Positions 1 to 64,000 of a stretch of 64,000 nt of DNA are shown in pieces (position 1 is the stretch's first letter; each line of letters opens with the position of its first letter). This DNA comes from Chitinophaga sp. LS1 (lineage in GTDB: Bacteria > Bacteroidota > Bacteroidia > Chitinophagales > Chitinophagaceae): the NCBI RefSeq assembly GCF_034274695.1, contig NZ_CP128362.1, positions 434,001 through 498,000 of the forward strand, read 5' to 3'. The notes beneath the pieces are model-generated. The model had not been told where the DNA came from and did no database searches. It was given only the letters and a program-made list of their open reading frames with translations. The position numbers were made by a program, and so were the translations under genes.

Positions 1-40
1 CTTCGTCGCCCCACTGCAGGCCCAGCAAAACATCTACCAT
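1..40 (-). CDS. purA: Adenylosuccinate synthetase, N-terminal fragment
   Basis: The first 13 codons of a minus-strand gene are present, starting with ATG at 40-38 and running off the left edge. They read MVDVLLGLQWGDE, which is the start of PurA; the LGLQWGDEGKG stretch is its GTP-binding loop. PurA joins IMP and aspartate with GTP to make adenylosuccinate in AMP synthesis. The fragment is very short, but this N-terminus is highly diagnostic. A good promoter lies just upstream at 72-103. Confidence 0.85.
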   Translation of the reverse strand, partial: MVDVLLGLQWGDE

Positions 41-71
41 AAGAATTGATATTGATTTTAAAAAGAAGTGG

Positions 72-103
72 CAAAATTACGGGGAAAAAGGAATAATTAC
101 AAT
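72..103 (-). promoter_or_regulatory. Bacteroidota-type promoter for purA
   Basis: On the minus strand the sequence TAATTTTG (79-72) matches the TANNTTTG -7 box, with a TTG about 20 bases upstream as a weak -33 element. It lies about 32 bases before the purA start codon. Confidence 0.5.
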
Positions 104-131
104 TATACCTCGTTGTCAATTGACAAAAAAA

Positions 132-151
132 AGGGTTGCCTGGCGGCAACC
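132..151. terminator. Hairpin downstream of relA/spoT
   Basis: GGGTTGCC-tggc-GGCAACCC is a perfect 8-bp stem with a 4-base loop. It lies 12 bases past the stop codon of the minus-strand relA/spoT gene, and an A-run at 124-131 gives the U-run on the minus strand. Confidence 0.8.
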
Positions 152-162
152 CCATAAATAGT

Positions 163-2415
163 TTACTCGTCTTCCAGCCGGTTTACGGACTGAATACCAT
201 CCAGCTTACCCAAACGCAGGAACAACTCATCCAGCTCCTCCTTGTCGTGCACAAACACCTTTATCAACCCCTCAAACAGGCCTTCCTTGGACTCGATCGT
301 CAACCCTGCTATATTTATTTTTAATTCGCCGGAAATAATATTAGTAATCTTGTGAATCACCCCTACATCATCCATTCCTACCAGGCGCAGACCGGTCAGG
401 AAGGAGATCTCCCTGTTCTTCACCCACTTGGTCTTTACAACCCTGTGACCGTAATTAGCCAGCAACTGGGCGGCATTCGGACAGTTCGTACGGTGTATTT
501 TCAATCCTTCACTGGCAGTAATGAACCCAAATACATCGTCTCCCGGAATCGGACGACAACAATTGGCCAGTTTGTAGGCAATCTTGTCAGAACTTTCACC
601 AAATATAATCAGCTCCGCATCCTTCTTGGAAGGCAACTGGTGCTTGATGTGGTCTTCGGCTATGTGCTCCGGTGACTTAACCGGTACCGGCTTAGGTGCA
701 TCCAGCTTATCGCCCAATATATTGAACTGTTTCAATTCTTTCAGGTCAATATTCTTCACCGCGATCTGATAATACAGATCTAGTGGAGAAGGTTGCTTAT
801 AGAATTGTACCAGTTCATTAATATTATGTTGACTGGCAGATACTTTCAGGTGATCCAGTTTCCGCTCCAGCACATCCTTACCATCCATGGCTATCTTACG
901 CTTCTCTTCCTTCAGAGCGTCCTTAATCTTGGACTTAGCCTTGGCGGTCAGTACGTAGTTCAGCCAGTCTTCAGAAGGCTTTTGCTTATTGGAAGTAATG
1001 ATTTCCACCTGGTCCCCGCTGCGCAGTTTATGGCTGAGTGGTACCAGTTTGTAATTCACCTTGGCGCCTATACATTTATTACCTACCGCACTGTGAATAG
1101 CGTAGGCAAAGTCAAGCGCCGTGGAGTTGACCGGCATGATCTTGAGATCCCCTTTAGGAGTATATACATAGATCTCTTCTGTGAACAGGTTGCTCTTGAA
1201 GTCGGCCAGAAAATCCAGGGTATTGGAATCAGGGTTGTTCAGGATCTCACGGATCTGGTTGAACCACTGATCGAATTTGTTTTCGGTATCCTGCTTCTGG
1301 TTACTACCTTCTTTGTAGCGCCAGTGGGCAGCCAGACCTTTTTCGGCGTAGTCGTTCATACGCTTGGTCCTGATCTGGACTTCCACCCATTTACCGGCTG
1401 GGCCCATTACAGTTACGTGCAGGGCTTCGTATCCATTGGATTTAGGATTACTCAGCCAGTCGCGGGTACGCTCAGGACTGGGGTGGTAAAAGTCGGTGAT
1501 GATGGAATACACTTTCCAGCAATCAGACTTTTCCTTATCCACAGGGGAGTCCATGATAATACGGATCGCAAAGAGGTCGTACACTTCCTCGAAAGTGATG
1601 CCTTTCTTCTTGATCTTATTCCATATAGAGTGAATGGATTTAGGTCTCCCGAATATTTCGAAAGTTAATCCCTCTTCCTGGAGAACTTCTTTGATTGGTT
1701 TGATGAACTCGTTGATATACCGGGTACGCTCACGCTTGGTCTCCTTCAGTTTACGGGCTATTTCACGATAGGTCTGCTGTTCCGTATACTTCATGGAAAG
1801 GTCTTCCATCTCGGACTTGATATCGTACATACCGAGACGGTGAGCCAGCGGAGAGTAAATAAAGACGGTTTCTGATGCGATTTTCAGCTGTTTTTCACGA
1901 CTCATGCTATCCAGGGTACGCATGTTGTGAAGGCGGTCTGCCAATTTGATCAGAATAACACGGGGGTCATCTGCCAGGGTGAGCAGTATCTTCTTAAAGT
2001 TTTCCGCCTGTGCGGTACTGGTACTGGAATCGACCACGATCGATATTTTGGTAAGACCGTCTACGATGTGAGCGATCTCCGGACCAAAAGCCCGTTCTAT
2101 ATCTTCCAGTGTCACTTCTGTATCTTCTACAGTGTCGTGCAGGAGCGCACAGATAGCAGAGCGAACACCTAATCCTATTTCATCCACACAGATCTGTGCT
2201 ACAGCCAGGGGATGGAATATATAGGGCTCACCTGATTTACGTCGCATTTCCTTGTGAGCATCTGCTGCCATTTCGAAGGCAGTACGTACCAGCTCGCGAT
2301 CACCTTTCTTTAGTCGCGGTTTTAAGGCGCGTAGTAAAGCACGGTAATGACGAACAATTTCTTTTTTTTCCTGTTCCTCGTCGAGGTTATATGTTTTGAC
2401 TGCCACTGTATCCAT
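163..2415 (-). CDS. Bifunctional (p)ppGpp synthetase/hydrolase RelA/SpoT
   Basis: This is a full-length Rel-family enzyme of 750 residues that makes and breaks the alarmone (p)ppGpp. The N-terminal HD hydrolase domain keeps its key motifs (YIFHPLAVAQI, LLHDTVEDT), so hydrolase activity is expected. The synthetase domain follows (YDLFAIRI, SNGYEALHVTV). Next come a TGS domain, a Cys-containing region (LANCCRPIPGDDV) and a C-terminal ACT domain (GVIHKITNIISG). The open frame extends to a TTG at 2460, but the ATG at 2415 gives the usual start (MDTVAVKTYN). It is followed by a hairpin terminator. Confidence 0.95.
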   Translation of the reverse strand: MDTVAVKTYNLDEEQEKKEIVRHYRALLRALKPRLKKGDRELVRTAFEMAADAHKEMRRKSGEPYIFHPLAVAQICVDEIGLGVRSAICALLHDTVEDTEVTLEDIERAFGPEIAHIVDGLTKISIVVDSSTSTAQAENFKKILLTLADDPRVILIKLADRLHNMRTLDSMSREKQLKIASETVFIYSPLAHRLGMYDIKSEMEDLSMKYTEQQTYREIARKLKETKRERTRYINEFIKPIKEVLQEEGLTFEIFGRPKSIHSIWNKIKKKGITFEEVYDLFAIRIIMDSPVDKEKSDCWKVYSIITDFYHPSPERTRDWLSNPKSNGYEALHVTVMGPAGKWVEVQIRTKRMNDYAEKGLAAHWRYKEGSNQKQDTENKFDQWFNQIREILNNPDSNTLDFLADFKSNLFTEEIYVYTPKGDLKIMPVNSTALDFAYAIHSAVGNKCIGAKVNYKLVPLSHKLRSGDQVEIITSNKQKPSEDWLNYVLTAKAKSKIKDALKEEKRKIAMDGKDVLERKLDHLKVSASQHNINELVQFYKQPSPLDLYYQIAVKNIDLKELKQFNILGDKLDAPKPVPVKSPEHIAEDHIKHQLPSKKDAELIIFGESSDKIAYKLANCCRPIPGDDVFGFITASEGLKIHRTNCPNAAQLLANYGHRVVKTKWVKNREISFLTGLRLVGMDDVGVIHKITNIISGELKINIAGLTIESKEGLFEGLIKVFVHDKEELDELFLRLGKLDGIQSVNRLEDE

Positions 2416-2551
2416 CTGGACTAAAGTTACAATTTTCTTGCATAAGAACCATAGTCCCAAATCCCACGGTAGTGCTATCTTTTATAATGGGTTACAGCGT
2501 CTGCTCCCCTACCTGAAAGGGTCATTTGGTTGATTTTTATTTAGAAAGAAA

Positions 2552-3268
2552 TTATTCTCCCCCCAATTTACATTTGTGCAATACTTCCCAGGAAGTGCCG
2601 GTATGTCTCAAAAGATACAGGTTATTGACCCTGAAGGCGGCATGGAATTCTTTTTCCTCGTATTCCAGCCGGGCCAATTCAAAAGCCCCTTCCGCTATAT
2701 CATTCAGTGCCAATGAGATGTGTGGATTAAACCCATATTTAGCCAGCATATTACTGAACCCGAAGTCCTTTCTCAGCAGCAAAATTAATTGCTTATGCAG
2801 GTGCATAATAGGGGCAGTCTTCACTACATTGATAAAGATGAGTCTTCTGTTCTCAAGAGCAACAGCGCCAAAACCATCCAACTGGATGTCGAAAGGGGTC
2901 ATGGCCGATGCAAAATCCGTCAATCCCTCGCAAAAGTCCTTTTCCAGCACGGGATCGGCTGTGAACGGTACTTGTATGGTAATGTACGGTAATACCTTCA
3001 ATGCTTTGCGGGCATCATAGAAGTCTGCAAATTCCTGCTTCATTCTGATAATTTCCTTGCCCACTGCGGCATTAGGTAATAAAGCAATAAAATAGATCTT
3101 ACTTTCCTTCTTTGGCTTTTTAGGGCGTGATGGTTTGCGGGGATTAACCTCCCTTCCCTGTGAGTGGCCGTTCCGGCGGCGATCATTGTTCTGTTGCTCA
3201 TATCGTGGTTGTCCATGCCCGAACTTACCGCCGTTTACCAGCCCGGGCCCTTTTCTTTCATAGTGCAT
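2552..3268 (-). CDS. 2'-5' RNA ligase / 2H phosphoesterase-like protein
   Basis: A 238-residue protein. About 55 basic, Arg/Lys/Pro-rich residues precede a 2H-phosphoesterase-like domain from about residue 57 (KIYFIALLPNAAVGKEI). The second His motif is intact (NPHISLAL, His183). The first, expected as H-x-T, reads LPYITIQV, so Tyr95 replaces the His. Members of this superfamily normally need both His residues to cleave or ligate 2',5' or cyclic phosphodiester bonds, so activity may be lost or changed. The basic N-terminus suggests RNA binding. It stands alone between relA/spoT and a response regulator. Confidence 0.75.
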   Translation of the reverse strand: MHYERKGPGLVNGGKFGHGQPRYEQQNNDRRRNGHSQGREVNPRKPSRPKKPKKESKIYFIALLPNAAVGKEIIRMKQEFADFYDARKALKVLPYITIQVPFTADPVLEKDFCEGLTDFASAMTPFDIQLDGFGAVALENRRLIFINVVKTAPIMHLHKQLILLLRKDFGFSNMLAKYGFNPHISLALNDIAEGAFELARLEYEEKEFHAAFRVNNLYLLRHTGTSWEVLHKCKLGGE

Positions 3269-3412
3269 TGTGTACAGTTAGTGGATGGTGATGGGGTTCT
3301 ATTGCCTGAATCCTTGCTTTGTAATATGATTGTGCTCTCTTTTATAAAATTTATTCGTCCGGATATTATATTCCTGCCTGATTCTGACAGACGTACTCCC
3401 TTAATATTGTGA

Positions 3413-4114
3413 TTAGTCTTTTGGTATGTTTAGCCGGATGCCCACATTGTGCAACGTCTCTAAATCGATGCCCGGTTCCATCTTAAAATGCTTGCGTAGT
3501 CGGGTGATGAATACATCCATACTTCGGCTGGAGAAGAAACTACTGTTGCCCCAAACTTTCAATAATATTTCATCACGCTTGACCAGCTTATTGCTATTTT
3601 CCACCAGGTACTTCAACACTTTCGCCTCTTTTTTGGTCAGTGCTGCGATGGTTTCTCCATCTTCCTTGGTGAGTTCTTTTTCGTCGTAATTAAAACGCAC
3701 ATGCCCGATGCGGTAAATGCCATCCCCCGGTATTTCCTTGGGCAATGTCCTGCGCAAAAATACCCGGATGCGCATCACCAGTTCCCGCATGCTAAACGGC
3801 TTTATGATATAATCGTCTCCCCCGATCCGGAAACCGTGCAATCGATCTTCGTCCAGTGAACGCGAAGAAATAAATATAATAGGAATCATCCCATTCCGCT
3901 TTCGAATGTCCTGCGCGAGCGAAAAACCATCCCTCTTAGGCATGACCACATCTAATATGACCAGATCAAAATCATCTCTCTGAAATTTTTTCCAGGCTAC
4001 CTCCCCATCAAAGCAATGCACCACATGATAACCCGCCTGTTCCAGATGTTTTTTAACTACATTTCCGTAGTGATAATCGTCTTCTGCAAGAAGGATCGAT
4101 ACATTACTCTCCAT
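3413..4114 (-). CDS. OmpR/PhoB-type response regulator
   Basis: A 233-residue two-component regulator. The receiver domain (about 1-125) has the acidic pair (LAEDDYHYG), the phospho-acceptor Asp (FDLVILDVVMPKRDG) and the conserved Lys (YIIKPFS). A winged-helix DNA-binding domain follows (LTKKEAKVLKYLVEN, SMDVFITRLRKHF). No kinase gene is adjacent. The receiver resembles Bacteroides RprY, and the kinase at 20400-21755 looks RprX-like, so the two could be partners although 16 kb apart; that pairing is inference. Confidence 0.9.
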   Translation of the reverse strand: MESNVSILLAEDDYHYGNVVKKHLEQAGYHVVHCFDGEVAWKKFQRDDFDLVILDVVMPKRDGFSLAQDIRKRNGMIPIIFISSRSLDEDRLHGFRIGGDDYIIKPFSMRELVMRIRVFLRRTLPKEIPGDGIYRIGHVRFNYDEKELTKEDGETIAALTKKEAKVLKYLVENSNKLVKRDEILLKVWGNSSFFSSRSMDVFITRLRKHFKMEPGIDLETLHNVGIRLNIPKD

Positions 4115-4344
4115 AAGTAAAAGTTTTCCCCGTTACAATTTAGGTCGTTAACAAAACTGCTTGTACCCTTTTTCTACTTCCAAATTTTTACAATATTGCT
4201 GAATTAACTTTTGAATTTAGTTAATAAGAAGTTATTGATCAGAAATACTCGCTCAAGACAACAGATGTAACGGTTTTGAATTAGGGTTACTCAAAATGGT
4301 ATTCTAAATATCGAATTTATAATATGTCATTACTCATATTAACA

Positions 4345-4382
4345 AAAAAAATGGCCACCAGTTCACCGGCGGCCATTTTTTT
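4345..4382. terminator. Terminator after the fucosidase gene
   Basis: AAAAAAATGGCC (4345-4356) pairs perfectly with GGCCATTTTTTT (4371-4382). The A/T-rich flanks would work in both directions. It lies 20 bases past the stop of the minus-strand GH29 gene. Confidence 0.85.
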
Positions 4383-4401
4383 AAAGTTTTTTTTATCCAG
4401 C

Positions 4402-5859
4402 TCAGGATGCAACTGCAGAAATTCTGATAGCTATAGCATGCTGAAAACCTTTTTTCTGTAACGCAGCCGGGATTGTGATAGTGGTAATATCACCAGTTAC
4501 TTTCCAGCTCAGTTTTTCTTTCGCACCCAGCATTTCCAGCTTAGCACCTTTAGCAGGTGTCAGCCCCTTAAATGCAATGTTAGCCGGCAATTGCTCATCT
4601 TTATCCAGCAGGTATATCGCATATACACTGCCGTCTTTCTTCCGTGTAAAACATACTTTTCCATCTTTATACGGAGCAACAGATTTTGTGGCATAGATCG
4701 CATCACCATTTACATGCATCCATGCACCAATAGCAGTCATGGTTGTATACGCCTCGTCGTGCAACTGACCATCAGGACCCGGACCTACGTTCAGCAGGTA
4801 GTTACCACCTTTTGCCACGATGTCGATCAGGTGATGGATCAGTTCATTCACAGATTTGTAATGATCGTTCGGTACATAAGACCAGCTATTCGCCATGGTC
4901 ATACAGGTTTCCCATGGGTAATCCAGTGGTTTGTCAGGAATCTGCTGCTCTGGAGTACGATAGTTTTCGTTCGGACCATGTACCTCGCGGTCTACCACGA
5001 TCAGACCTGGCTGGTGTGTACGCGCCATGGCCGCAATACCATCCATGTCAATATCTTCATCCTGCTTGATCATTTTTTCACCGGTTTCAGCGGCGGTAAT
5101 GTCTGCAGCAGATTTTTTATCCTGTTTACGAGGACGTACCCAGCCACCATCTAACCACAGGATGTCAATTTTACCATAACCTGTCATTAGTTCTTCGATC
5201 TGGTTGTAGGTATACTGACGAAAAGCTTTCCAGCGATCAGGATATTTACTTACATCATAGTTTACATGCCTGTCTTTGGGTGGAAAGTAAGACCACCAAT
5301 AGTCCTGGCTATGCCAGTCAGGTTTGGAGAAGTAAGCACCTGCGTGCAAACCTTCTTTGCGGAAAGCTTCAAATACTTCTTTAGCAATGTTTGAACGGGG
5401 ATCTTTTCCGAATGCAAAGTTTGGATTGGATACTTTGTAATCAGTTTGTTTGGTATCAAACATACAGAAACCGTCGTGGTGCTTGGTAGTGAATACTACG
5501 TATTTCATACCTGCATCCTTTGCCGCTTTTGCCCATTTGGAAGGGTCGAACTTTGTAGGATTGAAAGTTTTACCCAGTTCTTCATACTTTTTCACATAGT
5601 CATAGTATGGAATACCGTATGGCTGACGTTGTGTCCATCCTTCATCTTCAGGACAGATGCTCCATGATTCTACAATACCCATTTGAGAATATGCCCCCCA
5701 ATGGATCAGCATACCGAATTTCCAGTCAGACCACTCTTCCAGGTTCTGTTGAACGGCTTTGTCTGTAGGTGGGATGTAGGGTGGAATTTGTTGGTGCTGC
5801 GCACTGGCTGAACCTATTAGCAATAGTGCGCTGCTTAAAAGCATACAAAGTTTTCGCAT
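4402..5859 (-). CDS. Alpha-L-fucosidase, GH29, secreted
   Basis: A 485-residue glycoside hydrolase with a Sec signal peptide (MRKLCMLLSSALLLIGSASA). The GH29 barrel shows WKFGMLIHWGAYS near the N-terminus, KYVVFTTKHHDGFCMFD, and the nucleophile region IDILWLDGGW with the catalytic Asp. The family removes terminal alpha-L-fucose from glycans. It starts only 2 bases after the stop of the GH2 beta-mannosidase, so both are surely co-transcribed, and a strong terminator follows. The protein is probably periplasmic or exported. Confidence 0.92.
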   Translation of the reverse strand: MRKLCMLLSSALLLIGSASAQHQQIPPYIPPTDKAVQQNLEEWSDWKFGMLIHWGAYSQMGIVESWSICPEDEGWTQRQPYGIPYYDYVKKYEELGKTFNPTKFDPSKWAKAAKDAGMKYVVFTTKHHDGFCMFDTKQTDYKVSNPNFAFGKDPRSNIAKEVFEAFRKEGLHAGAYFSKPDWHSQDYWWSYFPPKDRHVNYDVSKYPDRWKAFRQYTYNQIEELMTGYGKIDILWLDGGWVRPRKQDKKSAADITAAETGEKMIKQDEDIDMDGIAAMARTHQPGLIVVDREVHGPNENYRTPEQQIPDKPLDYPWETCMTMANSWSYVPNDHYKSVNELIHHLIDIVAKGGNYLLNVGPGPDGQLHDEAYTTMTAIGAWMHVNGDAIYATKSVAPYKDGKVCFTRKKDGSVYAIYLLDKDEQLPANIAFKGLTPAKGAKLEMLGAKEKLSWKVTGDITTITIPAALQKKGFQHAIAIRISAVAS

Positions 5860-5861
5860 GT

Positions 5862-8396
5862 TTAATTTTTAAATGTATCTCTGAGACTTATAACCTTTAT
5901 CTTATCCATTAGCGGTGCCGCTAATTTGTTGAGCCATATATCCTTCGTCTGGCCAGGCAGCAGATCAAAATAGTTATCGCTAAAAGTCAATTCCGGATCT
6001 TCACATTGCAGGTATACGTTCTTTGCAAGTTGAGTCGCCGTTACCAAAATATGGAGAGCCAGGGTATCATCATTCGCCACTTCTATTTTCAATCCAGGGT
6101 CCGGTAATATTAGATCTTTGGTTTTAGCAAAATAATATACATTCTCACTTAATAACTTATCACTATTTACCACTTTCGTATAGAATATTACCTTTCCGGT
6201 GTCTGCCGGCTGCAAAATAGTGTTCAATGGTATTTCGTGAACAATGGTACTTTTGTTACCTTCTATATTAATATTCACTGATTTTTCCCACAAAATCTTG
6301 CCGCCAAAGTCCATTAGTTTCATTTCGAGTTTTGCCTTGCGGTCTTTATTTTCATCAGAAATAAGATAAGTCTTTAAGTTACCATTTTTTACGATATTGC
6401 TCACTAACAATGGTTCATATGCCTTCTTTACAAAGAACTGCATGGCTTTCCAGCGACCGTAATAATCAATACCTGACCAGGATGGGCCAGGCCAACAATC
6501 ATCTAACTGCCAGTACAGCGTACCCATACAAAAAGGCATGGCCCTACGATGCGCTTCGATACCCATTTTCATACCTTCTGCCTGCAATACATGATTCACA
6601 TACAGGAAGAATTCAAAATTTGTAGGTTCTTTATAATAATGTAAGAGATAAGTCCTGATAGCAGCATTCCCCCTGTTGAAACTCTTTTGGTGTGATAACA
6701 TCACAGGAGAATATATATCTCTATCCTGCGCTGATGTAAACCGCTTTACTGTCTGGATATCAGGGAAAGACTGAAAACCATATTCACTCATAAACCTTGG
6801 AATATGTTCTTCAAAAGCTTCGAACCATTCCATACCATGCCACACCCCCCAATAGTGATTATCACCAATAGTGAAATCTTCTTTGGTACCCCAGTTGCTA
6901 ATAGGTGATGATGGGAAATAAAATCTGTCTGCATCATATTGCTGAATGATTTTTGGTAGCTGCACTTTGAAGAGTTCATCATACCCAGCTCTCATATCCG
7001 CCCATTGTTTTTCTGTATAGCCATACCCTTCTTTCCAACCCCAATGATCAATCGCAACACCTATCTCATTATTACCACACCACAGTGCAAGTGAAGGATG
7101 ATTACGTAGACGGGTAATGTTAGCACCCAGTTCCGCTTCCACATTTTTCAGAATTTTTGATGTAGGATAAGTTGAACAGGCAAAGAGTAAATCCTGCCAT
7201 ACCAGTATACCATATCTATCCGCGAAATCATAGAAACGGTCATCTTCATAAATACCACCACCCCACACACGAACCATGTTGAAATTGGACACCTTCATAT
7301 CATTGAACAACTTTGCATACCTTTCTGTAGTTACACGCGGCAGGAAGTTATCCAACGGAATGTAATCAGCACCTTTCATAAATACAGGCCGTCCATTTAC
7401 TTTTACATAAAAGCTCACACCCATACTGTCAGGTTTATTCACCACTTCTATCGTGCGCAGACCGATGTTCAATGCACGTGATTGTAACAATTCATTTCCA
7501 TCGTAGAGAGATACCTTCACTTTATATAAGTACGGATCGCCTAAGCCGTTAGGCCACCAGCGACGTGGGTTTGAGATAGTAAAAGAGGCAGATAAAGTAT
7601 CTCCTTCGAATGGTTTAGTAATGGTGGAAAATAGCTTGTCAGGGCTTTCTATTTTAATAGTGTACTTCTTTTTTGCGGCTGTCTGGAATTTCAGTTTCGC
7701 CAGTATCACCGCTGATTTATCAGTCAGTTGTTTTTGCTTAAGATATACATCTTCAATACTTACTTTATCTCCATATTCCAAATACACAGGCCGCCATATA
7801 CCTGATGTCACTAATCTTGGCCCCCAGTCCCATCCATAATGATAAGGTGCTTTTCTCGCATACACACTCAAAGGAATATCACTCGCATCATTACCTGCAG
7901 GATAGATCACATCATCATGTAAGAAGTTGTTCATATCATGCCTGATAGGACTGTAGAAAACAAGACGCAAAGTATTGTCCCCTTCTTTTACCTTTTGCTT
8001 AATTTGTGCCTTAAGTGGTACAAACATATTGGAACTGGTAGCAATAGAATCGCCATTGATGAAGATAGCTGCATAAGTATCCAGACCTTTAAAATCCAGC
8101 GCAAGCCAGTCGTGCTGTAACATCTCTTTTGTTACAGTAAAAGAGGTTTGGTATTGCCAGTTTTTCTTATCCACCCATTGTACCGACTTTTCATTCATAC
8201 CAACGTAGGGATCAGGAATGAGATGGTGGGCCATCAGGTCAGTGTGGACGGTGCCTGGCACGGTAGCTGAGCGCCATGCAGTGTCGTCAGTGCTTGAGAA
8301 TTTCCAGTCTTTGTTTAGTTCAATTTGCTGGAAAGACTGTGCTCCTGCTGTGGCCGTAAGCAGGCACAGGCAGGCAATATTCACATAACGTCTCAT
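5862..8396 (-). CDS. Beta-mannosidase, GH2, secreted
   Basis: An 844-residue GH2 enzyme with a signal peptide (MRRYVNIACLCLLTATAGA). It has the N-terminal sugar-binding fold, an immunoglobulin-like domain, then the catalytic barrel with the acid/base motif LWCGNNEIG and the nucleophile motif FMSEYGFQSFP. The alternating Trp-rich stretches (ARKAPYHYGWDWGP, GTLYWQLDDCWPG) are typical of beta-mannosidases rather than beta-galactosidases. With the adjacent fucosidase it suggests trimming of fucosylated, mannose-containing glycans such as N-glycan cores. No SusC/D pair is nearby. Confidence 0.9.
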   Translation of the reverse strand: MRRYVNIACLCLLTATAGAQSFQQIELNKDWKFSSTDDTAWRSATVPGTVHTDLMAHHLIPDPYVGMNEKSVQWVDKKNWQYQTSFTVTKEMLQHDWLALDFKGLDTYAAIFINGDSIATSSNMFVPLKAQIKQKVKEGDNTLRLVFYSPIRHDMNNFLHDDVIYPAGNDASDIPLSVYARKAPYHYGWDWGPRLVTSGIWRPVYLEYGDKVSIEDVYLKQKQLTDKSAVILAKLKFQTAAKKKYTIKIESPDKLFSTITKPFEGDTLSASFTISNPRRWWPNGLGDPYLYKVKVSLYDGNELLQSRALNIGLRTIEVVNKPDSMGVSFYVKVNGRPVFMKGADYIPLDNFLPRVTTERYAKLFNDMKVSNFNMVRVWGGGIYEDDRFYDFADRYGILVWQDLLFACSTYPTSKILKNVEAELGANITRLRNHPSLALWCGNNEIGVAIDHWGWKEGYGYTEKQWADMRAGYDELFKVQLPKIIQQYDADRFYFPSSPISNWGTKEDFTIGDNHYWGVWHGMEWFEAFEEHIPRFMSEYGFQSFPDIQTVKRFTSAQDRDIYSPVMLSHQKSFNRGNAAIRTYLLHYYKEPTNFEFFLYVNHVLQAEGMKMGIEAHRRAMPFCMGTLYWQLDDCWPGPSWSGIDYYGRWKAMQFFVKKAYEPLLVSNIVKNGNLKTYLISDENKDRKAKLEMKLMDFGGKILWEKSVNINIEGNKSTIVHEIPLNTILQPADTGKVIFYTKVVNSDKLLSENVYYFAKTKDLILPDPGLKIEVANDDTLALHILVTATQLAKNVYLQCEDPELTFSDNYFDLLPGQTKDIWLNKLAAPLMDKIKVISLRDTFKN

Positions 8397-8428
8397 TATT
8401 GAAATTGATTATTTTTTTTGCATTCAAA

Positions 8429-8522
8429 CCTGCTGCCGCAGGTCTTTTCATTGTCCAAAGAAATGCCCATTAGGCATCAGCCCAAAATGAGATTTCTTCC
8501 TTGCTGCCGCAGGCCTTTTCAA
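8429..8522. repeat. Two copies of a TGCTGCCGCAGG repeat
   Basis: CCTGCTGCCGCAGG followed by TCTTTTCA occurs at 8429-8450, and a near copy (TTGCTGCCGCAGG then CCTTTTCA) at 8501-8521, about 72 bases apart. Each core can fold on itself. They lie between the beta-mannosidase and a small plus-strand gene and look like a short REP-like element or local duplication. Confidence 0.45.
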
Positions 8523-8523
8523 T

Positions 8524-8531
8524 TATCTTTG
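8524..8531 (+). promoter_or_regulatory. -7 promoter box just before the DUF6728 gene
   Basis: TATCTTTG fits the TANNTTTG -7 consensus and ends only 4 bases before the ATG at 8536. A transcript starting at the usual distance would have almost no leader. Confidence 0.5.
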
Positions 8532-8535
8532 TTGC

Positions 8536-8715
8536 ATGAAAAGCATATGGCAACAAATACTCCGTTATCTCTACATAGGTAAAAAAGATAAAAGCTCGCC
8601 GAATACGACAAGTGTAAAACTCATGCACGGCATGAACCGGATTTCTATCCTGGTCTTCCTTTTTGCATTAATTGTATTCGCGATTAAAATGATTTTTTTC
8701 AGACATCATCACTAA
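8536..8715 (+). CDS. Small DUF6728-like membrane protein
   Basis: A 59-codon plus-strand gene starting at ATG 8536 and ending with TAA. It has an aromatic N-terminus (MKSIWQQILRYLYIGKKD), a polar linker, the motif KLMHGMNRISIL, then one hydrophobic helix (VFLFALIVFAIKMIFF) and a short basic His-rich tail. This layout matches the short DUF6728 proteins of Bacteroidota as I recall them. The function is unknown, and it is probably a single-pass inner-membrane protein. A TANNTTTG box directly upstream supports expression. Confidence 0.75.
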   Translation: MKSIWQQILRYLYIGKKDKSSPNTTSVKLMHGMNRISILVFLFALIVFAIKMIFFRHHH

Positions 8716-8828
8716 GCAGGTTTCCTACCTACATAAAACCTTAAACACTTCCTGCATAAAGCAGATCTACTTCCCGCATTTAGTACACCTACTGCCTGCC
8801 CGAAGTACCTATCGCCTGCCTTAACCGC
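8716..8828. repeat. Degenerate short repeats upstream of lpxB 3' end
   Basis: The stretch holds loosely repeated phrases of the kind CTACTTCCTGCATAAAG, CTACTTCCCGCATTTAG and CTACTGCCTGCCCGAAG, about 28-30 bases apart. No gene is seen. It resembles the other 3'-end tandem duplications in this window. Confidence 0.35.
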
Positions 8829-9938
8829 TTACTTTCCTTGCCTCGCCTCTTCCACAATCACCTCAGCGGTCCTTCTGCTCGCCTTCTTCTCCCCTAACTT
8901 AGTCCAGAGCTGGCTATAATCTTCTTTAATCCGCTGGCGGGTAGCATCATCCTCCAGCAATAACGTCAACTCCCTGAGCAGGTTCTCCTCTGTCAGGTCA
9001 TTTTGAATTAACTCTGTTACAACTGGTTTATCCATCACAAGATTCACCAGTGAAATATATTTTACCTTAATCAGCCGCTTGGCAAAGAAATACGATACGG
9101 CACTTCCTTTATAACATACCACCTCCGGCACACCGAACAATGCTGTTTCCAATGTAGCTGTCCCCGAAGTGACCAATGCCGCCTTCGCCTGTCTTAACAA
9201 GGCATAGGTTTGATTTTTTACTGTAGATACATTTGGGTGTGCACCTGTCAACTCCTGCATAAAAGCATCATCCAGGCTAGGCGCCTGCGCCACCACAAAC
9301 TGATACTGGGGAAAATGCTTCGCCATCGTCAGCATAATCGGCAACTTCACACGCACCTCCTGTCTCCTGCTCCCCGGCAATATCGCAATGATAGGTTTAT
9401 CAGCAATTACCGGCTCTGCCGGTGCATCTTTGGCCGCTTTGACCACCTCTACCAATGGGTGACCTACATATTCAACAGGATACGCCCATTTGTTGTAAAA
9501 GTCCTGCTCAAAAGGCAGGATACAAAGCATTTTATCAACAGATTTCTTGATCTTCTTCACCCTGTTCTCCTTCCAGGCCCATACCTGCGGAGAAATATAG
9601 AATACAATCTTATACCCTAAAGGCTTCGCCCACTCTGCAATACGCAGGTTGAAACCAGCATAGTCAATCAATACTAATACATCTGGCTGATAAGCAGCAA
9701 TATCCTGCTTACACCATTCCATATTACGCAATACGGTACGCAGGTTCATCACTACCTCTATAAACCCCATGAAAGCGAGATCCTTATAATGCTTTACGAC
9801 CGTTCCCCCGGCTTGTGCCATCAGATCCCCGCCCCAGCAGCGGATATCCGCGTTGGTATCGAGTTGTTTTAACTGTTTGATCAGATTACTGCCATGGAGG
9901 TCACCGGAGGCCTCACCTGCTATTATGTAATATTTCAT
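8829..9938 (-). CDS. lpxB: Lipid-A-disaccharide synthase
   Basis: A 369-residue glycosyltransferase of family GT19, near the usual length. It joins UDP-2,3-diacylglucosamine to lipid X to form the lipid A disaccharide at the inner membrane. Visible motifs are the N-terminal MKYYIIAGEASGDLHGS, YISPQVWAWKENRV, YVGHPLVE, LPGSRRQEV and TSGTATLETALFGVP. It is the downstream gene of a minus-strand run with a small membrane protein and surE, though a hairpin at 9976-10016 lies between. Confidence 0.97.
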   Translation of the reverse strand: MKYYIIAGEASGDLHGSNLIKQLKQLDTNADIRCWGGDLMAQAGGTVVKHYKDLAFMGFIEVVMNLRTVLRNMEWCKQDIAAYQPDVLVLIDYAGFNLRIAEWAKPLGYKIVFYISPQVWAWKENRVKKIKKSVDKMLCILPFEQDFYNKWAYPVEYVGHPLVEVVKAAKDAPAEPVIADKPIIAILPGSRRQEVRVKLPIMLTMAKHFPQYQFVVAQAPSLDDAFMQELTGAHPNVSTVKNQTYALLRQAKAALVTSGTATLETALFGVPEVVCYKGSAVSYFFAKRLIKVKYISLVNLVMDKPVVTELIQNDLTEENLLRELTLLLEDDATRQRIKEDYSQLWTKLGEKKASRRTAEVIVEEARQGK

Positions 9939-9975
9939 TTTATCATTAAATCAGCCAGAGGCAAATATATGGCAT

Positions 9976-10016
9976 AAAAAAGAACGGTTTCACCTGATGG
10001 CGAAACCGTTCTTTTT
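9976..10016. terminator. Bidirectional terminator between lpxB and a small membrane gene
   Basis: AAAAAGAACGGTTTC (9976-9990) pairs with GAAACCGTTCTTTTT (10002-10016) around a short loop. A and T runs on both flanks allow termination on either strand. On the minus strand it follows the gene at 10035-10340. Confidence 0.85.
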
Positions 10017-10034
10017 ATTTTAATTAAATTTCTC

Positions 10035-10340
10035 TTACCCATGCAATATCTTCAACAAAATAATCAGAATCGCATACAACATCGTCACCAGAAAAATCCC
10101 CTTCGCCGTCACATCTCTCTTAATCCTTGTATACAAATAAAACACCAGCCCATTCAACAACAAACAAATACTGATCAACTTCGGTTGCATCTGCTTATTA
10201 TCACTTATCATCGTGAAAAACTCTCCCAGGCTTATATGCCTCGGCATCATCACAAAAAATACATAGTACAGGAAAAAAGCAATAACCGGGGTAAAGACCC
10301 CCAATATAATGCCCAAAGGAAGATTATCTTTTCTAAACAT
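10035..10340 (-). CDS. Small membrane protein, unknown function
   Basis: A 101-residue protein with three likely membrane helices: LGIILGVFTPVIAFFLYYVFFV near the N-terminus, LISICLLLNGLVFYLYT in the middle and FLVTMLYAILIILLKIL at the C-terminus. It sits between surE and lpxB in the same direction. I recognise no family. Neighbours in lipid A synthesis and nucleotide housekeeping give no firm clue. An antisense frame of equal length is a shadow. Confidence 0.75.
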   Translation of the reverse strand: MFRKDNLPLGIILGVFTPVIAFFLYYVFFVMMPRHISLGEFFTMISDNKQMQPKLISICLLLNGLVFYLYTRIKRDVTAKGIFLVTMLYAILIILLKILHG

Positions 10341-10391
10341 AAATAACTGTTATAATGTGCGGTGATTTGGGTTTTCTAGCGCTAATGCTTA

Positions 10392-11162
10392 TTATTTCCA
10401 GATTTTCTCTAATTCTTTTTTCATTTTATAATCCGTCAGATCAAACTGTACAGGCACCAGCGACGCATAGTTATTCGCCAACGCCCACACATCCGTATCA
10501 TCTCCATTATCCCTGTTTGTAAACTCTCCCGTCAGCCAGTAATATTTCTTCCCTCTAGGATCCCTTCTCTCATCAAAGGTCTCCACATATTTCGCATCTG
10601 CCTGTCTGACCACCTTCACTCCTTTGAACTCTGCCTTTTGCACAATAGGTATATTCACATTTAACAATGTTCCCCCCGGCAACGCTGATTCCAGCATCTG
10701 CTTTGCCACGGAATGAGCCACCTCCTTACACAAAGAGAAGTCAGCATCAAAACTATAATCCAGGTAAGAGAATCCTACTGATGGAACACCCTCTATCGCT
10801 GCTTCCATGGCTGCAGACATAGTGCCTGAATAGATAACATTGATAGAATGGTTCGCGCCATGATTAATACCGCTCACACATAGATCCGGTAATCCATGCA
10901 ATATCTTATCCCTCGCCAGCTTTACACAGTCCGCCGGTGTACCGGAACACTGCCAGGCCTCTACCCCTTCAAAAATATCCACAGGATCCAGTCTCAAAGG
11001 TACCCCGATCGTGATCGCATGCCCTTTACCCGATTGCGGGCTATCTGGCGCTACCACCACTACTTTACCCAGCGGTTTTACCGCTTCTATCAACGCTTTG
11101 ATACCCGGAGCCGTAACCCCATCGTCATTTGTCACTAAGATGATCTTTTCCTTCTTCGCCAC
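10392..11162 (-). CDS. surE: 5'/3'-nucleotidase SurE
   Basis: A 256-residue metal-dependent phosphatase that dephosphorylates nucleoside monophosphates and is linked to stationary-phase survival. The family signature ILVTNDDGVTAPGI is at the N-terminus, followed by APDSPQSGKGHAITI, CSGTPADCVKLA and the metal-site stretch VSGINHGANHS, then YSGTMSAAMEAAIEG. Length and motif order are standard. It is expected in the cytoplasm. Confidence 0.96.
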   Translation of the reverse strand: MAKKEKIILVTNDDGVTAPGIKALIEAVKPLGKVVVVAPDSPQSGKGHAITIGVPLRLDPVDIFEGVEAWQCSGTPADCVKLARDKILHGLPDLCVSGINHGANHSINVIYSGTMSAAMEAAIEGVPSVGFSYLDYSFDADFSLCKEVAHSVAKQMLESALPGGTLLNVNIPIVQKAEFKGVKVVRQADAKYVETFDERRDPRGKKYYWLTGEFTNRDNGDDTDVWALANNYASLVPVQFDLTDYKMKKELEKIWK

Positions 11163-11255
11163 TGTATTAATTATTTTAATCCTTAATAGTCATTCTCTTC
11201 TGACAACAAATTTAATATTCTTAAATATATTACCTTGATAAAGAATGTTAATTTC

Positions 11256-12035
11256 TTAATAATCTACCTTTAGCATCCTTCTGCATGTGAGCCCTATAAA
11301 CAGTGCGATGTACAGGATTATTGTGATTTCGTACACGCCATGACCATAATCAGCACTGCTCGGCAGCACTTTATCCACCACCGGGAAAGGCAATAACTCA
11401 TCTCCCGCCTGCAAAGGCAACAATCCCCCAATCGGCCCGAAAAAGTGCTTCACCCCCACTGTCAGCAACTGTTCCAGCACCATGGCATACCCCAGGTAGA
11501 TCACCGTGGCCAGTCCGGACCGCTTGATAAACATACCCAACAGCAATGCCAGTGACAACGACACCAGCACCTGCAAAAAATAGAAGAACAGAAACTGTAC
11601 TCCCTCAAAGCTAAAATTAAAAGCGCTATAAGCAGTGCCAAAAGCAATAGCTGTTATAAAACTCACCACAAACGCTATCAGGGACAGGGCTACTACCCAG
11701 AAAACCTTTGACAACACCAGATCCATCCGTTCCCAGCCGTCAATCACCTGTTGCCGGTGGGTTTTATAAGAAAATTCATTTGTCACCAGCGTCACCAGGA
11801 GCAATCCAAAGATGACGGAGGTAAAGCTATTCACATTCGCCACCGTCTGCCATACCACAGGAAAATCATAAAAGTTCTTCCCCAGCAGATCTGTAGCCTG
11901 CTTGGGTATCCGACTCACCACATCCGCTACGATCATATTGGATGCAGGGATCACGATGATGGCCAGTATCAGTAAAATCCAGAATGTCCGGTAGTTCTTT
12001 ACCTTCAGCCATTCTATTCTTATTATGTTCAGCAT
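11256..12035 (-). CDS. ABC transporter permease (ABC-2 type)
   Basis: A 259-residue integral membrane protein with about six helices, for example FWILLILAIIVIPASNMIV, SVIFGLLLVTLVTNEFS and a C-terminal EITIILYIALFIGLTC. The central motif NEFSYKTHRQQVIDGW, with an acidic-aromatic turn before a conserved Arg, is typical of ABC-2 permeases. It starts 4 bases after the ATPase gene stop, so the two form an exporter operon. The substrate cannot be told. Confidence 0.85.
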   Translation of the reverse strand: MLNIIRIEWLKVKNYRTFWILLILAIIVIPASNMIVADVVSRIPKQATDLLGKNFYDFPVVWQTVANVNSFTSVIFGLLLVTLVTNEFSYKTHRQQVIDGWERMDLVLSKVFWVVALSLIAFVVSFITAIAFGTAYSAFNFSFEGVQFLFFYFLQVLVSLSLALLLGMFIKRSGLATVIYLGYAMVLEQLLTVGVKHFFGPIGGLLPLQAGDELLPFPVVDKVLPSSADYGHGVYEITIILYIALFIGLTCRRMLKVDY

Positions 12036-12039
12036 AACT

Positions 12040-12927
12040 TCAGTTTTGTGTCATTTCAAGGAAAGCTGATTCCAGACTCTTCCTCCTTACCTGTAAATGA
12101 TTGAGCCAGATGCCCTGTCCTGCCAGCCAGCTATTCAGCTCTCCGGGATCTACAACACCGTTGAAAAACACTTGCAACACGCCATCCCCTATCGACAAAT
12201 TCCCAAACATGGGATGCTGCCTGATTAAAACCTCCAATCCATTCATATCACTACTCCCGATCTCCACAAAATCCTCTCTCACCATCACCGTATTCACAGG
12301 TCCTGATGTCAGCAACTTTCCTTTTTGCAAAACAGCCACATGGGTACACACCTTTTCCACTTCATCCAGCAGGTGACTGGCCATAATAATGGTCTTCCCC
12401 GATTGCGCCAGTTGTTTGATCAATCCCCTGACTTCTGCAATCCCTGCGGGATCCAGACCATTGGAAGGTTCATCCAGGATCAGTACATCCGGGTCTCCCA
12501 GCAAGGTATTGGCAATTGCCAGCCGTTGCTTCATGCCCAGGGAATAAGTTTTGAATGCAGCATGTTGCCGGGCAGTTAACCCCGCAATCTCCAGCACCCG
12601 GGCAATGTCCTTTTCATCCCGCTGTTTCACAGCTGCTGTAATCTGTAAATTCCTGAACCCCGACAGGTAGTGATAGAAGTTGGGGGTTTCCAGCAAAGTG
12701 CCGATCTGTCGCCTTTGCGTTGCAGTGGGTAGCTGGTCAAACAAGGTAAAGTCCCCGGTATCCGCTTTCAATACATCCGTCACAATACCTAACAGCGTGG
12801 TCTTGCCACTTCCGTTAGGACCAAGAATACCAAAAACACTGCCGCGAGGCACCTCAAAGGAGACCTCGCGCAGCGCTTGTAGGGAACCATATCTTTTTGA
12901 AATGTTCCGAAGTGTAAGTATAGACAT
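12040..12927 (-). CDS. ABC transporter ATP-binding protein
   Basis: A 295-residue ATPase with Walker A GPNGSGKTTL, signature YSLGMKQRLAIA, Walker B VLILDEPSNGLDP and the switch His (MASHLLDEVEKVC). A C-terminal extension of about 80 residues is common in drug, bacteriocin and Na+ export ATPases of the CcmA/NatA group. It is the upstream gene of the pair with the permease, 15 bases downstream of the beta-oxidation gene on the same strand. Confidence 0.92.
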   Translation of the reverse strand: MSILTLRNISKRYGSLQALREVSFEVPRGSVFGILGPNGSGKTTLLGIVTDVLKADTGDFTLFDQLPTATQRRQIGTLLETPNFYHYLSGFRNLQITAAVKQRDEKDIARVLEIAGLTARQHAAFKTYSLGMKQRLAIANTLLGDPDVLILDEPSNGLDPAGIAEVRGLIKQLAQSGKTIIMASHLLDEVEKVCTHVAVLQKGKLLTSGPVNTVMVREDFVEIGSSDMNGLEVLIRQHPMFGNLSIGDGVLQVFFNGVVDPGELNSWLAGQGIWLNHLQVRRKSLESAFLEMTQN

Positions 12928-12942
12928 AAGTTATATGGTGCG

Positions 12943-15342
12943 CTAATTCCGTATGGGTTTGCCGGTTTTGATCACGCTTTGCAATCTTTCCAGCGTCTTT
13001 CGTTCACCAGCCAGGCTCAAAAACGCCTCTCTTTCCAGGTCCAGCAGGTACTGTTCGCTTACTACACTGGCCTCTGTCAGGTCACCGCCACACATCACGT
13101 AAGCCAGTTTACCGGCAATTTTTGAATCATGATCAGAGATATAATTACCAAACCGCATACTATGTATGCCGGTCAGCAACATGCCTAAGGCTCCACGCCC
13201 CAGCACCTTAATATCTTTGCGTTCTATAGGACGGGTATATCCTTCTTCTGCTATTTGCAGTACACTACGCTTCGCATCTGCAATCAACCTTGACTGGTTC
13301 ATGGTGATCTCGTCATGACCAGCTCTCAGTATACCCAGGTCAAAAGCTTCTTTGCCAGAGGTACTTACTTTCGCCATAGCGATCGCCATAAAACGATCTT
13401 TCAGCGGCTCTTCTTCAATCCTGCCTTCTTTAAATTCATCACTGGCCCTCACCGTCATTTCCTTTGTACCACCACCTCCAGGTATCAGGCCCACACCCAG
13501 TTCTACCAGTCCGATATAAGATTCAGCAGCTGCCTGTACTTTATCTGCATGCAAACACATTTCACAACCACCACCTAACGTCAACGCATGTGGCGCCACG
13601 ATCGTTGGAATGGAAGAATAGCGCAGTCGCATCGTTGTTTTCTGGAACAATCTCACGGCCATATCCAACTCATCATATTCCTGCTCAGCCGCAAGCATGA
13701 AGATCATGCCCACATTTGCACCTGCAGAAAAATTCGCCCCTTCATTGGCTAAGATCAAGCCACGGAAATCTTTTTCCGCACGATCAATCGCTTTATTCAC
13801 ACCTTCCAGCACTTCCCCACCAATGGTGTTCATCTTGGTTTTCCAATCAAGGGTCACAATACCATCACCAATATCATACAGGGTACATGCACTGTTTTTC
13901 CACACGACATTACCAGAGAGATTTTCGAGGATGACGAACGTGTCTGCACCAGGCAGTACTTTATAATCCTGGGTAGTAATATCGTAATAATATTTCTTAC
14001 CGTTTTCTACTTTATAGAAATGTTTGATGCCTTTGGCCAGCATCTCCTGCACCCACTTCGCTACCTTGATATCTTTTTCAGACATCGCCTGCACTGTCTT
14101 TTCCACCCCCAGCAGATCCCAGGTTTCAAAAGCACCAATCTCCCAGCCAAAGCCGGCTTTCATGGCATCATCTACCTTATACAGATCGTCTGCTATTTCA
14201 GGGAGACGATTAGAAATATAAGCAAACAATAACGTGTGAAACTGTTGGTAAAACTGTCCTGCCTTATCTGTAGCCGCTGCCAGCATACGCAGACGTTGCT
14301 TCAGATCTTCCACGGGTTTGGCCGCTTCCAGACTGGCAAATTTGGGTCGCTGTTTAGGACCATATTCCATTGTTTTCAGGTTCAGGGTTAAGATCTCCTT
14401 GCCCCCTTCGCCTTTGGTCTTTTTGTAAAAGCCCTGTCCCGTTTTATCACCCAGCCACTTGTTTTCCACAACTTTTTCAAGGAATGGAGGAATCACAAAA
14501 ATGTCGATGGCTTCATCATCCGGACAATTCTCTTTTACCCCCTTCGCCACCTTCACAAGGGTATCAATCCCCACCACATCAGCAGTACGGAAAGTAGCAG
14601 ATTTGGGTCTGCCGATGACCGGACCAGTGAGTGTATCTACTTCATCAATATTCAGGTCCATCTCCTGCATAATGTGGAAAATGGCCATGATAGAAAATAC
14701 CCCAACCCTATTTGCAATAAAGGCAGGCGTATCCTTACAGAGCACGGTCGTTTTACCCAGGTACAGGTCTCCGTACTCCATCAGGAAACTGATGATGGCC
14801 GGGTCTGTATGTGGAGTAGGAATAATTTCAAGTAAACGCAGGTAACGGGGAGGGTTAAAAAAGTGAGTACCGCAGAAATGTTTCTGGAAGTCTTCACTCC
14901 TGCCTTCCGCCATCAGGTGAATAGGAATGCCGGAAGTATTGGACGTAATCAACGTACCCGGTTTCCGGAATTTCTCCACCTGCTCAAAAACGGATTTCTT
15001 CACGTCCAGGTTCTCTACCACAACTTCAATGATCCAGTCTACGTTGGCAATCTGGGACATGTCGTCAGTAAAGTTTCCGGTACGAATCAGTTTTACAACC
15101 TCCTTCGTGTACACAGGGGAAGGATTCGATTTTAACGTGGATTGCAGAGCATCGTTGACAATACGGTTTCTTACCGCTTTGCTTTCGAGGGACAAACCTT
15201 TGGCCTTTTCTGCATCATTGAGTTCTTTGGGGGCTATATCCAGCAACAATACCTGTACGCCTATCCCGGCAAAATGAGCTGCAATACGGGAACCCATCAC
15301 GCCAGAACCTAAAACGGCCACCTTATGGATGTGTCTTTTCAT
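12943..15342 (-). CDS. 3-hydroxyacyl-CoA dehydrogenase / enoyl-CoA hydratase fusion
   Basis: A 799-residue beta-oxidation enzyme. The N-terminal half is the NAD-dependent dehydrogenase: Rossmann motif VLGSGVMGSRIAAHFAG, then ITSNTSGIPI, FCGTHFFNPPRYLRLLE and the C-terminal dehydrogenase helices (DKTGQGFYKK). The C-terminal half is a crotonase domain (LANEGANFSAGANVGM, HALTLGGGCEMCLHAD, GLIPGGGGTKEM). This dehydrogenase-first order is that of Bacillus FadN rather than E. coli FadB. It catalyses hydration and oxidation of acyl-CoA chains. A thiolase would be expected elsewhere. Confidence 0.93.
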   Translation of the reverse strand: MKRHIHKVAVLGSGVMGSRIAAHFAGIGVQVLLLDIAPKELNDAEKAKGLSLESKAVRNRIVNDALQSTLKSNPSPVYTKEVVKLIRTGNFTDDMSQIANVDWIIEVVVENLDVKKSVFEQVEKFRKPGTLITSNTSGIPIHLMAEGRSEDFQKHFCGTHFFNPPRYLRLLEIIPTPHTDPAIISFLMEYGDLYLGKTTVLCKDTPAFIANRVGVFSIMAIFHIMQEMDLNIDEVDTLTGPVIGRPKSATFRTADVVGIDTLVKVAKGVKENCPDDEAIDIFVIPPFLEKVVENKWLGDKTGQGFYKKTKGEGGKEILTLNLKTMEYGPKQRPKFASLEAAKPVEDLKQRLRMLAAATDKAGQFYQQFHTLLFAYISNRLPEIADDLYKVDDAMKAGFGWEIGAFETWDLLGVEKTVQAMSEKDIKVAKWVQEMLAKGIKHFYKVENGKKYYYDITTQDYKVLPGADTFVILENLSGNVVWKNSACTLYDIGDGIVTLDWKTKMNTIGGEVLEGVNKAIDRAEKDFRGLILANEGANFSAGANVGMIFMLAAEQEYDELDMAVRLFQKTTMRLRYSSIPTIVAPHALTLGGGCEMCLHADKVQAAAESYIGLVELGVGLIPGGGGTKEMTVRASDEFKEGRIEEEPLKDRFMAIAMAKVSTSGKEAFDLGILRAGHDEITMNQSRLIADAKRSVLQIAEEGYTRPIERKDIKVLGRGALGMLLTGIHSMRFGNYISDHDSKIAGKLAYVMCGGDLTEASVVSEQYLLDLEREAFLSLAGERKTLERLQSVIKTGKPIRN

Positions 15343-15400
15343 AGAACGCGTAATTTTTTATCGGTAAATGAATATAGGATATTATGCCGATATCCTGCAT

Positions 15401-15430
15401 AAAAAACCCTCCGGTGATGAGCCGGAGGGT
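15401..15430 (-). terminator. Terminator after metG
   Basis: ACCCTCCGG (15406-15414) pairs with CCGGAGGGT (15422-15430). The preceding A-run (15401-15405) gives a U-run on the minus strand, 25 bases past the metG stop. Confidence 0.85.
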
Positions 15431-15454
15431 ATCTATCTTATTACATATCAAATG

Positions 15455-17521
15455 TTATCTCACTTCACTTCCTGGTGCAGTTTCCACATCAGGATTTACA
15501 AATACGAGCTTGCCAGCTGCATCTTCCGCCATCAGGATCATACCCTGGCTATCGATCCCCTTCATTTTACGGGGAGCCAGGTTAGCCACCAGTGTTACCT
15601 GTTTGCCAATGATTTCTTCAGGTGTATAGTGCAGGGCAATACCGGAAACTACGGTACGTTTTTCTGTACCGATATCTACCAGTAATTTCAGCAGTTTATC
15701 TGCTTTCTTTACTTTTTCAGCCTCAACGATGGTACCTACGCGGAGGTCCAGTTTTGCGAAATCGTCGTATTGAATATCGTCCTTTACAGGAGCTGGTTCC
15801 GCAGCAGGAGCTGCTTCAACAGGCTTAACTAAGCCAGCATGTAATTTTTCCACTTGTTCCTGGATTTTAGCGTCTTCAATTCTGGTGAACAAGTATTGCG
15901 GTTCACGCATTGCATAACCAGTATTTACCAGTTTCAGGCTACCTGCATTTTCCCATTCCAACATACGGTCTACCACTTTCAGCATATGGCAGATCTTTTT
16001 GGCAGTACCAGGCATGAATGGATTGGACAAGATAGCCAGGTTAGCTGTCAGCTGTAAGCATAAATGTATACAGTTGTCAATCAGTTTCTGATTTCCTTCC
16101 TGCTTTCCTTTACTCGCCAATGTCCATGGTGCTTTACCTTGCAGGTATTGGTTGCCAAAACGGGATACATTCATCACCTCCGCCAGCGCTTCCCTGAAAC
16201 GATAGTTTTCCAGAGACTCCTCAATTTTCCTTTTGGATTCCATCACGGTGCTCAGTACTCTGTCATCTGCATCATCCTTCACATCCATGTGGAAAGGAGG
16301 CACCTTACCATTGCAGAATTTGTGAGTCAACACGAGGGTACGATTCACAAAGTTGCTAAAGTTATCCGTCAGTTCGTTGTTATTGCGATCTTGGAAATCT
16401 TTCCAAGAAAAGTCATTATCCTTCGTCTCCGGTGCAGTCGCACACAGTACATAACGCAGAATATCTTCCTGACCAGGAAAATCCTTCACATAATCATGCA
16501 CCCACACCGCCCAGTTACGTGAAGTAGAGATCTTATCTCCTTCAATGTTCAGGAACTCATTCGCAGGTACATTCTCAGGCAATACAAATCCGCCATGCGC
16601 TTTCAGCATGGATGGGAATATGATACAGTGGAATACGATATTATCTTTTCCAATAAAGTGTACCAGCTTGGAATCTTCTTTACACCAGTAATCTTCCCAG
16701 TTAGGCGTCAGTTCTTTGGTCGCAGAGATATACCCAATCGGTGCATCGAACCATACGTACAATACCTTTCCTTCTGCATCAGGCAGCGGAACTTTAATCC
16801 CCCACTCACTGTCACGGGTCATGGCGCGGCTCTGCAAACCACTGTCCAGCCAGCTTTTACACTGACCATACACATTGTTTTTCCATTCCTTATGACCTTC
16901 CAGCAACCACTCTTTCAGGAATGGTTCATAATTCTGGAGTGGCATGTACCAATGTTTGGTTTTCTTCTTCACAGGCACCGCATCACTCAGGGTAGAGCGT
17001 GGTGAAATCAGGTCGTCAGGACTGAGACTCGTACCACAGCGTTCGCACTGGTCACCATATGCATTAGGATTACCACATTTAGGGCAGGTACCTACTATAT
17101 ATCTGTCAGCCAGGAATACCTTGGCCACATCGTCATAGAATTGTTCAGTCTCCTTTTCTTCAAACAGGCCATCGTCGTACATCTTCTTAAAGAAGGCTGC
17201 AGCGGTTTCATGATGGATTTGTTTGGTGGTACGGGAAAAGATATCAAAAGAGATGCCCATATCAGCAAAGCTTTCGGAAATGATCTTATGATACTTGTCC
17301 ACAATATCCTGTGGCGTTACACCTTCTTTCAGGGCTTTGATGAGAATGGGAACTCCATGCTCATCGGTGCCCCCAATGAATTTGACATCTGCTTTCTTTG
17401 CACGCAGGTAGCGCACATAGATATCAGCAGGGAGGTAACAACCCGCCAGGTGACCAATATGAACTGGTCCGTTGGCATAAGGCAGGGCAGCCGTGATTAG
17501 ATATCTGTTAAATTTTGCCAT
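15455..17521 (-). CDS. metG: Methionyl-tRNA synthetase
   Basis: A 688-residue class I aminoacyl-tRNA synthetase that charges tRNA-Met. It shows the HIGH motif in PYANGPVHIGHLAG, the zinc site CPKCGNPNAYGDQCERCG, and a KMSKS-equivalent KISTS. The C-terminal 110 residues form the dimerising tRNA-binding EMAP domain (FAKLDLRVGTIVEAEKVKKA, ending VNPDVETAPGSEVR). An Ala/Pro-rich linker joins the parts. A terminator follows it. Confidence 0.97.
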   Translation of the reverse strand: MAKFNRYLITAALPYANGPVHIGHLAGCYLPADIYVRYLRAKKADVKFIGGTDEHGVPILIKALKEGVTPQDIVDKYHKIISESFADMGISFDIFSRTTKQIHHETAAAFFKKMYDDGLFEEKETEQFYDDVAKVFLADRYIVGTCPKCGNPNAYGDQCERCGTSLSPDDLISPRSTLSDAVPVKKKTKHWYMPLQNYEPFLKEWLLEGHKEWKNNVYGQCKSWLDSGLQSRAMTRDSEWGIKVPLPDAEGKVLYVWFDAPIGYISATKELTPNWEDYWCKEDSKLVHFIGKDNIVFHCIIFPSMLKAHGGFVLPENVPANEFLNIEGDKISTSRNWAVWVHDYVKDFPGQEDILRYVLCATAPETKDNDFSWKDFQDRNNNELTDNFSNFVNRTLVLTHKFCNGKVPPFHMDVKDDADDRVLSTVMESKRKIEESLENYRFREALAEVMNVSRFGNQYLQGKAPWTLASKGKQEGNQKLIDNCIHLCLQLTANLAILSNPFMPGTAKKICHMLKVVDRMLEWENAGSLKLVNTGYAMREPQYLFTRIEDAKIQEQVEKLHAGLVKPVEAAPAAEPAPVKDDIQYDDFAKLDLRVGTIVEAEKVKKADKLLKLLVDIGTEKRTVVSGIALHYTPEEIIGKQVTLVANLAPRKMKGIDSQGMILMAEDAAGKLVFVNPDVETAPGSEVR

Positions 17522-17675
17522 GTTAACTGAAATAATCTTGAAATCTATTTTATCCTTTTGGAAGAGCGAAAAGTATTTATCAACTTAGCCCTGTTAAAAC
17601 TCCCAGCAAAAAAGTGGGGCTTGTCTCGCGAATTCGTCATTCGCAGGTTGCAAAGGTAACTTAAAGCGTAGAACA

Positions 17676-18584
17676 ATGAAAATTCCTCCATATCTGAAAA
17701 AAGGTGACCTTATAGGCGTCACCTGTAGTAGTAGTAAAATGGATTTACAGGCAGCAGAATATGCAGCTGGCGTATTCACCTCCTGGGGATACCGTGTACA
17801 CCTGGGTATCACGGTGGGCACCAGTTTTCACAACTTTTCCGCACCTGATGAGCTGAGGCTGGAAGAGCTACAGGATATGCTGGATGATCCGGAAATCAAA
17901 GCGATCGTTTTTGGCCGTGGTGGTTATGGCATGATTTGTCTGCTGGATCAGTTGGATTTCAGGAAGTTCCGCAAGCATCCCAAATGGATATGTGGTTATA
18001 GCGATGTAACTGCCCTCCATGGACATATTCACCGGCAATATGGCATTCCTACACTCCATTCTGTGATGTGTAGCGGCATCCGCCCTGAAACTGTGGAAAA
18101 TGTGTATGTAGAAAGTCTGCGCCTGGCCCTGAGAGGAAAAAACTACAGATACAGCTTTGAGCCACATGCCCTGAACCGCACTGGCAAAGCATCCGGCCAG
18201 CTCATTGGTGGCAATCTCACATTGCTGGCCAACCTGTCAGGCACCGTTTCTCAACCTGATACCAAGGGTAAAATACTGGTACTGGAAGATGTAGGTGAAT
18301 ATCGCTATAGAGTAGATGGAATGATGCACAACCTGAAAAGAGCGGGTTGGCTCGATAAACTGGCAGGCTTAGTAGTGGGTACATTTACAGACCCGCAGGA
18401 AACAACTACGCCTTTCGGTCAGAATGAATATGAGATTATACACAATATTGTAAAGGATTATGAATACCCGGTGGCATATGGATTTCCGGTAGGTCATACC
18501 CATGAGAATTATACATTGAAACTGGGTGTCACGCATGATTTGCAAATCGGCGAAAAAACCTGCAAACTAATAGATCGTTCATAA
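17676..18584 (+). CDS. LD-carboxypeptidase (peptidase S66)
   Basis: A 302-residue muramoyltetrapeptide carboxypeptidase-like enzyme, which trims the terminal D-alanine from murein tetrapeptides during recycling. The nucleophile motif CGYSDVTALHGHI holds the catalytic Ser. GRGGYGMICLLDQLDF, GQLIGGNLTLLANLSGT and LVLEDVGEYRYRVDGMM are typical S66 stretches, and the catalytic His is near the end (GFPVGHTHENYTL). No signal peptide is seen, so it should be cytoplasmic. It is divergent from metG. Confidence 0.92.
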   Translation: MKIPPYLKKGDLIGVTCSSSKMDLQAAEYAAGVFTSWGYRVHLGITVGTSFHNFSAPDELRLEELQDMLDDPEIKAIVFGRGGYGMICLLDQLDFRKFRKHPKWICGYSDVTALHGHIHRQYGIPTLHSVMCSGIRPETVENVYVESLRLALRGKNYRYSFEPHALNRTGKASGQLIGGNLTLLANLSGTVSQPDTKGKILVLEDVGEYRYRVDGMMHNLKRAGWLDKLAGLVVGTFTDPQETTTPFGQNEYEIIHNIVKDYEYPVAYGFPVGHTHENYTLKLGVTHDLQIGEKTCKLIDRS

Positions 18585-18600
18585 ATTTTAAGGACACTTC

Positions 18601-18688
18601 TCTAAAAGCCGGCCGCTCTTAAATTCGCAATTTTAAAAGCGCTAGAAGCCGGTCGCTATTGCATTAGCTCCTCTAAAAGCCGGCTGCA
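18601..18688. repeat. Three AAAGCCGGYYGC-type repeats
   Basis: TCTAAAAGCCGGCCGCTC (18601-18618), a variant CTAGAAGCCGGTCGCTA (about 18642-18658) and CTCTAAAAGCCGGCTGCA (18671-18688) lie between the LD-carboxypeptidase gene and its terminator. Spacing is about 30-42 bases. Confidence 0.5.
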
Positions 18689-18694
18689 GGCCTC

Positions 18695-18745
18695 ATTCCA
18701 ATAAAAAATGCCCGTGCCGAAGGCAGGAGCATTTTTTATTGGAAT
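18695..18745. terminator. Strong bidirectional terminator
   Basis: Perfect 17-base arms, ATTCCAATAAAAAATGC and GCATTTTTTATTGGAAT, surround an inner TGCC/GGCA hairpin. It lies between the convergent LD-carboxypeptidase (+) and alpha/beta hydrolase (-) genes and can serve both. Confidence 0.9.
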
Positions 18746-18759
18746 ATTTATTTAATAAT

Positions 18760-19548
18760 TTATTTCACCAATCCTTCAACTGTCTTTCCAAACAGCGGAT
18801 ACTCCTTCAAATTATTATGCCCTGCACCTGGAATCGTAATAAAACTATCCCCCTTCTTAAAATACTCCTTCAACTTCATCCCCGACTCATAAGGCACCGT
18901 CCTATCATCCGTACCATGAATTATCGTAACCGGCGCCGTCACTTTCTGCAAATATTCATTCGTCGGAAACTTATAATTCAACATAAACCCATACGGATAA
19001 ATCGGCGCCATCTTCATCGCCATATCCGTCAGATTATAATAAGGCGCCTCCAATACAAGTCGCTTACAATCCCTGATACTAGCCAGTTGCGCAGCAATGC
19101 CTGTACCCAAAGACCTCCCATAAATGATAATACTATCCGGAGAAAAACGAGACCTCGCCACCTGGTACATCTGCAATGCATCCGCATACAGATCATCTTC
19201 CGTCAATGGACCCGTACTCTTACCAAAACCAGGATAATCCATCATCAACACCTCATACCCATGTTTGGCAAAGTACTGACTCACGTAAGCATAATAAGAT
19301 ACATTCTGTGCATTCCCATGAAAATACACCACAATCCCTTTGGGCTGTTCAGCTTTAAAAAGGATCGCATTGATGGTAGTCTTGTCATTCACCCTGATAT
19401 TCATCTCCTGAAACGGCACATCAAAATGATAGGTAGCATCAGCTGCCGTTACAATCGGATGGAAGATCAGTTTCTTCTGAAAAAAGTACAGGAGTGCACC
19501 AGCCAATACATACACCACTAAGATCCAGGTTAATACCTTTCTAAACAT
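18760..19548 (-). CDS. Alpha/beta hydrolase with N-terminal membrane anchor
   Basis: A 262-residue hydrolase. One N-terminal helix (VLTWILVVYVLAGALLYFF) anchors it to the membrane. The catalytic triad is visible: nucleophile Ser in IIYGRSLGTGIAAQ, Asp in IIHGTDDRTVPYESG and His in IPGAGHNNL. The oxyanion region is VVYFHGNAQNVSYY. It resembles the Bem46/YfhR group; the substrate is unknown. It lies 11 bases downstream of the ThiF-like gene on the same strand. Confidence 0.88.
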   Translation of the reverse strand: MFRKVLTWILVVYVLAGALLYFFQKKLIFHPIVTAADATYHFDVPFQEMNIRVNDKTTINAILFKAEQPKGIVVYFHGNAQNVSYYAYVSQYFAKHGYEVLMMDYPGFGKSTGPLTEDDLYADALQMYQVARSRFSPDSIIIYGRSLGTGIAAQLASIRDCKRLVLEAPYYNLTDMAMKMAPIYPYGFMLNYKFPTNEYLQKVTAPVTIIHGTDDRTVPYESGMKLKEYFKKGDSFITIPGAGHNNLKEYPLFGKTVEGLVK

Positions 19549-19559
19549 GTAAGTTTTAT

Positions 19560-20372
19560 TTAGTCTTCAATATCCGGTACTAATTCCAGTCCATATGCTT
19601 CTGCGGTGAGCAGGCCATTGGCTTTGGTAGTAGCCAGGATCCCGGCATCGGGGTTGAGTGTATGGGTTTGGTATACGTTATGGAGGTAATCCATACTATA
19701 CAGTTTATTCGCCAGGCCATCGGGTACACCGGCCAGGTATTTCAATACCTCATTTACGATCAGCATACCGGTAGCGCCATGCGTTACACCGATAGCACCT
19801 GCATCGAAATTGGTATATTCATCAATCAGGTTAATATTGCAACGATAAGATGCTGCCGCATCACCACTGGATGGCGCGATATTAAACCCAGCCCACCAGG
19901 AGATCCAGTTATGCACCTCGCCAATTACAAAAGGTTTACCTTTTGCGATACAGGCATCATTCACCACCAGGTGAGTCGGCATATGTTGAGAACAATCAAT
20001 GACGAGGTCCATACCTTCCAGCAACTGATTGATATTTTCAGGTTTCACCTGCAACAACAGGGGATAATGTTTTGTAAAAGGATTGCTGGACCACAGACGG
20101 CTGGCAGCCATCTTCGCCTTGTGCTTACGCAGATCCTGCATATGGTAAATAGGCTGACGATGCATATCTTCGTCAGTAATTACACCATAATCAGCAATGC
20201 CGATTACACCGACACCACTTGCACTCAGGTATTGAATAACCGGACTACCTAAACCTCCCGCACCTACAACCAGGATACGGCTTTCCTTCAGTTTTTCCTG
20301 CATAGCAGTACCCATACCGGGAACGGCTATAGGATATCTAAAATGTGCTAATTCTTTTTCGATTAATGCCAT
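19560..20372 (-). CDS. ThiF/MoeB/HesA family E1-like adenylyltransferase
   Basis: A 270-residue E1-like enzyme with the nucleotide-binding motif ILVVGAGGLGSPVIQYL, then GIADYGVITDEDMHRQ (Asp and Arg positions) and DLVIDCSQHMPTHLVVND. It would adenylate the C-terminus of a ubiquitin-like sulfur carrier such as ThiS or MoaD. The usual MoeB zinc CxxC pairs are not evident (only AASYRCNINL). No moa or thi gene is adjacent, so the partner is open. It is not related to the mobile E1 at 55493-56872 beyond family level. Confidence 0.85.
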   Translation of the reverse strand: MALIEKELAHFRYPIAVPGMGTAMQEKLKESRILVVGAGGLGSPVIQYLSASGVGVIGIADYGVITDEDMHRQPIYHMQDLRKHKAKMAASRLWSSNPFTKHYPLLLQVKPENINQLLEGMDLVIDCSQHMPTHLVVNDACIAKGKPFVIGEVHNWISWWAGFNIAPSSGDAAASYRCNINLIDEYTNFDAGAIGVTHGATGMLIVNEVLKYLAGVPDGLANKLYSMDYLHNVYQTHTLNPDAGILATTKANGLLTAEAYGLELVPDIED

Positions 20373-20399
20373 TGAACAACCCCTTTTAAAAATAATAAA

Positions 20400-21755
20400 T
20401 TAGTCCTGCGGGAATTCAAGTGTAAACTTACTACCCTTACCCACAGCGCTTTCCACCTTGATTTTTCCTTTGTGTGCATCCATGATAGCTTTTACATAGC
20501 TGAGACCCAGGCCGAAGCCTTTTACATTGTGTACGTTACCTGTATGTGCACGATAGAATTTTTCAAAGATACGTGAAATCGTATCACGACTCATCCCGAT
20601 ACCATTATCTGATACGGTGATGACAAGGCTCTTGCGGGTGCTGTAGGTAGAGATGATCACTTCCAGGTTCTCTTTGGAATACTTGATCGCATTGTCCAGC
20701 AGATTGAAAATAACGTTGGAGAAATGTACGTCATCAGCCTGAATGATGGGGTTGATTGCATCCAGTCTCAGTTCAACGTGACCATTCTTGGAAGCCAGCT
20801 GCAGCTGTATATTTTCGACCGTATGCGTGATTACTTCATGCACATCGGTGGGTTGCAATTTCAATCCAATTTCGTTCTTCTCCAACAAGGCAGATTGCAG
20901 AATGCTTTCCACCTGTTTGTTCATACGTTTATTCTCTTCTTTGATGATACCGGAGAAGTAGCGGATCTTTTCTTTATTGTCCATGACCTTCTCATTGCCG
21001 ATCGCATCAATGGCCAGCGAGATGGTGGCCAGCGGGGTTTTCAGCTCATGCGTCATGTTGTTGATGAAGTCAGATTTGATCTCGGAGATCTTCTTCTGGT
21101 TCAGCATGGTGCGGATGGTGAGTGCGAATGCAGTGATGATCACACCGGTAAAGAGAATACCACCGGCGACCATTTTTCCGAGAGACAGCAGGAAAGACAT
21201 GTTGTTACGAGGTTGCAGTACCACCATTGTTTCCGTATTATCCGTCATGTATTCATAGCTACCTAACAGAGGCATGTATTTCACGAGGTAGTTTACACTA
21301 TCCCGGGCAACAGCGGTGGCCATATTAGGGAAGCCGGCAGACTGCATTTTAATACTGCTTTCCCCAAAGTTACCTTTGCCTACGATCGCGAATTCGAAGG
21401 TAGTATCAAGCCCTTCGCGTTTCAGTCCGCTGATGAGCAGGTTTCTCACCTCTGCGGTTGTGAAGCGGTCACTGACCGCTATATTCAGGTCAAGGGTATT
21501 GAACTTATCGATCGTTAAACCTCTTTCGGTAGGCCTGACCCCGGTACCATTCATTTTCAGGCGAATAGCGGGACCGGACCGTGCAAGCATTTCTTCACGC
21601 ACCCTATCAAGTACATTGATAGCGCGTTCTTCAATTTGCTCTCTGCGTACGATAGAGGCGTTATGGATCCAGCTAAACTGGATGTAAATGAGGCCCAGCA
21701 AGGATAGTGTAATTAACACCACAATGATGGGAAAGACTTTCTTCAGTGGTACCAT
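20400..21755 (-). CDS. Membrane sensor histidine kinase
   Basis: A 451-residue kinase. Helix 1 (FPIIVVLITLSLLGLIYIQF) and helix 2 (MVAGGILFTGVIITAFALTI) enclose a periplasmic sensor of about 180 residues. The H box NMTHELKTPLATISL keeps its His; N box (NVIFNLLDNAIKYSK), DNGIGMS and GFGLGLSYVKAIM follow. It resembles Bacteroides RprX; the RprY-like regulator at 3413-4114 is a candidate partner, by inference. No regulator is adjacent. Confidence 0.9.
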   Translation of the reverse strand: MVPLKKVFPIIVVLITLSLLGLIYIQFSWIHNASIVRREQIEERAINVLDRVREEMLARSGPAIRLKMNGTGVRPTERGLTIDKFNTLDLNIAVSDRFTTAEVRNLLISGLKREGLDTTFEFAIVGKGNFGESSIKMQSAGFPNMATAVARDSVNYLVKYMPLLGSYEYMTDNTETMVVLQPRNNMSFLLSLGKMVAGGILFTGVIITAFALTIRTMLNQKKISEIKSDFINNMTHELKTPLATISLAIDAIGNEKVMDNKEKIRYFSGIIKEENKRMNKQVESILQSALLEKNEIGLKLQPTDVHEVITHTVENIQLQLASKNGHVELRLDAINPIIQADDVHFSNVIFNLLDNAIKYSKENLEVIISTYSTRKSLVITVSDNGIGMSRDTISRIFEKFYRAHTGNVHNVKGFGLGLSYVKAIMDAHKGKIKVESAVGKGSKFTLEFPQD

Positions 21756-21936
21756 TTCAGGATGCTCGTAAAGCGCACAATATACTCACATTCAGTGAGC
21801 GTTCCAGCGCTTATTTTGTTAAAACTGGATATTTGCTATAGCAACGTTAATATAAAATTAATACGCTAAAACCTTTTACCAGCTTGGGTCAAGCAAATAA
21901 ACACCACTTTAACGTAATTTTAACTGGCAAAAGGCG

Positions 21937-22118
21937 TTTATAATTCTCTTTCTTTACGTACATTTGCTATATCAAACTGGTACTAAATTTGATGTAACAG
22001 TTTAACAAACAAGCAATTTTAATTATTCTACATACATCGACATGGATTCGTTCCATCAAGCGATTTAGATTTTGGTTGATAAAATGGTAAGGAGGCTTTC
22101 TAGCCTCCTTTATTTTTT
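21937..22118 (+). ncRNA. Candidate small transcript with promoter and terminator
   Basis: TTTA (21937-21940), an 18-base spacer and TACATTTG (21959-21966) resemble a Bacteroidota promoter. About 120 bases on, a perfect hairpin AAGGAGGCT-ttct-AGCCTCCTT (22089-22110) followed by a T-run forms a clear intrinsic terminator. No gene of useful size lies between; a tiny frame (MDSFHQAI) starts at 22041. This would give an RNA of about 145 bases between the kinase and yqgE. It could also be a leader or peptide transcript. Confidence 0.45.
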
Positions 22119-22345
22119 TAGAAATTTTGCAGCCTGCATTCGCCTCAAAAAACACGCATTCCTCACTGCCACAGTCAATTTTCCAACAGGGCCACAGCCC
22201 CACAATAAGCCGTCTTTCCTGCCGCCGCTGGCCAATTCAAACCCTCCTAAGTTTGTTAAACTTTCTCCAATCTCTAACGAAATCTCTAATAAATTCTATT
22301 CTACTTGCATTCAATTAGTTAAATTTGAGTAAGTGATAAAACTGA

Positions 22346-22906
22346 ATGTGTATGGTAACCTTGTCGCCTGGAATATTGCTTATTTCTGACCCGTTCCTTA
22401 AAGATCCAAACTTTGCCCGCACCGTAGTACTACTCTGCGAGCACCAATCCAATAAAGGAAGTTTTGGCTTTGTACTCAACAAACGTTTCGATCAAAATCT
22501 GCACGACCTCGTTCCGGACATATTGATTCCCAACATCCCTGTCTATTACGGAGGCCCGGTGCAGATAGACACCATTCACTTCGTTCACCAACAACCAGAA
22601 CTCATCAAAGGAGGTTTCGAAATCATCAACGGTGTATACTGGGGTGGCGAATTTGATAAGGTAGTGAACATGATCAATGCAGGCAAACTCGATATCAATA
22701 AGATCCGTTTCTTCATCGGCTATTCCGGTTGGAGTAGTGGACAGCTTGACAATGAATTAAATGAAAAAAGCTGGATACTTTCAGCCAGCAGTAAAGCCCT
22801 CATCTTCGATGAAAAAGATGAAAACATTTGGAAACAGGCTTTAAAGAACCTGGGCAGTAACTTTGCCATCATGGCCAACTTCCCCATAGATCCATTATTA
22901 AATTAG
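22346..22906 (+). CDS. YqgE/AlgH family protein
   Basis: A 186-residue protein with the family start (LSPGILLISDPFLKDPNFART) split across VVLLCEH and GSFGFVLNK, and later YYGGPVQ, FFIGYSGWSSGQLDNEL and SWILSA. YqgE/AlgH proteins are widespread in Gram-negatives; AlgH was named from alginate regulation, but the molecular role is unsettled. ATG 22346 is used; a second ATG two codons later is equally possible. It is monocistronic. Confidence 0.92.
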   Translation: MCMVTLSPGILLISDPFLKDPNFARTVVLLCEHQSNKGSFGFVLNKRFDQNLHDLVPDILIPNIPVYYGGPVQIDTIHFVHQQPELIKGGFEIINGVYWGGEFDKVVNMINAGKLDINKIRFFIGYSGWSSGQLDNELNEKSWILSASSKALIFDEKDENIWKQALKNLGSNFAIMANFPIDPLLN

Positions 22907-23496
22907 TAACGTGTATACTGCACCGTATGCCACTGATGAGCTGTAAATAGCTTATTGTGGAAAAAAAAGAAAAAAATATTTACAAGCCTAAAGACTCAGT
23001 TCCAACGACTAACGTTGTTGGCTGGATTTTAGTATCCCCCAGCGACCACTCAGCACGAGGATATTTAAAAAAAATCAAATATCTTGCTTGAGCAAAATAG
23101 TAATGTAGTCAGAGCAATCTATTGTTGGTGACCCTGTTTATCAGTATTATGATTGGAAAAATGTGAACTAAACCGAAGTATAAACACCTATGAAGGACAA
23201 ACCGATACACATGTTACGTATGCCTTCCTGGACTATAATTGAAACAACTAAAATATAATCACTTACCCTCTACTTCCGGTCAGGGGTTTGTGATAAATGT
23301 GACAGTTATACAATTAAAAAAATCATTACATAATATAAGATATTCATTTTCATAGGAACAGGCCCAATTGCGGCTGTAGGATACTTGTATCCTGCGCGGC
23401 GTGGGTCCTGATTGTAAGACGCCCTGGCCAGTAATCCTACTGCGCTCCTTAAACAGGGTAATTATTAATTAGATTGGAATAGTTAGGACAAAACGA
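22907..23496. other. Gene-free spacer, 590 bases
   Basis: No gene recognised on either strand. A small hairpin GGATAC-tt-GTATCC lies near 23370-23390 and partial repeats of the phrase TAATCCTAC occur near 23430-23510. The rest shows nothing I can interpret. Confidence 0.4.
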
Positions 23497-23520
23497 AGGC
23501 CGGGTAATCCTACCCGGCCT
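23497..23520 (-). terminator. Terminator after atpC
   Basis: AGGCCGGGTA-atcc-TACCCGGCCT is a perfect 10-bp stem with a 4-base loop, 29 bases past the atpC stop on the minus strand. Confidence 0.85.
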
Positions 23521-23549
23521 ATTTCATTTATAGCTATTCGCTATTTCAG

Positions 23550-23801
23550 TTATATTGCTGCTGCACCTTCTACAAGCACAGTCGCTTTATTCCTTAGTAC
23601 TTCCACAAAACCACCTTCTATGTTATAGAATTCATTCTGTGACTTATCTTTCAGCACTTTCATTCTGCCCTTGCCCAATGCGGCAATCAACGGCGCGTGA
23701 TTATTCAGCACTTCAAAAGAGCCGTCTATCCCTGGCAACTGTACGCCATACACTTCGCCAGAGTACAGTTTTTTTTCAGGTGTTAATACTTCTAATAACA
23801 T
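23550..23801 (-). CDS. atpC: ATP synthase F1 epsilon subunit (short form)
   Basis: An 83-residue epsilon subunit, containing only the N-terminal beta-sandwich (EVLTPEKKLYSGEVYGVQLP, GSFEVLNNHAPLIAALGKG, GGFVEVLRNKATVLVEGA). The C-terminal helical hairpin that inhibits ATP hydrolysis in many bacteria is absent; such short forms are usual in Bacteroidota. It couples the catalytic head to the rotor. It lies 26 bases after atpD, and a terminator follows, so these two genes form an operon away from the other ATP synthase genes. Confidence 0.95.
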   Translation of the reverse strand: MLLEVLTPEKKLYSGEVYGVQLPGIDGSFEVLNNHAPLIAALGKGRMKVLKDKSQNEFYNIEGGFVEVLRNKATVLVEGAAAI

Positions 23802-23827
23802 ATTAAAAGTTAAGGGTGATAAATGAA

Positions 23828-25854
<2,027 letters not shown>

Positions 25855-27339
25855 ATGAAAAACATTAAACGATATATTTTCACAATAGCTATAGCAGCCT
25901 CCTTTGCTGCACTCCCAGGTATGTCCTGTGTAGCTGCCCGCCCTCCACAAGACTTTCAGGTTTCCGATGGCGGCTTCTACGATGCCCTTAGCCCTTATGG
26001 CCGCTGGGTCAACTATGGAGGTTACGGAGACTGCTGGATTCCAAATGCCGGACCTGATTTCCAACCCTACTCTACCAATGGTCACTGGGTATACACTGAC
26101 TATGGTTGGACCTGGATGTCTGATTACGATTGGGGATGGGCACCTTTCCACTACGGTCGCTGGACATATGACGACTATTATGGTTGGCTCTGGATCCCAG
26201 GCTACGAATGGGGACCAGCATGGGTGAGTTGGAGAAACAGTACCGATTATTATGGCTGGGCACCTTTAGGTCCTGGTATGAGCATCGGCGTGAGTGTGAA
26301 TATTCCCGTTTCTTACTGGTCATTCGTACCCTGCCAGTACATTACCAATGCTTATGTAAGCCGGTATTATGTACCTCATAATAATAGAGTAGAAATTTAT
26401 AACCGTACTACCATAATTAATAATACCACTATTATTAATAACCGCACCTACTACCGTGGCCCTGCCACCAGAGATGTGGAACGCTACACCAGGACAAACA
26501 TTCGTCCAATGCGTGTGGAAAACAGTGATCGTCCAGGTCGTGGTTCAATAGGCAATGACCAGGTACGTGTGTATCGCCCTAACCCAAATGACTTACGTCA
26601 GGGTCAGCAGAACCGGAACTTCTCCAACGGGAATGGTAATAACAGGAATAACTTCGATAGACCTAACAGTCCGAATAATAATAACGTCCCTAACAGGGTG
26701 GATAACAGGAATAATAACGTTCCTAACAGGGGAAACAATAACAATAATAATAACCTCCCTAACAGGAATGATAATAACAATAACAACGTCCCTAACAGGG
26801 TCGATAATAGAAACAACAATAATAATAACACAAACAACATTAACAATGACCGGAACGACAATCGCAATTCTGACAGGGGCCTTGACAGGAATAACAATTC
26901 TAACAGGCCTGATCGTACCACGCCTTCAACGCCTACGCCCAATACCAGTACGCGCACGCAGGTAAATGATCAGCAACGTAATCAGCAGCAGCAACAGCAG
27001 CAGCAACGTGTTCGTCAACAACAGCAGCAACAACGTGTTCAGCAGCAGCAAAATCAGCAAAGGGTACAGCAAAATCAGCAACAGCAAAGGACTCAACAGG
27101 ACCAACAACAGCGTATCCAGCAACAACAACAGCAACAAAGAGCGCAACAGGAACAACAGCAGAGAGTTCAGCAACAGCAACAGCAACAACGTACCCAGCA
27201 GCAGCAACAGCAGCAAAGAGTGCAGCCACAGCAGCAGCAACGGGTACAACAACAGCAACAACAGCAACAGCAACAACAGCAACAGCAACAGCCGCAATCC
27301 CAACCTTCCCGTACTGCACCACGCAGAACTGAAAGGTAA
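25855..27339 (+). CDS. DUF6600-type exported protein with Asn- and Gln-rich tail
   Basis: A 494-residue protein with a signal peptide (KRYIFTIAIAASFAALPGMS). Residues about 30-150 are a Trp/Tyr/Gly-rich repeat domain with phrases such as SPYGRWVNYGGYGDCW, WVYTDYGWTWMSDYDWGW and GRWTYDDYYGWLWIPG, the DUF6600 pattern. A middle Asn-rich region repeats NVPNRVDNRNN, and the last 170 residues are nearly all Gln with Arg/Val interruptions, encoded by CAG/CAA runs. Function unknown; probably periplasmic or surface. The low-complexity tail is likely to vary in length. Confidence 0.85.
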   Translation: MKNIKRYIFTIAIAASFAALPGMSCVAARPPQDFQVSDGGFYDALSPYGRWVNYGGYGDCWIPNAGPDFQPYSTNGHWVYTDYGWTWMSDYDWGWAPFHYGRWTYDDYYGWLWIPGYEWGPAWVSWRNSTDYYGWAPLGPGMSIGVSVNIPVSYWSFVPCQYITNAYVSRYYVPHNNRVEIYNRTTIINNTTIINNRTYYRGPATRDVERYTRTNIRPMRVENSDRPGRGSIGNDQVRVYRPNPNDLRQGQQNRNFSNGNGNNRNNFDRPNSPNNNNVPNRVDNRNNNVPNRGNNNNNNNLPNRNDNNNNNVPNRVDNRNNNNNNTNNINNDRNDNRNSDRGLDRNNNSNRPDRTTPSTPTPNTSTRTQVNDQQRNQQQQQQQQRVRQQQQQQRVQQQQNQQRVQQNQQQQRTQQDQQQRIQQQQQQQRAQQEQQQRVQQQQQQQRTQQQQQQQRVQPQQQQRVQQQQQQQQQQQQQQQPQSQPSRTAPRRTER

Positions 27340-27358
27340 TATTGCCAGCCTTTAATTA

Positions 27359-27871
27359 TCAGAGACCATAAACCTCCCGATATATTTCATTGCTGACTTT
27401 TGAAAAGGTATGTTCCTCAAGGAACATACCTTTCTGCATTAAGATCAATTGTAATGGTTCCCAACCTTCCCTATAAGGAGGCTGTAAATAAGGTGTGGAA
27501 AATGCACCAAACCCCAGCGCTTCATAGAACCGGATTCGCCGTTGCGCATCAAGGGTATGTGGCAACTCTGTTTCTAATACTAACCTTCCAAATCGCTCAA
27601 ATAATAAGGTGATGACCTTCGTACCTGTCCCCTGCCCTCTCATAGCAGGATCGATCGCAAAATGCTCTATAAACGTGAAATCCGTCAATCCCCAACAAAA
27701 CACAAACCCTACAAACCTCCCCCCCTCCATCACCTTCAGCAACTGCAAAGCCCCCTCCACCAGCAACCGCTGTTGCGCAGGCAAAGGCCGCCGCTCCTCC
27801 TCAGGAAAGGCTGCCTCATACAATGCAATCACTTCAGGTGAAATAATTTTTGTGTACTGGAACGATAACAT
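27359..27871 (-). CDS. GNAT family N-acetyltransferase
   Basis: A 170-residue acetyltransferase. The acetyl-CoA loop is seen in HFAIDPAMRGQGTGTKVI, preceded by VGFVFCWGLTDFTFIE and followed by RIRFYEALGFGAF. Members move an acetyl group to an amine or protein N-terminus; the substrate is unknown. The coding end contains a perfect inverted repeat at 27404-27433. It is convergent with the DUF6600 gene, with only 19 bases between the stops. Confidence 0.88.
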   Translation of the reverse strand: MLSFQYTKIISPEVIALYEAAFPEEERRPLPAQQRLLVEGALQLLKVMEGGRFVGFVFCWGLTDFTFIEHFAIDPAMRGQGTGTKVITLLFERFGRLVLETELPHTLDAQRRIRFYEALGFGAFSTPYLQPPYREGWEPLQLILMQKGMFLEEHTFSKVSNEIYREVYGL

Positions 27872-27881
27872 GTCCCAAAGA

Positions 27882-27966
27882 TAATCACTTATCAGGCGTG
27901 CATTTAAAAGGTGCTTGCTTATGATCTAAATAAATAATCACTTATCCTGCGTGCATTTAAAAGGAT
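27882..27966. repeat. Direct repeat covering a gene 3' end
   Basis: The phrase ATAATCACTTATC then GCGTGCATTTAAAAGG occurs near 27881-27911 and again near 27931-27963, about 50 bases apart. The second copy contains the stop and last codons of the gene at 27938-28549, so the first is a duplicated 3' end. Confidence 0.6.
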
Positions 27967-28549
27967 CCGGGTTAACAGGATCTACTACTTTATTCACAGC
28001 CCAGCAAAAATTCATAGACTGACTCGTAATACTCACTAACTTAATGACTACCTTCTGCCCCTTCCTGCTATCCGCCGCTCTCACCGACTTCGTCCCCTTC
28101 GCACCTATATCACTGATAGTATACTGTTCTGTCTTAAATACATCTCCATTTCCTCTCTGATAATCTACTGACACCACTACATTATCAACCACAAACTCCG
28201 TCTGGTTCTTCACAATAACATCCAGATCCTTTATCCCTCCCAGAAAACCAGTTCTGTAATCACTATTCGTTACAGCAATAAACTGCTTCCAGTTCTTTCT
28301 ATAATAAATCCTTGGATCTACAAACTGCCCCTGACTATTCTGCCGCTCCCTCACCTCAGCCCTGTCCGCAATCTGTTGCGCAGTATTACTGCTCATGTCT
28401 AATGACTGTCTTAAATGACGATTCTCATTATTTAACCGTTCATTCTCTGCCAATATCTTCTTTACCCGCTGCTGCTGCCGGGAATAACTCATTACGAGAA
28501 AAATACCGAGAAAAATGATGATGATAATATATCCTACATTCCGTTTCAT
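27938..28549 (-). CDS. Membrane-anchored coiled-coil protein, unknown function
   Basis: A 203-residue protein. An N-terminal helix (VGYIIIIIFLGIFLVMSY) is followed by a coiled coil (about 25-52, RVKKILAENERLNNENRHLR) and a soluble domain of about 110 residues (FLGGIKDLDVIVKNQTEFVVD) with a beta-rich look. I recognise no named family. The soluble part would face the periplasm if the helix is an uncleaved anchor. It is alone on its strand. Confidence 0.75.
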   Translation of the reverse strand: MKRNVGYIIIIIFLGIFLVMSYSRQQQRVKKILAENERLNNENRHLRQSLDMSSNTAQQIADRAEVRERQNSQGQFVDPRIYYRKNWKQFIAVTNSDYRTGFLGGIKDLDVIVKNQTEFVVDNVVVSVDYQRGNGDVFKTEQYTISDIGAKGTKSVRAADSRKGQKVVIKLVSITSQSMNFCWAVNKVVDPVNPDPFKCTQDK

Positions 28550-28568
28550 AACTGACTTATCTGAAAAA

Positions 28569-28996
28569 ATGATGCCAGTGAATTATACCTCATAGAAATC
28601 ACCACCCTCAAAGCTAACATCGGATTTGAAAACGAAACCACTTCTTCCAGTTACAACTACAATTTTAAAATCGACTCCCAATACCAAAAAGAATATAAAA
28701 TCGTCAGGTTATTTCTGGAAATAAGCATCCAGGGGTTAGATGATGCCGATCAGTTCAATGGCATCTCTGCAGGCTATACACACGAATTTGTTTTTCATGT
28801 TGATAACCTGGAAGAATTAGTCGAATTCGATGAAGAAAAGAAAATAGTCGTTGCCGATAGCGACCTGGGTATTACTCTCGCTGGCATTGCTTACTCCACC
28901 GCCAGAGGCATCATCTTTGACAAAACACAAGGTACATTGCTCAAAGGCCTGATCCTCCCTATTATCAGTCCTAATCAATTACTTTCTACTCCTTAA
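28569..28996 (+). pseudogene. Conserved-looking gene frameshifted right after its start
   Basis: A frame open from 28565 to TAA 28994-28996 encodes about 140 residues of good protein-like sequence (ELYLIEITTLKANIGF, FLEISIQGLDDADQF, GYTHEFVFHVDNLEELVEFD) but has no ATG, GTG or TTG near its start. Two ATGs at 28569 and 28572 are in another frame and stop after a few codons at TAG 28593-28595. One lost base would explain this, so I call a frameshifted gene, or a sequence error. Family not recognised. Confidence 0.55.
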
Positions 28997-29255
28997 GTGC
29001 ATACCTGATCTTTTCCCTCTTCTCAAAATACCTGTATCAACTAATCTTTACACACATACCAGATCTCACCTCTTCTCAAAGTATAAATATCCCCTATTCC
29101 TTAAATGCATACCTGATCTCTTCCCCAAATACGAGTCTCACCTATTCCTTACACATATACCAGATCTCACCTCTTCTCAAAGTATAAGTTTCCCCCTACT
29201 CCTTAAACACATACCAAATCTTCCCTCCTCTCAAAATCCCAGTCCCCCTTTCCTC
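28988..29255. repeat. Degenerate tandem repeat, about five units
   Basis: About five units of 48-54 bases share the phrases CTCCTTAA, GCATACCTGATCT or CATACCAGATCT, and CTCTTCTCAAA. The first unit begins in the last codons of the preceding pseudogene, so the array looks like repeated duplication of a gene 3' end. No coding capacity is seen. Confidence 0.65.
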
Positions 29256-29331
29256 ACGCTATATTTGTTCTTCTGAAAAATAAATGTTAGCCCTGCCAAT
29301 TCTTAGAAGCCGATATATATTTACCAATCGT

Positions 29332-29339
29332 TACTTTTG
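29332..29339 (+). promoter_or_regulatory. -7 promoter box before the YghO-like gene
   Basis: TACTTTTG fits TANNTTTG and lies 18 bases before the ATG at 29358. No clear -33 element is visible. Confidence 0.45.
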
Positions 29340-29357
29340 CACCTCTAAATCTCCCCT

Positions 29358-30521
29358 ATGGAACTGGTGATTGTAAATGATAAACACACAGCAAAGCAGT
29401 TTTTAGACGTTCACGTGCTGCTGAATAAAGATATTCCCGGATGGGTTCGCCCCCTGGATAAGGATATCAACGCGGTGTTTGATACGAAAAAGAACAAGGC
29501 ATTCCGTCACGGAGAGTTGATCCGCTGGGTGCTGAAGGATGATAATGGCAAACTGATAGGCCGTATCGCCGCTTTTGTTAATAAGAAATATAAGAACAAA
29601 GGAGATACCCAACCAACAGGTGGTGTAGGCTTCTTTGATGTGATCAATGATCAGGAAGCTACCAACATCCTCTTTGACCATGCCCGTGACTGGCTGAAAG
29701 AAAGAGGGATGGAAGCAATGGATGGCCCTATCAACTTTGGTGAAAGAAACAACTGGTGGGGATTACTGGTAGAAGGCTTCCACGAGCCGTTATATGCCAT
29801 GAACTTCAATCCGCCATACTATAAGCAGCTGATGGAAAATTATGGTTTCCTGCCATTCTTCCACCAGCATTGCTATGGTCGGGATGTAAAAGAGCAGGTG
29901 CAGGAAAAGTTTTATAACCGCCACGCCGCTATGGCAGCCGATCCTGCATTCTCTTCCAGCCATCTCAAAAAGAACCGGATGGAAAAGTATGTAAAGGACT
30001 TTGTGTATGTGTATAATAAAGCCTGGGCAGGCCACGGTGGTAATAAGGAGATGGGCTTCCAGCAGGCCTTGAAGTTGTTTAAACAGATGAAACCTGTGAT
30101 GGATGAAAAAATCATATGGTTCATTTATCACAACGACGAACCTATCGGCGCCTGGTTGAATCTGCCTTCCCTGAATGAGTATTTCAAACACTTGAATGGT
30201 AAATTTGGTCCTTTACAGATACTCAAACTCCTCTGGTTGAAAATGACCCGGGGTACCAAAACATTTACAGGGATCTTATTTGGTATAATACCTGAATTTC
30301 AGGGAACAGGTGCGGATGCTTACCTGGTCCTGGAAGGTGGCGCTATTATCCAGCACAAGCTGAAATATGAAAAGTATGAGATGCAATGGATTGGCGACTT
30401 CAATCCTAAAATGATCAATATGGCAGAAGGATTGGGAACAACCATCACCCGTAGGTTAACGACTTACCGTTATCTTTTTGACAGAACTAAAGAATTCAAA
30501 CGTCACCCACTACTGAGTTAA
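29358..30521 (+). CDS. YghO-like / GNAT-fold protein
   Basis: A 387-residue protein resembling the YghO group, which has an acyltransferase-like fold. Typical stretches are KQFLDVHVLLNKDIPGWVRP, LIGRIAAFVNKKY, GFFDVINDQEATNILFDHA, GPINFGERNNWWGLLVEGF, and LFGIIPEFQGTGADAYLV near the end. The last resembles a CoA-binding loop. Catalytic function is unknown. It is monocistronic, with a TANNTTTG box upstream and a large hairpin downstream. Confidence 0.75.
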   Translation: MELVIVNDKHTAKQFLDVHVLLNKDIPGWVRPLDKDINAVFDTKKNKAFRHGELIRWVLKDDNGKLIGRIAAFVNKKYKNKGDTQPTGGVGFFDVINDQEATNILFDHARDWLKERGMEAMDGPINFGERNNWWGLLVEGFHEPLYAMNFNPPYYKQLMENYGFLPFFHQHCYGRDVKEQVQEKFYNRHAAMAADPAFSSSHLKKNRMEKYVKDFVYVYNKAWAGHGGNKEMGFQQALKLFKQMKPVMDEKIIWFIYHNDEPIGAWLNLPSLNEYFKHLNGKFGPLQILKLLWLKMTRGTKTFTGILFGIIPEFQGTGADAYLVLEGGAIIQHKLKYEKYEMQWIGDFNPKMINMAEGLGTTITRRLTTYRYLFDRTKEFKRHPLLS

Positions 30522-30526
30522 CATAC

Positions 30527-30626
30527 GGGGCTGACCAAAAAGGGGCCCCCCTCTCGGGTAGGTGATGGAGCCGAAATTGCTTTTCCGCAATTCTGAACAC
30601 CTTCATTTTACTTTTTAGTCAGCCCC
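30527..30626. repeat. 100-base inverted repeat between convergent genes
   Basis: GGGGCTGACCAAAAAG (30527-30542) pairs with CTTTTTAGTCAGCCCC (30611-30626) with one mismatch. An inner hairpin (AATTGC/GCAATT) and an AGGTG/CACCT pair lie within. It may act as a terminator for both neighbours or be a small inverted-repeat element. Confidence 0.65.
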
Positions 30627-30629
30627 TGG

Positions 30630-31958
30630 TTATAATACCTTTACACCCGCTGGAGGTAAATGTCTGATAATAGTGTTGTAAATATCCCTTTCCCTGAAAG
30701 GCTTCAACATACAATCATTAAATCCTAAATCTCTATACCGGCTATTCTCCGTAATCGTAATATCAGCAGTAATAGCCAGCACTGGTACGCTGGCTTTCGC
30801 CACATCCCTATCCTCCCTGATTTTCTTCACGACTTCCACCCCTGTCATCCCCGGCATCTGTACATCCAGCAGCACCAGATCATAATCGTGCAAAGAGAAT
30901 AATTCATATGCCTCAATACCATTCGCAGCCTTATCAAAATTACATTTCCAACGGCTTAGAATATGTGTAAGTAATAACAAATTCATCTCCTGATCATCCG
31001 CCACCAGAATATTCCTGCCTTCCATAAAGCTGCCGGTCATATCCTCCAGCTCCCTGCGCGTAATCAAAGTCATCTGGGCATCCGATAGCTGGTATAAAAT
31101 TTCAAATGCAAAAGTGCTGCCTTTGCCTGGCGTACTTTCAACTTTTATATTTGTTCCATGCAGGTGCAGAATACGCTGAATAATAGCTAAGCCTAATCCC
31201 GTTCCACTCACCGACGCCATTTGCGGAGGACGTGCTAAACTATAAAATCCGAATAGATGAGGAAGCATGTTTATAGGAATACCCATACCAGTATCTTTAA
31301 CCTCTGCTCTTACCAACACTTTATCTTCAGCAGTTTTTGACACACGCAGTATAACCTGTATACCTCCCAGCGTAGTATATCTGATAGCGTTTTCAACCAG
31401 GTGTAGTATCACCTGTTTCAGACGTTGTTCATCACCCTGTACACGCAGGTATTGATCGCCTTCATAAAGAGCATCAAAGTATAATCCTTTTTCCAAAGCA
31501 GCTTTTCGTTTTTCTTCAGTCACTGCATGAAAGGCAGCGTATACTTCAAAAGGGTGTGAATTCAATTGTACCTCACCATTTGTCAGGTCATATACTTCCT
31601 GTGCATTGTTCATGATGCGCAACAGCTTACCTGTAGCATGTTCAATAGAATACATGAGTTCACGTTGTTCCTTATCCAGTAGGGTATGAGAAAGCTGTTC
31701 ACTCATGCCGATGACAGCATTGAGTGGTGTGCGTATTTCCCTGTTGAAATTTGTAATCATATCCAGCTTGCCTTTCATAGAATCAGACAAGGCAGATTTT
31801 GCTTTGTTTAATTGCATCCGCAGGCGATAGATCATGACAATAGCTCCACTGGCTATTAATAGAAATAATAGTGCTATGGCAATAATGCTATCGGGTGATT
31901 GCACCAAAAGGGGTACAATACATGAGGTCAACCTGGGTGCGACCATCCGCGACATCAT
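30630..31958 (-). CDS. Hybrid histidine kinase lacking the phospho-acceptor His
   Basis: A 442-residue hybrid protein: one membrane helix (IIAIALLFLLIASGAIVMIY), an H-box region, an ATPase domain and a C-terminal receiver. The H box reads NFNREIRTPLNAVIG, with Arg73 where His is expected. The ATP-binding boxes are intact (LVENAIRY, KDTGMGIP, GTGLGLAI) and the receiver keeps Asp365 (DLVLLDVQMPGMTG). It should bind ATP but not autophosphorylate normally, so it may be a pseudokinase or a receiver fed by another kinase. No regulator is adjacent. Confidence 0.85.
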   Translation of the reverse strand: MMSRMVAPRLTSCIVPLLVQSPDSIIAIALLFLLIASGAIVMIYRLRMQLNKAKSALSDSMKGKLDMITNFNREIRTPLNAVIGMSEQLSHTLLDKEQRELMYSIEHATGKLLRIMNNAQEVYDLTNGEVQLNSHPFEVYAAFHAVTEEKRKAALEKGLYFDALYEGDQYLRVQGDEQRLKQVILHLVENAIRYTTLGGIQVILRVSKTAEDKVLVRAEVKDTGMGIPINMLPHLFGFYSLARPPQMASVSGTGLGLAIIQRILHLHGTNIKVESTPGKGSTFAFEILYQLSDAQMTLITRRELEDMTGSFMEGRNILVADDQEMNLLLLTHILSRWKCNFDKAANGIEAYELFSLHDYDLVLLDVQMPGMTGVEVVKKIREDRDVAKASVPVLAITADITITENSRYRDLGFNDCMLKPFRERDIYNTIIRHLPPAGVKVL

Positions 31959-32197
31959 AAGAAATTGAAATATTAAAATGATTGCTTGCTACATGATAAT
32001 TATGGTCCGTTCTGTGGTGCTTTAGCTGATATTAAGGTAGCGATTTATTTATTTATGGCCAATTCATTGCTGAGAGTGCCAGCCAAAAAAGAAAAATCTT
32101 CCATGCTGCTTTTCTCAAATTCTCTCATTCCCCATCTCTACTTATCAAAATAGAGTTATATTTATTCAGCAATCATAATGCTAACTTGCTTGTAACT

Positions 32198-34312
32198 ATG
32201 TCCAGCTTCTTTTCGGCCAGTTCCGAAAACACCACGACCGTCCCGCCTGCAGGATCATTCAGATTGCAGGTTCTCAAAATGATGGGAAGCATCCTGCTAT
32301 TCTTCATCACCTATGGTCTTCTGCTCATCTATGCAGGTATACTCGCCGCCATTTTTCTCTGGGCAGGCGTCAGTCTTATCATGTTCGCCCCGCTCCACCC
32401 CATCACCATCTTATCTGTATTCATGTTCATCGCAGGACTCGGAATAATTTTCATGGGTATTATGCAGGTGTTGTTCCTGATCAAGTTCCTCTTTACCCGC
32501 CAGCAACAGGACCTTTCACTCCGCATTCCCATCACACGCAAAGAACAGCCGGCACTTTTCGACTGCCTCCAACAAATTGCACGATCGACCAAAACCCGCT
32601 TCCCTAAAAAAGTGTACCTCGCCCCCGGTGTAAATGCCGCAGTCATTTATCCGGTAAAATTCATGAACATGTTCTGGCCTGTTGGCAAAAAACTGGAAAT
32701 AGGTTTAGGACTTGTAAACAGTCTGAATGTAAGTGAATTCAGCATGGCCATCGCACACGAATTCGGTCATTTTTCACAGCGTAGTATGAAACTCGCCAGC
32801 TATGTGTACACCGTAAACAGGATGATCTACAACATGCTCTACGAAAACCAGAGCTGGCACAAAACCATGAGCTGGATTTCCAGCAGGTGGATCGTATTTG
32901 CACTTCTGGCCCACATCAATCTCCGCATCGTAAGCGATATACAAAAAGCATTACGACTCATGTACAGTATTGTCAACAAACAGTACATGCGCCTGAGAAG
33001 AGAAATGGAATTTCATGCAGATGCAGTAGCACTGACAGTAGCTGGTACAGATGCAGCCATTTCCGCCATGCGCAGGCTGGAAATAAGTGGGTTCTTTTAT
33101 GAGCATTGTTTGCTGCAACTTCCTGAAATGGCACGGCAGCAACGTCGCTTTGGAAATATTTATGAAGTACACAGATCATTGATACGGCTATATGCCACCC
33201 AACACGAAATAGCACTGGATGCACACCAGTTACCACTGGTGACAGATAATTACTTTAGTTCATTCCTGCTAAGCAGGGTACAATTACCCGATCAATGGGC
33301 CACTCATCCTTCCCGCGAAGAACGGGAACAACGTTACATGGCAGCGAATATCAGCAAAACCATCAAAGGAGAAAGTGCATGGCACCTTTTTCAACATGCA
33401 GAAGAGCTACAGGAGCATATGTCCTCCTTACTCAGTCAATCTTTTATTCAGCCATCCGCTGAATATGCACCCTATCCGGTAGAAAACTTCATCGCAGATA
33501 CAGCCACCCGAATCAAAGATTACTCAATGCCGGCGATTTTCAATGAGTATTATGACAACCGCCCATTGCCAATTTTGCCTGAGGGGAATATTACCCCCTT
33601 GTCAGATGAACAGATGGCGACACTCTCTGTTTCCACTTTATACGCAGAAAACAAAGTCCAGCGTTTGCGCGCTTATTTCAGGGATATGCAGGATGCCGAT
33701 ACCTTGCATGCAATACAGCAGGGACAAATTAAAACGAGGTATTTTGAATTTGAAGGCAAACAATATCCGGTTACCGCTGCCGGCAAAGTACGTGCTAAAC
33801 TGCAATCCAGTATCCGGCAGGATACAGAATGGCTACTGGCCCATGATACACTGGCGATAAAATACCATTATACCATCATTTTTCAGAAAGATCCTGCCTA
33901 TGCACAAAAACTACAGGAACAATATCACACATTACTGGAACACCAGGCTACCTGCTGGCAACTAAATGATATTGTCGCAAGGATCCTTCATAATGTCAGC
34001 TCACTATTCAGTGAACAGGGTCTGACGGTAGTAAGTGCCCAACCATATTTTGATAGCCTGATTGATGAAGGAGCTTTATTAAAGAAGATCCTCCTCCGCC
34101 TGAAACAAATTCCGGAAGTAACAACGGGTTGGGAAGGTGCTTTGCAGGAAAAGATCAGTCATTTCCTCAGGTACAATTACAATTATGTTAAGGGGAATGA
34201 GCCAATTATGGAGGAGATTACAAATCTGCATGAAATTAGTACTACAGTGATGGATCAATATAATAATTGCATCATCCTGATGAAAAAGGCGTGGTTAGAA
34301 GCGGTGTTGTAA
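32198..34312 (+). CDS. M48-family metalloprotease, membrane-bound
   Basis: A protein of about 704 residues. Two or three N-terminal helices (MMGSILLFFITYGLLLIYAG, ILSVFMFIAGLGIIFMGIMQ) precede a zinc protease domain with HEFGH in the stretch FSMAIAHEFGHFSQRS and the third ligand in REMEFHADAVAL. This is the M48 (HtpX/CAAX-protease-like) arrangement. The C-terminal 350 residues are helical and not assigned. The frame could start at TTG 32186, but ATG 32198 (MSSFFSASSE) looks natural. Role probably in membrane protein quality control, by family analogy. Confidence 0.85.
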   Translation: MSSFFSASSENTTTVPPAGSFRLQVLKMMGSILLFFITYGLLLIYAGILAAIFLWAGVSLIMFAPLHPITILSVFMFIAGLGIIFMGIMQVLFLIKFLFTRQQQDLSLRIPITRKEQPALFDCLQQIARSTKTRFPKKVYLAPGVNAAVIYPVKFMNMFWPVGKKLEIGLGLVNSLNVSEFSMAIAHEFGHFSQRSMKLASYVYTVNRMIYNMLYENQSWHKTMSWISSRWIVFALLAHINLRIVSDIQKALRLMYSIVNKQYMRLRREMEFHADAVALTVAGTDAAISAMRRLEISGFFYEHCLLQLPEMARQQRRFGNIYEVHRSLIRLYATQHEIALDAHQLPLVTDNYFSSFLLSRVQLPDQWATHPSREEREQRYMAANISKTIKGESAWHLFQHAEELQEHMSSLLSQSFIQPSAEYAPYPVENFIADTATRIKDYSMPAIFNEYYDNRPLPILPEGNITPLSDEQMATLSVSTLYAENKVQRLRAYFRDMQDADTLHAIQQGQIKTRYFEFEGKQYPVTAAGKVRAKLQSSIRQDTEWLLAHDTLAIKYHYTIIFQKDPAYAQKLQEQYHTLLEHQATCWQLNDIVARILHNVSSLFSEQGLTVVSAQPYFDSLIDEGALLKKILLRLKQIPEVTTGWEGALQEKISHFLRYNYNYVKGNEPIMEEITNLHEISTTVMDQYNNCIILMKKAWLEAVL

Positions 34313-34382
34313 TTATATCCCCCATCCCTCTTTTCACCATTTCTCCTGAATTTTCTGTACTTTCGGCCTTCGTGAATAGCCT

Positions 34383-36434
34383 TTGAATATGGAGAATTTT
34401 ATCGTTTCTGCCCGTAAATACAGACCACAGAACTTTTCTACAGTAGTAGGACAATCCCACATTACCACCACACTCAAAAACGCCATCCGCAACAACCAAC
34501 TTGCGCATGCCTTTTTGTTCTGCGGTCCACGCGGTGTGGGAAAAACCACCTGTGCCCGTATCCTGGCAAAAACCATCAACTGCGAAAATCTCCAACCCGA
34601 TGGCGAAGCCTGCAACCAATGTCACTCCTGCGTTTCATTCAACGAAGGTAGCTCTTTCAACATCCATGAATTAGATGCCGCCTCCAACAACTCAGTAGAT
34701 GACATCCGTACCCTTGTAGAACAGGTACGCTTTGCTCCTCAAGCGGGTAAATATAAAATCTATATCATAGATGAGGTACACATGCTCAGTTCCTCCGCGT
34801 TCAACGCATTCCTGAAAACGCTGGAAGAACCCCCCTCCTATGCAATATTCATACTGGCTACCACCGAAAAACATAAAATCCTCCCCACTATCCTGAGCCG
34901 ATGCCAGATCTTCGATTTCAAGCGCATCACCATTCAGGATACCGTGGATCACTTACAGGAAATCTGTCAGAAAGAACACATTCAGGCCGAAGGAGATGCC
35001 CTGCACCTCGTAGCGCAAAAGACCGATGGCTGTATGCGTGACTCGCTCAGTACCCTGGATAAAATCGTCTCCTTCACCGGCGGAAAGCTTACCTACCAGA
35101 ATACCCTGGAACACCTCAACATCCTTGACTATGATTATTTCTTCAAACTCATGGATGGAGTACTCCAACAGGACGTAGCTGCTGCCCTCCTCATCTTTGA
35201 CGAAATCCTTCAAAAAGGTTTCGAAGGAGACAACTTCCTCAATGGCTGGGCCGAATTCCTCCGCAACCTCCTGTTGTGCAAGGAAGACAAAGTCCTCCAC
35301 CTGGTAGAAGTAAGTGGTAACCTGAAAGACCGCTACCGCCAGTTATCCGGCAAACTGAGTCCATCTTACCTGATCACCGCCCTCCACCTGCTGAACGAAA
35401 CGGAAATCAACTACCGCATGGCGCGCAACAAACGGCTTCATGTGGAAATGGCGCTGATCAAACTTTGTTTCCTGCAACAGGCTGTGAACTTAGTCAGCGA
35501 TGACCAAACCGGTGAGGTAGTAAAAAAAAAACTGGTAGCTGACGGTTCTGCACCGCAAAAGCTCCGGGCACCGATCGCACAAGCCACACCTGCCAAAGCA
35601 GGCCAGCCGGCTACAAGTGCATCAATCGCTGCCAATGAGCCAAAGCTTACTATAGAAAATACACCAACACAGAATACTTCATATAATTCTTCTCAGACGA
35701 GTTCCGGACAGCCGCATTCTCAAACTGCCTCAGGGCAAACTGGGTATTCTCAAACAGCTCCCGGACAAACGAACGCTCAAACTGCTTCAGGACAGGCTGC
35801 GTATTCTCAGACCGCTTCCGGACAAACGAATTCTCAGACACCCTCCGGACAGACTACTTATTCTCAAGCAGCTCCCGGACAAGCAGCAAATACTCAAACA
35901 GCTCCCGGACATGCAACACCTGCGCAGACCTCTTCCGGACAAGCAACTTCCAAACCTGCCCAACCAGCGGCCAATGTGCCAAAGTTAACAGGTCTGGCAG
36001 CCATGAAGCAGGCCTTCGCTGCATCGCAATCCACTGAAACCAAACAGGAAATCATTCCGATGACCCTGGGTGCCCTGCATGTATACTGGGAAGAATTTAT
36101 CGACCGTTTCCGTCAGGCTAACAAAATGACAGTCGTAAGCAACTTACAACTGGCTGCAATCTCCATGAACGGAGCTGAAGAGATCGGAATTACCAGCAGA
36201 AATATTGTCCAATTCCGCTTCATGGAAGAAGAAAAATTGTCCATCTCGGCTTTCTTCAAAGAGAAGTTCCGAAACAACGGGCTAGTACTGACATTACATC
36301 TCGACGAATCACAGCAAACTGCGGATATTGGCCCTGCGCCTTTATCCAGCCGTGAGAAATTTGCGAAGATGGTAGAAAAATATCCACTTGTGAAAGAGTT
36401 GAAAGACAAACTAAATTTGGAACTCGATTTTTAA
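34383..36434 (+). CDS. dnaX: DNA polymerase III subunit gamma/tau
   Basis: A 683-residue clamp-loader subunit. The AAA+ module shows Walker A CGPRGVGKTTCARI, a four-Cys zinc site (CENLQPDGEACNQCHSC), DEVHMLSSSAFNAFLKTLEE and the SRC motif (LSRCQIFDFKR). Residues about 370-540 form a low-complexity linker with a repeated SQTASGQT-like unit, then a C-terminal domain (about 545-683) binds other replisome parts. The linker is unusually repetitive. No clear frameshift site for a short gamma form was seen. Confidence 0.95.
   Translation: MNMENFIVSARKYRPQNFSTVVGQSHITTTLKNAIRNNQLAHAFLFCGPRGVGKTTCARILAKTINCENLQPDGEACNQCHSCVSFNEGSSFNIHELDAASNNSVDDIRTLVEQVRFAPQAGKYKIYIIDEVHMLSSSAFNAFLKTLEEPPSYAIFILATTEKHKILPTILSRCQIFDFKRITIQDTVDHLQEICQKEHIQAEGDALHLVAQKTDGCMRDSLSTLDKIVSFTGGKLTYQNTLEHLNILDYDYFFKLMDGVLQQDVAAALLIFDEILQKGFEGDNFLNGWAEFLRNLLLCKEDKVLHLVEVSGNLKDRYRQLSGKLSPSYLITALHLLNETEINYRMARNKRLHVEMALIKLCFLQQAVNLVSDDQTGEVVKKKLVADGSAPQKLRAPIAQATPAKAGQPATSASIAANEPKLTIENTPTQNTSYNSSQTSSGQPHSQTASGQTGYSQTAPGQTNAQTASGQAAYSQTASGQTNSQTPSGQTTYSQAAPGQAANTQTAPGHATPAQTSSGQATSKPAQPAANVPKLTGLAAMKQAFAASQSTETKQEIIPMTLGALHVYWEEFIDRFRQANKMTVVSNLQLAAISMNGAEEIGITSRNIVQFRFMEEEKLSISAFFKEKFRNNGLVLTLHLDESQQTADIGPAPLSSREKFAKMVEKYPLVKELKDKLNLELDF
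35690..35945 (+). repeat. dnaX: In-frame tandem repeat in the dnaX linker
   Basis: Units of about 33 bases encode repeats of the kind SQTASGQT, with variation at Ala/Pro/Thr positions (SQTAPGQTNA, SQTPSGQTTY, TQTAPGHATP). About eight units are seen. The repeat keeps the reading frame. Confidence 0.75.
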
Positions 36435-36493
36435 TACTGTTTATAATCAGCAGAAGATCACGAATACGACTTTCACAATTCGCAATTCTTTTG

Positions 36494-36501
36494 TAGGTTT
36501 G
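36494..36501 (+). promoter_or_regulatory. -7 promoter box before the E2 subunit gene
   Basis: TAGGTTTG fits TANNTTTG and ends 21 bases before the ATG at 36523. Confidence 0.4.
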
Positions 36502-36522
36502 AGCAAAATTTGGAAAAATACT

Positions 36523-38181
36523 ATGGCAGAAGTTATCAGAATGCCCCTTTTGAGTGACACGATGACAGAAGGGGTGATCGCGGAATGGCATAAAAAGGTA
36601 GGCGATACCGTAAAAGCAGACGATGTAATTGCTGAGGTGGAAACGGATAAGGCCACCATGGAAGTGATGGGATATGTAGAGGGTACGTTATTATATATTG
36701 GTGTAGAGAAGGGAAAGGCTGCTAAAGTAAATGAAGTAATAGCTATTGTTGGTAAACCGGGTGAAGACTTCCAGTCTTTACTGGGTGGTGGTGCTCCAGC
36801 GCCAGCTCCGGCTGCCGCACCTGCACAACAGGAAGCTCCGGCACCAACTCCTGCTGCTGCGCCAGCGCCAGCTGCTGATAATGCAGCTGCTGCAGAGGCT
36901 CTGAAAAATGCAACTGTAATCCGTATGCCGCTCCTGAGCGATACGATGACAGAAGGTAAAATCGTTGCCTGGAATAAGAAAGTAGGCGAAACCGTGAAAA
37001 GCGATGACGTACTGGCTGAAGTGGAAACCGACAAGGCAACCATGGAAGTAATTGGTTACGCTGACGGTGAATTATTATATGTAGGCGTAAAAGAAGGTGA
37101 TGCTGCCAAAGTAAATGGTATCATCGCTATCGTAGGTAAGAAAGGTACAAATGTGGAAGCTATCCTGGCCGCTGAAGGTCAGGGTGGTGCTAAACCAGCT
37201 GCTGCCGCTGCTGCTCCTGCCGCTCAAACTGCTGCTCCTGCTGCAAATGTAGCTCCGACAGCAACTCCTGAAGCTGCTGCTGACGCTAACGGTCGTGTGA
37301 AAGCATCTCCGCTGGCTAAGAAACTGGCTCAGGAAAAAGGTATCGATATCAATAAAGTACCTGGTTCCGGCGATAACGGTAGAATCGTGAAGAAAGATGT
37401 GGACGGATTCGTTCCATCTGCTGCACCTGCTGCTACCACCACCGCTTCTGCACCTGCTGCTGCTGCGAAAACAGCGCCTGCTTTTGCACCTGCCGGTCAG
37501 GAAGGTTACACAGATATTCAGCTTACTCAGATGCGTAAAATTATCGCTAAACGCCTGAGCGAAAGCAAATTCTCTGCTCCTCACTTCTACCTGAAAGTAG
37601 ATGTGAATATGGACAAGGCAATGGATGCCCGTAAAGCAATTAACGAGGTATCTCCTGTTAAGATCTCCTTTAATGATATGGTGATCAAAGCAGCTGCCCT
37701 GGCCCTGCGTCAGCATCCTGATGTGAATAGCAGCTGGATGGGTGATTTCATCCGCCAGAACCACCACATACACATCGGTTCCGCTGTAGCGATCGAAGAT
37801 GGTCTGATCGTACCGGTTATCCGCTTCGCTGATCAGAAATCTCTGAGCCAGATCGCAGCTGATGCTAAAGGGCTGTACGACAAGGCTAAGAACAAGAAAC
37901 TCCAACCACAGGACTTCAGTGGTAATACCTTCACTATCTCTAACCTGGGTATGATGGGTATCGATGAATTCACTGCAATCATCAATCCTCCGGATTCTGC
38001 GATCCTGGCTGTTGGTGGTATCAAGGAAACAGTAGTATCTGAAAAAGGACAGTTTAAGGCTGTAAATATCATGAAACTGACCCTGAGCTGTGATCACCGT
38101 AGTGTAGATGGATCTGTAGGTGCGAAGTTCCTGGCAACACTGAAAGGTTACCTGGAAAACCCGGTTACAATGCTGGTGTAG
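36523..38181 (+). CDS. pdhC: Pyruvate dehydrogenase E2, dihydrolipoyl acetyltransferase
   Basis: A 552-residue E2 from the ATG at 36523 (MAEVIRMPLLSDTMTEG); the frame extends to TTG 36499. It has two lipoyl domains, each with the lipoylated Lys in VETDKATMEV, joined by Ala/Pro linkers. A subunit-binding domain (ASPLAKKLAQEKGIDINKV) follows, then the catalytic domain with DHRSVDGSVGAKF near the C-terminus. It transfers acetyl groups to CoA at the core of the pyruvate dehydrogenase complex. E1 and E3 genes are not in the window. Confidence 0.95.
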   Translation: MAEVIRMPLLSDTMTEGVIAEWHKKVGDTVKADDVIAEVETDKATMEVMGYVEGTLLYIGVEKGKAAKVNEVIAIVGKPGEDFQSLLGGGAPAPAPAAAPAQQEAPAPTPAAAPAPAADNAAAAEALKNATVIRMPLLSDTMTEGKIVAWNKKVGETVKSDDVLAEVETDKATMEVIGYADGELLYVGVKEGDAAKVNGIIAIVGKKGTNVEAILAAEGQGGAKPAAAAAAPAAQTAAPAANVAPTATPEAAADANGRVKASPLAKKLAQEKGIDINKVPGSGDNGRIVKKDVDGFVPSAAPAATTTASAPAAAAKTAPAFAPAGQEGYTDIQLTQMRKIIAKRLSESKFSAPHFYLKVDVNMDKAMDARKAINEVSPVKISFNDMVIKAAALALRQHPDVNSSWMGDFIRQNHHIHIGSAVAIEDGLIVPVIRFADQKSLSQIAADAKGLYDKAKNKKLQPQDFSGNTFTISNLGMMGIDEFTAIINPPDSAILAVGGIKETVVSEKGQFKAVNIMKLTLSCDHRSVDGSVGAKFLATLKGYLENPVTMLV

Positions 38182-38202
38182 ACTAATAAGATATAATTTT
38201 GA

Positions 38203-38238
38203 AAAGCGGCTTCCTGCAGGAAGCCGCTTTTTTTTTGA
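38203..38238 (+). terminator. Terminator after the E2 subunit gene
   Basis: AAAGCGGCTTCCTGC pairs with GCAGGAAGCCGCTTT, a fully self-complementary stem at 38203-38230, followed by a T-run. Confidence 0.92.
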
Positions 38239-38315
38239 AAATGGTTTTCATTCCCCGTTGGTGAATTCCCTTTTTCATGAATGTTTTATTTATATTTATA
38301 CTAAATCCAGTCGCA

Positions 38316-38702
38316 ATGGAACCTCTCAGGAATGCATTAAACTGGTTCGAAATCCCTGTCCACGACTTCGACAGAGCAAAGAAATTCTACAGCCAGATCC
38401 TTGGCTGCGACCTTCCCGAACAAACTTCCGGATTCAAAAAAATGGCCTTCTTCCCCTTCGACCCCTCTACTGGCGCAGGCGGCGCACTCGTCCATGGCAT
38501 GGAATACCTCCCCAGCCAGCGCGGAGCACTGATTTACCTCAACGCCGGCGAAGACCTTACCCCTATTCTCGACCGCGTCGAAGCCGCCGGTGGCAAAATC
38601 GAACTCGACAAACGCCCTATCTCCGACATCCCCCTCCCAGGCTTCTTCGCCATCATCTACGATACCGACGGCAACCGCATCGCCCTCCATTCCCGTACCT
38701 AA
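38316..38702 (+). CDS. Glyoxalase/VOC superfamily protein
   Basis: A 128-residue VOC-fold protein from ATG 38316 (MEPLRNALNWFEIPVHDFDR); the frame opens 13 codons earlier. Stretches ALNWFEIPVHDFDRAKKFY, GFKKMAFFPFD, LIYLNAGEDLTPILDRVEAAGG and FFAIIYDTDGNRIALHS are typical of the glyoxalase/bleomycin-resistance group, with possible metal ligands in the paired beta-alpha units. The substrate is unknown. It precedes the GbsR-type regulator by 73 bases. Confidence 0.88.
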   Translation: MEPLRNALNWFEIPVHDFDRAKKFYSQILGCDLPEQTSGFKKMAFFPFDPSTGAGGALVHGMEYLPSQRGALIYLNAGEDLTPILDRVEAAGGKIELDKRPISDIPLPGFFAIIYDTDGNRIALHSRT

Positions 38703-38775
38703 TCACCAATTAATTTTCACAAACTTTTGAAAGTTCAAAAACATAATATACCTTTATACTATCAATAAGGAAGCA

Positions 38776-39282
38776 ATGAAATTACCGGAAGCAAAAGCAC
38801 AATTCATCCAGACATGGGGTTCACTCGGAGCGCAATGGGGAATCAACCGGACCATGGCCCAGATTCATGCTTTGCTAATGATCATGCCTGATCCACTGAG
38901 TGCAGACGAAATCATGGCAGAGCTGAACATTTCCCGTGGTAATACCAATATGAATGTGCGTGAGCTCATCAACTGGGGTATCGTAGACCGTGTCCTCGTT
39001 CCCGGCGAAAGAAAAGAATATTTCACTGCCGAAAAAGACATCTACAAAGTCGCTAAGGAAATAGCCAGGGAAAGAAAACGACGAGAACTGGAACCCATCC
39101 TCAAAACCCTGGATCAACTCCAGGAAGTTGAAGGAGATCCAAAAGACAAGCACGTACAATCTTTCAAAAATTCTATTGCTGAAATAAACAAATTCGCTCA
39201 TCAGACAGATAAAACCCTGAGTTTATTTGTAAAAGCAGATGAAAATTGGTTTTATTCTACACTGATTAAGCTATTTAAATAA
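38776..39282 (+). CDS. GbsR/MarR-family transcriptional regulator
   Basis: A 168-residue DNA-binding protein. The winged helix-turn-helix region is LSADEIMAELNISRGNTNMNVRELINWGIV, followed by the wing VLVPGERKEYFTAEKDIYK and a C-terminal helical dimerisation part with a charged coiled segment (AREIARERKRRELEPILKT). GbsR-type proteins in bacilli repress choline/betaine genes, but most family members have no known target. It could regulate the preceding VOC gene or itself. Confidence 0.85.
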   Translation: MKLPEAKAQFIQTWGSLGAQWGINRTMAQIHALLMIMPDPLSADEIMAELNISRGNTNMNVRELINWGIVDRVLVPGERKEYFTAEKDIYKVAKEIARERKRRELEPILKTLDQLQEVEGDPKDKHVQSFKNSIAEINKFAHQTDKTLSLFVKADENWFYSTLIKLFK

Positions 39283-39309
39283 TTAATAGAGAACGTTTGT
39301 TGAGATCTT

Positions 39310-39411
39310 CAGTCTGAAAAGAACTTTCAAACCATTTGCCTGAAAGTTCTTCAATTCCATCAGTCTGAAAAGATCTTCCAAACCATTTGCCTGAAAGCTT
39401 TTATCACCCGC
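39310..39411. repeat. Two tandem 51-base units with internal hairpins
   Basis: CAGTCTGAAAAGAACTTTCA at 39310 and CAGTCTGAAAAGATCTTCCA at 39361 start two 51-base units, each also sharing AAACCATTTGCCTGAAAG. Each unit can fold (CTTTCA/TGAAAG type). It lies just downstream of the regulator gene. Confidence 0.7.
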
Positions 39412-39434
39412 TTTCCAGGTATCTCAACTAATCA

Positions 39435-39460
39435 AAGGCGGCCCTCCGCCTTCTTTTTTC
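39435..39460 (+). terminator. Terminator after the GbsR-type gene
   Basis: AAGGCGG-ccct-CCGCCTT (39435-39452) is followed by a C and a T-run. Confidence 0.8.
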
Positions 39461-39495
39461 AAAATATGTTTCAATAATTACTGAAAGTTCAGAAC

Positions 39496-40446
39496 ATGAA
39501 AAACAAAAAGATAATCATCGCTGGCGGCACTGGCTTCATCGGCACAGGCCTGACTCACTACTTCGGTCATGACAACGACATCATCATCCTCACCCGCCAC
39601 CCTCTCCCTGACCATGACCGTGTCACCTATGCCGCCTGGGATGGAAAATCCCTTGGCAACTGGGTACACCACTTCGAAAATGCCGACCTACTCATCAATC
39701 TCACCGGCAAATCTGTCAACTGCCGCTACACACCCGAAAATAAACAAGCCATCTTCGACAGTCGTACCAACGCTACCGACGTCATAGCCGCCGCCTTTCG
39801 TTCCATCACCAATCCCCCTAAAGTCTGGATCAACGCCGCTTCTGCCACCATCTACCGCCATGCAGAAGATCATCCCATGGATGAATTCAATGGCGAAATA
39901 GAAAACGACTTCTCTGTGCAGGTCTGCAAAAAATGGGAAGCAGGTTTCAACGAAGCCACCGTACCTGCAGGTGTGCGCAAAGCTGTATTACGCATCGCCG
40001 TGACCATCGGTGCCGAAGGAGGCGTAATTTTCCCCTACCTGAACCTGGTCAAATTTGGCCTGGGTGGTTACCAGGGCAGTGGCCAACAGCGTTTCAGCTG
40101 GGTACACCTCACAGATGTAGCCCGCATGATGGAATGGATTTACGAAAACCCAACCCTCGAAGGTACCTTCAATTGCTGTGCTCCACATCCCACCACTAAC
40201 CGTGAATTCATGCGCACATTACGCAAAGCCGCCGGCCACCTGTTCGGTCTGCCAGCCCCCACCTGGATGCTGAAAATCGGCGCCTGTCTCATTGGCACAG
40301 AAACAGAATTACTCCTGAAAAGCAGATGGGTGCTGCCTACCCGCGCCACTCAGGCTGGCTTTACATTTCAGTATCCCCACCTGAAACCCGCCATGGAAAA
40401 CATTATACATAGTCTGCCAAGAAGACGGTATCACCTCTTCTACTAA
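39496..40446 (+). CDS. TIGR01777-type NAD-dependent epimerase (SDR family)
   Basis: A 316-residue short-chain dehydrogenase/reductase of the YfcH/SDR39U1 group. The Rossmann motif is IIAGGTGFIGTGLTHYF. LINLTGKSVNCRYTPENK, WINAASATIYRHAEDHPMDE (active-site Tyr), QRFSWVHLTDVARMMEWI and the C-terminal LKSRWVLPTRATQAGF are characteristic. The substrate is unknown. It is likely co-transcribed with the CoA-binding protein gene 32 bases downstream. Confidence 0.9.
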   Translation: MKNKKIIIAGGTGFIGTGLTHYFGHDNDIIILTRHPLPDHDRVTYAAWDGKSLGNWVHHFENADLLINLTGKSVNCRYTPENKQAIFDSRTNATDVIAAAFRSITNPPKVWINAASATIYRHAEDHPMDEFNGEIENDFSVQVCKKWEAGFNEATVPAGVRKAVLRIAVTIGAEGGVIFPYLNLVKFGLGGYQGSGQQRFSWVHLTDVARMMEWIYENPTLEGTFNCCAPHPTTNREFMRTLRKAAGHLFGLPAPTWMLKIGACLIGTETELLLKSRWVLPTRATQAGFTFQYPHLKPAMENIIHSLPRRRYHLFY

Positions 40447-40478
40447 TGATCTGGTGTAAAGTTTGATATTATGTAAAT

Positions 40479-40847
40479 ATGAGCGACAAGAAAAAAACAG
40501 TGGTATTGGGTGCATCACCTAATCCTGACAGATATAGTTTCCTGGCTGTGAATAGATTGACGGCCAATGGGCATCCTGTGGTAGCTATTGGTAAAAGGGC
40601 TGCTCAGATTGGAAGTATTCCCATTGTTACCGACCACGCTTCGCAGGAAGATGTGGATACAGTCACCCTCTATATGAACCCAGGAAATCAAAAGGAATAC
40701 TATGATTATATCATGAATCTGCATCCCAAACGCATCATCTTCAATCCCGGTACAGAAAATGACGAATTAGCGAAGATGGCGGAAGATAAAGGAATTGATA
40801 CATTAGAAGCTTGTACATTGGTACTCCTCAGTACCGGACAATATTGA
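40479..40847 (+). CDS. CoA-binding domain protein (YccU type)
   Basis: A 122-residue single-domain protein with the Rossmann-like CoA-binding fold: VVLGASPNPDRYSFLAVNRL, then GHPVVAIGKRAAQIGSIPI, VTLYMNPGNQKEYYDYI and IIFNPGTENDELAKMAEDKG, ending in EACTLVLLSTGQY. Family members resemble the N-terminal domain of succinyl-CoA synthetase alpha. Function unknown. A perfect terminator follows. Confidence 0.88.
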   Translation: MSDKKKTVVLGASPNPDRYSFLAVNRLTANGHPVVAIGKRAAQIGSIPIVTDHASQEDVDTVTLYMNPGNQKEYYDYIMNLHPKRIIFNPGTENDELAKMAEDKGIDTLEACTLVLLSTGQY

Positions 40848-40862
40848 TTGCTTTTTTCATAA

Positions 40863-40896
40863 AAAGAGGGGGATTGCTTTCGCAGTCCCCCTCTTT
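40863..40896 (+). terminator. Terminator after the CoA-binding gene
   Basis: AAAGAGGGGGATTGC pairs with GCAGTCCCCCTCTTT around TTTC, with one G-U type pairing. Confidence 0.88.
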
Positions 40897-41032
40897 CACA
40901 TATACACCATACTCAACCTATCCAAATAAGTTGTATATTCGGATATCCTAATATCCCCATCAGCCCGGCACTAAATCATCGACTGGCCTTAACTACATTA
41001 ATACCGCCTTTTCACTCTAATCATATATAATC

Positions 41033-41506
41033 ATGAAATGGAGAAGATTCAATGGCGAACAAATCCAATTGCCAATTAAGGAAGAAGTCCGCGAGGCTAT
41101 CATCCGCGAAACCGCAAAAGGCTTTCACCTAAAAGTATGTATCGGCACCGACTCCCAGGTAAAAGGCGCTGATACAGAATTCGCTACAGTTATCGTTTTT
41201 CTGCGTGAAGGACATGGAGGTTTTATGTTCATTCACAATGAAAAAACCCGCGACGTCTACTCTATCAAAGAGCGGATGCTCATAGAAGTAGCCAAAAGCA
41301 TCGAAATCGCCTACGAACTCTGTGACATGTTTACTAAATATGACGTAGACATGGAAGTACATGCAGACATCAACACCAACCCCCAGTTTAAAAGTAACCT
41401 CGCTTTACGCGAAGCCATGGGTTATATACTGGGTATGGGGTTCGCCTTCAAAGCCAAGCCAGACGCGTTTGCCAGCAGTTGCTGTGCCGATAAGGTAGTC
41501 AACTGA
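41033..41506 (+). CDS. YkuK/DUF458 RNase H-like protein
   Basis: A 157-residue protein with an RNase H-like fold as in YkuK. Acidic positions expected in the fold are seen in KVCIGTDSQVKGADTEFATVIVF, in ERMLIEVAKSIEIAYEL and in MEVHADINTNPQFKSN. The C-terminus ends FKAKPDAFASSCCADKVVN, typical of the family. Activity is unproven in this group. It is monocistronic. Confidence 0.85.
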   Translation: MKWRRFNGEQIQLPIKEEVREAIIRETAKGFHLKVCIGTDSQVKGADTEFATVIVFLREGHGGFMFIHNEKTRDVYSIKERMLIEVAKSIEIAYELCDMFTKYDVDMEVHADINTNPQFKSNLALREAMGYILGMGFAFKAKPDAFASSCCADKVVN

Positions 41507-41830
41507 CAAACGTAGTTCACATCGCTTTCATTGTTTTAGGATGTGTACTCACACATCCAGGGACTTTATCCCCCATAAAATTCAAAAAAACACTCCCTCC
41601 TCCTCCCAAAAGTTATGTTAAAGTGGGCCATCCTCTGTAACCAATCTCCCCCTCACGTTTTACCAACATTAAAACCCACATCCATTCACTTTATCTTACC
41701 TATTTTACTCACAATCGTATTATTCTCCTCCTGCACATCCGAAGACGAAGACACCCTCATCTTCTCATTTTTCAAAAATTCTTCGTAACTTATATCGTTA
41801 CCTAACCTACAATAAAATAAAGGGATCAAA
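41507..41830. other. Gene-free spacer, 324 bases
   Basis: No convincing gene. A minus-strand frame over 41686-41922 overlaps the lipoprotein start and looks like a shadow. The sequence is pyrimidine-rich on the plus strand. Confidence 0.35.
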
Positions 41831-42247
41831 ATGAGACCCATTTCTGTCACTGTCACACTAGTAGCGATATTAGCAACCTTTGCCTGCAAAAAAGAGAACC
41901 TTGCAGACAATCCATCCAGCAAACTTCAGGGTAGCTGGCGACTGATACAAACCGTCTCCGGCAAGCATCTTAACCTGGTAGATAGTAGCGCTCTCAATAC
42001 CATTACCTTCAATGGCAATACTATGCTCACTTACCGTCACGACACCCTCGTGAACCGGGAGTCTTTCCTGATGGCTTTTAAAGCCGACCGTCTTCCTTAC
42101 CTGGTCTCTGACAAAGACCCATGGAATCCAAGAATTTACAGCTGCACCTTTTGCACCTCTGCTGATACGCTATACCTATCAGCAGTTCATATAGCTGATG
42201 GGATTAAAGCCACTTATGTTCGTGTAAAAAATAAAGGAGCACTGTAA
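41831..42247 (+). CDS. Small lipoprotein, unknown function
   Basis: A 138-residue lipoprotein. The signal MRPISVTVTLVAILATFACK ends in a lipobox with Cys19 followed by Lys-Lys. The mature part has the pattern KLQGSWRLIQTVSGKHLN, then INTITFNGNTMLTYRHDTL-like beta strands (LNTITFNGNTMLTYRHDT), which resembles lipocalin-like beta-barrel lipoproteins of Bacteroidota. Two Cys (SCTFCTSAD) could pair. No partner is adjacent; a hairpin terminator follows. Confidence 0.78.
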   Translation: MRPISVTVTLVAILATFACKKENLADNPSSKLQGSWRLIQTVSGKHLNLVDSSALNTITFNGNTMLTYRHDTLVNRESFLMAFKADRLPYLVSDKDPWNPRIYSCTFCTSADTLYLSAVHIADGIKATYVRVKNKGAL

Positions 42248-42275
42248 CAGCGCCCCTTTAATTAAATAATATTGT

Positions 42276-42305
42276 ATACAGTTTGGGTAATTACCTGAAC
42301 TGTAT
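42276..42305. terminator. Perfect palindromic hairpin after the lipoprotein gene
   Basis: ATACAGTT (42276-42283) pairs with AACTGTAT (42298-42305), and inside them GGTAA pairs with TTACC, forming an almost complete palindrome. A loose T-rich tail follows. Confidence 0.65.
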
Positions 42306-42345
42306 GTTTATTTTATCTATTTAGGTCAGGCGCACTCCCCTCCTT

Positions 42346-42545
42346 CAATCATCCTAAACTACACCCAGTTTACACAATCATCCTAAACTGCATATTCATC
42401 CACATAGCCCACCATCTCTCCCCAACCTACACCCAGTTTACGCAATCATCCTAAACTGCATATTCATCCACATAGCCCACCATCTCTCTCCCGACCTACA
42501 CCCAGTTTACGCAATCGCCCTAAACTGCATATTCATCTCATCAAT
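42346..42545. repeat. Tandem repeat made of the engB 3' end
   Basis: Units of 68-69 bases start at 42361, 42429 and 42498 with ACACCCAGTTTAC, and each contains CCTAAACTGCATATTCATC. A partial unit (CAATCATCCTAAACT) precedes at 42346. The third unit holds the stop and last codons of engB (MQFRAIA), so the array is a repeated copy of that gene's end spreading downstream. Confidence 0.85.
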
Positions 42546-43115
42546 AAACTCCAATATCTTATCCCTCCCCATCTTCTTCACCGTACTCGTCACAAAATTC
42601 GCCGGCAAAAACTCCCAACTCTCCCTCAACTTATTCAAAAACGCCTTCACATTCTTACTCGTCTCCGCCTGCGTACTCTTATCCGCCTTCGTAAACACCA
42701 GGTTAAAAGGAATCTGCCACTCCCCCAACTGATTTACAAAATCCAAATCCAGCTGCTGCGGCGTATGCCTGCTGTCAATCAACACAAATACATTCACCAG
42801 ATTCTGCCGCTTCCTCAAATAATTCTCAATCATCTTCTCCCAACTTCTCCGCTGAGACTGGCTCACTTTCGCAAACCCATATCCTGGCAAATCCACCAGA
42901 TACCAATCCTTATTAATCACAAAATGATTAATCAACTGCGTCTTCCCTGGCGTTCCGGAAGTCTTTGCCAACTTCTCATTGTTCGCTAACATATTGATCA
43001 ATGAGGACTTACCCACATTCGACCTGCCAATAAAAGCATACTCCGGCAGATTCGGAGTCGGGCACTTATCCCACTCAACATTACTAATCAGATATTCTGC
43101 AGACTTTATAATCAT
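42507..43115 (-). CDS. engB: Ribosome biogenesis GTPase EngB/YsxC
   Basis: A 202-residue GTPase from the ATG at 43115 (MIIKSAEYLISNV); the frame extends to TTG 43130. G1 is GRSNVGKSSLINML, G3 DLPGYGFAKV, G4 FTKADKS. It helps assemble the large ribosomal subunit. Its last codons are part of a tandem repeat that extends downstream. It is divergent from ubiE, the usual order engB / ubiE / porT in this phylum. Confidence 0.93.
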   Translation of the reverse strand: MIIKSAEYLISNVEWDKCPTPNLPEYAFIGRSNVGKSSLINMLANNEKLAKTSGTPGKTQLINHFVINKDWYLVDLPGYGFAKVSQSQRRSWEKMIENYLRKRQNLVNVFVLIDSRHTPQQLDLDFVNQLGEWQIPFNLVFTKADKSTQAETSKNVKAFLNKLRESWEFLPANFVTSTVKKMGRDKILEFIDEMNMQFRAIA

Positions 43116-43191
43116 AATCTCTTTTTTCAAAAAAAATAAAAAATGGCCCCGTACATGACTTTTAGCATTTTACTTATCAACAAGAACACCC

Positions 43192-43199
43192 TAACTTTG
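43192..43199 (+). promoter_or_regulatory. -7 promoter box just before ubiE
   Basis: TAACTTTG fits TANNTTTG and ends 6 bases before the ATG at 43206, which implies a nearly leaderless transcript. Confidence 0.5.
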
Positions 43200-43205
43200 C
43201 GGTCT

Positions 43206-43940
43206 ATGTCAGACAAGAAAGTAGTACCGTTTGCCGCGTCAAAATTAAGCAAGAAGGAACAAATAGCGACAATGTTCAATGATATTGCCCACCGCTATGA
43301 CTTTTTAAACCACTTTATGTCCCTCGGGATCGATATCATGTGGCGTAAAAAAGCCCTCAGACTGCTGAAATCCCTCCAACCCAAAAAGATGCTGGACGTG
43401 GCTACCGGTACCGGCGACTTCGCCATTATGGCCAACAAAATACTGAATCCTGACACCATTACCGGAATAGATATCTCCGAAGGTATGCTCTCTTTCGGTC
43501 GGGAAAAAATCAATAATCTGGGCCTCTCTGACAAAATTACCCTGCAGCTGGGAGATAGCGAAACAATAAGTTTTCCTGATAATACGTTTGATGCAATAAC
43601 GGTAGCATACGGTGTTCGCAACTTCGAAAATCTGGAAAAAGGACTGGCGGAAATGTTGCGTGTATTAAAGCCGGGCGGAAAATTGGTAATATTAGAATTC
43701 TCTAATCCAACAGTTTTTCCTATTAAACAATTATATAATTTGTATTTTCGCTATATTACACCCCTGATCGGAAAATGGATTGCAAAGAGTGAGGCAGCAT
43801 ATAGCTACCTCCCCGAATCTGTGAAAGCGTTCCCACAAGGTCAGGAAATGTGTAATATTTTAACTAATACCGGCTTTCAAGCAGTGACATGCAAAAAACT
43901 CACATTCGGCATCAGCTCTATTTATTGCGCTTCCCGCTAG
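43206..43940 (+). CDS. ubiE: Demethylmenaquinone methyltransferase UbiE/MenG
   Basis: A 244-residue SAM-dependent methyltransferase from ATG 43206 (MSDKKVVPFAA). Family stretches are MFNDIAHRYDFLNHFMSLG, LDVATGTGDFAIMA (SAM motif I), TGIDISEGMLSFGREK, FDAITVAYGVRNFENLEKGL and VLKPGGKLVILEFS, ending with FGISSIYCASR. It methylates demethylmenaquinone, the last step of menaquinone synthesis. Its end overlaps the start of porT by 52 bases, so translation of the two is likely coupled. Confidence 0.95.
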   Translation: MSDKKVVPFAASKLSKKEQIATMFNDIAHRYDFLNHFMSLGIDIMWRKKALRLLKSLQPKKMLDVATGTGDFAIMANKILNPDTITGIDISEGMLSFGREKINNLGLSDKITLQLGDSETISFPDNTFDAITVAYGVRNFENLEKGLAEMLRVLKPGGKLVILEFSNPTVFPIKQLYNLYFRYITPLIGKWIAKSEAAYSYLPESVKAFPQGQEMCNILTNTGFQAVTCKKLTFGISSIYCASR

Positions 43941-44617
43941 TACTGATACTGGCTATCCTATGGAATACAAGGGGCGCACACGCGCAAACCGTACTGAATA
44001 TGGAAGAACATGATGCCAAACCCTATTACTTTGGTATCACGCTCGCGGCCAACAACTCTAATTTCAAACTCCTCCACGATGCTGTTTTTTTGCATCAGGA
44101 CTCTATCATGGTAGTAGAGCCCCTCAAGACCTTTGGATTCAACCTCGGTCTGCTGGGCAACATACGCCTGAGCGAATATTTTGACCTTCGCCTTAATCCG
44201 CAATTGTCATTCGCCTCGAAAAACTTATACTATAGAGAAAATTTCCCTTCCAGGGAGACCACTAAAAATATCGAATCCATCCTCCTGCAATTCCCTTTAC
44301 AGGTTAAGTTCAAATCCGACCGTATCGATAATATGCGCGTATACGTGATCGCTGGTCTGAAATACGATTATGACCTGGCTTCCAATGCCCGTGCACGTCG
44401 TGCAGACGATCTTATAAAAATCAAAGCGGGTGACTACGGCTATGAAGCCGGCGCTGGTTTTGAATTTTATTTCCCCAGCTTTATCTTCTCACCAGAGTTT
44501 AAAATCAGTAATGGTTTGTCTAATATGCAGGTGAAAGATAAGAACCTCCGTTACTCCAACGTGATTCAATCCCTGAAGTCCAGAATGATCGTGTTCTCTA
44601 TCCATCTGGAAGGTTAA
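43889..44617 (+). CDS. porT: PorT family protein, type IX secretion system
   Basis: A 242-residue outer-membrane beta-barrel protein with an N-terminal signal (FPLVLILAILWNTRGAHAQ). The mature part has alternating amphipathic strands (KPYYFGITLAANNSNFKLL, FGFNLGLLGNIRLSEYFDLR) and ends in a strand (SRMIVFSIHLEG). PorT is needed for export through the Bacteroidota type IX system. The start ATG at 43889 lies inside ubiE in another frame. The position after ubiE is typical of the phylum. Confidence 0.85.
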   Translation: MQKTHIRHQLYLLRFPLVLILAILWNTRGAHAQTVLNMEEHDAKPYYFGITLAANNSNFKLLHDAVFLHQDSIMVVEPLKTFGFNLGLLGNIRLSEYFDLRLNPQLSFASKNLYYRENFPSRETTKNIESILLQFPLQVKFKSDRIDNMRVYVIAGLKYDYDLASNARARRADDLIKIKAGDYGYEAGAGFEFYFPSFIFSPEFKISNGLSNMQVKDKNLRYSNVIQSLKSRMIVFSIHLEG

Positions 44618-44737
44618 TAAATTACACCCGTATGTGAAAGGCAACAACCTATCACTACCTGTGGTGGCTTTTCTTCTCAAACATGGAATGATAATAAACC
44701 TCCTTCCCCTGACAGGTTAACAAACCTTTCTTTGCAC

Positions 44738-44745
44738 TATATTTG
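44738..44745 (+). promoter_or_regulatory. -7 promoter box 4 bases before pyrC
   Basis: TATATTTG fits TANNTTTG and ends 4 bases before the ATG at 44750, again implying no leader. Confidence 0.5.
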
Positions 44746-44749
44746 CGGC

Positions 44750-46096
44750 ATGCAGACATATATCATCCGCAATATATCCGTAGTGAACGAAGGCAGTACC
44801 ACTGTCCAGGACGTCCTCATCAGCAATGGCCGTATAGAAAAAATCGCCCCGCAGATCACCATCAGCGGACAATACAATGAAATCAACGGCGAAGGCAAAC
44901 ACCTCCTCCCCGGTGTCATCGATGACCAGGTGCACTTCCGCGAACCCGGCCTTACCCACAAAGCTACCATCTACACAGAATCCCGTGCAGCTGTAGCCGG
45001 CGGTACCACCAGCTTCATGGAAATGCCTAACACCATTCCCGCCGCCCTCACCCAGGAGCTGCTGGAAGACAAATACACCATCGGTGCAAATCATTCCCTG
45101 GCCAACTATTCCTTCTTCATGGGCGTATCCAACGACAACGCTGATGAAGTACTGAAAACAAACGAAAAGAAAGACCGTATCTGCGGCGTGAAAATATTCA
45201 TGGGTTCCTCTACCGGCAATATGCTGGTGGATAACTTCATCACCCTCGAACGCATCTTTGGTGGTAGCGAAGTACTCATTGCCACCCACTGCGAAGATGA
45301 AAAGATCATCAAAACCAATCTCGAAAAATACAAACAGGAAGTAGGTCCGGAAAACCTCACCGCTGCTTACCACCCCCTGATCCGTAACGAAGAAGGTTGT
45401 TTCGAGTCGTCATTGGTCGCCATCCAGTTTGCTAAAAAACACAATTCCCGTCTGCATATCCTGCACATCTCTACCGAGAAGGAATTACAGTTGTTCAGCA
45501 ATATGCTGCCACTGGCAGAAAAACGTATTACCGCTGAGGTATGTGTACATCACCTGTACTTCACAGCAGATGATTACGCCCGCTACGGCAATCTTATTAA
45601 ATGTAACCCTGCTATCAAAGCAGCACACAATAAACATGGCCTCTGGCAAGGTCTGCTCGATGACCGTCTGGATATCATTGCCACCGACCACGCTCCTCAC
45701 ACCTGGGAAGAGAAACAACAACCTTACTTACAGGCGCCATCCGGCGTTCCACTGGTGCAGCACAGTCTCCTGATGATGCTGGAACATGTATCCAAAGGCA
45801 ATATCTCCCTTGAGAAAGTGGTAGAGAAAATGGCGCATGCGCCCGCTATCTGTTTCCAGATTAAAGAAAGAGGTTTCCTGCGTGAAGGATACTTTGCGGA
45901 CTGTGTGATCGTAGATCTGCAACAGGCCACCATGGTGGAAAAGAGCAACCTGCATTATAAATGTGGATGGTCTCCGCTCGAAGAACATACATTCCCTGCT
46001 GCCGTGACACATACATTTGTAAGTGGTCACCTGGCTTATGAGAATGGTAAATTCAATGAGAGTGAGAAAGGACAACGTTTGTTGTTCAACAGATAA
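44750..46096 (+). CDS. pyrC: Dihydroorotase
   Basis: A 448-residue amidohydrolase from ATG 44750 (MQTYIIRNISVVNEG). It closes carbamoyl-aspartate to dihydroorotate in pyrimidine synthesis. Motifs are LPGVIDDQVHFREPGLTHK, KIFMGSSTGNMLVDN, LIATHCEDE, LHILHISTEKE and the catalytic ATDHAPHTWEEK. The metal-site H-x-H reads Q-V-H, a variant I recall from other Bacteroidota enzymes. A terminator follows at 46143. Confidence 0.93.
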   Translation: MQTYIIRNISVVNEGSTTVQDVLISNGRIEKIAPQITISGQYNEINGEGKHLLPGVIDDQVHFREPGLTHKATIYTESRAAVAGGTTSFMEMPNTIPAALTQELLEDKYTIGANHSLANYSFFMGVSNDNADEVLKTNEKKDRICGVKIFMGSSTGNMLVDNFITLERIFGGSEVLIATHCEDEKIIKTNLEKYKQEVGPENLTAAYHPLIRNEEGCFESSLVAIQFAKKHNSRLHILHISTEKELQLFSNMLPLAEKRITAEVCVHHLYFTADDYARYGNLIKCNPAIKAAHNKHGLWQGLLDDRLDIIATDHAPHTWEEKQQPYLQAPSGVPLVQHSLLMMLEHVSKGNISLEKVVEKMAHAPAICFQIKERGFLREGYFADCVIVDLQQATMVEKSNLHYKCGWSPLEEHTFPAAVTHTFVSGHLAYENGKFNESEKGQRLLFNR

Positions 46097-46142
46097 TAAA
46101 GGCTTCCGTTCTACAAATAACAACGACCTTTACCAATATATT

Positions 46143-46177
46143 CACCCATCCTCTAAAAAGGATGGGTGCTTTTTTTA
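46143..46177 (+). terminator. Terminator after pyrC
   Basis: CACCCATCC (46143-46151) pairs with GGATGGGTG (46160-46168), followed by CTTTTTTT. Confidence 0.9.
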
Positions 46178-46259
46178 TCCCCTCCTTATGGAATTCTTCA
46201 CATTGCTCATCTGTAAATAAAGCGACATATTTCCGTATATTCACCTAAAAGCCTGTGCA

Positions 46260-47588
46260 ATGGAATTAGACAAAACGACCTATTACGACCTATCTATATT
46301 TAACAGAGAAGAGGAATTTTCTTTGTTTCATAAACTGGATTTTACGACAACAACAGGCGGCAGACATTACCTCAGGCAGATATATGCAAATCCGCTGAAA
46401 GATATACCTGCCTTAGAACATAGACATAAAGCATTACAATACCTGATACAGGAAGAAGATCGCTGGCCTGTGGATATCACCAACGGTACGATCGTCGTGA
46501 TGGAAAATTACCTCGAGGCGCAGATAGAACCTATCAGCAATCCGGAAGGCCTCTCCCTCGTAGTAAGTGCAGTGATGACCAAGATGATCTATAATTCAGA
46601 TTATGGGTTCATCCAATTCTCCTTCACACAATTGCTCAACCTGCTCAAAGGATTCCGCTCATTAGTCAGCATATACAATACTGAACATACCCCCCGCGAT
46701 CTAAAACAAATTTTAGACAGGGCGCATCATCTATTATATCAAAAAGAATTCAACGACATCATCGCTGCAGATGCATCCGGACCAGCATCATTCATGCAGA
46801 TCCTGCGACATGATCATTATATCCGCAAAAAACATCGTAAGACGATCCAGGAGTTGTTAGACTTATACAGCAGACTGGATGCATTATATGCAATGTCAAA
46901 AGCAATTCGTCATTTCAATTTACAGTTCCCTACATTCGAAGATACGCCGCATCCATTCGTAGAGATCAAAGATCTCTATCATCCAATCCTGCCTAAACCG
47001 GTATCTTACAATGTATCGATCACACCACAATCACACTTCATGTTCCTCACCGGCGCGAACATGGCGGGAAAGACGACATTCATCAAAGCAGTAGGTGTAG
47101 CAGTATTCCTGGCTCATATAGGCATGGGCGTACCTGCGAAAGAAATGAAATGTAGTTTCTTCAATGGTATCTTTAGTAATATCCAGGTGCAGGATAATAT
47201 CTTTAAAGGAGAATCATTCTTTTTTAATGAAGTACAACGTATCAAAAATACCATCATCAAAATCAATGATGGAAGAAAGTGGTTAGTACTGATTGATGAA
47301 ATGTTCAAAGGTACAAATGTGGAAGATGCAAAGAATTGTTCTCTTGCAGTGATCAATGGTTTATTAAAAAGTACGAACTGTTTGTTCATCTTATCCACAC
47401 ACCTGTATGAGATTGCAGAGGAGTTGAAAGATGCTGCTAATATACGATTCAAATATTTTGAAGCAGATGTGATAGATGATAATCTATACTTCACCTACCA
47501 ATTGAAAGATGGTATAGCGAAGGAAAAAATTGGTTACTTAATATTGAAACGCGAGAAGGTATTGGATTTATTGAATGAAATAAAATAA
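46260..47588 (+). CDS. MutS-like ATPase without mismatch-recognition domain
   Basis: A 442-residue protein with a MutS core (helical lever/clamp region about 20-250) and a C-terminal ABC-type ATPase: Walker A FLTGANMAGKTTFIKAVG, signature-like ESFFFNEVQRIKN, Walker B WLVLIDEMFKGTNVEDA and the H-loop FILSTHLYEIAEELK. The N-terminal mismatch-recognition domain of true MutS is absent, as in the short MutS-related proteins of Bacteroidota. Role unknown; repair is not proven. Confidence 0.85.
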   Translation: MELDKTTYYDLSIFNREEEFSLFHKLDFTTTTGGRHYLRQIYANPLKDIPALEHRHKALQYLIQEEDRWPVDITNGTIVVMENYLEAQIEPISNPEGLSLVVSAVMTKMIYNSDYGFIQFSFTQLLNLLKGFRSLVSIYNTEHTPRDLKQILDRAHHLLYQKEFNDIIAADASGPASFMQILRHDHYIRKKHRKTIQELLDLYSRLDALYAMSKAIRHFNLQFPTFEDTPHPFVEIKDLYHPILPKPVSYNVSITPQSHFMFLTGANMAGKTTFIKAVGVAVFLAHIGMGVPAKEMKCSFFNGIFSNIQVQDNIFKGESFFFNEVQRIKNTIIKINDGRKWLVLIDEMFKGTNVEDAKNCSLAVINGLLKSTNCLFILSTHLYEIAEELKDAANIRFKYFEADVIDDNLYFTYQLKDGIAKEKIGYLILKREKVLDLLNEIK

Positions 47589-47667
47589 CAGGTTTCATCA
47601 CAGGAGGATAATCTGGAAAATTCATAGCGAATAATCTGGGAAATCCACAAAATCTTTCACAAAGAAA

Positions 47668-47701
47668 AATCTCATCTGCCAAAAGTAGATGGGATTTTTT
47701 C
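47668..47701 (+). terminator. Terminator after the MutS-like gene
   Basis: AATCTCATCT pairs with AGATGGGATT (one G-U pair) followed by a T-run. Confidence 0.8.
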
Positions 47702-47730
47702 GTTATATTCAATAATAAACGCTATCATCC

Positions 47731-48782
47731 ATGATTGTTAAAACCTATGGCAGTGCGCTGCAAAGCGTCAGTGCCATCTCCATTGTTATAGAAGTGAATG
47801 TCTCACCCAAAGGCACCCGTTTCTCCATCGTAGGTTTACCAGGCAACTCAGTCAAAGAAAGTGAAGACCGTATAGAATCTGCCATCCAAAATATCGGGTG
47901 CATATTTCCCCGCTTCAGAACCATCGTAAACATGGCGCCTGCGAACATTCGCAAAGAAGGTGCTGCATATGATCTACCAATAGCCATTGGTTTATTAGCC
48001 GCCTCAGAACAAATCAAAACTGATAACTTAAATCACTATACTCTCATGGGAGAGCTCTCTTTAGATGGAACCTTACTTCCAATAAAAGGAGCCCTCCCCA
48101 TAGCCGTACAAGCAAAAAAAGACGGTTTCAAAGGAATCATACTCCCCCTTCAAAACGCCAAAGAAGCATCAATGGTAGACGGCATCAAAGTTTACGGCGC
48201 TGCCGATCTGAAAGAAGTCATTGACTTCTACAACAACCCCAAAACCTTACGTCCTACCAATTCCGATGTCGTCAACATCTTCTCCCAACAAAACTCCAAC
48301 GATCCCGACTTCAATGAAGTTAAAGGCCAATACATGGTCAAACGCGGCCTCGAAATAGCCGCCGCCGGTGGACACAACGTTTTACTCATCGGCCCTCCCG
48401 GTGCTGGCAAAACAATGCTGGCAAAACGCTTTCCTGGCATCCTCCCACCCATGACGCTTCCCGAAGCTTTAGAAACCACCAAAATCTATTCAGTAGCTGG
48501 CAAACTCGATTGCTCTTTAATCACCAAACGTCCCTTCCGCTCACCACATCACACGATCAGCGATACCGCCTTAGTAGGTGGGGGTATCACACCGCAACCA
48601 GGTGAAATATCCTTAGCCCACAATGGCGTATTATTCCTCGATGAATTACCTGAATTCAAACGCGCGGTTTTAGAAGTAATGCGTCAACCCATAGAAGAAA
48701 GAAAAGTCACCATTTCAAGAGCCTCCTATACTGCCGACTTCCCTGCCGGTTTCATGCTCATTGCGAGTATGAATCCATGTGA
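47731..48782 (+). pseudogene. comM: ComM/YifB AAA+ ATPase, truncated by element insertion
   Basis: About 350 residues of a ComM/YifB protein whose normal length is about 510. The N-terminal Lon-like domain ([38 protein letters not shown]) is intact, as are Walker [31 protein letters not shown] and [17 protein letters not shown]. The match stops after MLIASMNPC; family members continue with PCG, here replaced by [14 protein letters not shown] and a stop at 48825. The rest of the gene should lie beyond the element's other end, outside the window. ComM is a branch-migration helicase for natural transformation. Confidence 0.88.
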
Positions 48783-50269
48783 TTGTGTTGCCTTTTTCCG
48801 CTTTTATCAAAAAAAGAGTGCTTAGGTAAGTATGCCAATTTAACATAAATATCTTCCTCTCCTACCACTATTTCATCTGTAATTGCTTCAACGATAGTAC
48901 GTTTTTCATGCAATTCAAGGTCCGGCCAACGACTGTAAAGATCCTGTACATCTGAAAGTACTGCGTTAGACGAGGCTAAGTGAATGGTTAGGGCATCAAT
49001 TTCTCCTTGAAGTTCCGCAGATTGCTTTTGCAATTCCTCAGTGCGCTCATTTTGGGGTTTATAGAAACATGCAAAGTCAGATTGGGAAATCTCCTTCCGT
49101 AACCTCAATTCCAACATTTCATGTGTTCTTTCTCTAAGTTCTTTTATTTTCGATTCCGTAACCGCCAATAAATTAGTCTTTTCATTTATCAAAGATTCAG
49201 TTTGCCGCTTATACGACTCTACTTCCAAATTGGTAAACAAAAATGTTCTTAGCTGTTCTTCGTAAACAAGGTCTATATCTTTTACCGTAATCTTATTGCC
49301 GCAATTTTTGCAATGAAAGGTATCTACACCATGATAGACATACATTTTATTACCACATTTGCATTGCAGTATGCCTGCTAACAAAAACTTACTTTGCCTA
49401 CCTAATTTGTCCCGCCGTTTATACTGCTTATCAAGTATAGCGTTACACTCATTCCATAACTCTTCACTAATAAGGTTCGGACATTCAGTTAATACCCATT
49501 CATCACTAGGTTTCAGATCCCAATGCTTTTTATTCCCTCTACTTTTAGTATAATTGGCTCGGCGGATACCTTTCGCCATCGGGTCTCTTAGCAACCGATC
49601 TATTGTGGTATCAGAAAATTTATCCCCCTTCCTTGTGCGATAACCCAAATCGTTTAATTCCTTCGCTGTAGCTTTTTTTCTTTTGGTTCGCAGAAATATA
49701 TCATACATCAATTTTCTAACCGGTGCCTCATTCTCATCTATGACTAGCTGCTTTTTCAGTGGATCATCCCCCCAAGAATAACCATATGGCGCAGCTCCAC
49801 CTAACGGCTTACCCAATTGTGCACGTATAGGTACAGACGCAGCGACACGGCTGGCAATTTCTTCCCTCTCCCATTGTGCCATGGCTGCAATTATTGTATA
49901 AAAGAGCCTACCAGCCGGGGTACTAGTATCAATAGATTCCTGTAAGGAAACAAGGTCTGCCTTATGCTCTTGAAAATAGTCAGCAAATGATAATAGTTCT
50001 TTAGTATTGCGAGCTAAGCGTGCCAATTTGGAAAAAACCAGTGCCTTAATTCTGCCCTCTTTAACATCATTAAGCATACGTTGGGTTTCTGGCTGTTCCA
50101 TTACCGATTTTCCGGAAACGGCCTCTAAGTTATACACAGTAACTACATTCCAACCTTTAAGTTTGCAATACATTCGCGCTCGTTCCTCATGATGCTCTGG
50201 AGCATCGCCCTTCGCCTGATCTTCAGTGCTGACACGTATCCAAATACCTATTGGCTTTTCATCATTCAT
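48758..50269 (-). CDS. Large serine recombinase (integrase)
   Basis: A 503-residue recombinase. The N-terminal resolvase domain has the catalytic Ser in [16 protein letters not shown], then [16 protein letters not shown] and [23 protein letters not shown] recombinase domain ([27 protein letters not shown] region), a zinc ribbon ([20 protein letters not shown]) and a long coiled coil (about 360-450) follow. It would insert the element into comM. Its last six or seven codons (MDSYSQ, stop) lie in comM sequence, so the gene end is part of the attachment site. Confidence 0.93.
48774..48790. other. Left attachment junction of the mobile element
   Basis: The codons for Met-Asn-Pro-Cys of comM (ATGAATCCATGT, ending 48780) are the last recognisable target sequence; from GATTGTGTTGCC the reading departs from the family. 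The junction is placed here from protein similarity only, with an uncertainty of several bases. Confidence 0.6.
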
Positions 50270-50321
50270 AGTAATTTCATATCTAATTTTGGCGTTTAAA
50301 CAATTAAATTTTTAAGGCATG

Positions 50322-51002
50322 TCAATACCTTAGCCTTCCTTTAGATAACACACGCTTAATTATGTTGCTTTTCATTTCCGCTTCAACTTCTGATACTTTT
50401 TTATATTCAATAACAACTTTCCTGCCTTTAAAAAAATACTCCTTACGGAAGTTATTGCAATTAATACGGTCTAAGTAATCTGCAAAATCGCTTAATGCTA
50501 TTACAGATATTTTTTTTAAAATGTCTCCTAAAAGAAAGCCAATCTTATCATCATGACCTTTACCAAGTGAACAAACCACTATAAAATCAAAATCTGATTG
50601 AAGGCATAGTTTAATAATATTGGGTTCGCATGATAAATGACCACAATTAAACATAAAGCAGGCTATAGATAAATTGTCCTTTTCCAGGACAATATCAACT
50701 CCTCCATCATTTCCTAATCGTTCATTAAATTTAACAGTAAAACCTATTCTATGGGCAATTTTAACAATCTGTCGTTTTAACCCCTCACGCTCTCTAACTT
50801 CAGCATCTTTAATAATGCGTAACGCCTCAGCAGAGTCTGATAATATTGGGAAATTCTTCCTTGAATGTACTATTAACTGTTTTTCTTCATCATTGGGTTC
50901 ACTTGTATTGCCAGTATCTGCCAACTTTTGATTAACGAGTGCCACCAACCTTTTAACTATTTCATTTTCATACTCACTTGGAAATAAGTCCTTCTCCGCC
51001 AT
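50322..51002 (-). CDS. Unknown element protein with degenerate nuclease-like domain
   Basis: A 226-residue protein, not recognised by name. The N-terminal part is helical and charged (SEYENEIVKRLVALVNQKL). The C-terminal part, RIGFTVKFNERLGNDGGVDIVLEKDNLSIACFM as separate phrases, recalls restriction-endonuclease-like domains of mobile elements in which VDVVLE is followed by an acidic residue and NIQKCL. Here NIIKLCLQSDFDFIVVCS is present but the acidic residue is not, so it may be inactive. It lies directly upstream of the recombinase gene, 52 bases away on the same strand. Confidence 0.6.
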   Translation of the reverse strand: MAEKDLFPSEYENEIVKRLVALVNQKLADTGNTSEPNDEEKQLIVHSRKNFPILSDSAEALRIIKDAEVREREGLKRQIVKIAHRIGFTVKFNERLGNDGGVDIVLEKDNLSIACFMFNCGHLSCEPNIIKLCLQSDFDFIVVCSLGKGHDDKIGFLLGDILKKISVIALSDFADYLDRINCNNFRKEYFFKGRKVVIEYKKVSEVEAEMKSNIIKRVLSKGRLRY

Positions 51003-51439
51003 AACACGACCTTTGCCGTGTTGCCCCCCCGCATAGCTTATTCAAATATACAAAATACAGGAACCGTTTCCAAAATTTGGATACTGATATTGTTACACAT
51101 AGAGGTAGATAATAACATTAAAAATAGATCTATTTTTTTTATACATTTCAGATCTAAACAGTATAATCATATTCTCTCTTTAGTTAAACAAATAGGTATT
51201 GGGGAGTAATTGTTTTATTTCCCTAGGTGTATAAATTTTCCATGCTCAACAATGTACTTAAGAATCTGATCTATATGTTCTGAGTAAATTATCTTTATAT
51301 ATACTAACAGCTACCATTTAACGTCTAATATTTCTTATTTTTATTTATTGCCCGTAAGAATATATCCGATAGTAACTGAAGCAACTGGAGAAGATTATCG
51401 CAAAACTACTCAATTTTCAACCTCTAACTTTTTATAGAC
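51003..51439. other. AT-rich spacer, 437 bases
   Basis: No gene recognised on either strand; only short frames occur. It divides the minus-strand recombinase region from the plus-strand broken lipoprotein gene and must hold promoters for both. Confidence 0.35.
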
Positions 51440-52570
51440 ATGAAAAACTGTTTTAAACTTCTAATCCTGGCAGGGTTTGTTTTCACTTTTTACTCTTGTG
51501 GTGGAGAGACAGTCTTTTGTTATGCAGTTGGTATTGAAGGCTTCGAATCCGATTATGATAAGGCGGCATCTGCAATAGAAAAATTAAATTTAGAAAGCGA
51601 AACTTCCGACATAAATCAGGTTGTGGTATACCTTACCTGAAGCGAAGTAAAAGGTCGTGACTATCTCTATTTACAATCCAACTACCTACCTTATGGATCA
51701 GAGCACATCGCAAAGCTGGCAACAAACGAAAATTTAAACCTAAAGGACATGCTACGGCTTCTATTTGGTGTTGACGAAAACGATCCTGAATTCGAAAAAG
51801 CATTTCGGCAGCAAATTACATTCATAGTAGATGCTAAAATATTTGATCATTCAAAATTCAAAAAACTGGATTTCGGTGACGCATTGATTATCGCAGTTGC
51901 AGATAATGATGTAATCAATGATAAACGCACAGAATGCTTAGCTACACAAAACGCATTAAAAGGAATGGGGCTGTATTCTGACAGATTAAATGGCACACCT
52001 GGTGAAGAAACGACTATAGCATTAGCAACATTCAAACGAAATTACCATATTGATGAAAACGCTGAAATTGTTATCTACCCTGGGGAAAGCAAGCAAGTCA
52101 AATTCAAGAATGTCGAGGACTTTTTAACTCAGTATAAAAGAGAAGATGATGACTGCCAATCATCCGCTTCCCTATGTGTAAACACTGAAGGAGAAGCATC
52201 TTTTTCAGCTGAGTGCAAAGACTTGACGGTAGAATTTTCCACCTCGGGGGAAATTACCTTAACGACCAGTTATGAAGAGAAAACCTACTCTATCTCCTTA
52301 AATGATGTAAAAGACGCTGTAAAAAACGGGTGCATTACAAGTGGTACTGGTAATTTGGATTATAAAGGGTTTCTACAGATTATACGCTGTTTCCAAAAAA
52401 ACTACAAAGGAGCCACAAGCGATTGCGAACAAGGATTTACAATCTGCGTGAATAGGAAAACCGGCGTATCTATCGAAATAAGCTGTAATGATGATAAATA
52501 TAGCATAACCACCAGCGGGCAATTTTCCATGAGCGCAAAAAACGGAAGAGGCGTATCAGTCCAATTTTAA
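51440..52570 (+). pseudogene. Lipoprotein gene with peptidoglycan-binding-like domain, broken by in-frame TGA
   Basis: One continuous frame of about 377 codons is interrupted only by TGA at 51638-51640; codons after it (SEVKGRDYLYLQSNYLPYG) continue without a shift. The N-terminus is a lipoprotein signal (KLLILAGFVFTFYSCGG). Around codons 155-195 CLATQNALKGMGLYSDRLNG and TPGEETTIALATFKRNYHI match the peptidoglycan-binding domain pattern. The C-terminus is Cys-containing and beta-rich (SASLCVNTEGEASFSAECKD). A point mutation such as TGG to TGA is likely. A restart at ATG 51749 is possible. Confidence 0.72.
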
Positions 52571-52617
52571 AACTTCACAGACGTTCTTTAAAACAGTACT
52601 ACATTACCTAATCTTCA

Positions 52618-53045
52618 CTATTTGAACTTCCGGCTCTCCGGTATCACCTTATTACGATCCGGGGCCTTGGCATTGTCATTCTGTGGAGCATCCTTGGGAA
52701 TAAACCAACTGATCCAGCATGTCAGAAATATTAAAACACTTGGACACTACCACATGTATCACCTCTCCCTGGATTTGTAGCCTAGCCTACCCTGCACCAG
52801 TAACAACATGGATAACATAATTTCTCTTTTGTCACGACCAAAGACCTGGGGCCATACAATGAGGTTGGTAAACCCCTCTTCATCTTTAATGGTAATCCCC
52901 CCCCTTTGCGGTTTCATGCCGCTTTTTAACGGTTACCAGACCAGCTACCTTAATAACGGCTCCATTAGGCAGCCTTTTGTAAAGTTCACCATTTTCGTTT
53001 TGGATATAGCTCCGCTGGGGTGTTCCTTTGTTTAACACCATTTAA
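52618..53045 (-). pseudogene. Degraded 3' end of a dnaE2/imuC-type DNA polymerase gene
   Basis: On the minus strand, three frames read in turn give the C-terminal OB-fold region of error-prone polymerase DnaE2: QNENGELYKRLPNGAVIKVA and GLVTVKKRHETAKG, then after a frameshift at a run of G (near 52905) GGITIKDEEGFTNLIVWPQV and FGRDKREIMLSMLLLVQGRL, then EVIHVVVSKCFNISDMLDQL, and finally VIPESRKFK with a stop at 52618. At least three frame changes show it is dead. The upstream part of the gene is missing. Such polymerases usually travel with imuB in mobile cassettes. Confidence 0.75.
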
Positions 53046-53439
53046 ATAGAGATCAACACTGCCTCGTTGATAAGTAATTGGAAGACATTGCTTTGCTGCT
53101 CTTAATATTGGTTATAGTTGTACAAAATGAAAAGCAAAGCAGAATCAGGACTAAGGTTAACAGTTTTCCATAGTCATTAAAGATTTTGAGTGGGCAGACG
53201 TATACTGTGCGTCAGACTATTAAACCGCATTGAGGGGTATTCACATAGAAAATATGACACAAAAAATTGAAAATCAATATTTTTTACAAAACAAATGCAT
53301 TAATCATCTTGGCATGGGAGTTGGACAATGGTTAGAAGATCACCTAAAAATAGTATTTGTTGAATTGCTTCTAAACATTACCTTTAAGTTAATGTTTACG
53401 TTAAAGGTAAATTATCCACTTTAAACTCAATTGAGACAA
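53046..53439. other. AT-rich spacer, no recognised gene
   Basis: About 390 bases between the polymerase remnant and the small gene at 53440. A 64-codon plus-strand frame (53230-53424) has no protein-like support. Promoters for the cassette to the right are expected here. Confidence 0.35.
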
Positions 53440-53640
53440 ATGGATATAAAATTTTTCGCATGTGATAAGTTAAATCTGCACGACTTAAATAAGTTGTATG
53501 CCAGTTTAACCGCTTTCAATCTTTTAGAAGATAGCGACGAGGTCGCTGACTTAATTGCTGCAACGAAAAAAAAGCAGGAGGATACTTTAAAGGACAAAGA
53601 AATCGACCAGGAAACTTTGAAGATGGTCGTACAATTTTAG
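53440..53640 (+). CDS. Small acidic/charged protein, unknown
   Basis: A 66-residue protein from ATG 53440 (MDIKFFACDKLNLHDLNKLY); the frame opens at TTG 53431. The second half is strongly charged and helical (ADLIAATKKKQEDTLKDKEI). It ends 16 bases before the GTG start of the peptidase-like gene, so both are likely one operon. No family recognised; it may be a regulator, inhibitor or substrate of the peptidase. Confidence 0.55.
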   Translation: MDIKFFACDKLNLHDLNKLYASLTAFNLLEDSDEVADLIAATKKKQEDTLKDKEIDQETLKMVVQF

Positions 53641-53656
53641 TTAAACCTCGTAATTA

Positions 53657-55189
53657 GTGGAAGTTTACTCATTTAGTGATATCAATCTAGTTGCAACTCT
53701 ATCGAACTCTTACACTCCGGAAAATGTAATCCGCCAAAAAAGACATTTTACCTATCTATATAATTATTTAGGAGAGCAGGGATTGAATGCCAAAACTATT
53801 GTAGTTGAAGATGCCTATATAAGTAAGGATTACCTTCATGATTATGCATCCTATTACTCATTATGCTTTGAAAATTATCCTAAGTTCTGTAAAAGGGTTC
53901 ATTTTTTCTCATCAGACTTCACACTAGAGCAATTCAAGGCAGCTGTACTACAAAATGATAACAGTTCCAATCATGCCCTATGGGATGGTTATCTTGGATT
54001 TGTAGTTGTAAAGCCGATTCCGGTTACTGTTATTGGATATACTATATTGAAGACATATAATTCCGGACAAGATCTTGAAGGAAGATATTTTTGGGGTACG
54101 AAGGAATACAAAGTACACCTTTATGGGAAGTTGTTGCGAGTCCGATCTCTGGCCTTTCAAGAACAGGATCATGTTCTTGCTGCATGTGCAACGACGTCTA
54201 TTTGGACTATGTTAAACAAGGTTATTGAGGGAAGTCACCCTTTACTCCGTTCTCCGAGTCAGATAACTAAGGATGCCGATAAGACAGCACAAAATGGGAG
54301 TAGGCTATTTCCCAACAAAGGACTAAGTGTCCAGCAGATTTGTCAATCTATTCTGAATTCTGGGTTAGTCTCGGATGTTCAGGAAGGAAAACTAAAGGAC
54401 GAGTATACTAATATCCGCCACTTTGGCAACTCTGAACTCAAGCAATTGCTACGCGCTTATTCTGGAATAGGAATTCCTATCATTTTAATTGCTCATGTTC
54501 CAAGCAATGGTTGGCGGATACATGCATTAACTGTATCAGGCTTTAAACAGTTCATTCCTGAAAGCACCGAAACTCAACCAGGTGATATAAGCTTATTGGC
54601 TGACCATATTGAGAAAATTTATGTTCATGATGATCAATGGGGGCCTTTTGTGCGAACTGAGTTCCTGCCAGATGACGGTATTAGTACGCCATGGACAGAT
54701 AATGATAAATTGAATTCTAAAACCTATATAGGTACAGCAATCATCTCTGTATATCCAAAGATTCGTATTGCCTATCAGGATATAAAGGCTATAGTAATCG
54801 GATTGAATGTTTTGCTAAGTCGTTTCCATAAGGAAGCGAAAGTTAGTGTGACGTGGGATATAAGAATTCTCCTGAGTGAGGATCTTAAAAAAGAAGTGCG
54901 AACATCAGGTCTACCAGAGGATGAAAAACTATCTCTATTAACCACAAGCTTACCTAGATATATATGGGTAGCGAGCTGTACTCTTGGAAAAAACCGGCTT
55001 GTAGATTATGTTTTTGACGCGACAAACATCGCCGACGCTATGATCGGAATAAAAACGGTGTGCTATTTCCCTGAACTGAAGAAAGTACTTTTGCTGTGTC
55101 TTACGCAAAGCCGCCAAAAGCTTCCTGAAGTATTCAATCATCCGCTTGCGGAAAGATATGCGGACTTTTTTATTGAAAGTCTGCAATAA
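53657..55189 (+). CDS. Papain/C39-like cysteine peptidase, predicted
   Basis: A 510-residue protein starting at GTG 53657. The region SLAFQEQDHVLAACATTSIW holds a candidate catalytic Cys177 in a papain/C39-like context; WRIHALTVSGF gives His289 and the following KIYVHDDQWGPF supplies Asp325 or Asp326. The N-terminal 160 residues (YLGFVVVKPIPVTVIGYT) are shared by an uncharacterised bacterial family. The gene converges on the ubiquitin-like operon, so deconjugation or processing of the ubiquitin-like protein is a fair guess; no substrate is shown. A bidirectional terminator lies between the two. Confidence 0.65.
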   Translation: MEVYSFSDINLVATLSNSYTPENVIRQKRHFTYLYNYLGEQGLNAKTIVVEDAYISKDYLHDYASYYSLCFENYPKFCKRVHFFSSDFTLEQFKAAVLQNDNSSNHALWDGYLGFVVVKPIPVTVIGYTILKTYNSGQDLEGRYFWGTKEYKVHLYGKLLRVRSLAFQEQDHVLAACATTSIWTMLNKVIEGSHPLLRSPSQITKDADKTAQNGSRLFPNKGLSVQQICQSILNSGLVSDVQEGKLKDEYTNIRHFGNSELKQLLRAYSGIGIPIILIAHVPSNGWRIHALTVSGFKQFIPESTETQPGDISLLADHIEKIYVHDDQWGPFVRTEFLPDDGISTPWTDNDKLNSKTYIGTAIISVYPKIRIAYQDIKAIVIGLNVLLSRFHKEAKVSVTWDIRILLSEDLKKEVRTSGLPEDEKLSLLTTSLPRYIWVASCTLGKNRLVDYVFDATNIADAMIGIKTVCYFPELKKVLLLCLTQSRQKLPEVFNHPLAERYADFFIESLQ

Positions 55190-55192
55190 AAA

Positions 55193-55217
55193 GGTGTGTT
55201 CCTTTACGGAACACACC
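55193..55217. terminator. Bidirectional terminator between convergent operons
   Basis: GGTGTGTTCC-tttac-GGAACACACC is a perfect 10-bp stem in the 34 bases between the peptidase-like gene (+) and the DUF2188 gene (-), with A-rich flanks. Confidence 0.88.
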
Positions 55218-55223
55218 GAAAAT

Positions 55224-55448
55224 TTAGCCTTTTGGAGGGAACGGATCATTTCCATAGCTATTAGAGCCACGGATCTGACCATTCGGGCGGTGGATAACCA
55301 CCTCGGTTCTTTGGTTAATTGCTATTTCTTGGGCCCTGTCGATAGCCTGCTGCTGAGTAGAAACAATTGCAGTTGCTCTACTATTGCCCGCACCTACCAC
55401 TGCCCAGTCATCCCCCCTGGGAACAACGTGTTGATTTTTTTTAGACAT
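55224..55448 (-). CDS. DUF2188 domain protein
   Basis: A 74-residue protein with the DUF2188 pattern: HVVPRGDDWAVVGAGNSRAT, then STQQQAIDRAQEIAINQRTE and VVIHRPNGQIRGSNSYGNDP, ending FPPKG. DUF2188 proteins are small, widespread and of unknown function. It is the last gene of the ubiquitin-like operon, 45 bases after the JAB-E1 gene. A role as a helper or substrate cannot be judged. Confidence 0.82.
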   Translation of the reverse strand: MSKKNQHVVPRGDDWAVVGAGNSRATAIVSTQQQAIDRAQEIAINQRTEVVIHRPNGQIRGSNSYGNDPFPPKG

Positions 55449-55492
55449 GTTTAAATGTTTTATAGTTAAAAATAGATAGCTAATTCGTAATA

Positions 55493-56872
55493 CTAATCCC
55501 GCCCTAATTCGTCTATGCGTAAGAGCGGTTTAACATCCCCTATACCTACGTACTTATCAAAAAATTCACAACTCTTGTCTTTGTAATTTACTGTTGTAGT
55601 TTCTGAGGTTGCAAAAATTATCCTGATAGCATCAATCTCTGAATTAGGGATAATGCGGTAAGGATGAATACGAGCAAGGAAATCTTCAACAGCAGTGGCA
55701 GCAGCTTTCATATTGACAGTGATGACAGCAGGCGAGGACTCGCCTACGGCAGCAAGGTATTGGTTCCTGGCATAAGCTTCTGCGTTTTGTCTTTTGGTTG
55801 TCTCAGCCAGCAGCTTACCGACACTGTAAGCTCCGCGACTAAGGAGGCTACTTCCGCCAGGCTGGATATAATGCACAGTACCATAGATGCCTGAAATACC
55901 CCCAACTCCATCCGCGTCAAGGCGGACCCCCAAATCGAAATATGGAATAAGATAGCAACTTGAAATCAGGTTAAGAATGTGCCTTCCTTCTGCACCATCA
56001 ACACAACCAAACAGGATGTCACAGTCTGCGAGGTCTTTCACGACATTAGCTTCGCTAATATGGGAAGGGTAAACGGTTATTGTGGTTTTAAACCCAACTT
56101 CCTCTATCTCACGTTTCATAACTGATGTCTTCAAGACTTTCATTTCTGCATCCGAATGAGTAGAACCAATTATTCTGTTGAGGTTCACAAAGTCGATAGT
56201 GTCCGGATCGACCAGTACAAAAGAACCAACGCCATATCTTTTAAGTTGTTCGATGACAATACTTCCCGTACCTGAACAACCGACTACTCCTATCTTCATT
56301 CGGCTCAACATCAGCATAGTTCCTTTGCCAAAAGCCTGTAAATTGCGGGCCTGTAACGCCTCGTTCAATCCTTCCACTGGCTGATAATGCCACTGATAAA
56401 TATTAGCACCTGCAACGGATATTTGTTGAATACGCTGTTCGTTTAAATCTCTGTCAAAGGCGCGGCCGAAGATCCTGCCATCAGGCAACATGATACAACT
56501 GACGTGCGGAAGGTTTGTATCCAGCCATTGATGGATTCCGGAAAACAACTCTCTGTCTGACTTTGTATCAATATGCGAAAAAAATTCCCCGCCTCCAGGA
56601 TGGCAATGAATCTTTAATATCGCATAATTATGCTTTTCAGCGACTTCCAGTAACGGTTTTAACATGTCCGTTGGCCAGTGAACATAATCCTCTTCACGTT
56701 GAAAGCATTTGTCATGTGGTATTGGGTGGATTTCTTTTAGACAAAGTGTATGTCCTTCAGAGGTAAAACTTCTTGAACACAGCCCTAATGCTACGGCTTC
56801 TTTGTTATCACCTGGATACAGGTGATTAACGAGGGCAGCGTGCTGCCCTCCTGTTAATCTTAACTTTATCAT
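55493..56872 (-). CDS. JAB metallopeptidase-E1 (ThiF) fusion
   Basis: A 459-residue fusion. Residues about 1-150 form a JAB/MPN peptidase with an intact metal motif: His89-x-His91, Ser99, Asp102 (IHCHPGGGEFFSHIDTK) and an upstream Glu25. Residues about 190-430 are an E1-like adenylating domain: GVVGCSGTGSIVIEQL, LVDPDTIDFVNLNRI, KTSVMKREI and LFGCVDGAEGRH. Where relatives commonly have paired Cys after PGG, this protein reads PGGSSLLSRGAYS (Ser341, 342, 345). It would activate the ubiquitin-like domains of the upstream gene and also cleave conjugates. It starts 4 bases after that gene. Confidence 0.88.
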   Translation of the reverse strand: MIKLRLTGGQHAALVNHLYPGDNKEAVALGLCSRSFTSEGHTLCLKEIHPIPHDKCFQREEDYVHWPTDMLKPLLEVAEKHNYAILKIHCHPGGGEFFSHIDTKSDRELFSGIHQWLDTNLPHVSCIMLPDGRIFGRAFDRDLNEQRIQQISVAGANIYQWHYQPVEGLNEALQARNLQAFGKGTMLMLSRMKIGVVGCSGTGSIVIEQLKRYGVGSFVLVDPDTIDFVNLNRIIGSTHSDAEMKVLKTSVMKREIEEVGFKTTITVYPSHISEANVVKDLADCDILFGCVDGAEGRHILNLISSCYLIPYFDLGVRLDADGVGGISGIYGTVHYIQPGGSSLLSRGAYSVGKLLAETTKRQNAEAYARNQYLAAVGESSPAVITVNMKAAATAVEDFLARIHPYRIIPNSEIDAIRIIFATSETTTVNYKDKSCEFFDKYVGIGDVKPLLRIDELGRD

Positions 56873-56876
56873 CTGG

Positions 56877-58019
56877 TCAGCGTTTTAATTCGTTACGTAA
56901 CCAATTTTCAACGAGGATCAGGTGCGTTGCTATATTATCAACGCCTGGTAGCCATTCGTTTGGCTTTCTATGCCTCGACCATCTTTGGAATTGCAGTCCT
57001 TTGATGATCTCGGCAGAAATAGCATGAATCTGCCTTCCATCCTTGCGAACAAGTTGCGGATAAAAATAAGCCATGTCGATTTCGGTGGCGGGATATAATG
57101 GGGAAATTTTCAGCGCTACGGTCACCGTAGGTGCATTATACCCCTCAGGAACAGGAAAGTCATTGATTAATATGCATTTCTCACCATTATTAATCAAGCA
57201 CTCCCATGGGAGCGCCTGATTATCTAAAAAGGTAACATCCTCTTCTGGAAGTATGAAGGGCTGGTCGTTACCACGTCCATCCTCCTGCTTTTTAGGCAGA
57301 ATAAGGAAGCGTACCAGACACTGTTCAGTTAGGTCTACCTCTTCATTATATTCAACCTGCTTTTTTGTCGAATTACTGTAGGCTTTATAGATTTCGAACT
57401 CCTGGTATTCGCTGCGGCCTGTTTTAAGAATCAATTCTTTACCAGTAACGAACGGAGTTGTAAACGTATAGGAGCCTCCATGAATTGGCACTATGAAACT
57501 GTGAGTCGGTGGAACTGGCAGGCATTTCATACCGTATTCTTCGATATTCACCTGTTCCAACCATGGTTTTGTGATAAACTCAAGGCCACTGCAAACCATC
57601 TTGATTTCGGTCTCTGGTGTATATGCATATACAATGTCTGGCGCCTTCGGAATTACCTGAATCAGATATTCCTTATCAGGATTTTTCCCACCCAATTTCA
57701 GGATTTCAACCGGTGTCAGTGTCCTACTGTCGGTAGTTTCCAACTCTTTATTTAATGTGTAGCTAAAGACAGTAGCTTCTTTTACGATTAAGCGCTCCTT
57801 GCCTTCATAGCTAAGATCTATCATATCACCAGCCAAAATTGGATCAAAGTCGTTATGCTCCTTTACTATATATAAGGAATAGCATGACACCGGGAGAAAT
57901 CCACCAGCAGTCAGGAACTCTTCACGTGACACGATTGCTTTATCAAACACTAACTCTTTATCGTTTGCGAATGCCTTATACTTTTTAGGCATTGCGGATT
58001 TCAAGGATTGTTCGTCCAT
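56877..58019 (-). CDS. Triple ubiquitin-like (multi-ubiquitin) and E2 fusion
   Basis: A 380-residue protein and first gene of the operon. Three ubiquitin-like domains of the Multi_ubiq type span about 12-80, 84-152 and 172-240; the third shows the pattern HSFIVPIHGGSYTF, VTGKELILKTG and EEVDLTEQCLVRF. Residues about 258-380 match the prokaryotic E2 family E fold (INDFPVPEGYNAPTVTVAL, DMAYFYPQLVRKDGRQIHA, FQRWSRHRKPNEWLPGVD). The stretch where an E2 active-site Cys would lie (about 325-336) has none; the last Cys is 282. Fusion of modifier and E2 in one chain suggests self-attachment or polymers. Confidence 0.85.
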   Translation of the reverse strand: MDEQSLKSAMPKKYKAFANDKELVFDKAIVSREEFLTAGGFLPVSCYSLYIVKEHNDFDPILAGDMIDLSYEGKERLIVKEATVFSYTLNKELETTDSRTLTPVEILKLGGKNPDKEYLIQVIPKAPDIVYAYTPETEIKMVCSGLEFITKPWLEQVNIEEYGMKCLPVPPTHSFIVPIHGGSYTFTTPFVTGKELILKTGRSEYQEFEIYKAYSNSTKKQVEYNEEVDLTEQCLVRFLILPKKQEDGRGNDQPFILPEEDVTFLDNQALPWECLINNGEKCILINDFPVPEGYNAPTVTVALKISPLYPATEIDMAYFYPQLVRKDGRQIHAISAEIIKGLQFQRWSRHRKPNEWLPGVDNIATHLILVENWLRNELKR

Positions 58020-58143
58020 TATTATAATAATTTAAAATAAAATAAATAAAACCAGGGTGCAATCAGCACCAATGCCGCTAACAGCGTTTTTGATGTGTCT
58101 TAATAACTGACGGCTTTACTTCTTATTTTTTATTATTACTGAA

Positions 58144-58299
58144 TTCAAGGGGAAATCCGCTGTGAGGGCTTTGTAGATTGGAGAAAAACAGTATCTTTGT
58201 GTTCTCAATACCAAGATACACTGAGAGAAAAGCCCAACTTCTAAGTTGTCTTTCTCCAATCTTATTAAAGCCAAGCGGAATTTCCTCTTGGTTTTTTTT
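58144..58299 (+). ncRNA. Candidate small RNA inside a nested inverted repeat
   Basis: TTTG (58170-58173), an 18-base gap and TATCTTTG (58192-58199) resemble a promoter. About 75 bases on, CCAAG (58271-58275) pairs with CTTGG (58287-58291), followed by eight T. The left flank (CAAGGGGAAATCCGCT and GATTGGAGAAA, 58146-58187) is an imperfect inverted copy of the right part (TTTCTCCAATC and AAGCGGAATTTCCTCTTGG, 58251-58291). The RNA would be about 95 bases. It lies between the ubiquitin-like operon and the XRE gene. It could instead be a small inverted-repeat element. Confidence 0.5.
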
Positions 58300-58438
58300 A
58301 TGTCCTATCGGGTCGATCTGACTCAACAATACAAAAGTATACCAACCACTTTACACTTCCAAAAATATTTACAGATTTATTTCAACATTTTTATAAACAG
58401 GAATAAAAATCAGATAATGTAAAATATTACTAACATAA

Positions 58439-58470
58439 TTTGCTTTTTAGTTTAATTGGTCGTAATTTTG
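58439..58470 (+). promoter_or_regulatory. Promoter of the XRE-ImmA operon
   Basis: TTTG (58439-58442), a 20-base spacer and TAATTTTG (58463-58470) fit the Bacteroidota TTTG-N19/20-TANNTTTG pattern. The start codon is 80 bases on. Confidence 0.6.
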
Positions 58471-58549
58471 CAATACATTCATAAAATGAGTTTAACCCTA
58501 AGTAATAAAATCCAATTTCCGTAATGTTTAATCACTAAATCATGAACTC

Positions 58550-58921
58550 ATGACACCCCTTGATTCAAATGGCCTTTACACGCAGTTAGGTCAGCGCATA
58601 AGAAACGCACGGGAAAAAGTCGGTATGAGTCAGGAAGTTTTAGCCGAACAGCTAAGTTTAACAAGAGCGTCAATTGTCAATATCGAAAACGGCAAGCAGC
58701 GTCCCATGCTTCATACCCTCCTTTCTATCTGCGATATTCTAAAAACAAATCTGAAAGTACTGTTACCGGAGTATGTTTCTGAGAATGAAGAGTCTGAGAT
58801 GGCACTTGTCGCAGCAGCTGCCCCACCAGTAGTTGATACTATTATTACACAAAACGACGAAGCAGTAGACGAGGATACCAAAGATGCGATTCTGAAATTC
58901 GTTGCACACCTAAAAAAATAA
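58550..58921 (+). CDS. XRE-family HTH regulator
   Basis: A 123-residue regulator with an N-terminal helix-turn-helix: LGQRIRNAREKVGMSQEVLAE and then LSLTRASIVNIENGKQRPML. The C-terminal half is flexible and acidic (SENEESEMALVAAAAPPV). It is followed by the ImmA-type gene after 4 bases, the classic repressor and antirepressor-protease pair of mobile elements. It probably binds the spacer shared with the ubiquitin-like operon, by inference. Confidence 0.9.
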   Translation: MTPLDSNGLYTQLGQRIRNAREKVGMSQEVLAEQLSLTRASIVNIENGKQRPMLHTLLSICDILKTNLKVLLPEYVSENEESEMALVAAAAPPVVDTIITQNDEAVDEDTKDAILKFVAHLKK

Positions 58922-58925
58922 TAAG

Positions 58926-59450
58926 ATGACAAACGCTGCTATCAATTCAAAAGCGACTGAAATCATCTTACAATTTGGAAAGATGGAAGCTCCTATCAGG
59001 GTTGATGATATTGCCAGAGCGATGGGACTGAAAGTTGTTGCTTTTCCCCTCGAGGGTGACGTGTCAGGTCTGTTATTAATAGAAGCAGACGGCGCTACTA
59101 TCGGTTATAACCAGAATGAAGCGAGAGTCAGAAGGCGTTATACAGTAGCACATGAGCTTGGACATTATTGCCTTGGGCATACCCAGGAAGGTACTCCGAG
59201 CGTTTTTGTCGATAAGGGGTACCGTGTCTATTTTCGGAGGCCAGGGCAAGACGAGCCAAGTGCTGCAAGAAGGGAACGCGAGGCTAATTATTTCGCAGCT
59301 TGTCTTTTAATGCCTGAACAGCTTTTGGTGCCTGAAGTAGATAAATTGGAATTCGATCCGGGCAACGAAGATGCTATCAAACATCTTGCAAAAATGTTTG
59401 ATGTAAGCGCCACTGCTATGAGTTATAGAATTCAAAATTTGTACGCTTAA
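58926..59450 (+). CDS. ImmA/IrrE-family metallopeptidase
   Basis: A 174-residue zinc peptidase with the motif AHELGHYCLGH (HExxH) and a later Glu in REREANYFAACLLMP. N-terminal helices (KATEIILQFGKMEAPIRVDD) precede it. ImmA/IrrE proteins cleave a partner XRE repressor under stress, releasing an element's genes. Its partner here would be the protein of the preceding gene. It may act as the switch for excision or for the ubiquitin-like operon. Confidence 0.9.
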   Translation: MTNAAINSKATEIILQFGKMEAPIRVDDIARAMGLKVVAFPLEGDVSGLLLIEADGATIGYNQNEARVRRRYTVAHELGHYCLGHTQEGTPSVFVDKGYRVYFRRPGQDEPSAARREREANYFAACLLMPEQLLVPEVDKLEFDPGNEDAIKHLAKMFDVSATAMSYRIQNLYA

Positions 59451-59583
59451 CATTTGCGCCTCACTTAAGAAAAGTTATCTTCTAGTGGGCCTTTGAAATC
59501 CTAAGATTTCAGCACTGCATTCACGATTAACCAATTTAGCTAATTGATTCCTCGCTAACAGATCGAAAGATCAACTCATTCAG

Positions 59584-59617
59584 AAACGTTGACGGTCTAT
59601 GATTGTCAACGTTTTTT
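59584..59617 (+). terminator. Terminator after the XRE-ImmA operon
   Basis: AAACGTTGAC (59584-59593) pairs with GTCAACGTTT (59605-59614), followed by T. It lies 134 bases past the ImmA stop. Confidence 0.88.
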
Positions 59618-60047
59618 ACTTTCACCGCCTCCCCCATACCCATATTCCCTAAGTCCTGACAGATATTGCATTAGCTATTCAATTAAAACATTGGATGAAA
59701 GAAACTAAAATTTAGTTGGTGGAATTCCTTGGTCCAACAAGTGTAAAAAGCAGGCTGTAGAATCTTTGCCGCCCGGAAAAGCAACTATATTTATCTTAAT
59801 CATAAAGACAACTATTCCCCTTATCGGCTATATGCTCCTTATGTGAACTGATGTTTTCAATTCTGGACATAGCTGTAATCATTTGTTCCCTGATTAAGGT
59901 TGTGATGAATAATGAATTTTGAAAAGAAAGGGGAAGAGCAAACGCCGTTTCTTTGTTACTTTCTTTGCGGATGTCAAAGAAAGTAACCCCGGCACCGCCG
60001 GGGTCACCAATACGCGGTATTCAAAAGACATCAAACAACGCTACCGG
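59618..60047. other. Gene-free spacer with two tight hairpins
   Basis: About 430 bases without a gene, apart from the hairpins at 59955-60003. A plus-strand frame over the hairpins (59919-60167) is judged a shadow. Confidence 0.4.
59955..60003. repeat. Two adjoining perfect hairpins
   Basis: GTTACTTTCTTTG (59955-59967) pairs perfectly with CAAAGAAAGTAAC (59975-59987); directly after, CCCCGGC-acc-GCCGGGG (59987-60003). They sit 45 bases past the stop of the minus-strand gene at 60048 and may terminate it or fold a control site. Confidence 0.75.
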
Positions 60048-60320
60048 TTATTCGATTGTAATTTTATAGATTCCGCCGGGATCGATCCAATAGGAAAAAC
60101 CGCCATTGTCACAAGTATTCGTTTCCTGAATTATCTTAAATACCAGGTTAGCCAAAGATTCCTGTGACACTTCCTTCGCGGCCTCGTCCGACATGCCGGG
60201 AATCCCTTTTCGCAAGGCCGTTTCATTGATAGCCTGTAATAAGAATTGCTTTTCGCTGGCGTGACATGCCTGATATATCTCATTCCAGCCCTCCGGCGTA
60301 ATTGATATACTCCAAGCCAT
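60048..60320 (-). CDS. Conserved-looking small element protein, unknown
   Basis: A 90-residue protein from ATG 60320 (MAWSISITPEGWNEIYQACH); the frame opens 10 codons earlier. It is alpha-helical in the middle (SEKQFLLQAINETALRKG, DEAAKEVSQESLANLVFKI) and ends in a beta-like, Gly-rich segment (CDNGGFSYWIDPGGIYKITI). No family is recognised. It belongs to the minus-strand row of small genes typical of Bacteroidota conjugative elements. Confidence 0.65.
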   Translation of the reverse strand: MAWSISITPEGWNEIYQACHASEKQFLLQAINETALRKGIPGMSDEAAKEVSQESLANLVFKIIQETNTCDNGGFSYWIDPGGIYKITIE

Positions 60321-60432
60321 AAACAAGGTGCGCTCATTAGTGACCGGCAACGCTCCCGGTTTTAAAGTAAAAATTGTTGCTATGAGTATCTATTTACCGG
60401 CCCAAATGGGCCGGTAAATAGCTTTCCGTTAT

Positions 60433-61272
60433 TCAATCCTGGTTGTCCGGCAATGTATTCGCCTGTTCATGCCCTTCCTGCTGTACTTGCATTTTTATAG
60501 CAATCTCACGCAAAGCAGATTTTGCGGCGTATATACCGGCATTATTTAAATGCCGCTGCCAGGCTATTTCTGAAGGTGCCCAGCGGAACCCGTAGTACCT
60601 TAAAACGGACCTGATTTGTTCTTCCGGTTTACCTGGGAATATCAATTGTACGCGGTTGGCTTCCACGTTTATTCTATATATGATGCCATTATGTTCTGAT
60701 TCAGAGGATTCTATTTTTTCCACAGCCTCTAACTGTTCAATACGTGCCTTTAACCTCCTGATTTCAGCACCGTTATTTGCCAGTTTATAATGGGGATAAC
60801 CTTTGCATTTAAAACAATCTGGCGTGTTTACAATAATCCATTTTTCTTCACTGGCTCCTGGCAGTTTTAAAAACGCTTCCTTATCATTTTTTTTGATGCA
60901 CTTATTAACGGCTTTCATATAGGCTTGCAGGTCTTCACAGTCTTTCAATTTGGAACGCAGTTTATCCGTTGCCTGCGGGTCATCAGAAAAAATAGCGGTG
61001 TTACTTTCAATGACATTTGCTTTATCAGCGTAATAGGCAGCTTTTTCAGCTGCTTTGATAGACTGGCCGTGTAAATTGTGTATCCGGTCCAAATCGCGGC
61101 GGTGTCTTTTTTCTGAGTGATGCCCTACTAAAATAGGCTGGCCCATTGGAATAAACGATGAAATTTCATGGGCTGCATTAAACTGCTGATCTGATAGGCT
61201 TGTATTTTTTTCGGCCTGTCTGATAGCATATACAATGCGATTCTGTTTGCGCTGTTCAAAATTATGTTTCAT
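60433..61272 (-). CDS. DUF3560 domain protein
   Basis: A 279-residue protein with the DUF3560 pattern: an N-terminal segment with GQPILVGHHSEKRHRRDLDRI split as phrases, then HGQSIKAAEKAAYYADKAN, and a C-terminal RYYGFRWAPSEIAWQRHLNN region found in element-encoded replication or modification proteins. It is common on plasmids and conjugative elements; function unknown. It is the second gene of a minus-strand group. Confidence 0.88.
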   Translation of the reverse strand: MKHNFEQRKQNRIVYAIRQAEKNTSLSDQQFNAAHEISSFIPMGQPILVGHHSEKRHRRDLDRIHNLHGQSIKAAEKAAYYADKANVIESNTAIFSDDPQATDKLRSKLKDCEDLQAYMKAVNKCIKKNDKEAFLKLPGASEEKWIIVNTPDCFKCKGYPHYKLANNGAEIRRLKARIEQLEAVEKIESSESEHNGIIYRINVEANRVQLIFPGKPEEQIRSVLRYYGFRWAPSEIAWQRHLNNAGIYAAKSALREIAIKMQVQQEGHEQANTLPDNQD

Positions 61273-61303
61273 AATGAGATTATTTTATGAGTAACCAAAA
61301 TGT

Positions 61304-61504
61304 TTACAACGTCCAGGGTTCCCTGGATGCCGGATCTTTCGGCCAGGTATCAGTCCACCTGACGTATCTGACTTCTATATCAGGCGTACCGGGAAAATTT
61401 AATTCCTCCTTTTGTAATTCGAACTGCCTAATGATCTCGCCTTTGTCAGGCAAAGCAGTGTCTACCACCACCCTAACGATGACGTACAATGCATGATAAG
61501 CCAT
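61304..61504 (-). CDS. Small element protein, unknown
   Basis: A 66-residue protein from the ATG at 61504 (MAYHALYVIVRVVVDTALPD). It has a beta-strand-rich start and a charged middle (KGEIIRQFELQKEELNFPG), ending VRYVRWTDTWPKDP and a few more residues. The longer frame to 61654 overlaps the DUF932 gene and is not used. No family is recognised. It sits between the DUF932 and DUF3560 genes, all on the minus strand. Confidence 0.6.
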   Translation of the reverse strand: MAYHALYVIVRVVVDTALPDKGEIIRQFELQKEELNFPGTPDIEVRYVRWTDTWPKDPASREPWTL

Positions 61505-61562
61505 TTGATAAAGATTTAAATGAAATTGGATTAAACCGGGGGCATTGCCCCCGGTGATCGGA

Positions 61563-62621
61563 TTAATTAAACTGTAATGCATCTGCGCCGTAATTTGCGA
61601 ATGCCTCGCAAAGATCGAATGCCTTTTGCGCTTTCTTTTCTGCTGTACCTCCATATAAAATGGCGTTTACCTGGTCGGCAGCGCTATCATATTTGGAGAC
61701 ATTTTGGAAGTAGCCTGTAACCGCGTTATAAGCCCCAAATAATTTGCCTTTTGTAGAATTCAATTGTTGGGTGTCGCTAGCGAATGCATACGAAAATGCC
61801 TCACCTAATTGATTTTTAAAACGGGTGCTTACTTCTTCCCATTCTCCTTTTTTAATATTGGCGATTGTTTCCGGGTTAGGCGATAAGGCCAGGGTAATCA
61901 ATTCCTTTACCTGCTGGTCTGTAATATTAATTTTAGCCCAGTGATTAAAAGTGTCAGAGATTGCCGGTATACATTTGTTTACCATCCCTATTACGCGGTG
62001 AGCCTCTTTTAACCTATCTTTTGCATTAGCAGTATGACGTATTTTAATTTTATTTGAACAATTGCGCAAAGCGGCGTTTAAGGTATTGTTACACACGATA
62101 CGCACGGGAGTAAACCCGGCCACAATTGAGCCGCTGCCATCGTGGGACGTTGTAAGGAAAAGATAGTTTTCCATTGTGTCTATGCCTGCAACGGTAATAT
62201 ATGAAGGTAGTTTTGCGGTTATAAAAATACGCTCCCCCTTCCCCAATGCTCCGGCTGTTTCGTAGTAGATATTTTCAGGTCCTGCGATGCAATCAAAAAA
62301 GCTAAATGCGTCTATGTTCTGCACTACTTCATAACCACTTCCTACAACTCCGAGAGGTTGATTTGTATCGGTGCGAACAGTCGCGAAAAAGTCAGGAACT
62401 TTAATATCCGGTACAATTAATTCGTTTGGTTCTTCACCAATAGCATCATAAGTAATCAAGGGACGCTTAACTACATCAAAATTTAGTTGTGCAGCTGTTA
62501 GCACATCCGTACTATTTTGATACTTGTCTACTATCTGTCCTTTCCCGTGCCATGCTTTTTGACGTACTGAATAAAAAGCGTGTTTACCTGTGATCTGGTT
62601 AAAATTTATATTATCTGCCAT
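61563..62621 (-). CDS. DUF932 domain protein (phage/plasmid-like, TIGR03299 type)
   Basis: A 352-residue DUF932 protein. Signature phrases are KAWHGKGQIVDKYQNSTDVL near the start, LGVVGSGYEVVQNIDAFSFF, YLFLTTSHDGSGSIVAGFTP, RIVCNNTLNAALRNCSNKIK and IRHTANAKDRLKEAHRVIG. Members are found on phages, plasmids and conjugative elements across bacteria; function unknown. It is the main conserved marker that this region is a mobile element. Confidence 0.92.
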   Translation of the reverse strand: MADNINFNQITGKHAFYSVRQKAWHGKGQIVDKYQNSTDVLTAAQLNFDVVKRPLITYDAIGEEPNELIVPDIKVPDFFATVRTDTNQPLGVVGSGYEVVQNIDAFSFFDCIAGPENIYYETAGALGKGERIFITAKLPSYITVAGIDTMENYLFLTTSHDGSGSIVAGFTPVRIVCNNTLNAALRNCSNKIKIRHTANAKDRLKEAHRVIGMVNKCIPAISDTFNHWAKINITDQQVKELITLALSPNPETIANIKKGEWEEVSTRFKNQLGEAFSYAFASDTQQLNSTKGKLFGAYNAVTGYFQNVSKYDSAADQVNAILYGGTAEKKAQKAFDLCEAFANYGADALQFN

Positions 62622-62675
62622 AGGATAGCCGCTTATTTTTGAACTGGCGGCGGCATACGCCAGGATTACAAGTGA

Positions 62676-62897
62676 TTAAATAAAAAGTGTGAGGTTGTTA
62701 GTGGAAACCTGGGGTTTCTGACGGGTGCCATGTTTGGCAGCCAAGCGATAGAGCATAACATTTTCGCTTAGGAACATGCCCCAGGCGTAGCATAATGCGC
62801 GGCTACGTGTTACGCGTGTTTCGATCTGGATAGCCCAGGATGTTGCCATAATCTTGGCAAAAGGCGGCGGCGTGTGCGTGTTTGCGTTGTGTTTCAT
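62676..62897 (-). CDS. Small element protein, unknown
   Basis: A 73-residue protein from ATG 62897 (MKHNANTHTPPPFAKIMATS). The core AKIMATSWAIQIETRVTRSR and ALCYAWGMFLSENVMLYRL forms two helices in a pattern I associate with short element proteins of Bacteroidota (a Trp-bearing helix, then a second Ala/Trp helix). The tail is basic. No named family. It is the first gene downstream of the long inverted repeat at 62920-63134. Confidence 0.55.
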   Translation of the reverse strand: MKHNANTHTPPPFAKIMATSWAIQIETRVTRSRALCYAWGMFLSENVMLYRLAAKHGTRQKPQVSTNNLTLFI

Positions 62898-62919
62898 TTT
62901 GCTTTTTTTTGCGTGATCA

Positions 62920-63134
62920 TTTTTAAAAGAAAAAAGAGAAAAAGAAAGCATCGAAACATGGCACGGACAAGGGTAAGAAAGCAACCCTGGGTTAAAAAAA
63001 ATACTACCTCATATATGAGGTCCGCCGCCAGGCGGACACCAAACTGTATGAGGTGGAGATTTTTTTTGCCTTCAGACTTGCTTTCTTACCCGCGTGCCAT
63101 ACTTTTGTTTTCTTTTTTCTCTTTCTTTTAAAAA
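62920..63134. repeat. Long inverted repeat with nested hairpins
   Basis: The left arm (62920-62984, with AAAAGAAAAAAGAGAAAAAG and TGGCAC...GGGTAAGAAAGCAA) pairs with the right arm (63078-63134, with TTGCTTTCTTACCC, GTGCCA and CTCTTTCTTTTAAAAA). The loop holds AACCCTGGGTT (62983-62993), ACCTCATATATGAGGT (63006-63021) and GTCCGCCGCCAGGCGGAC (63020-63037). It has no gene. Candidate origin, regulatory RNA or structured leader. Confidence 0.75.
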
Positions 63135-63145
63135 TGAATAGTGAT

Positions 63146-63168
63146 CCCGTGGCGCAGGGCGCCACGGG
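63146..63168. repeat. Perfect GC-rich hairpin
   Basis: CCCGTGGCGC-agg-GCGCCACGGG is a perfect 10-bp stem with a 3-base loop. Confidence 0.75.
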
Positions 63169-63181
63169 ACCAATGAAAAAA

Positions 63182-63201
63182 GCCGCCTCAAATGAGGCGG
63201 C
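63182..63201 (-). terminator. Terminator of the CxxC protein gene
   Basis: GCCGCCTC-aaat-GAGGCGGC is a perfect 8-bp stem; the A-run before it is a U-run on the minus strand, downstream of the gene at 63295-63600. Confidence 0.8.
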
Positions 63202-63251
63202 AAAAGGGATCAATTACTATAATTTTTTAAGAAGCGCTTGCTATTTAGTAG

Positions 63252-63282
63252 ATAACTGGTGTAATAAGTATACACCAGTTAT
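63252..63282. repeat. Perfect 12-bp inverted repeat
   Basis: ATAACTGGTGTA (63252-63263) and TACACCAGTTAT (63271-63282) flank a 7-base loop, 13 bases past the stop of the gene at 63295. It could be a protein-binding operator or a second terminator. Confidence 0.7.
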
Positions 63283-63294
63283 CATTTCAATTAA

Positions 63295-63600
63295 TCATCC
63301 ATATACCCTAATATGTTCCTTATCGACGTAATCGACATTTCTTCTTCCCAGCACCTGTCCTGTCGATGGATGGAATATCCTTCCGCAGTACTTGCATAGA
63401 ATTTTGTATTTTCTGCTATCGACAGAAGGATCAAAGAGGTTACCGAAGTTATCGCAAGGCCAAAATGAATCCCGCATAGCGTCTGGACCGCAAGGGCACT
63501 CCCAGTCATCTTCAAATTGAATTTTGGCGAATTCCGGATTGCCTTCTGCATCACGATACAGGTACTTAGGCTGCTTTTGTTTGCTTTTCTTGTTCTTCAT
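63295..63600 (-). CDS. Small Cys-rich zinc-binding-like protein
   Basis: A 101-residue protein from ATG 63600 (MKNKKSKQKQPKYLYRDAEG), preferred over the long frame to 63792. Cys pairs CPCGPDAMRDSFWPC and CKYCGRIFHPSTG look like a split zinc site. The N-terminus is very basic. Family not recognised; the type is usual in the control regions of mobile elements. It is followed by the perfect inverted repeat and a terminator. Confidence 0.6.
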   Translation of the reverse strand: MKNKKSKQKQPKYLYRDAEGNPEFAKIQFEDDWECPCGPDAMRDSFWPCDNFGNLFDPSVDSRKYKILCKYCGRIFHPSTGQVLGRRNVDYVDKEHIRVYG

Positions 63601-63620
63601 ATTTTTTTTCGAGGCATTTC

Positions 63621-63713
63621 CCACCTGCCGGTTCGAGACAAGGGATCGTGGAATAGCGGAACGCAGTGAGCATATGCCGCGAAAGCCCTTGTTGAGAACG
63701 GAAAGGCAGGTGG
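63621..63713. repeat. Extended inverted repeat upstream of the CxxC gene
   Basis: CCACCTGCC (63621-63629) pairs with GGCAGGTGG (63705-63713), and inside, ACAAGGG (63638-63644) pairs with CCCTTGT (63686-63692). It would lie in the leader or promoter of the minus-strand gene at 63295-63600. Confidence 0.65.
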
Positions 63714-63890
63714 TACATTTGCGGAGAAAAAAATGATAGGCAAGAAAGCAAATAGGGTAGCTGTCGTTATCACAATGGCAAACCGCCCCCAAAATTGGAG
63801 GCGGCTTATGGGTTATTCCCGCAATAGTCCTATCGCTGACGGGTTGCGCTCCCGCATTGCCCGTTTCCTTTTCGGACTATAAGTTGAGCA

Positions 63891-63995
63891 TCACTTTGCA
63901 GCACGGCCATAGCCTTTATTAGGCTTAAATAATCTGGAAGCTGGTTGTCGCTGATGCAATGCTGTAAGTTCCTTTTCGATCTGTTCATAAGCCAT
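63891..63995 (-). CDS. C-terminal part or small protein at the right edge
   Basis: A minus-strand frame from ATG 63995 (MAYEQIEKELTALHQRQPAS) to TGA at 63891, ending RLFKPNKGYGRAAK. It is basic and helical. It may be a 34-residue protein or, more likely, the end of a gene that begins outside the window. Family not recognised. Confidence 0.4.
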   Translation of the reverse strand: MAYEQIEKELTALHQRQPASRLFKPNKGYGRAAK

Positions 63996-64000
63996 TAGCC

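Follow-up and report, generated by a model that had tools for sequence, protein, structure and literature searches.

The window, a stretch of 64,000 nt from Chitinophaga sp. LS1 (NZ_CP128362.1, positions 434,001-498,000), contains the 5' part of comM (47731..48779, + strand), which is broken at MNPC codons. The 3' half of comM restarts near genome position 551,000, ~68 kb beyond the 5' part, and CATG is common to both junctions, with the crossover placed approximately. Inside comM, at the left end of this ~68-kb element, lies a large serine integrase (48758..50269, - strand; PF00239 3e-32, PF07508 8e-19), and matches to a relaxase, a coupling protein, TraG, TraJ and TraM are found between the two comM halves. 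These features bear out the location inside an integrated element proposed in an earlier, sequence-only reading of the same DNA, and the inserted ~68 kb are best read as an integrative conjugative element. The ubiquitin-like (UBL) gene set described in that reading is entirely present, with the same order and positions.

Three genes of this set form an operon on the - strand. The JAB-E1 fusion BubCD (55493..56872) has a ThiF match (3.6e-26) and aligns to Citrobacter BubCD (PDB 9ea4, E 3e-69) over residues 4-457, which at 454 residues is its full length. Its Prok-JAB match (8e-5, 22.9 bits) is below the family cut-off of 25, and the N-terminal JAB domain has E25, H89, H91, S99 and D102 intact. 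The UBL-E2 fusion BubAB (56877..58019) matches Prok-E2_E (5e-34), Multi_ubiq (5e-9) and BubB (PDB 9eav, E 1e-21). The third gene encodes a DUF2188 protein (55224..55448; PF09954 E 1.7e-22, PADLOC PDC-S16), and DUF2188 genes adjoin UBL-E1 operons in three other loci as well (L129, L146, L147). A DUF6527 gene was not found in the window cassette, though its relatives keep one. The Pfam and PDB matches thus agree with the earlier assignment of a JAB-E1 fusion, a UBL-E2 fusion and a DUF2188 gene. The proposed triple UBL in the fusion is supported as well, though without strong scores: Pfam detects one UBL, low-scoring PDB alignments span residues 177-246 and, as a two-UBL stretch, 20-129 (E 0.03), and three repeats are discernible when relatives are aligned. 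Gly248 of BubAB is internal, at the UBL3-E2 junction, whereas in homologues the Gly is at or near a free C-terminus. Where an active-site Cys would stand, the E2 has Ser348, and so do all 32 of its 32 relatives; His350 is present in 27 of the 32 and absent from five.

Since the JAB-E1 protein matches BubCD over its full length and the E2 part matches BubB, sequence comparison places the UBL-E1-E2 core among the Bub operons (type 6e in Iyer et al. 2006), here with a BubA-BubB fusion; this core is not new. With the Citrobacter Bub proteins (PDB 9ea4, 9ea5, 9ea8, 9eae, 9eav) it shares the JAB-E1 BubCD, a BubA-type UBL and the YQRWSRHR-type motif of the BubB E2, but in the window BubA and BubB are a single protein with three UBLs. 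The window operon is adjoined by a peptidase with a small partner gene, the DUF2188 gene and a candidate sRNA gene, whereas the comparison with Citrobacter covers the Bub proteins alone. The paper behind the Citrobacter structures is reportedly Ye et al. 2026. Type 6e operons, in the consulted excerpts of their description (PMC1779556), encode a polyUbl whose domains number from one to three and which in some cases is fused to an E2/RWD-like domain lacking the Cys, have the JAB at the E1 N-terminus as in the window, and include a small CxxxC..HxxC protein; the same excerpts name no papain-like peptidase, small partner gene, DUF2188 protein or RNA.

On the + strand, divergent from the Bub operon, lie two adjacent genes for an XRE repressor (58550..58921; HTH_3 1e-12, PADLOC HTH_VI 6.5e-13 and capH 3.8e-11) and an ImmA/IrrE metallopeptidase (58926..59450; PF06114, Peptidase_M78, 5e-18; PADLOC capP 7e-33, the best of 16). 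Gene order and the Pfam and PADLOC matches confirm the divergent XRE-ImmA pair seen earlier, and its arrangement is that of CapH-CapP. The CapH-CapP regulators were reportedly described by Lau 2022. In CapH-CapP, too, an HTH repressor and an ImmA-type peptidase stand upstream of an immune operon, and, according to PMC13373217, CapW or CapH with CapP is found in 219 of 544 Bub operons, so that an XRE-ImmA pair next to a Bub operon has already been reported.

Unlike CapH-CapP, the window has an sRNA gene pattern between repressor and operon, which the earlier account of the shared control region had overlooked. This candidate sRNA gene (58170..58299, + strand) has the promoter-like elements TTTG (58170) and TATCTTTG (58192-58199) and a terminator at 58270-58299. 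The predicted RNA of ~95 nt, with an expected start at about 58205, is divergent from the UBL gene, and searching with a model built on it turned up three more operons with UBL and E1 genes. The two outer stems of the sRNA extend into promoter DNA and thus may be operator DNA and not RNA structure.

Converging on the operon from the other side are the genes of a 66 aa protein ending in ..LKMVVQF, here called SMALL (53440..53640, + strand), and of a 510 aa papain/C39-like cysteine peptidase, here called PEP (53657..55189, + strand). A terminator-like hairpin of 10 pairs (55193..55217) lies between the convergent PEP and DUF2188 units, so co-regulation of PEP and SMALL with Bub is not required. 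PEP has Gln, Cys, His and Asp in papain order (Q170, C177, H289, D325) together with a papain fold, and these four residues are invariant in all 68 sequences longer than 430 aa. The Pfam scan of the window PEP gave no family, the Peptidase_C39_2 profile included, and this profile is weakly matched by three of 51 PEP relatives (best E 6.5e-4). A small ORF is found at the place of SMALL in 62 of the 70 testable PEP loci, across phyla. Fold, residues and gene order therefore uphold the proposed papain/C39-like peptidase with a small partner.

A complete lack of co-occurrence of the peptidase with UBL operons had been named beforehand as a refuting outcome; the parts do occur together, with E1 and UBL genes found within 6 kb in 18 of 71 PEP loci, in three layouts. 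Clustering the neighbours by BLAST, the families present in more than four of the 71 loci are E1 (18), UBL (17), SMALL (17), DUF6527 (15), XRE (14) and ImmA (13), and every remaining family is found in four loci at most. In several phyla, the PEP pair is a neighbour of operons of the Bub and DUF6791-ThiF kinds and, in a single case, of the Bil type. The new layout proposed earlier is only partly upheld: the Bub core and its XRE-ImmA linkage were already known and the convergent layout recurs in four loci (L026, L038, L044, L129), but the importance suspected for the link to the peptidase was justified. The linkage label is clustered on a quick-kind PEP tree, with 11 changes compared to 19.8 when shuffled, so that some of the linked loci depend on one another. 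Furthermore, no E1 and UBL cassette was found within 6 kb in 53 of the 71 loci, an upper bound, as in 23 of 71 one of the two flanks is shorter than 3 kb; PEP and SMALL are thus not a dedicated part of UBL systems. PEP adjoins a Prok-E2_E gene in only four of the 17 distinct genomes having that gene.

One alternative is that PEP and SMALL are an independent defence module which merely co-resides with Bub in defence islands and mobile elements. PADLOC hits among eight selected neighbour proteins speak for it: two type I R-M proteins (L049), a PglX/type IIG methylase (L074), PDC-S06 (L069), caspase-helicase proteins (L045, L115), an AAA ATPase (L116) and BilD (L042). Against it stand the restriction of recurrent neighbours to the six families named above, despite the scarcity of Prok-E2_E (nine of 395 Bacteroidota genomes), as well as the three orientations and a co-directional series of PEP with the operon in six loci, and we regard it as somewhat unlikely. 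PEP could also be a deconjugase that cuts UBL bonds, which we consider unlikely: besides the 53 loci mentioned, PEP is present even where the JAB is intact, as in the window, and in fold it is matched best by staphopain and C39 and not by deubiquitinases, although a shared fold shows no function. Staphopain and staphostatin-staphopain (PDB 1cv8, 1pxv, 1y4h) likewise combine a papain-like peptidase with a small partner, a likeness that for PEP consists in the fold match only. That PEP is a processing peptidase and SMALL its substrate or peptide precursor, as in a RiPP-like or signalling pair, instead of effector and inhibitor, is improbable, as SMALL relatives are conserved in the extreme C-terminal tail, not at a double-glycine leader junction, and an exporter gene is not recurrent, no further neighbour family exceeding four of 71 loci.

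BilABCD and type II CBASS are anti-phage systems which, as the window, have UBL-type E1, E2 and JAB machinery. In BilABCD, JAB (BilC) and E1 (BilD) are separate genes; their fusion in a single ORF in the window cassette does not fit BilABCD. Type II CBASS, which requires a cyclase, was rejected too, as a CD-NTase match is absent from nine proteins scanned with PADLOC and ten scanned with Pfam. One PEP relative, that of locus L042, does adjoin BilD, with further Bil-like genes nearby.

We give about an even chance to the reading in which an integrative conjugative element carries a stress-controlled Bub conjugation system, and PEP and SMALL are a linked effector-type peptidase module. XRE would keep the divergent BubAB-BubCD-DUF2188 operon repressed until ImmA, activated by single-stranded DNA in analogy to CapH-CapP, cuts it. 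The JAB domain would then cleave BubAB after Gly248, the E1 domain would adenylate the released UBL C-terminus, and the E2 would hand the UBL to target proteins via Ser348 and not a cysteine. SMALL and PEP would be an autonomous two-gene module, in which SMALL may restrain the presumably cytosolic peptidase via its conserved C-terminal tail. In type II CBASS, conjugation primes the cyclase; by analogy, Bub conjugation or deconjugation may license PEP. The divergent sRNA may regulate, or belong to, the UBL module. What the analysis establishes is the identity of the genes, the intactness of their active-site residues, the recurrence of the linkage and the pattern of the sRNA gene, whereas all steps of catalysis and regulation, like the effector role and a role in defence, are what we infer; PMC13373217 states that phage protection by Bub operons is not demonstrated.

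A bolder version, which we hold to be rather doubtful, is that the locus reveals two unrecognised standard parts of UBL systems, an ancient cross-phylum PEP and SMALL effector gated by UBL conjugation and a divergent structured sRNA within the UBL module. If true, RNA would participate in the control of, or sensing for, bacterial ubiquitin-like immunity. The fused BubAB with its junction Gly offers a simple readout of precursor processing, the sRNA gene, whose pattern next to the promoter is conserved, is a candidate regulator open to testing, and the PEP pair is a concrete candidate for a missing effector or second protease.

All of the genes named in the sequence-only reading were found, in the order it had given. 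The JAB-E1 fusion (BubCD, 55493-56872, reverse strand, 459 amino acids) matches Citrobacter BubCD (PDB 9ea4, E 3e-69) across its residues 4-457, and the E2 part (residues 246-378) of the UBL-E2 fusion (BubAB, 56877-58019, reverse strand) aligns with Citrobacter BubB (9eav, E 1e-21), QRWSRHR motif included. For the UBL parts, BubA and further multi-ubiquitin structures aligned weakly (E 2e-4 to 0.06). Judged by these alignments, the core of the cassette is a Bub operon. It agrees with operon type 6e as described in a 2006 paper (PMC1779556), where a polyUbl of up to three domains is at times fused to a Cys-less E2/RWD-like domain and the E1 carries a JAB fused at its N-terminus. A 2026 EMBO Journal paper (PMC13373217) reports CapW or CapH and CapP adjoining 219 of 544 Bub operons. 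The XRE-ImmA pair (58550-58921 and 58926-59450, both forward strand) matches PADLOC capP (7e-33) and capH (3.8e-11, one of several HTH families matched), and thus the regulator is also of the reported kind. Conjugation core and regulator are therefore already known kinds.

The papain/C39-like peptidase gene (PEP, 53657-55189, forward strand) and the 66 amino acid partner gene before it (SMALL, 53440-53640, forward strand) were followed in 71 PEP loci. In 18 of them PEP has both a UBL gene and an E1 homologue within 6 kb (4 convergent, 7 co-directional and 7 divergent layouts), a lower bound because 23 of the 71 loci have less than 3 kb flank on one side. Outside the Ubl cassette, the next commonest neighbour families occur in 4 loci. 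Six Pedobacter and Mucilaginibacter loci (L028, L029, L032-L035) share the order BubAB-BubCD-DUF6527-SMALL-PEP in one direction, with a divergent XRE-ImmA pair upstream. Two further loci (L036, L091) have a ThiF-type gene near PEP and no multi-UBL, and L106 has a JAB-E1 gene and no UBL gene that we could see. In L042, BilD (L042:5691-8504, E 6e-135) and other Bil-like genes stand divergent from SMALL-PEP; the locus also has DUF7665 and DUF2604 genes and a weakly matching JAB. On plasmids, multiubiquitin and ThiF genes adjoin PEP in two of four PEP records (P. aeruginosa, Mesorhizobium), and a JAB-E1 relative was found in 193 of 72,556 records, with at least 80% of its length covered in 127.

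In a PEP tree of 73 rows, 23 rows bear the linked label (L129 from a Bub-side search, all others from PEP searches) and 11 label changes are needed, compared to 19.8 in shuffles. None of 500 shuffles was as low, so the linked label is clustered on the tree. At least 8 of the 11 changes are forced by starred branches of this quick-method tree, which omits L025 (remote), L055 (a 4.2 kb contig) and the partial L089, L090, L095 and L096.

No E1 and UBL cassette was found within 6 kb of PEP in the other 53 of 71 loci, an upper bound given the short flanks of 23 of the 71. PEP adjoins a Prok-E2_E gene in 4 of the 17 distinct genomes having one (G000, G544, G641, G705), these being drawn from 9 of 395 phylum and 10 of 396 order genomes. 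PEP itself is present in 7 of 395 genomes and stands beside a JAB-E1 gene in two (G000, G278). From these counts, PEP and SMALL are autonomous and the Bub operon can manage without them. A main rival explanation is that the pair and the Bub operon merely share islands. Some other PEP loci have defence genes nearby (type I R-M, PglX-like methylase, PDC-S06 and caspase-helicases, from eight hand-picked proteins). Caspase and DEAD-helicase proteins lie beside PEP in two unrelated loci (L045:3083-6199, L115:8669-11722). A distant second PEP relative (22% identity; L011, L025) is encoded in the same genome at 1,807,121-1,808,263, and no SMALL-like ORF is listed upstream of it.

The window spans positions 434,001-498,000 of an 8.67 Mb, one-contig genome in which comM (47731-48825 in the window), a familiar sort of insertion target in other bacteria, is disrupted within its MNPC codons by a large serine integrase gene left of the cassette. 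The absent 3' half of comM was found about 68 kb off, near genome position 551,000. Ten proteins were scanned from this interval, and a relaxase and a coupling protein are among those of L012-L013, as are TraG, TraJ and TraM. The Ubl cassette is therefore cargo of an integrative conjugative element. Further cargo includes a weak Mrr-like nuclease match (50322-51002) and a group II intron reverse transcriptase (L013:3571-5271).

A small ORF (40-110 amino acids, ATG start) that stops no more than 65 bases short of the PEP start or 20 bases past it precedes PEP in 62 of 70 testable loci, L096 being untestable; such an ORF precedes 104 of 319 other ORFs of at least 300 amino acids in the same loci. 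In four of the eight misses (L026, L030, L060, L091) a small ORF falls narrowly beyond the rule. The stronger evidence for SMALL is its tail: a pattern at the extreme C-terminus (V-D-x-x-x-L-x-x-x-F-T-L and similar), composed after inspecting the tails, matches 44 of the 62 ORFs and 1 of the 104 controls. The 18 misses include near fits (L037, L038, L076) and clear misfits (L081, L083, L084, L088, L095). Conservation of the extreme C-terminus in a protein encoded immediately before the peptidase suggests that the tail may dock on PEP.

Among 23 BubCD-type proteins from the loci analysed, the JAMM residues E25, H89 and H91 are conserved in all and S99 and D102 in 22, the E1 adenylation residues are conserved in 21-23, and C290 is the sole invariant E1 cysteine (C284 15/23, C435 13/23). 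Ser348 is present in all 32 E2-domain matches, which were chosen independently of the motif and include two duplicate contigs. His350 is present in 27; Pro or Arg replaces it, with Ser retained, in E2-like proteins of L045, L050, L133, L134 and L118. Trp356 lies 8 residues past Ser348, the spacing from catalytic Cys to a Trp in eukaryotic E2s. Both features are consistent with the serine-based, oxyester route reported for the Bub-type pathway.

UBLs separate from E2 end in LDQTEG (L056, L127, L128) or DSTPG (L021); those of L017 and L132 extend a few residues beyond the Gly and would require trimming. In fused proteins a Gly follows the third UBL at the equivalent position in 16 of 16 aligned cases (TEG, TDG, EDG or similar), Gly248 in the window. 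Cleavage there would leave the UBL mature and the E2 free; JAB is the obvious candidate protease for this step. Multi-UBL operons with an E1 and no JAB match occur in L037, L040, L041, L047 and L117; their UBL proteins terminate in TDKS or TNKS rather than Gly.

DUF6527, a family assigned by scanning one member and probably identical to the metal-binding protein described in 2006 (PMC1779556), adjoins E1 in 15 of 71 PEP loci. The window is without it and DUF2188 (55224-55448, reverse strand) occupies its place; L129 carries both. L146 and L147 likewise have DUF2188 next to further UBL-E1 operons, so it is a recurrent part.

The BubAB-XRE interval contains TTTG-N18-TATCTTTG, which we take to be a Bacteroidota-type promoter, and a terminator about 95 nt on. 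This delimits a candidate sRNA gene (58170-58299, forward strand) divergent from the UBL-E1 operon, with counterparts at L129:8843-8981, L145:5671-5806, L146:6314-6443 and L147:6396-6524. The stretch has no Rfam match above cut-off and folds better than 200 of 200 shuffles (z -5.0; -1.8 to -5.1 across nine homologous stretches). The promoter-to-terminator pattern recurs at the equivalent place and orientation in 10 of 36 loci scanned (the window, L026, L028, L029, L032-L035, L038, L044), with three chance matches at other positions (L028, L041, L133). In a nine-sequence alignment 87.4% of cells pair, compared to 78.4% in shuffles (0/500 as high); two-sided changes occur in 7 of 18 pairs (matched by 18/500 shuffles), five of them within one internal hairpin.

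Searched against 96 sources, the alignment model R1 matches the expected place in the non-training loci L129 (E 0.003), L041 (0.046) and L050 (0.5). Its matches in 9 of 396 order-level genomes comprise three training loci, three weaker ones within or beside unrelated genes, and three new ones (G433, E 1.7e-9; G733, 2.5e-7; G745, 6e-7), each divergent and about 167-175 nt ahead of another multi-UBL and E1 operon. These three operons were located through R1 alone; the Prok-E2_E search matched nothing in those genomes. The best-conserved columns are promoter and terminator, and the outer stems extend into promoter DNA. A wider model, R2, retained the terminator stem alone; its weak matches include a wrong-strand one (L044, E 0.007), and a search of 345 class-level genomes with it brought up no further strong case. 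On this comparative evidence, what is conserved is a gene pattern; the RNA itself is a candidate.

We consider the finding real. The likeliest mechanism, given about an even chance, would be a Bub system that stress induces and that has the peptidase pair as its effector; besides shared islands, its main rival is that PEP is a dedicated deconjugase. Worth pursuing are the peptidase and SMALL family, its recurrence beside Ubl-conjugation operons of several types, and the sRNA gene pattern.
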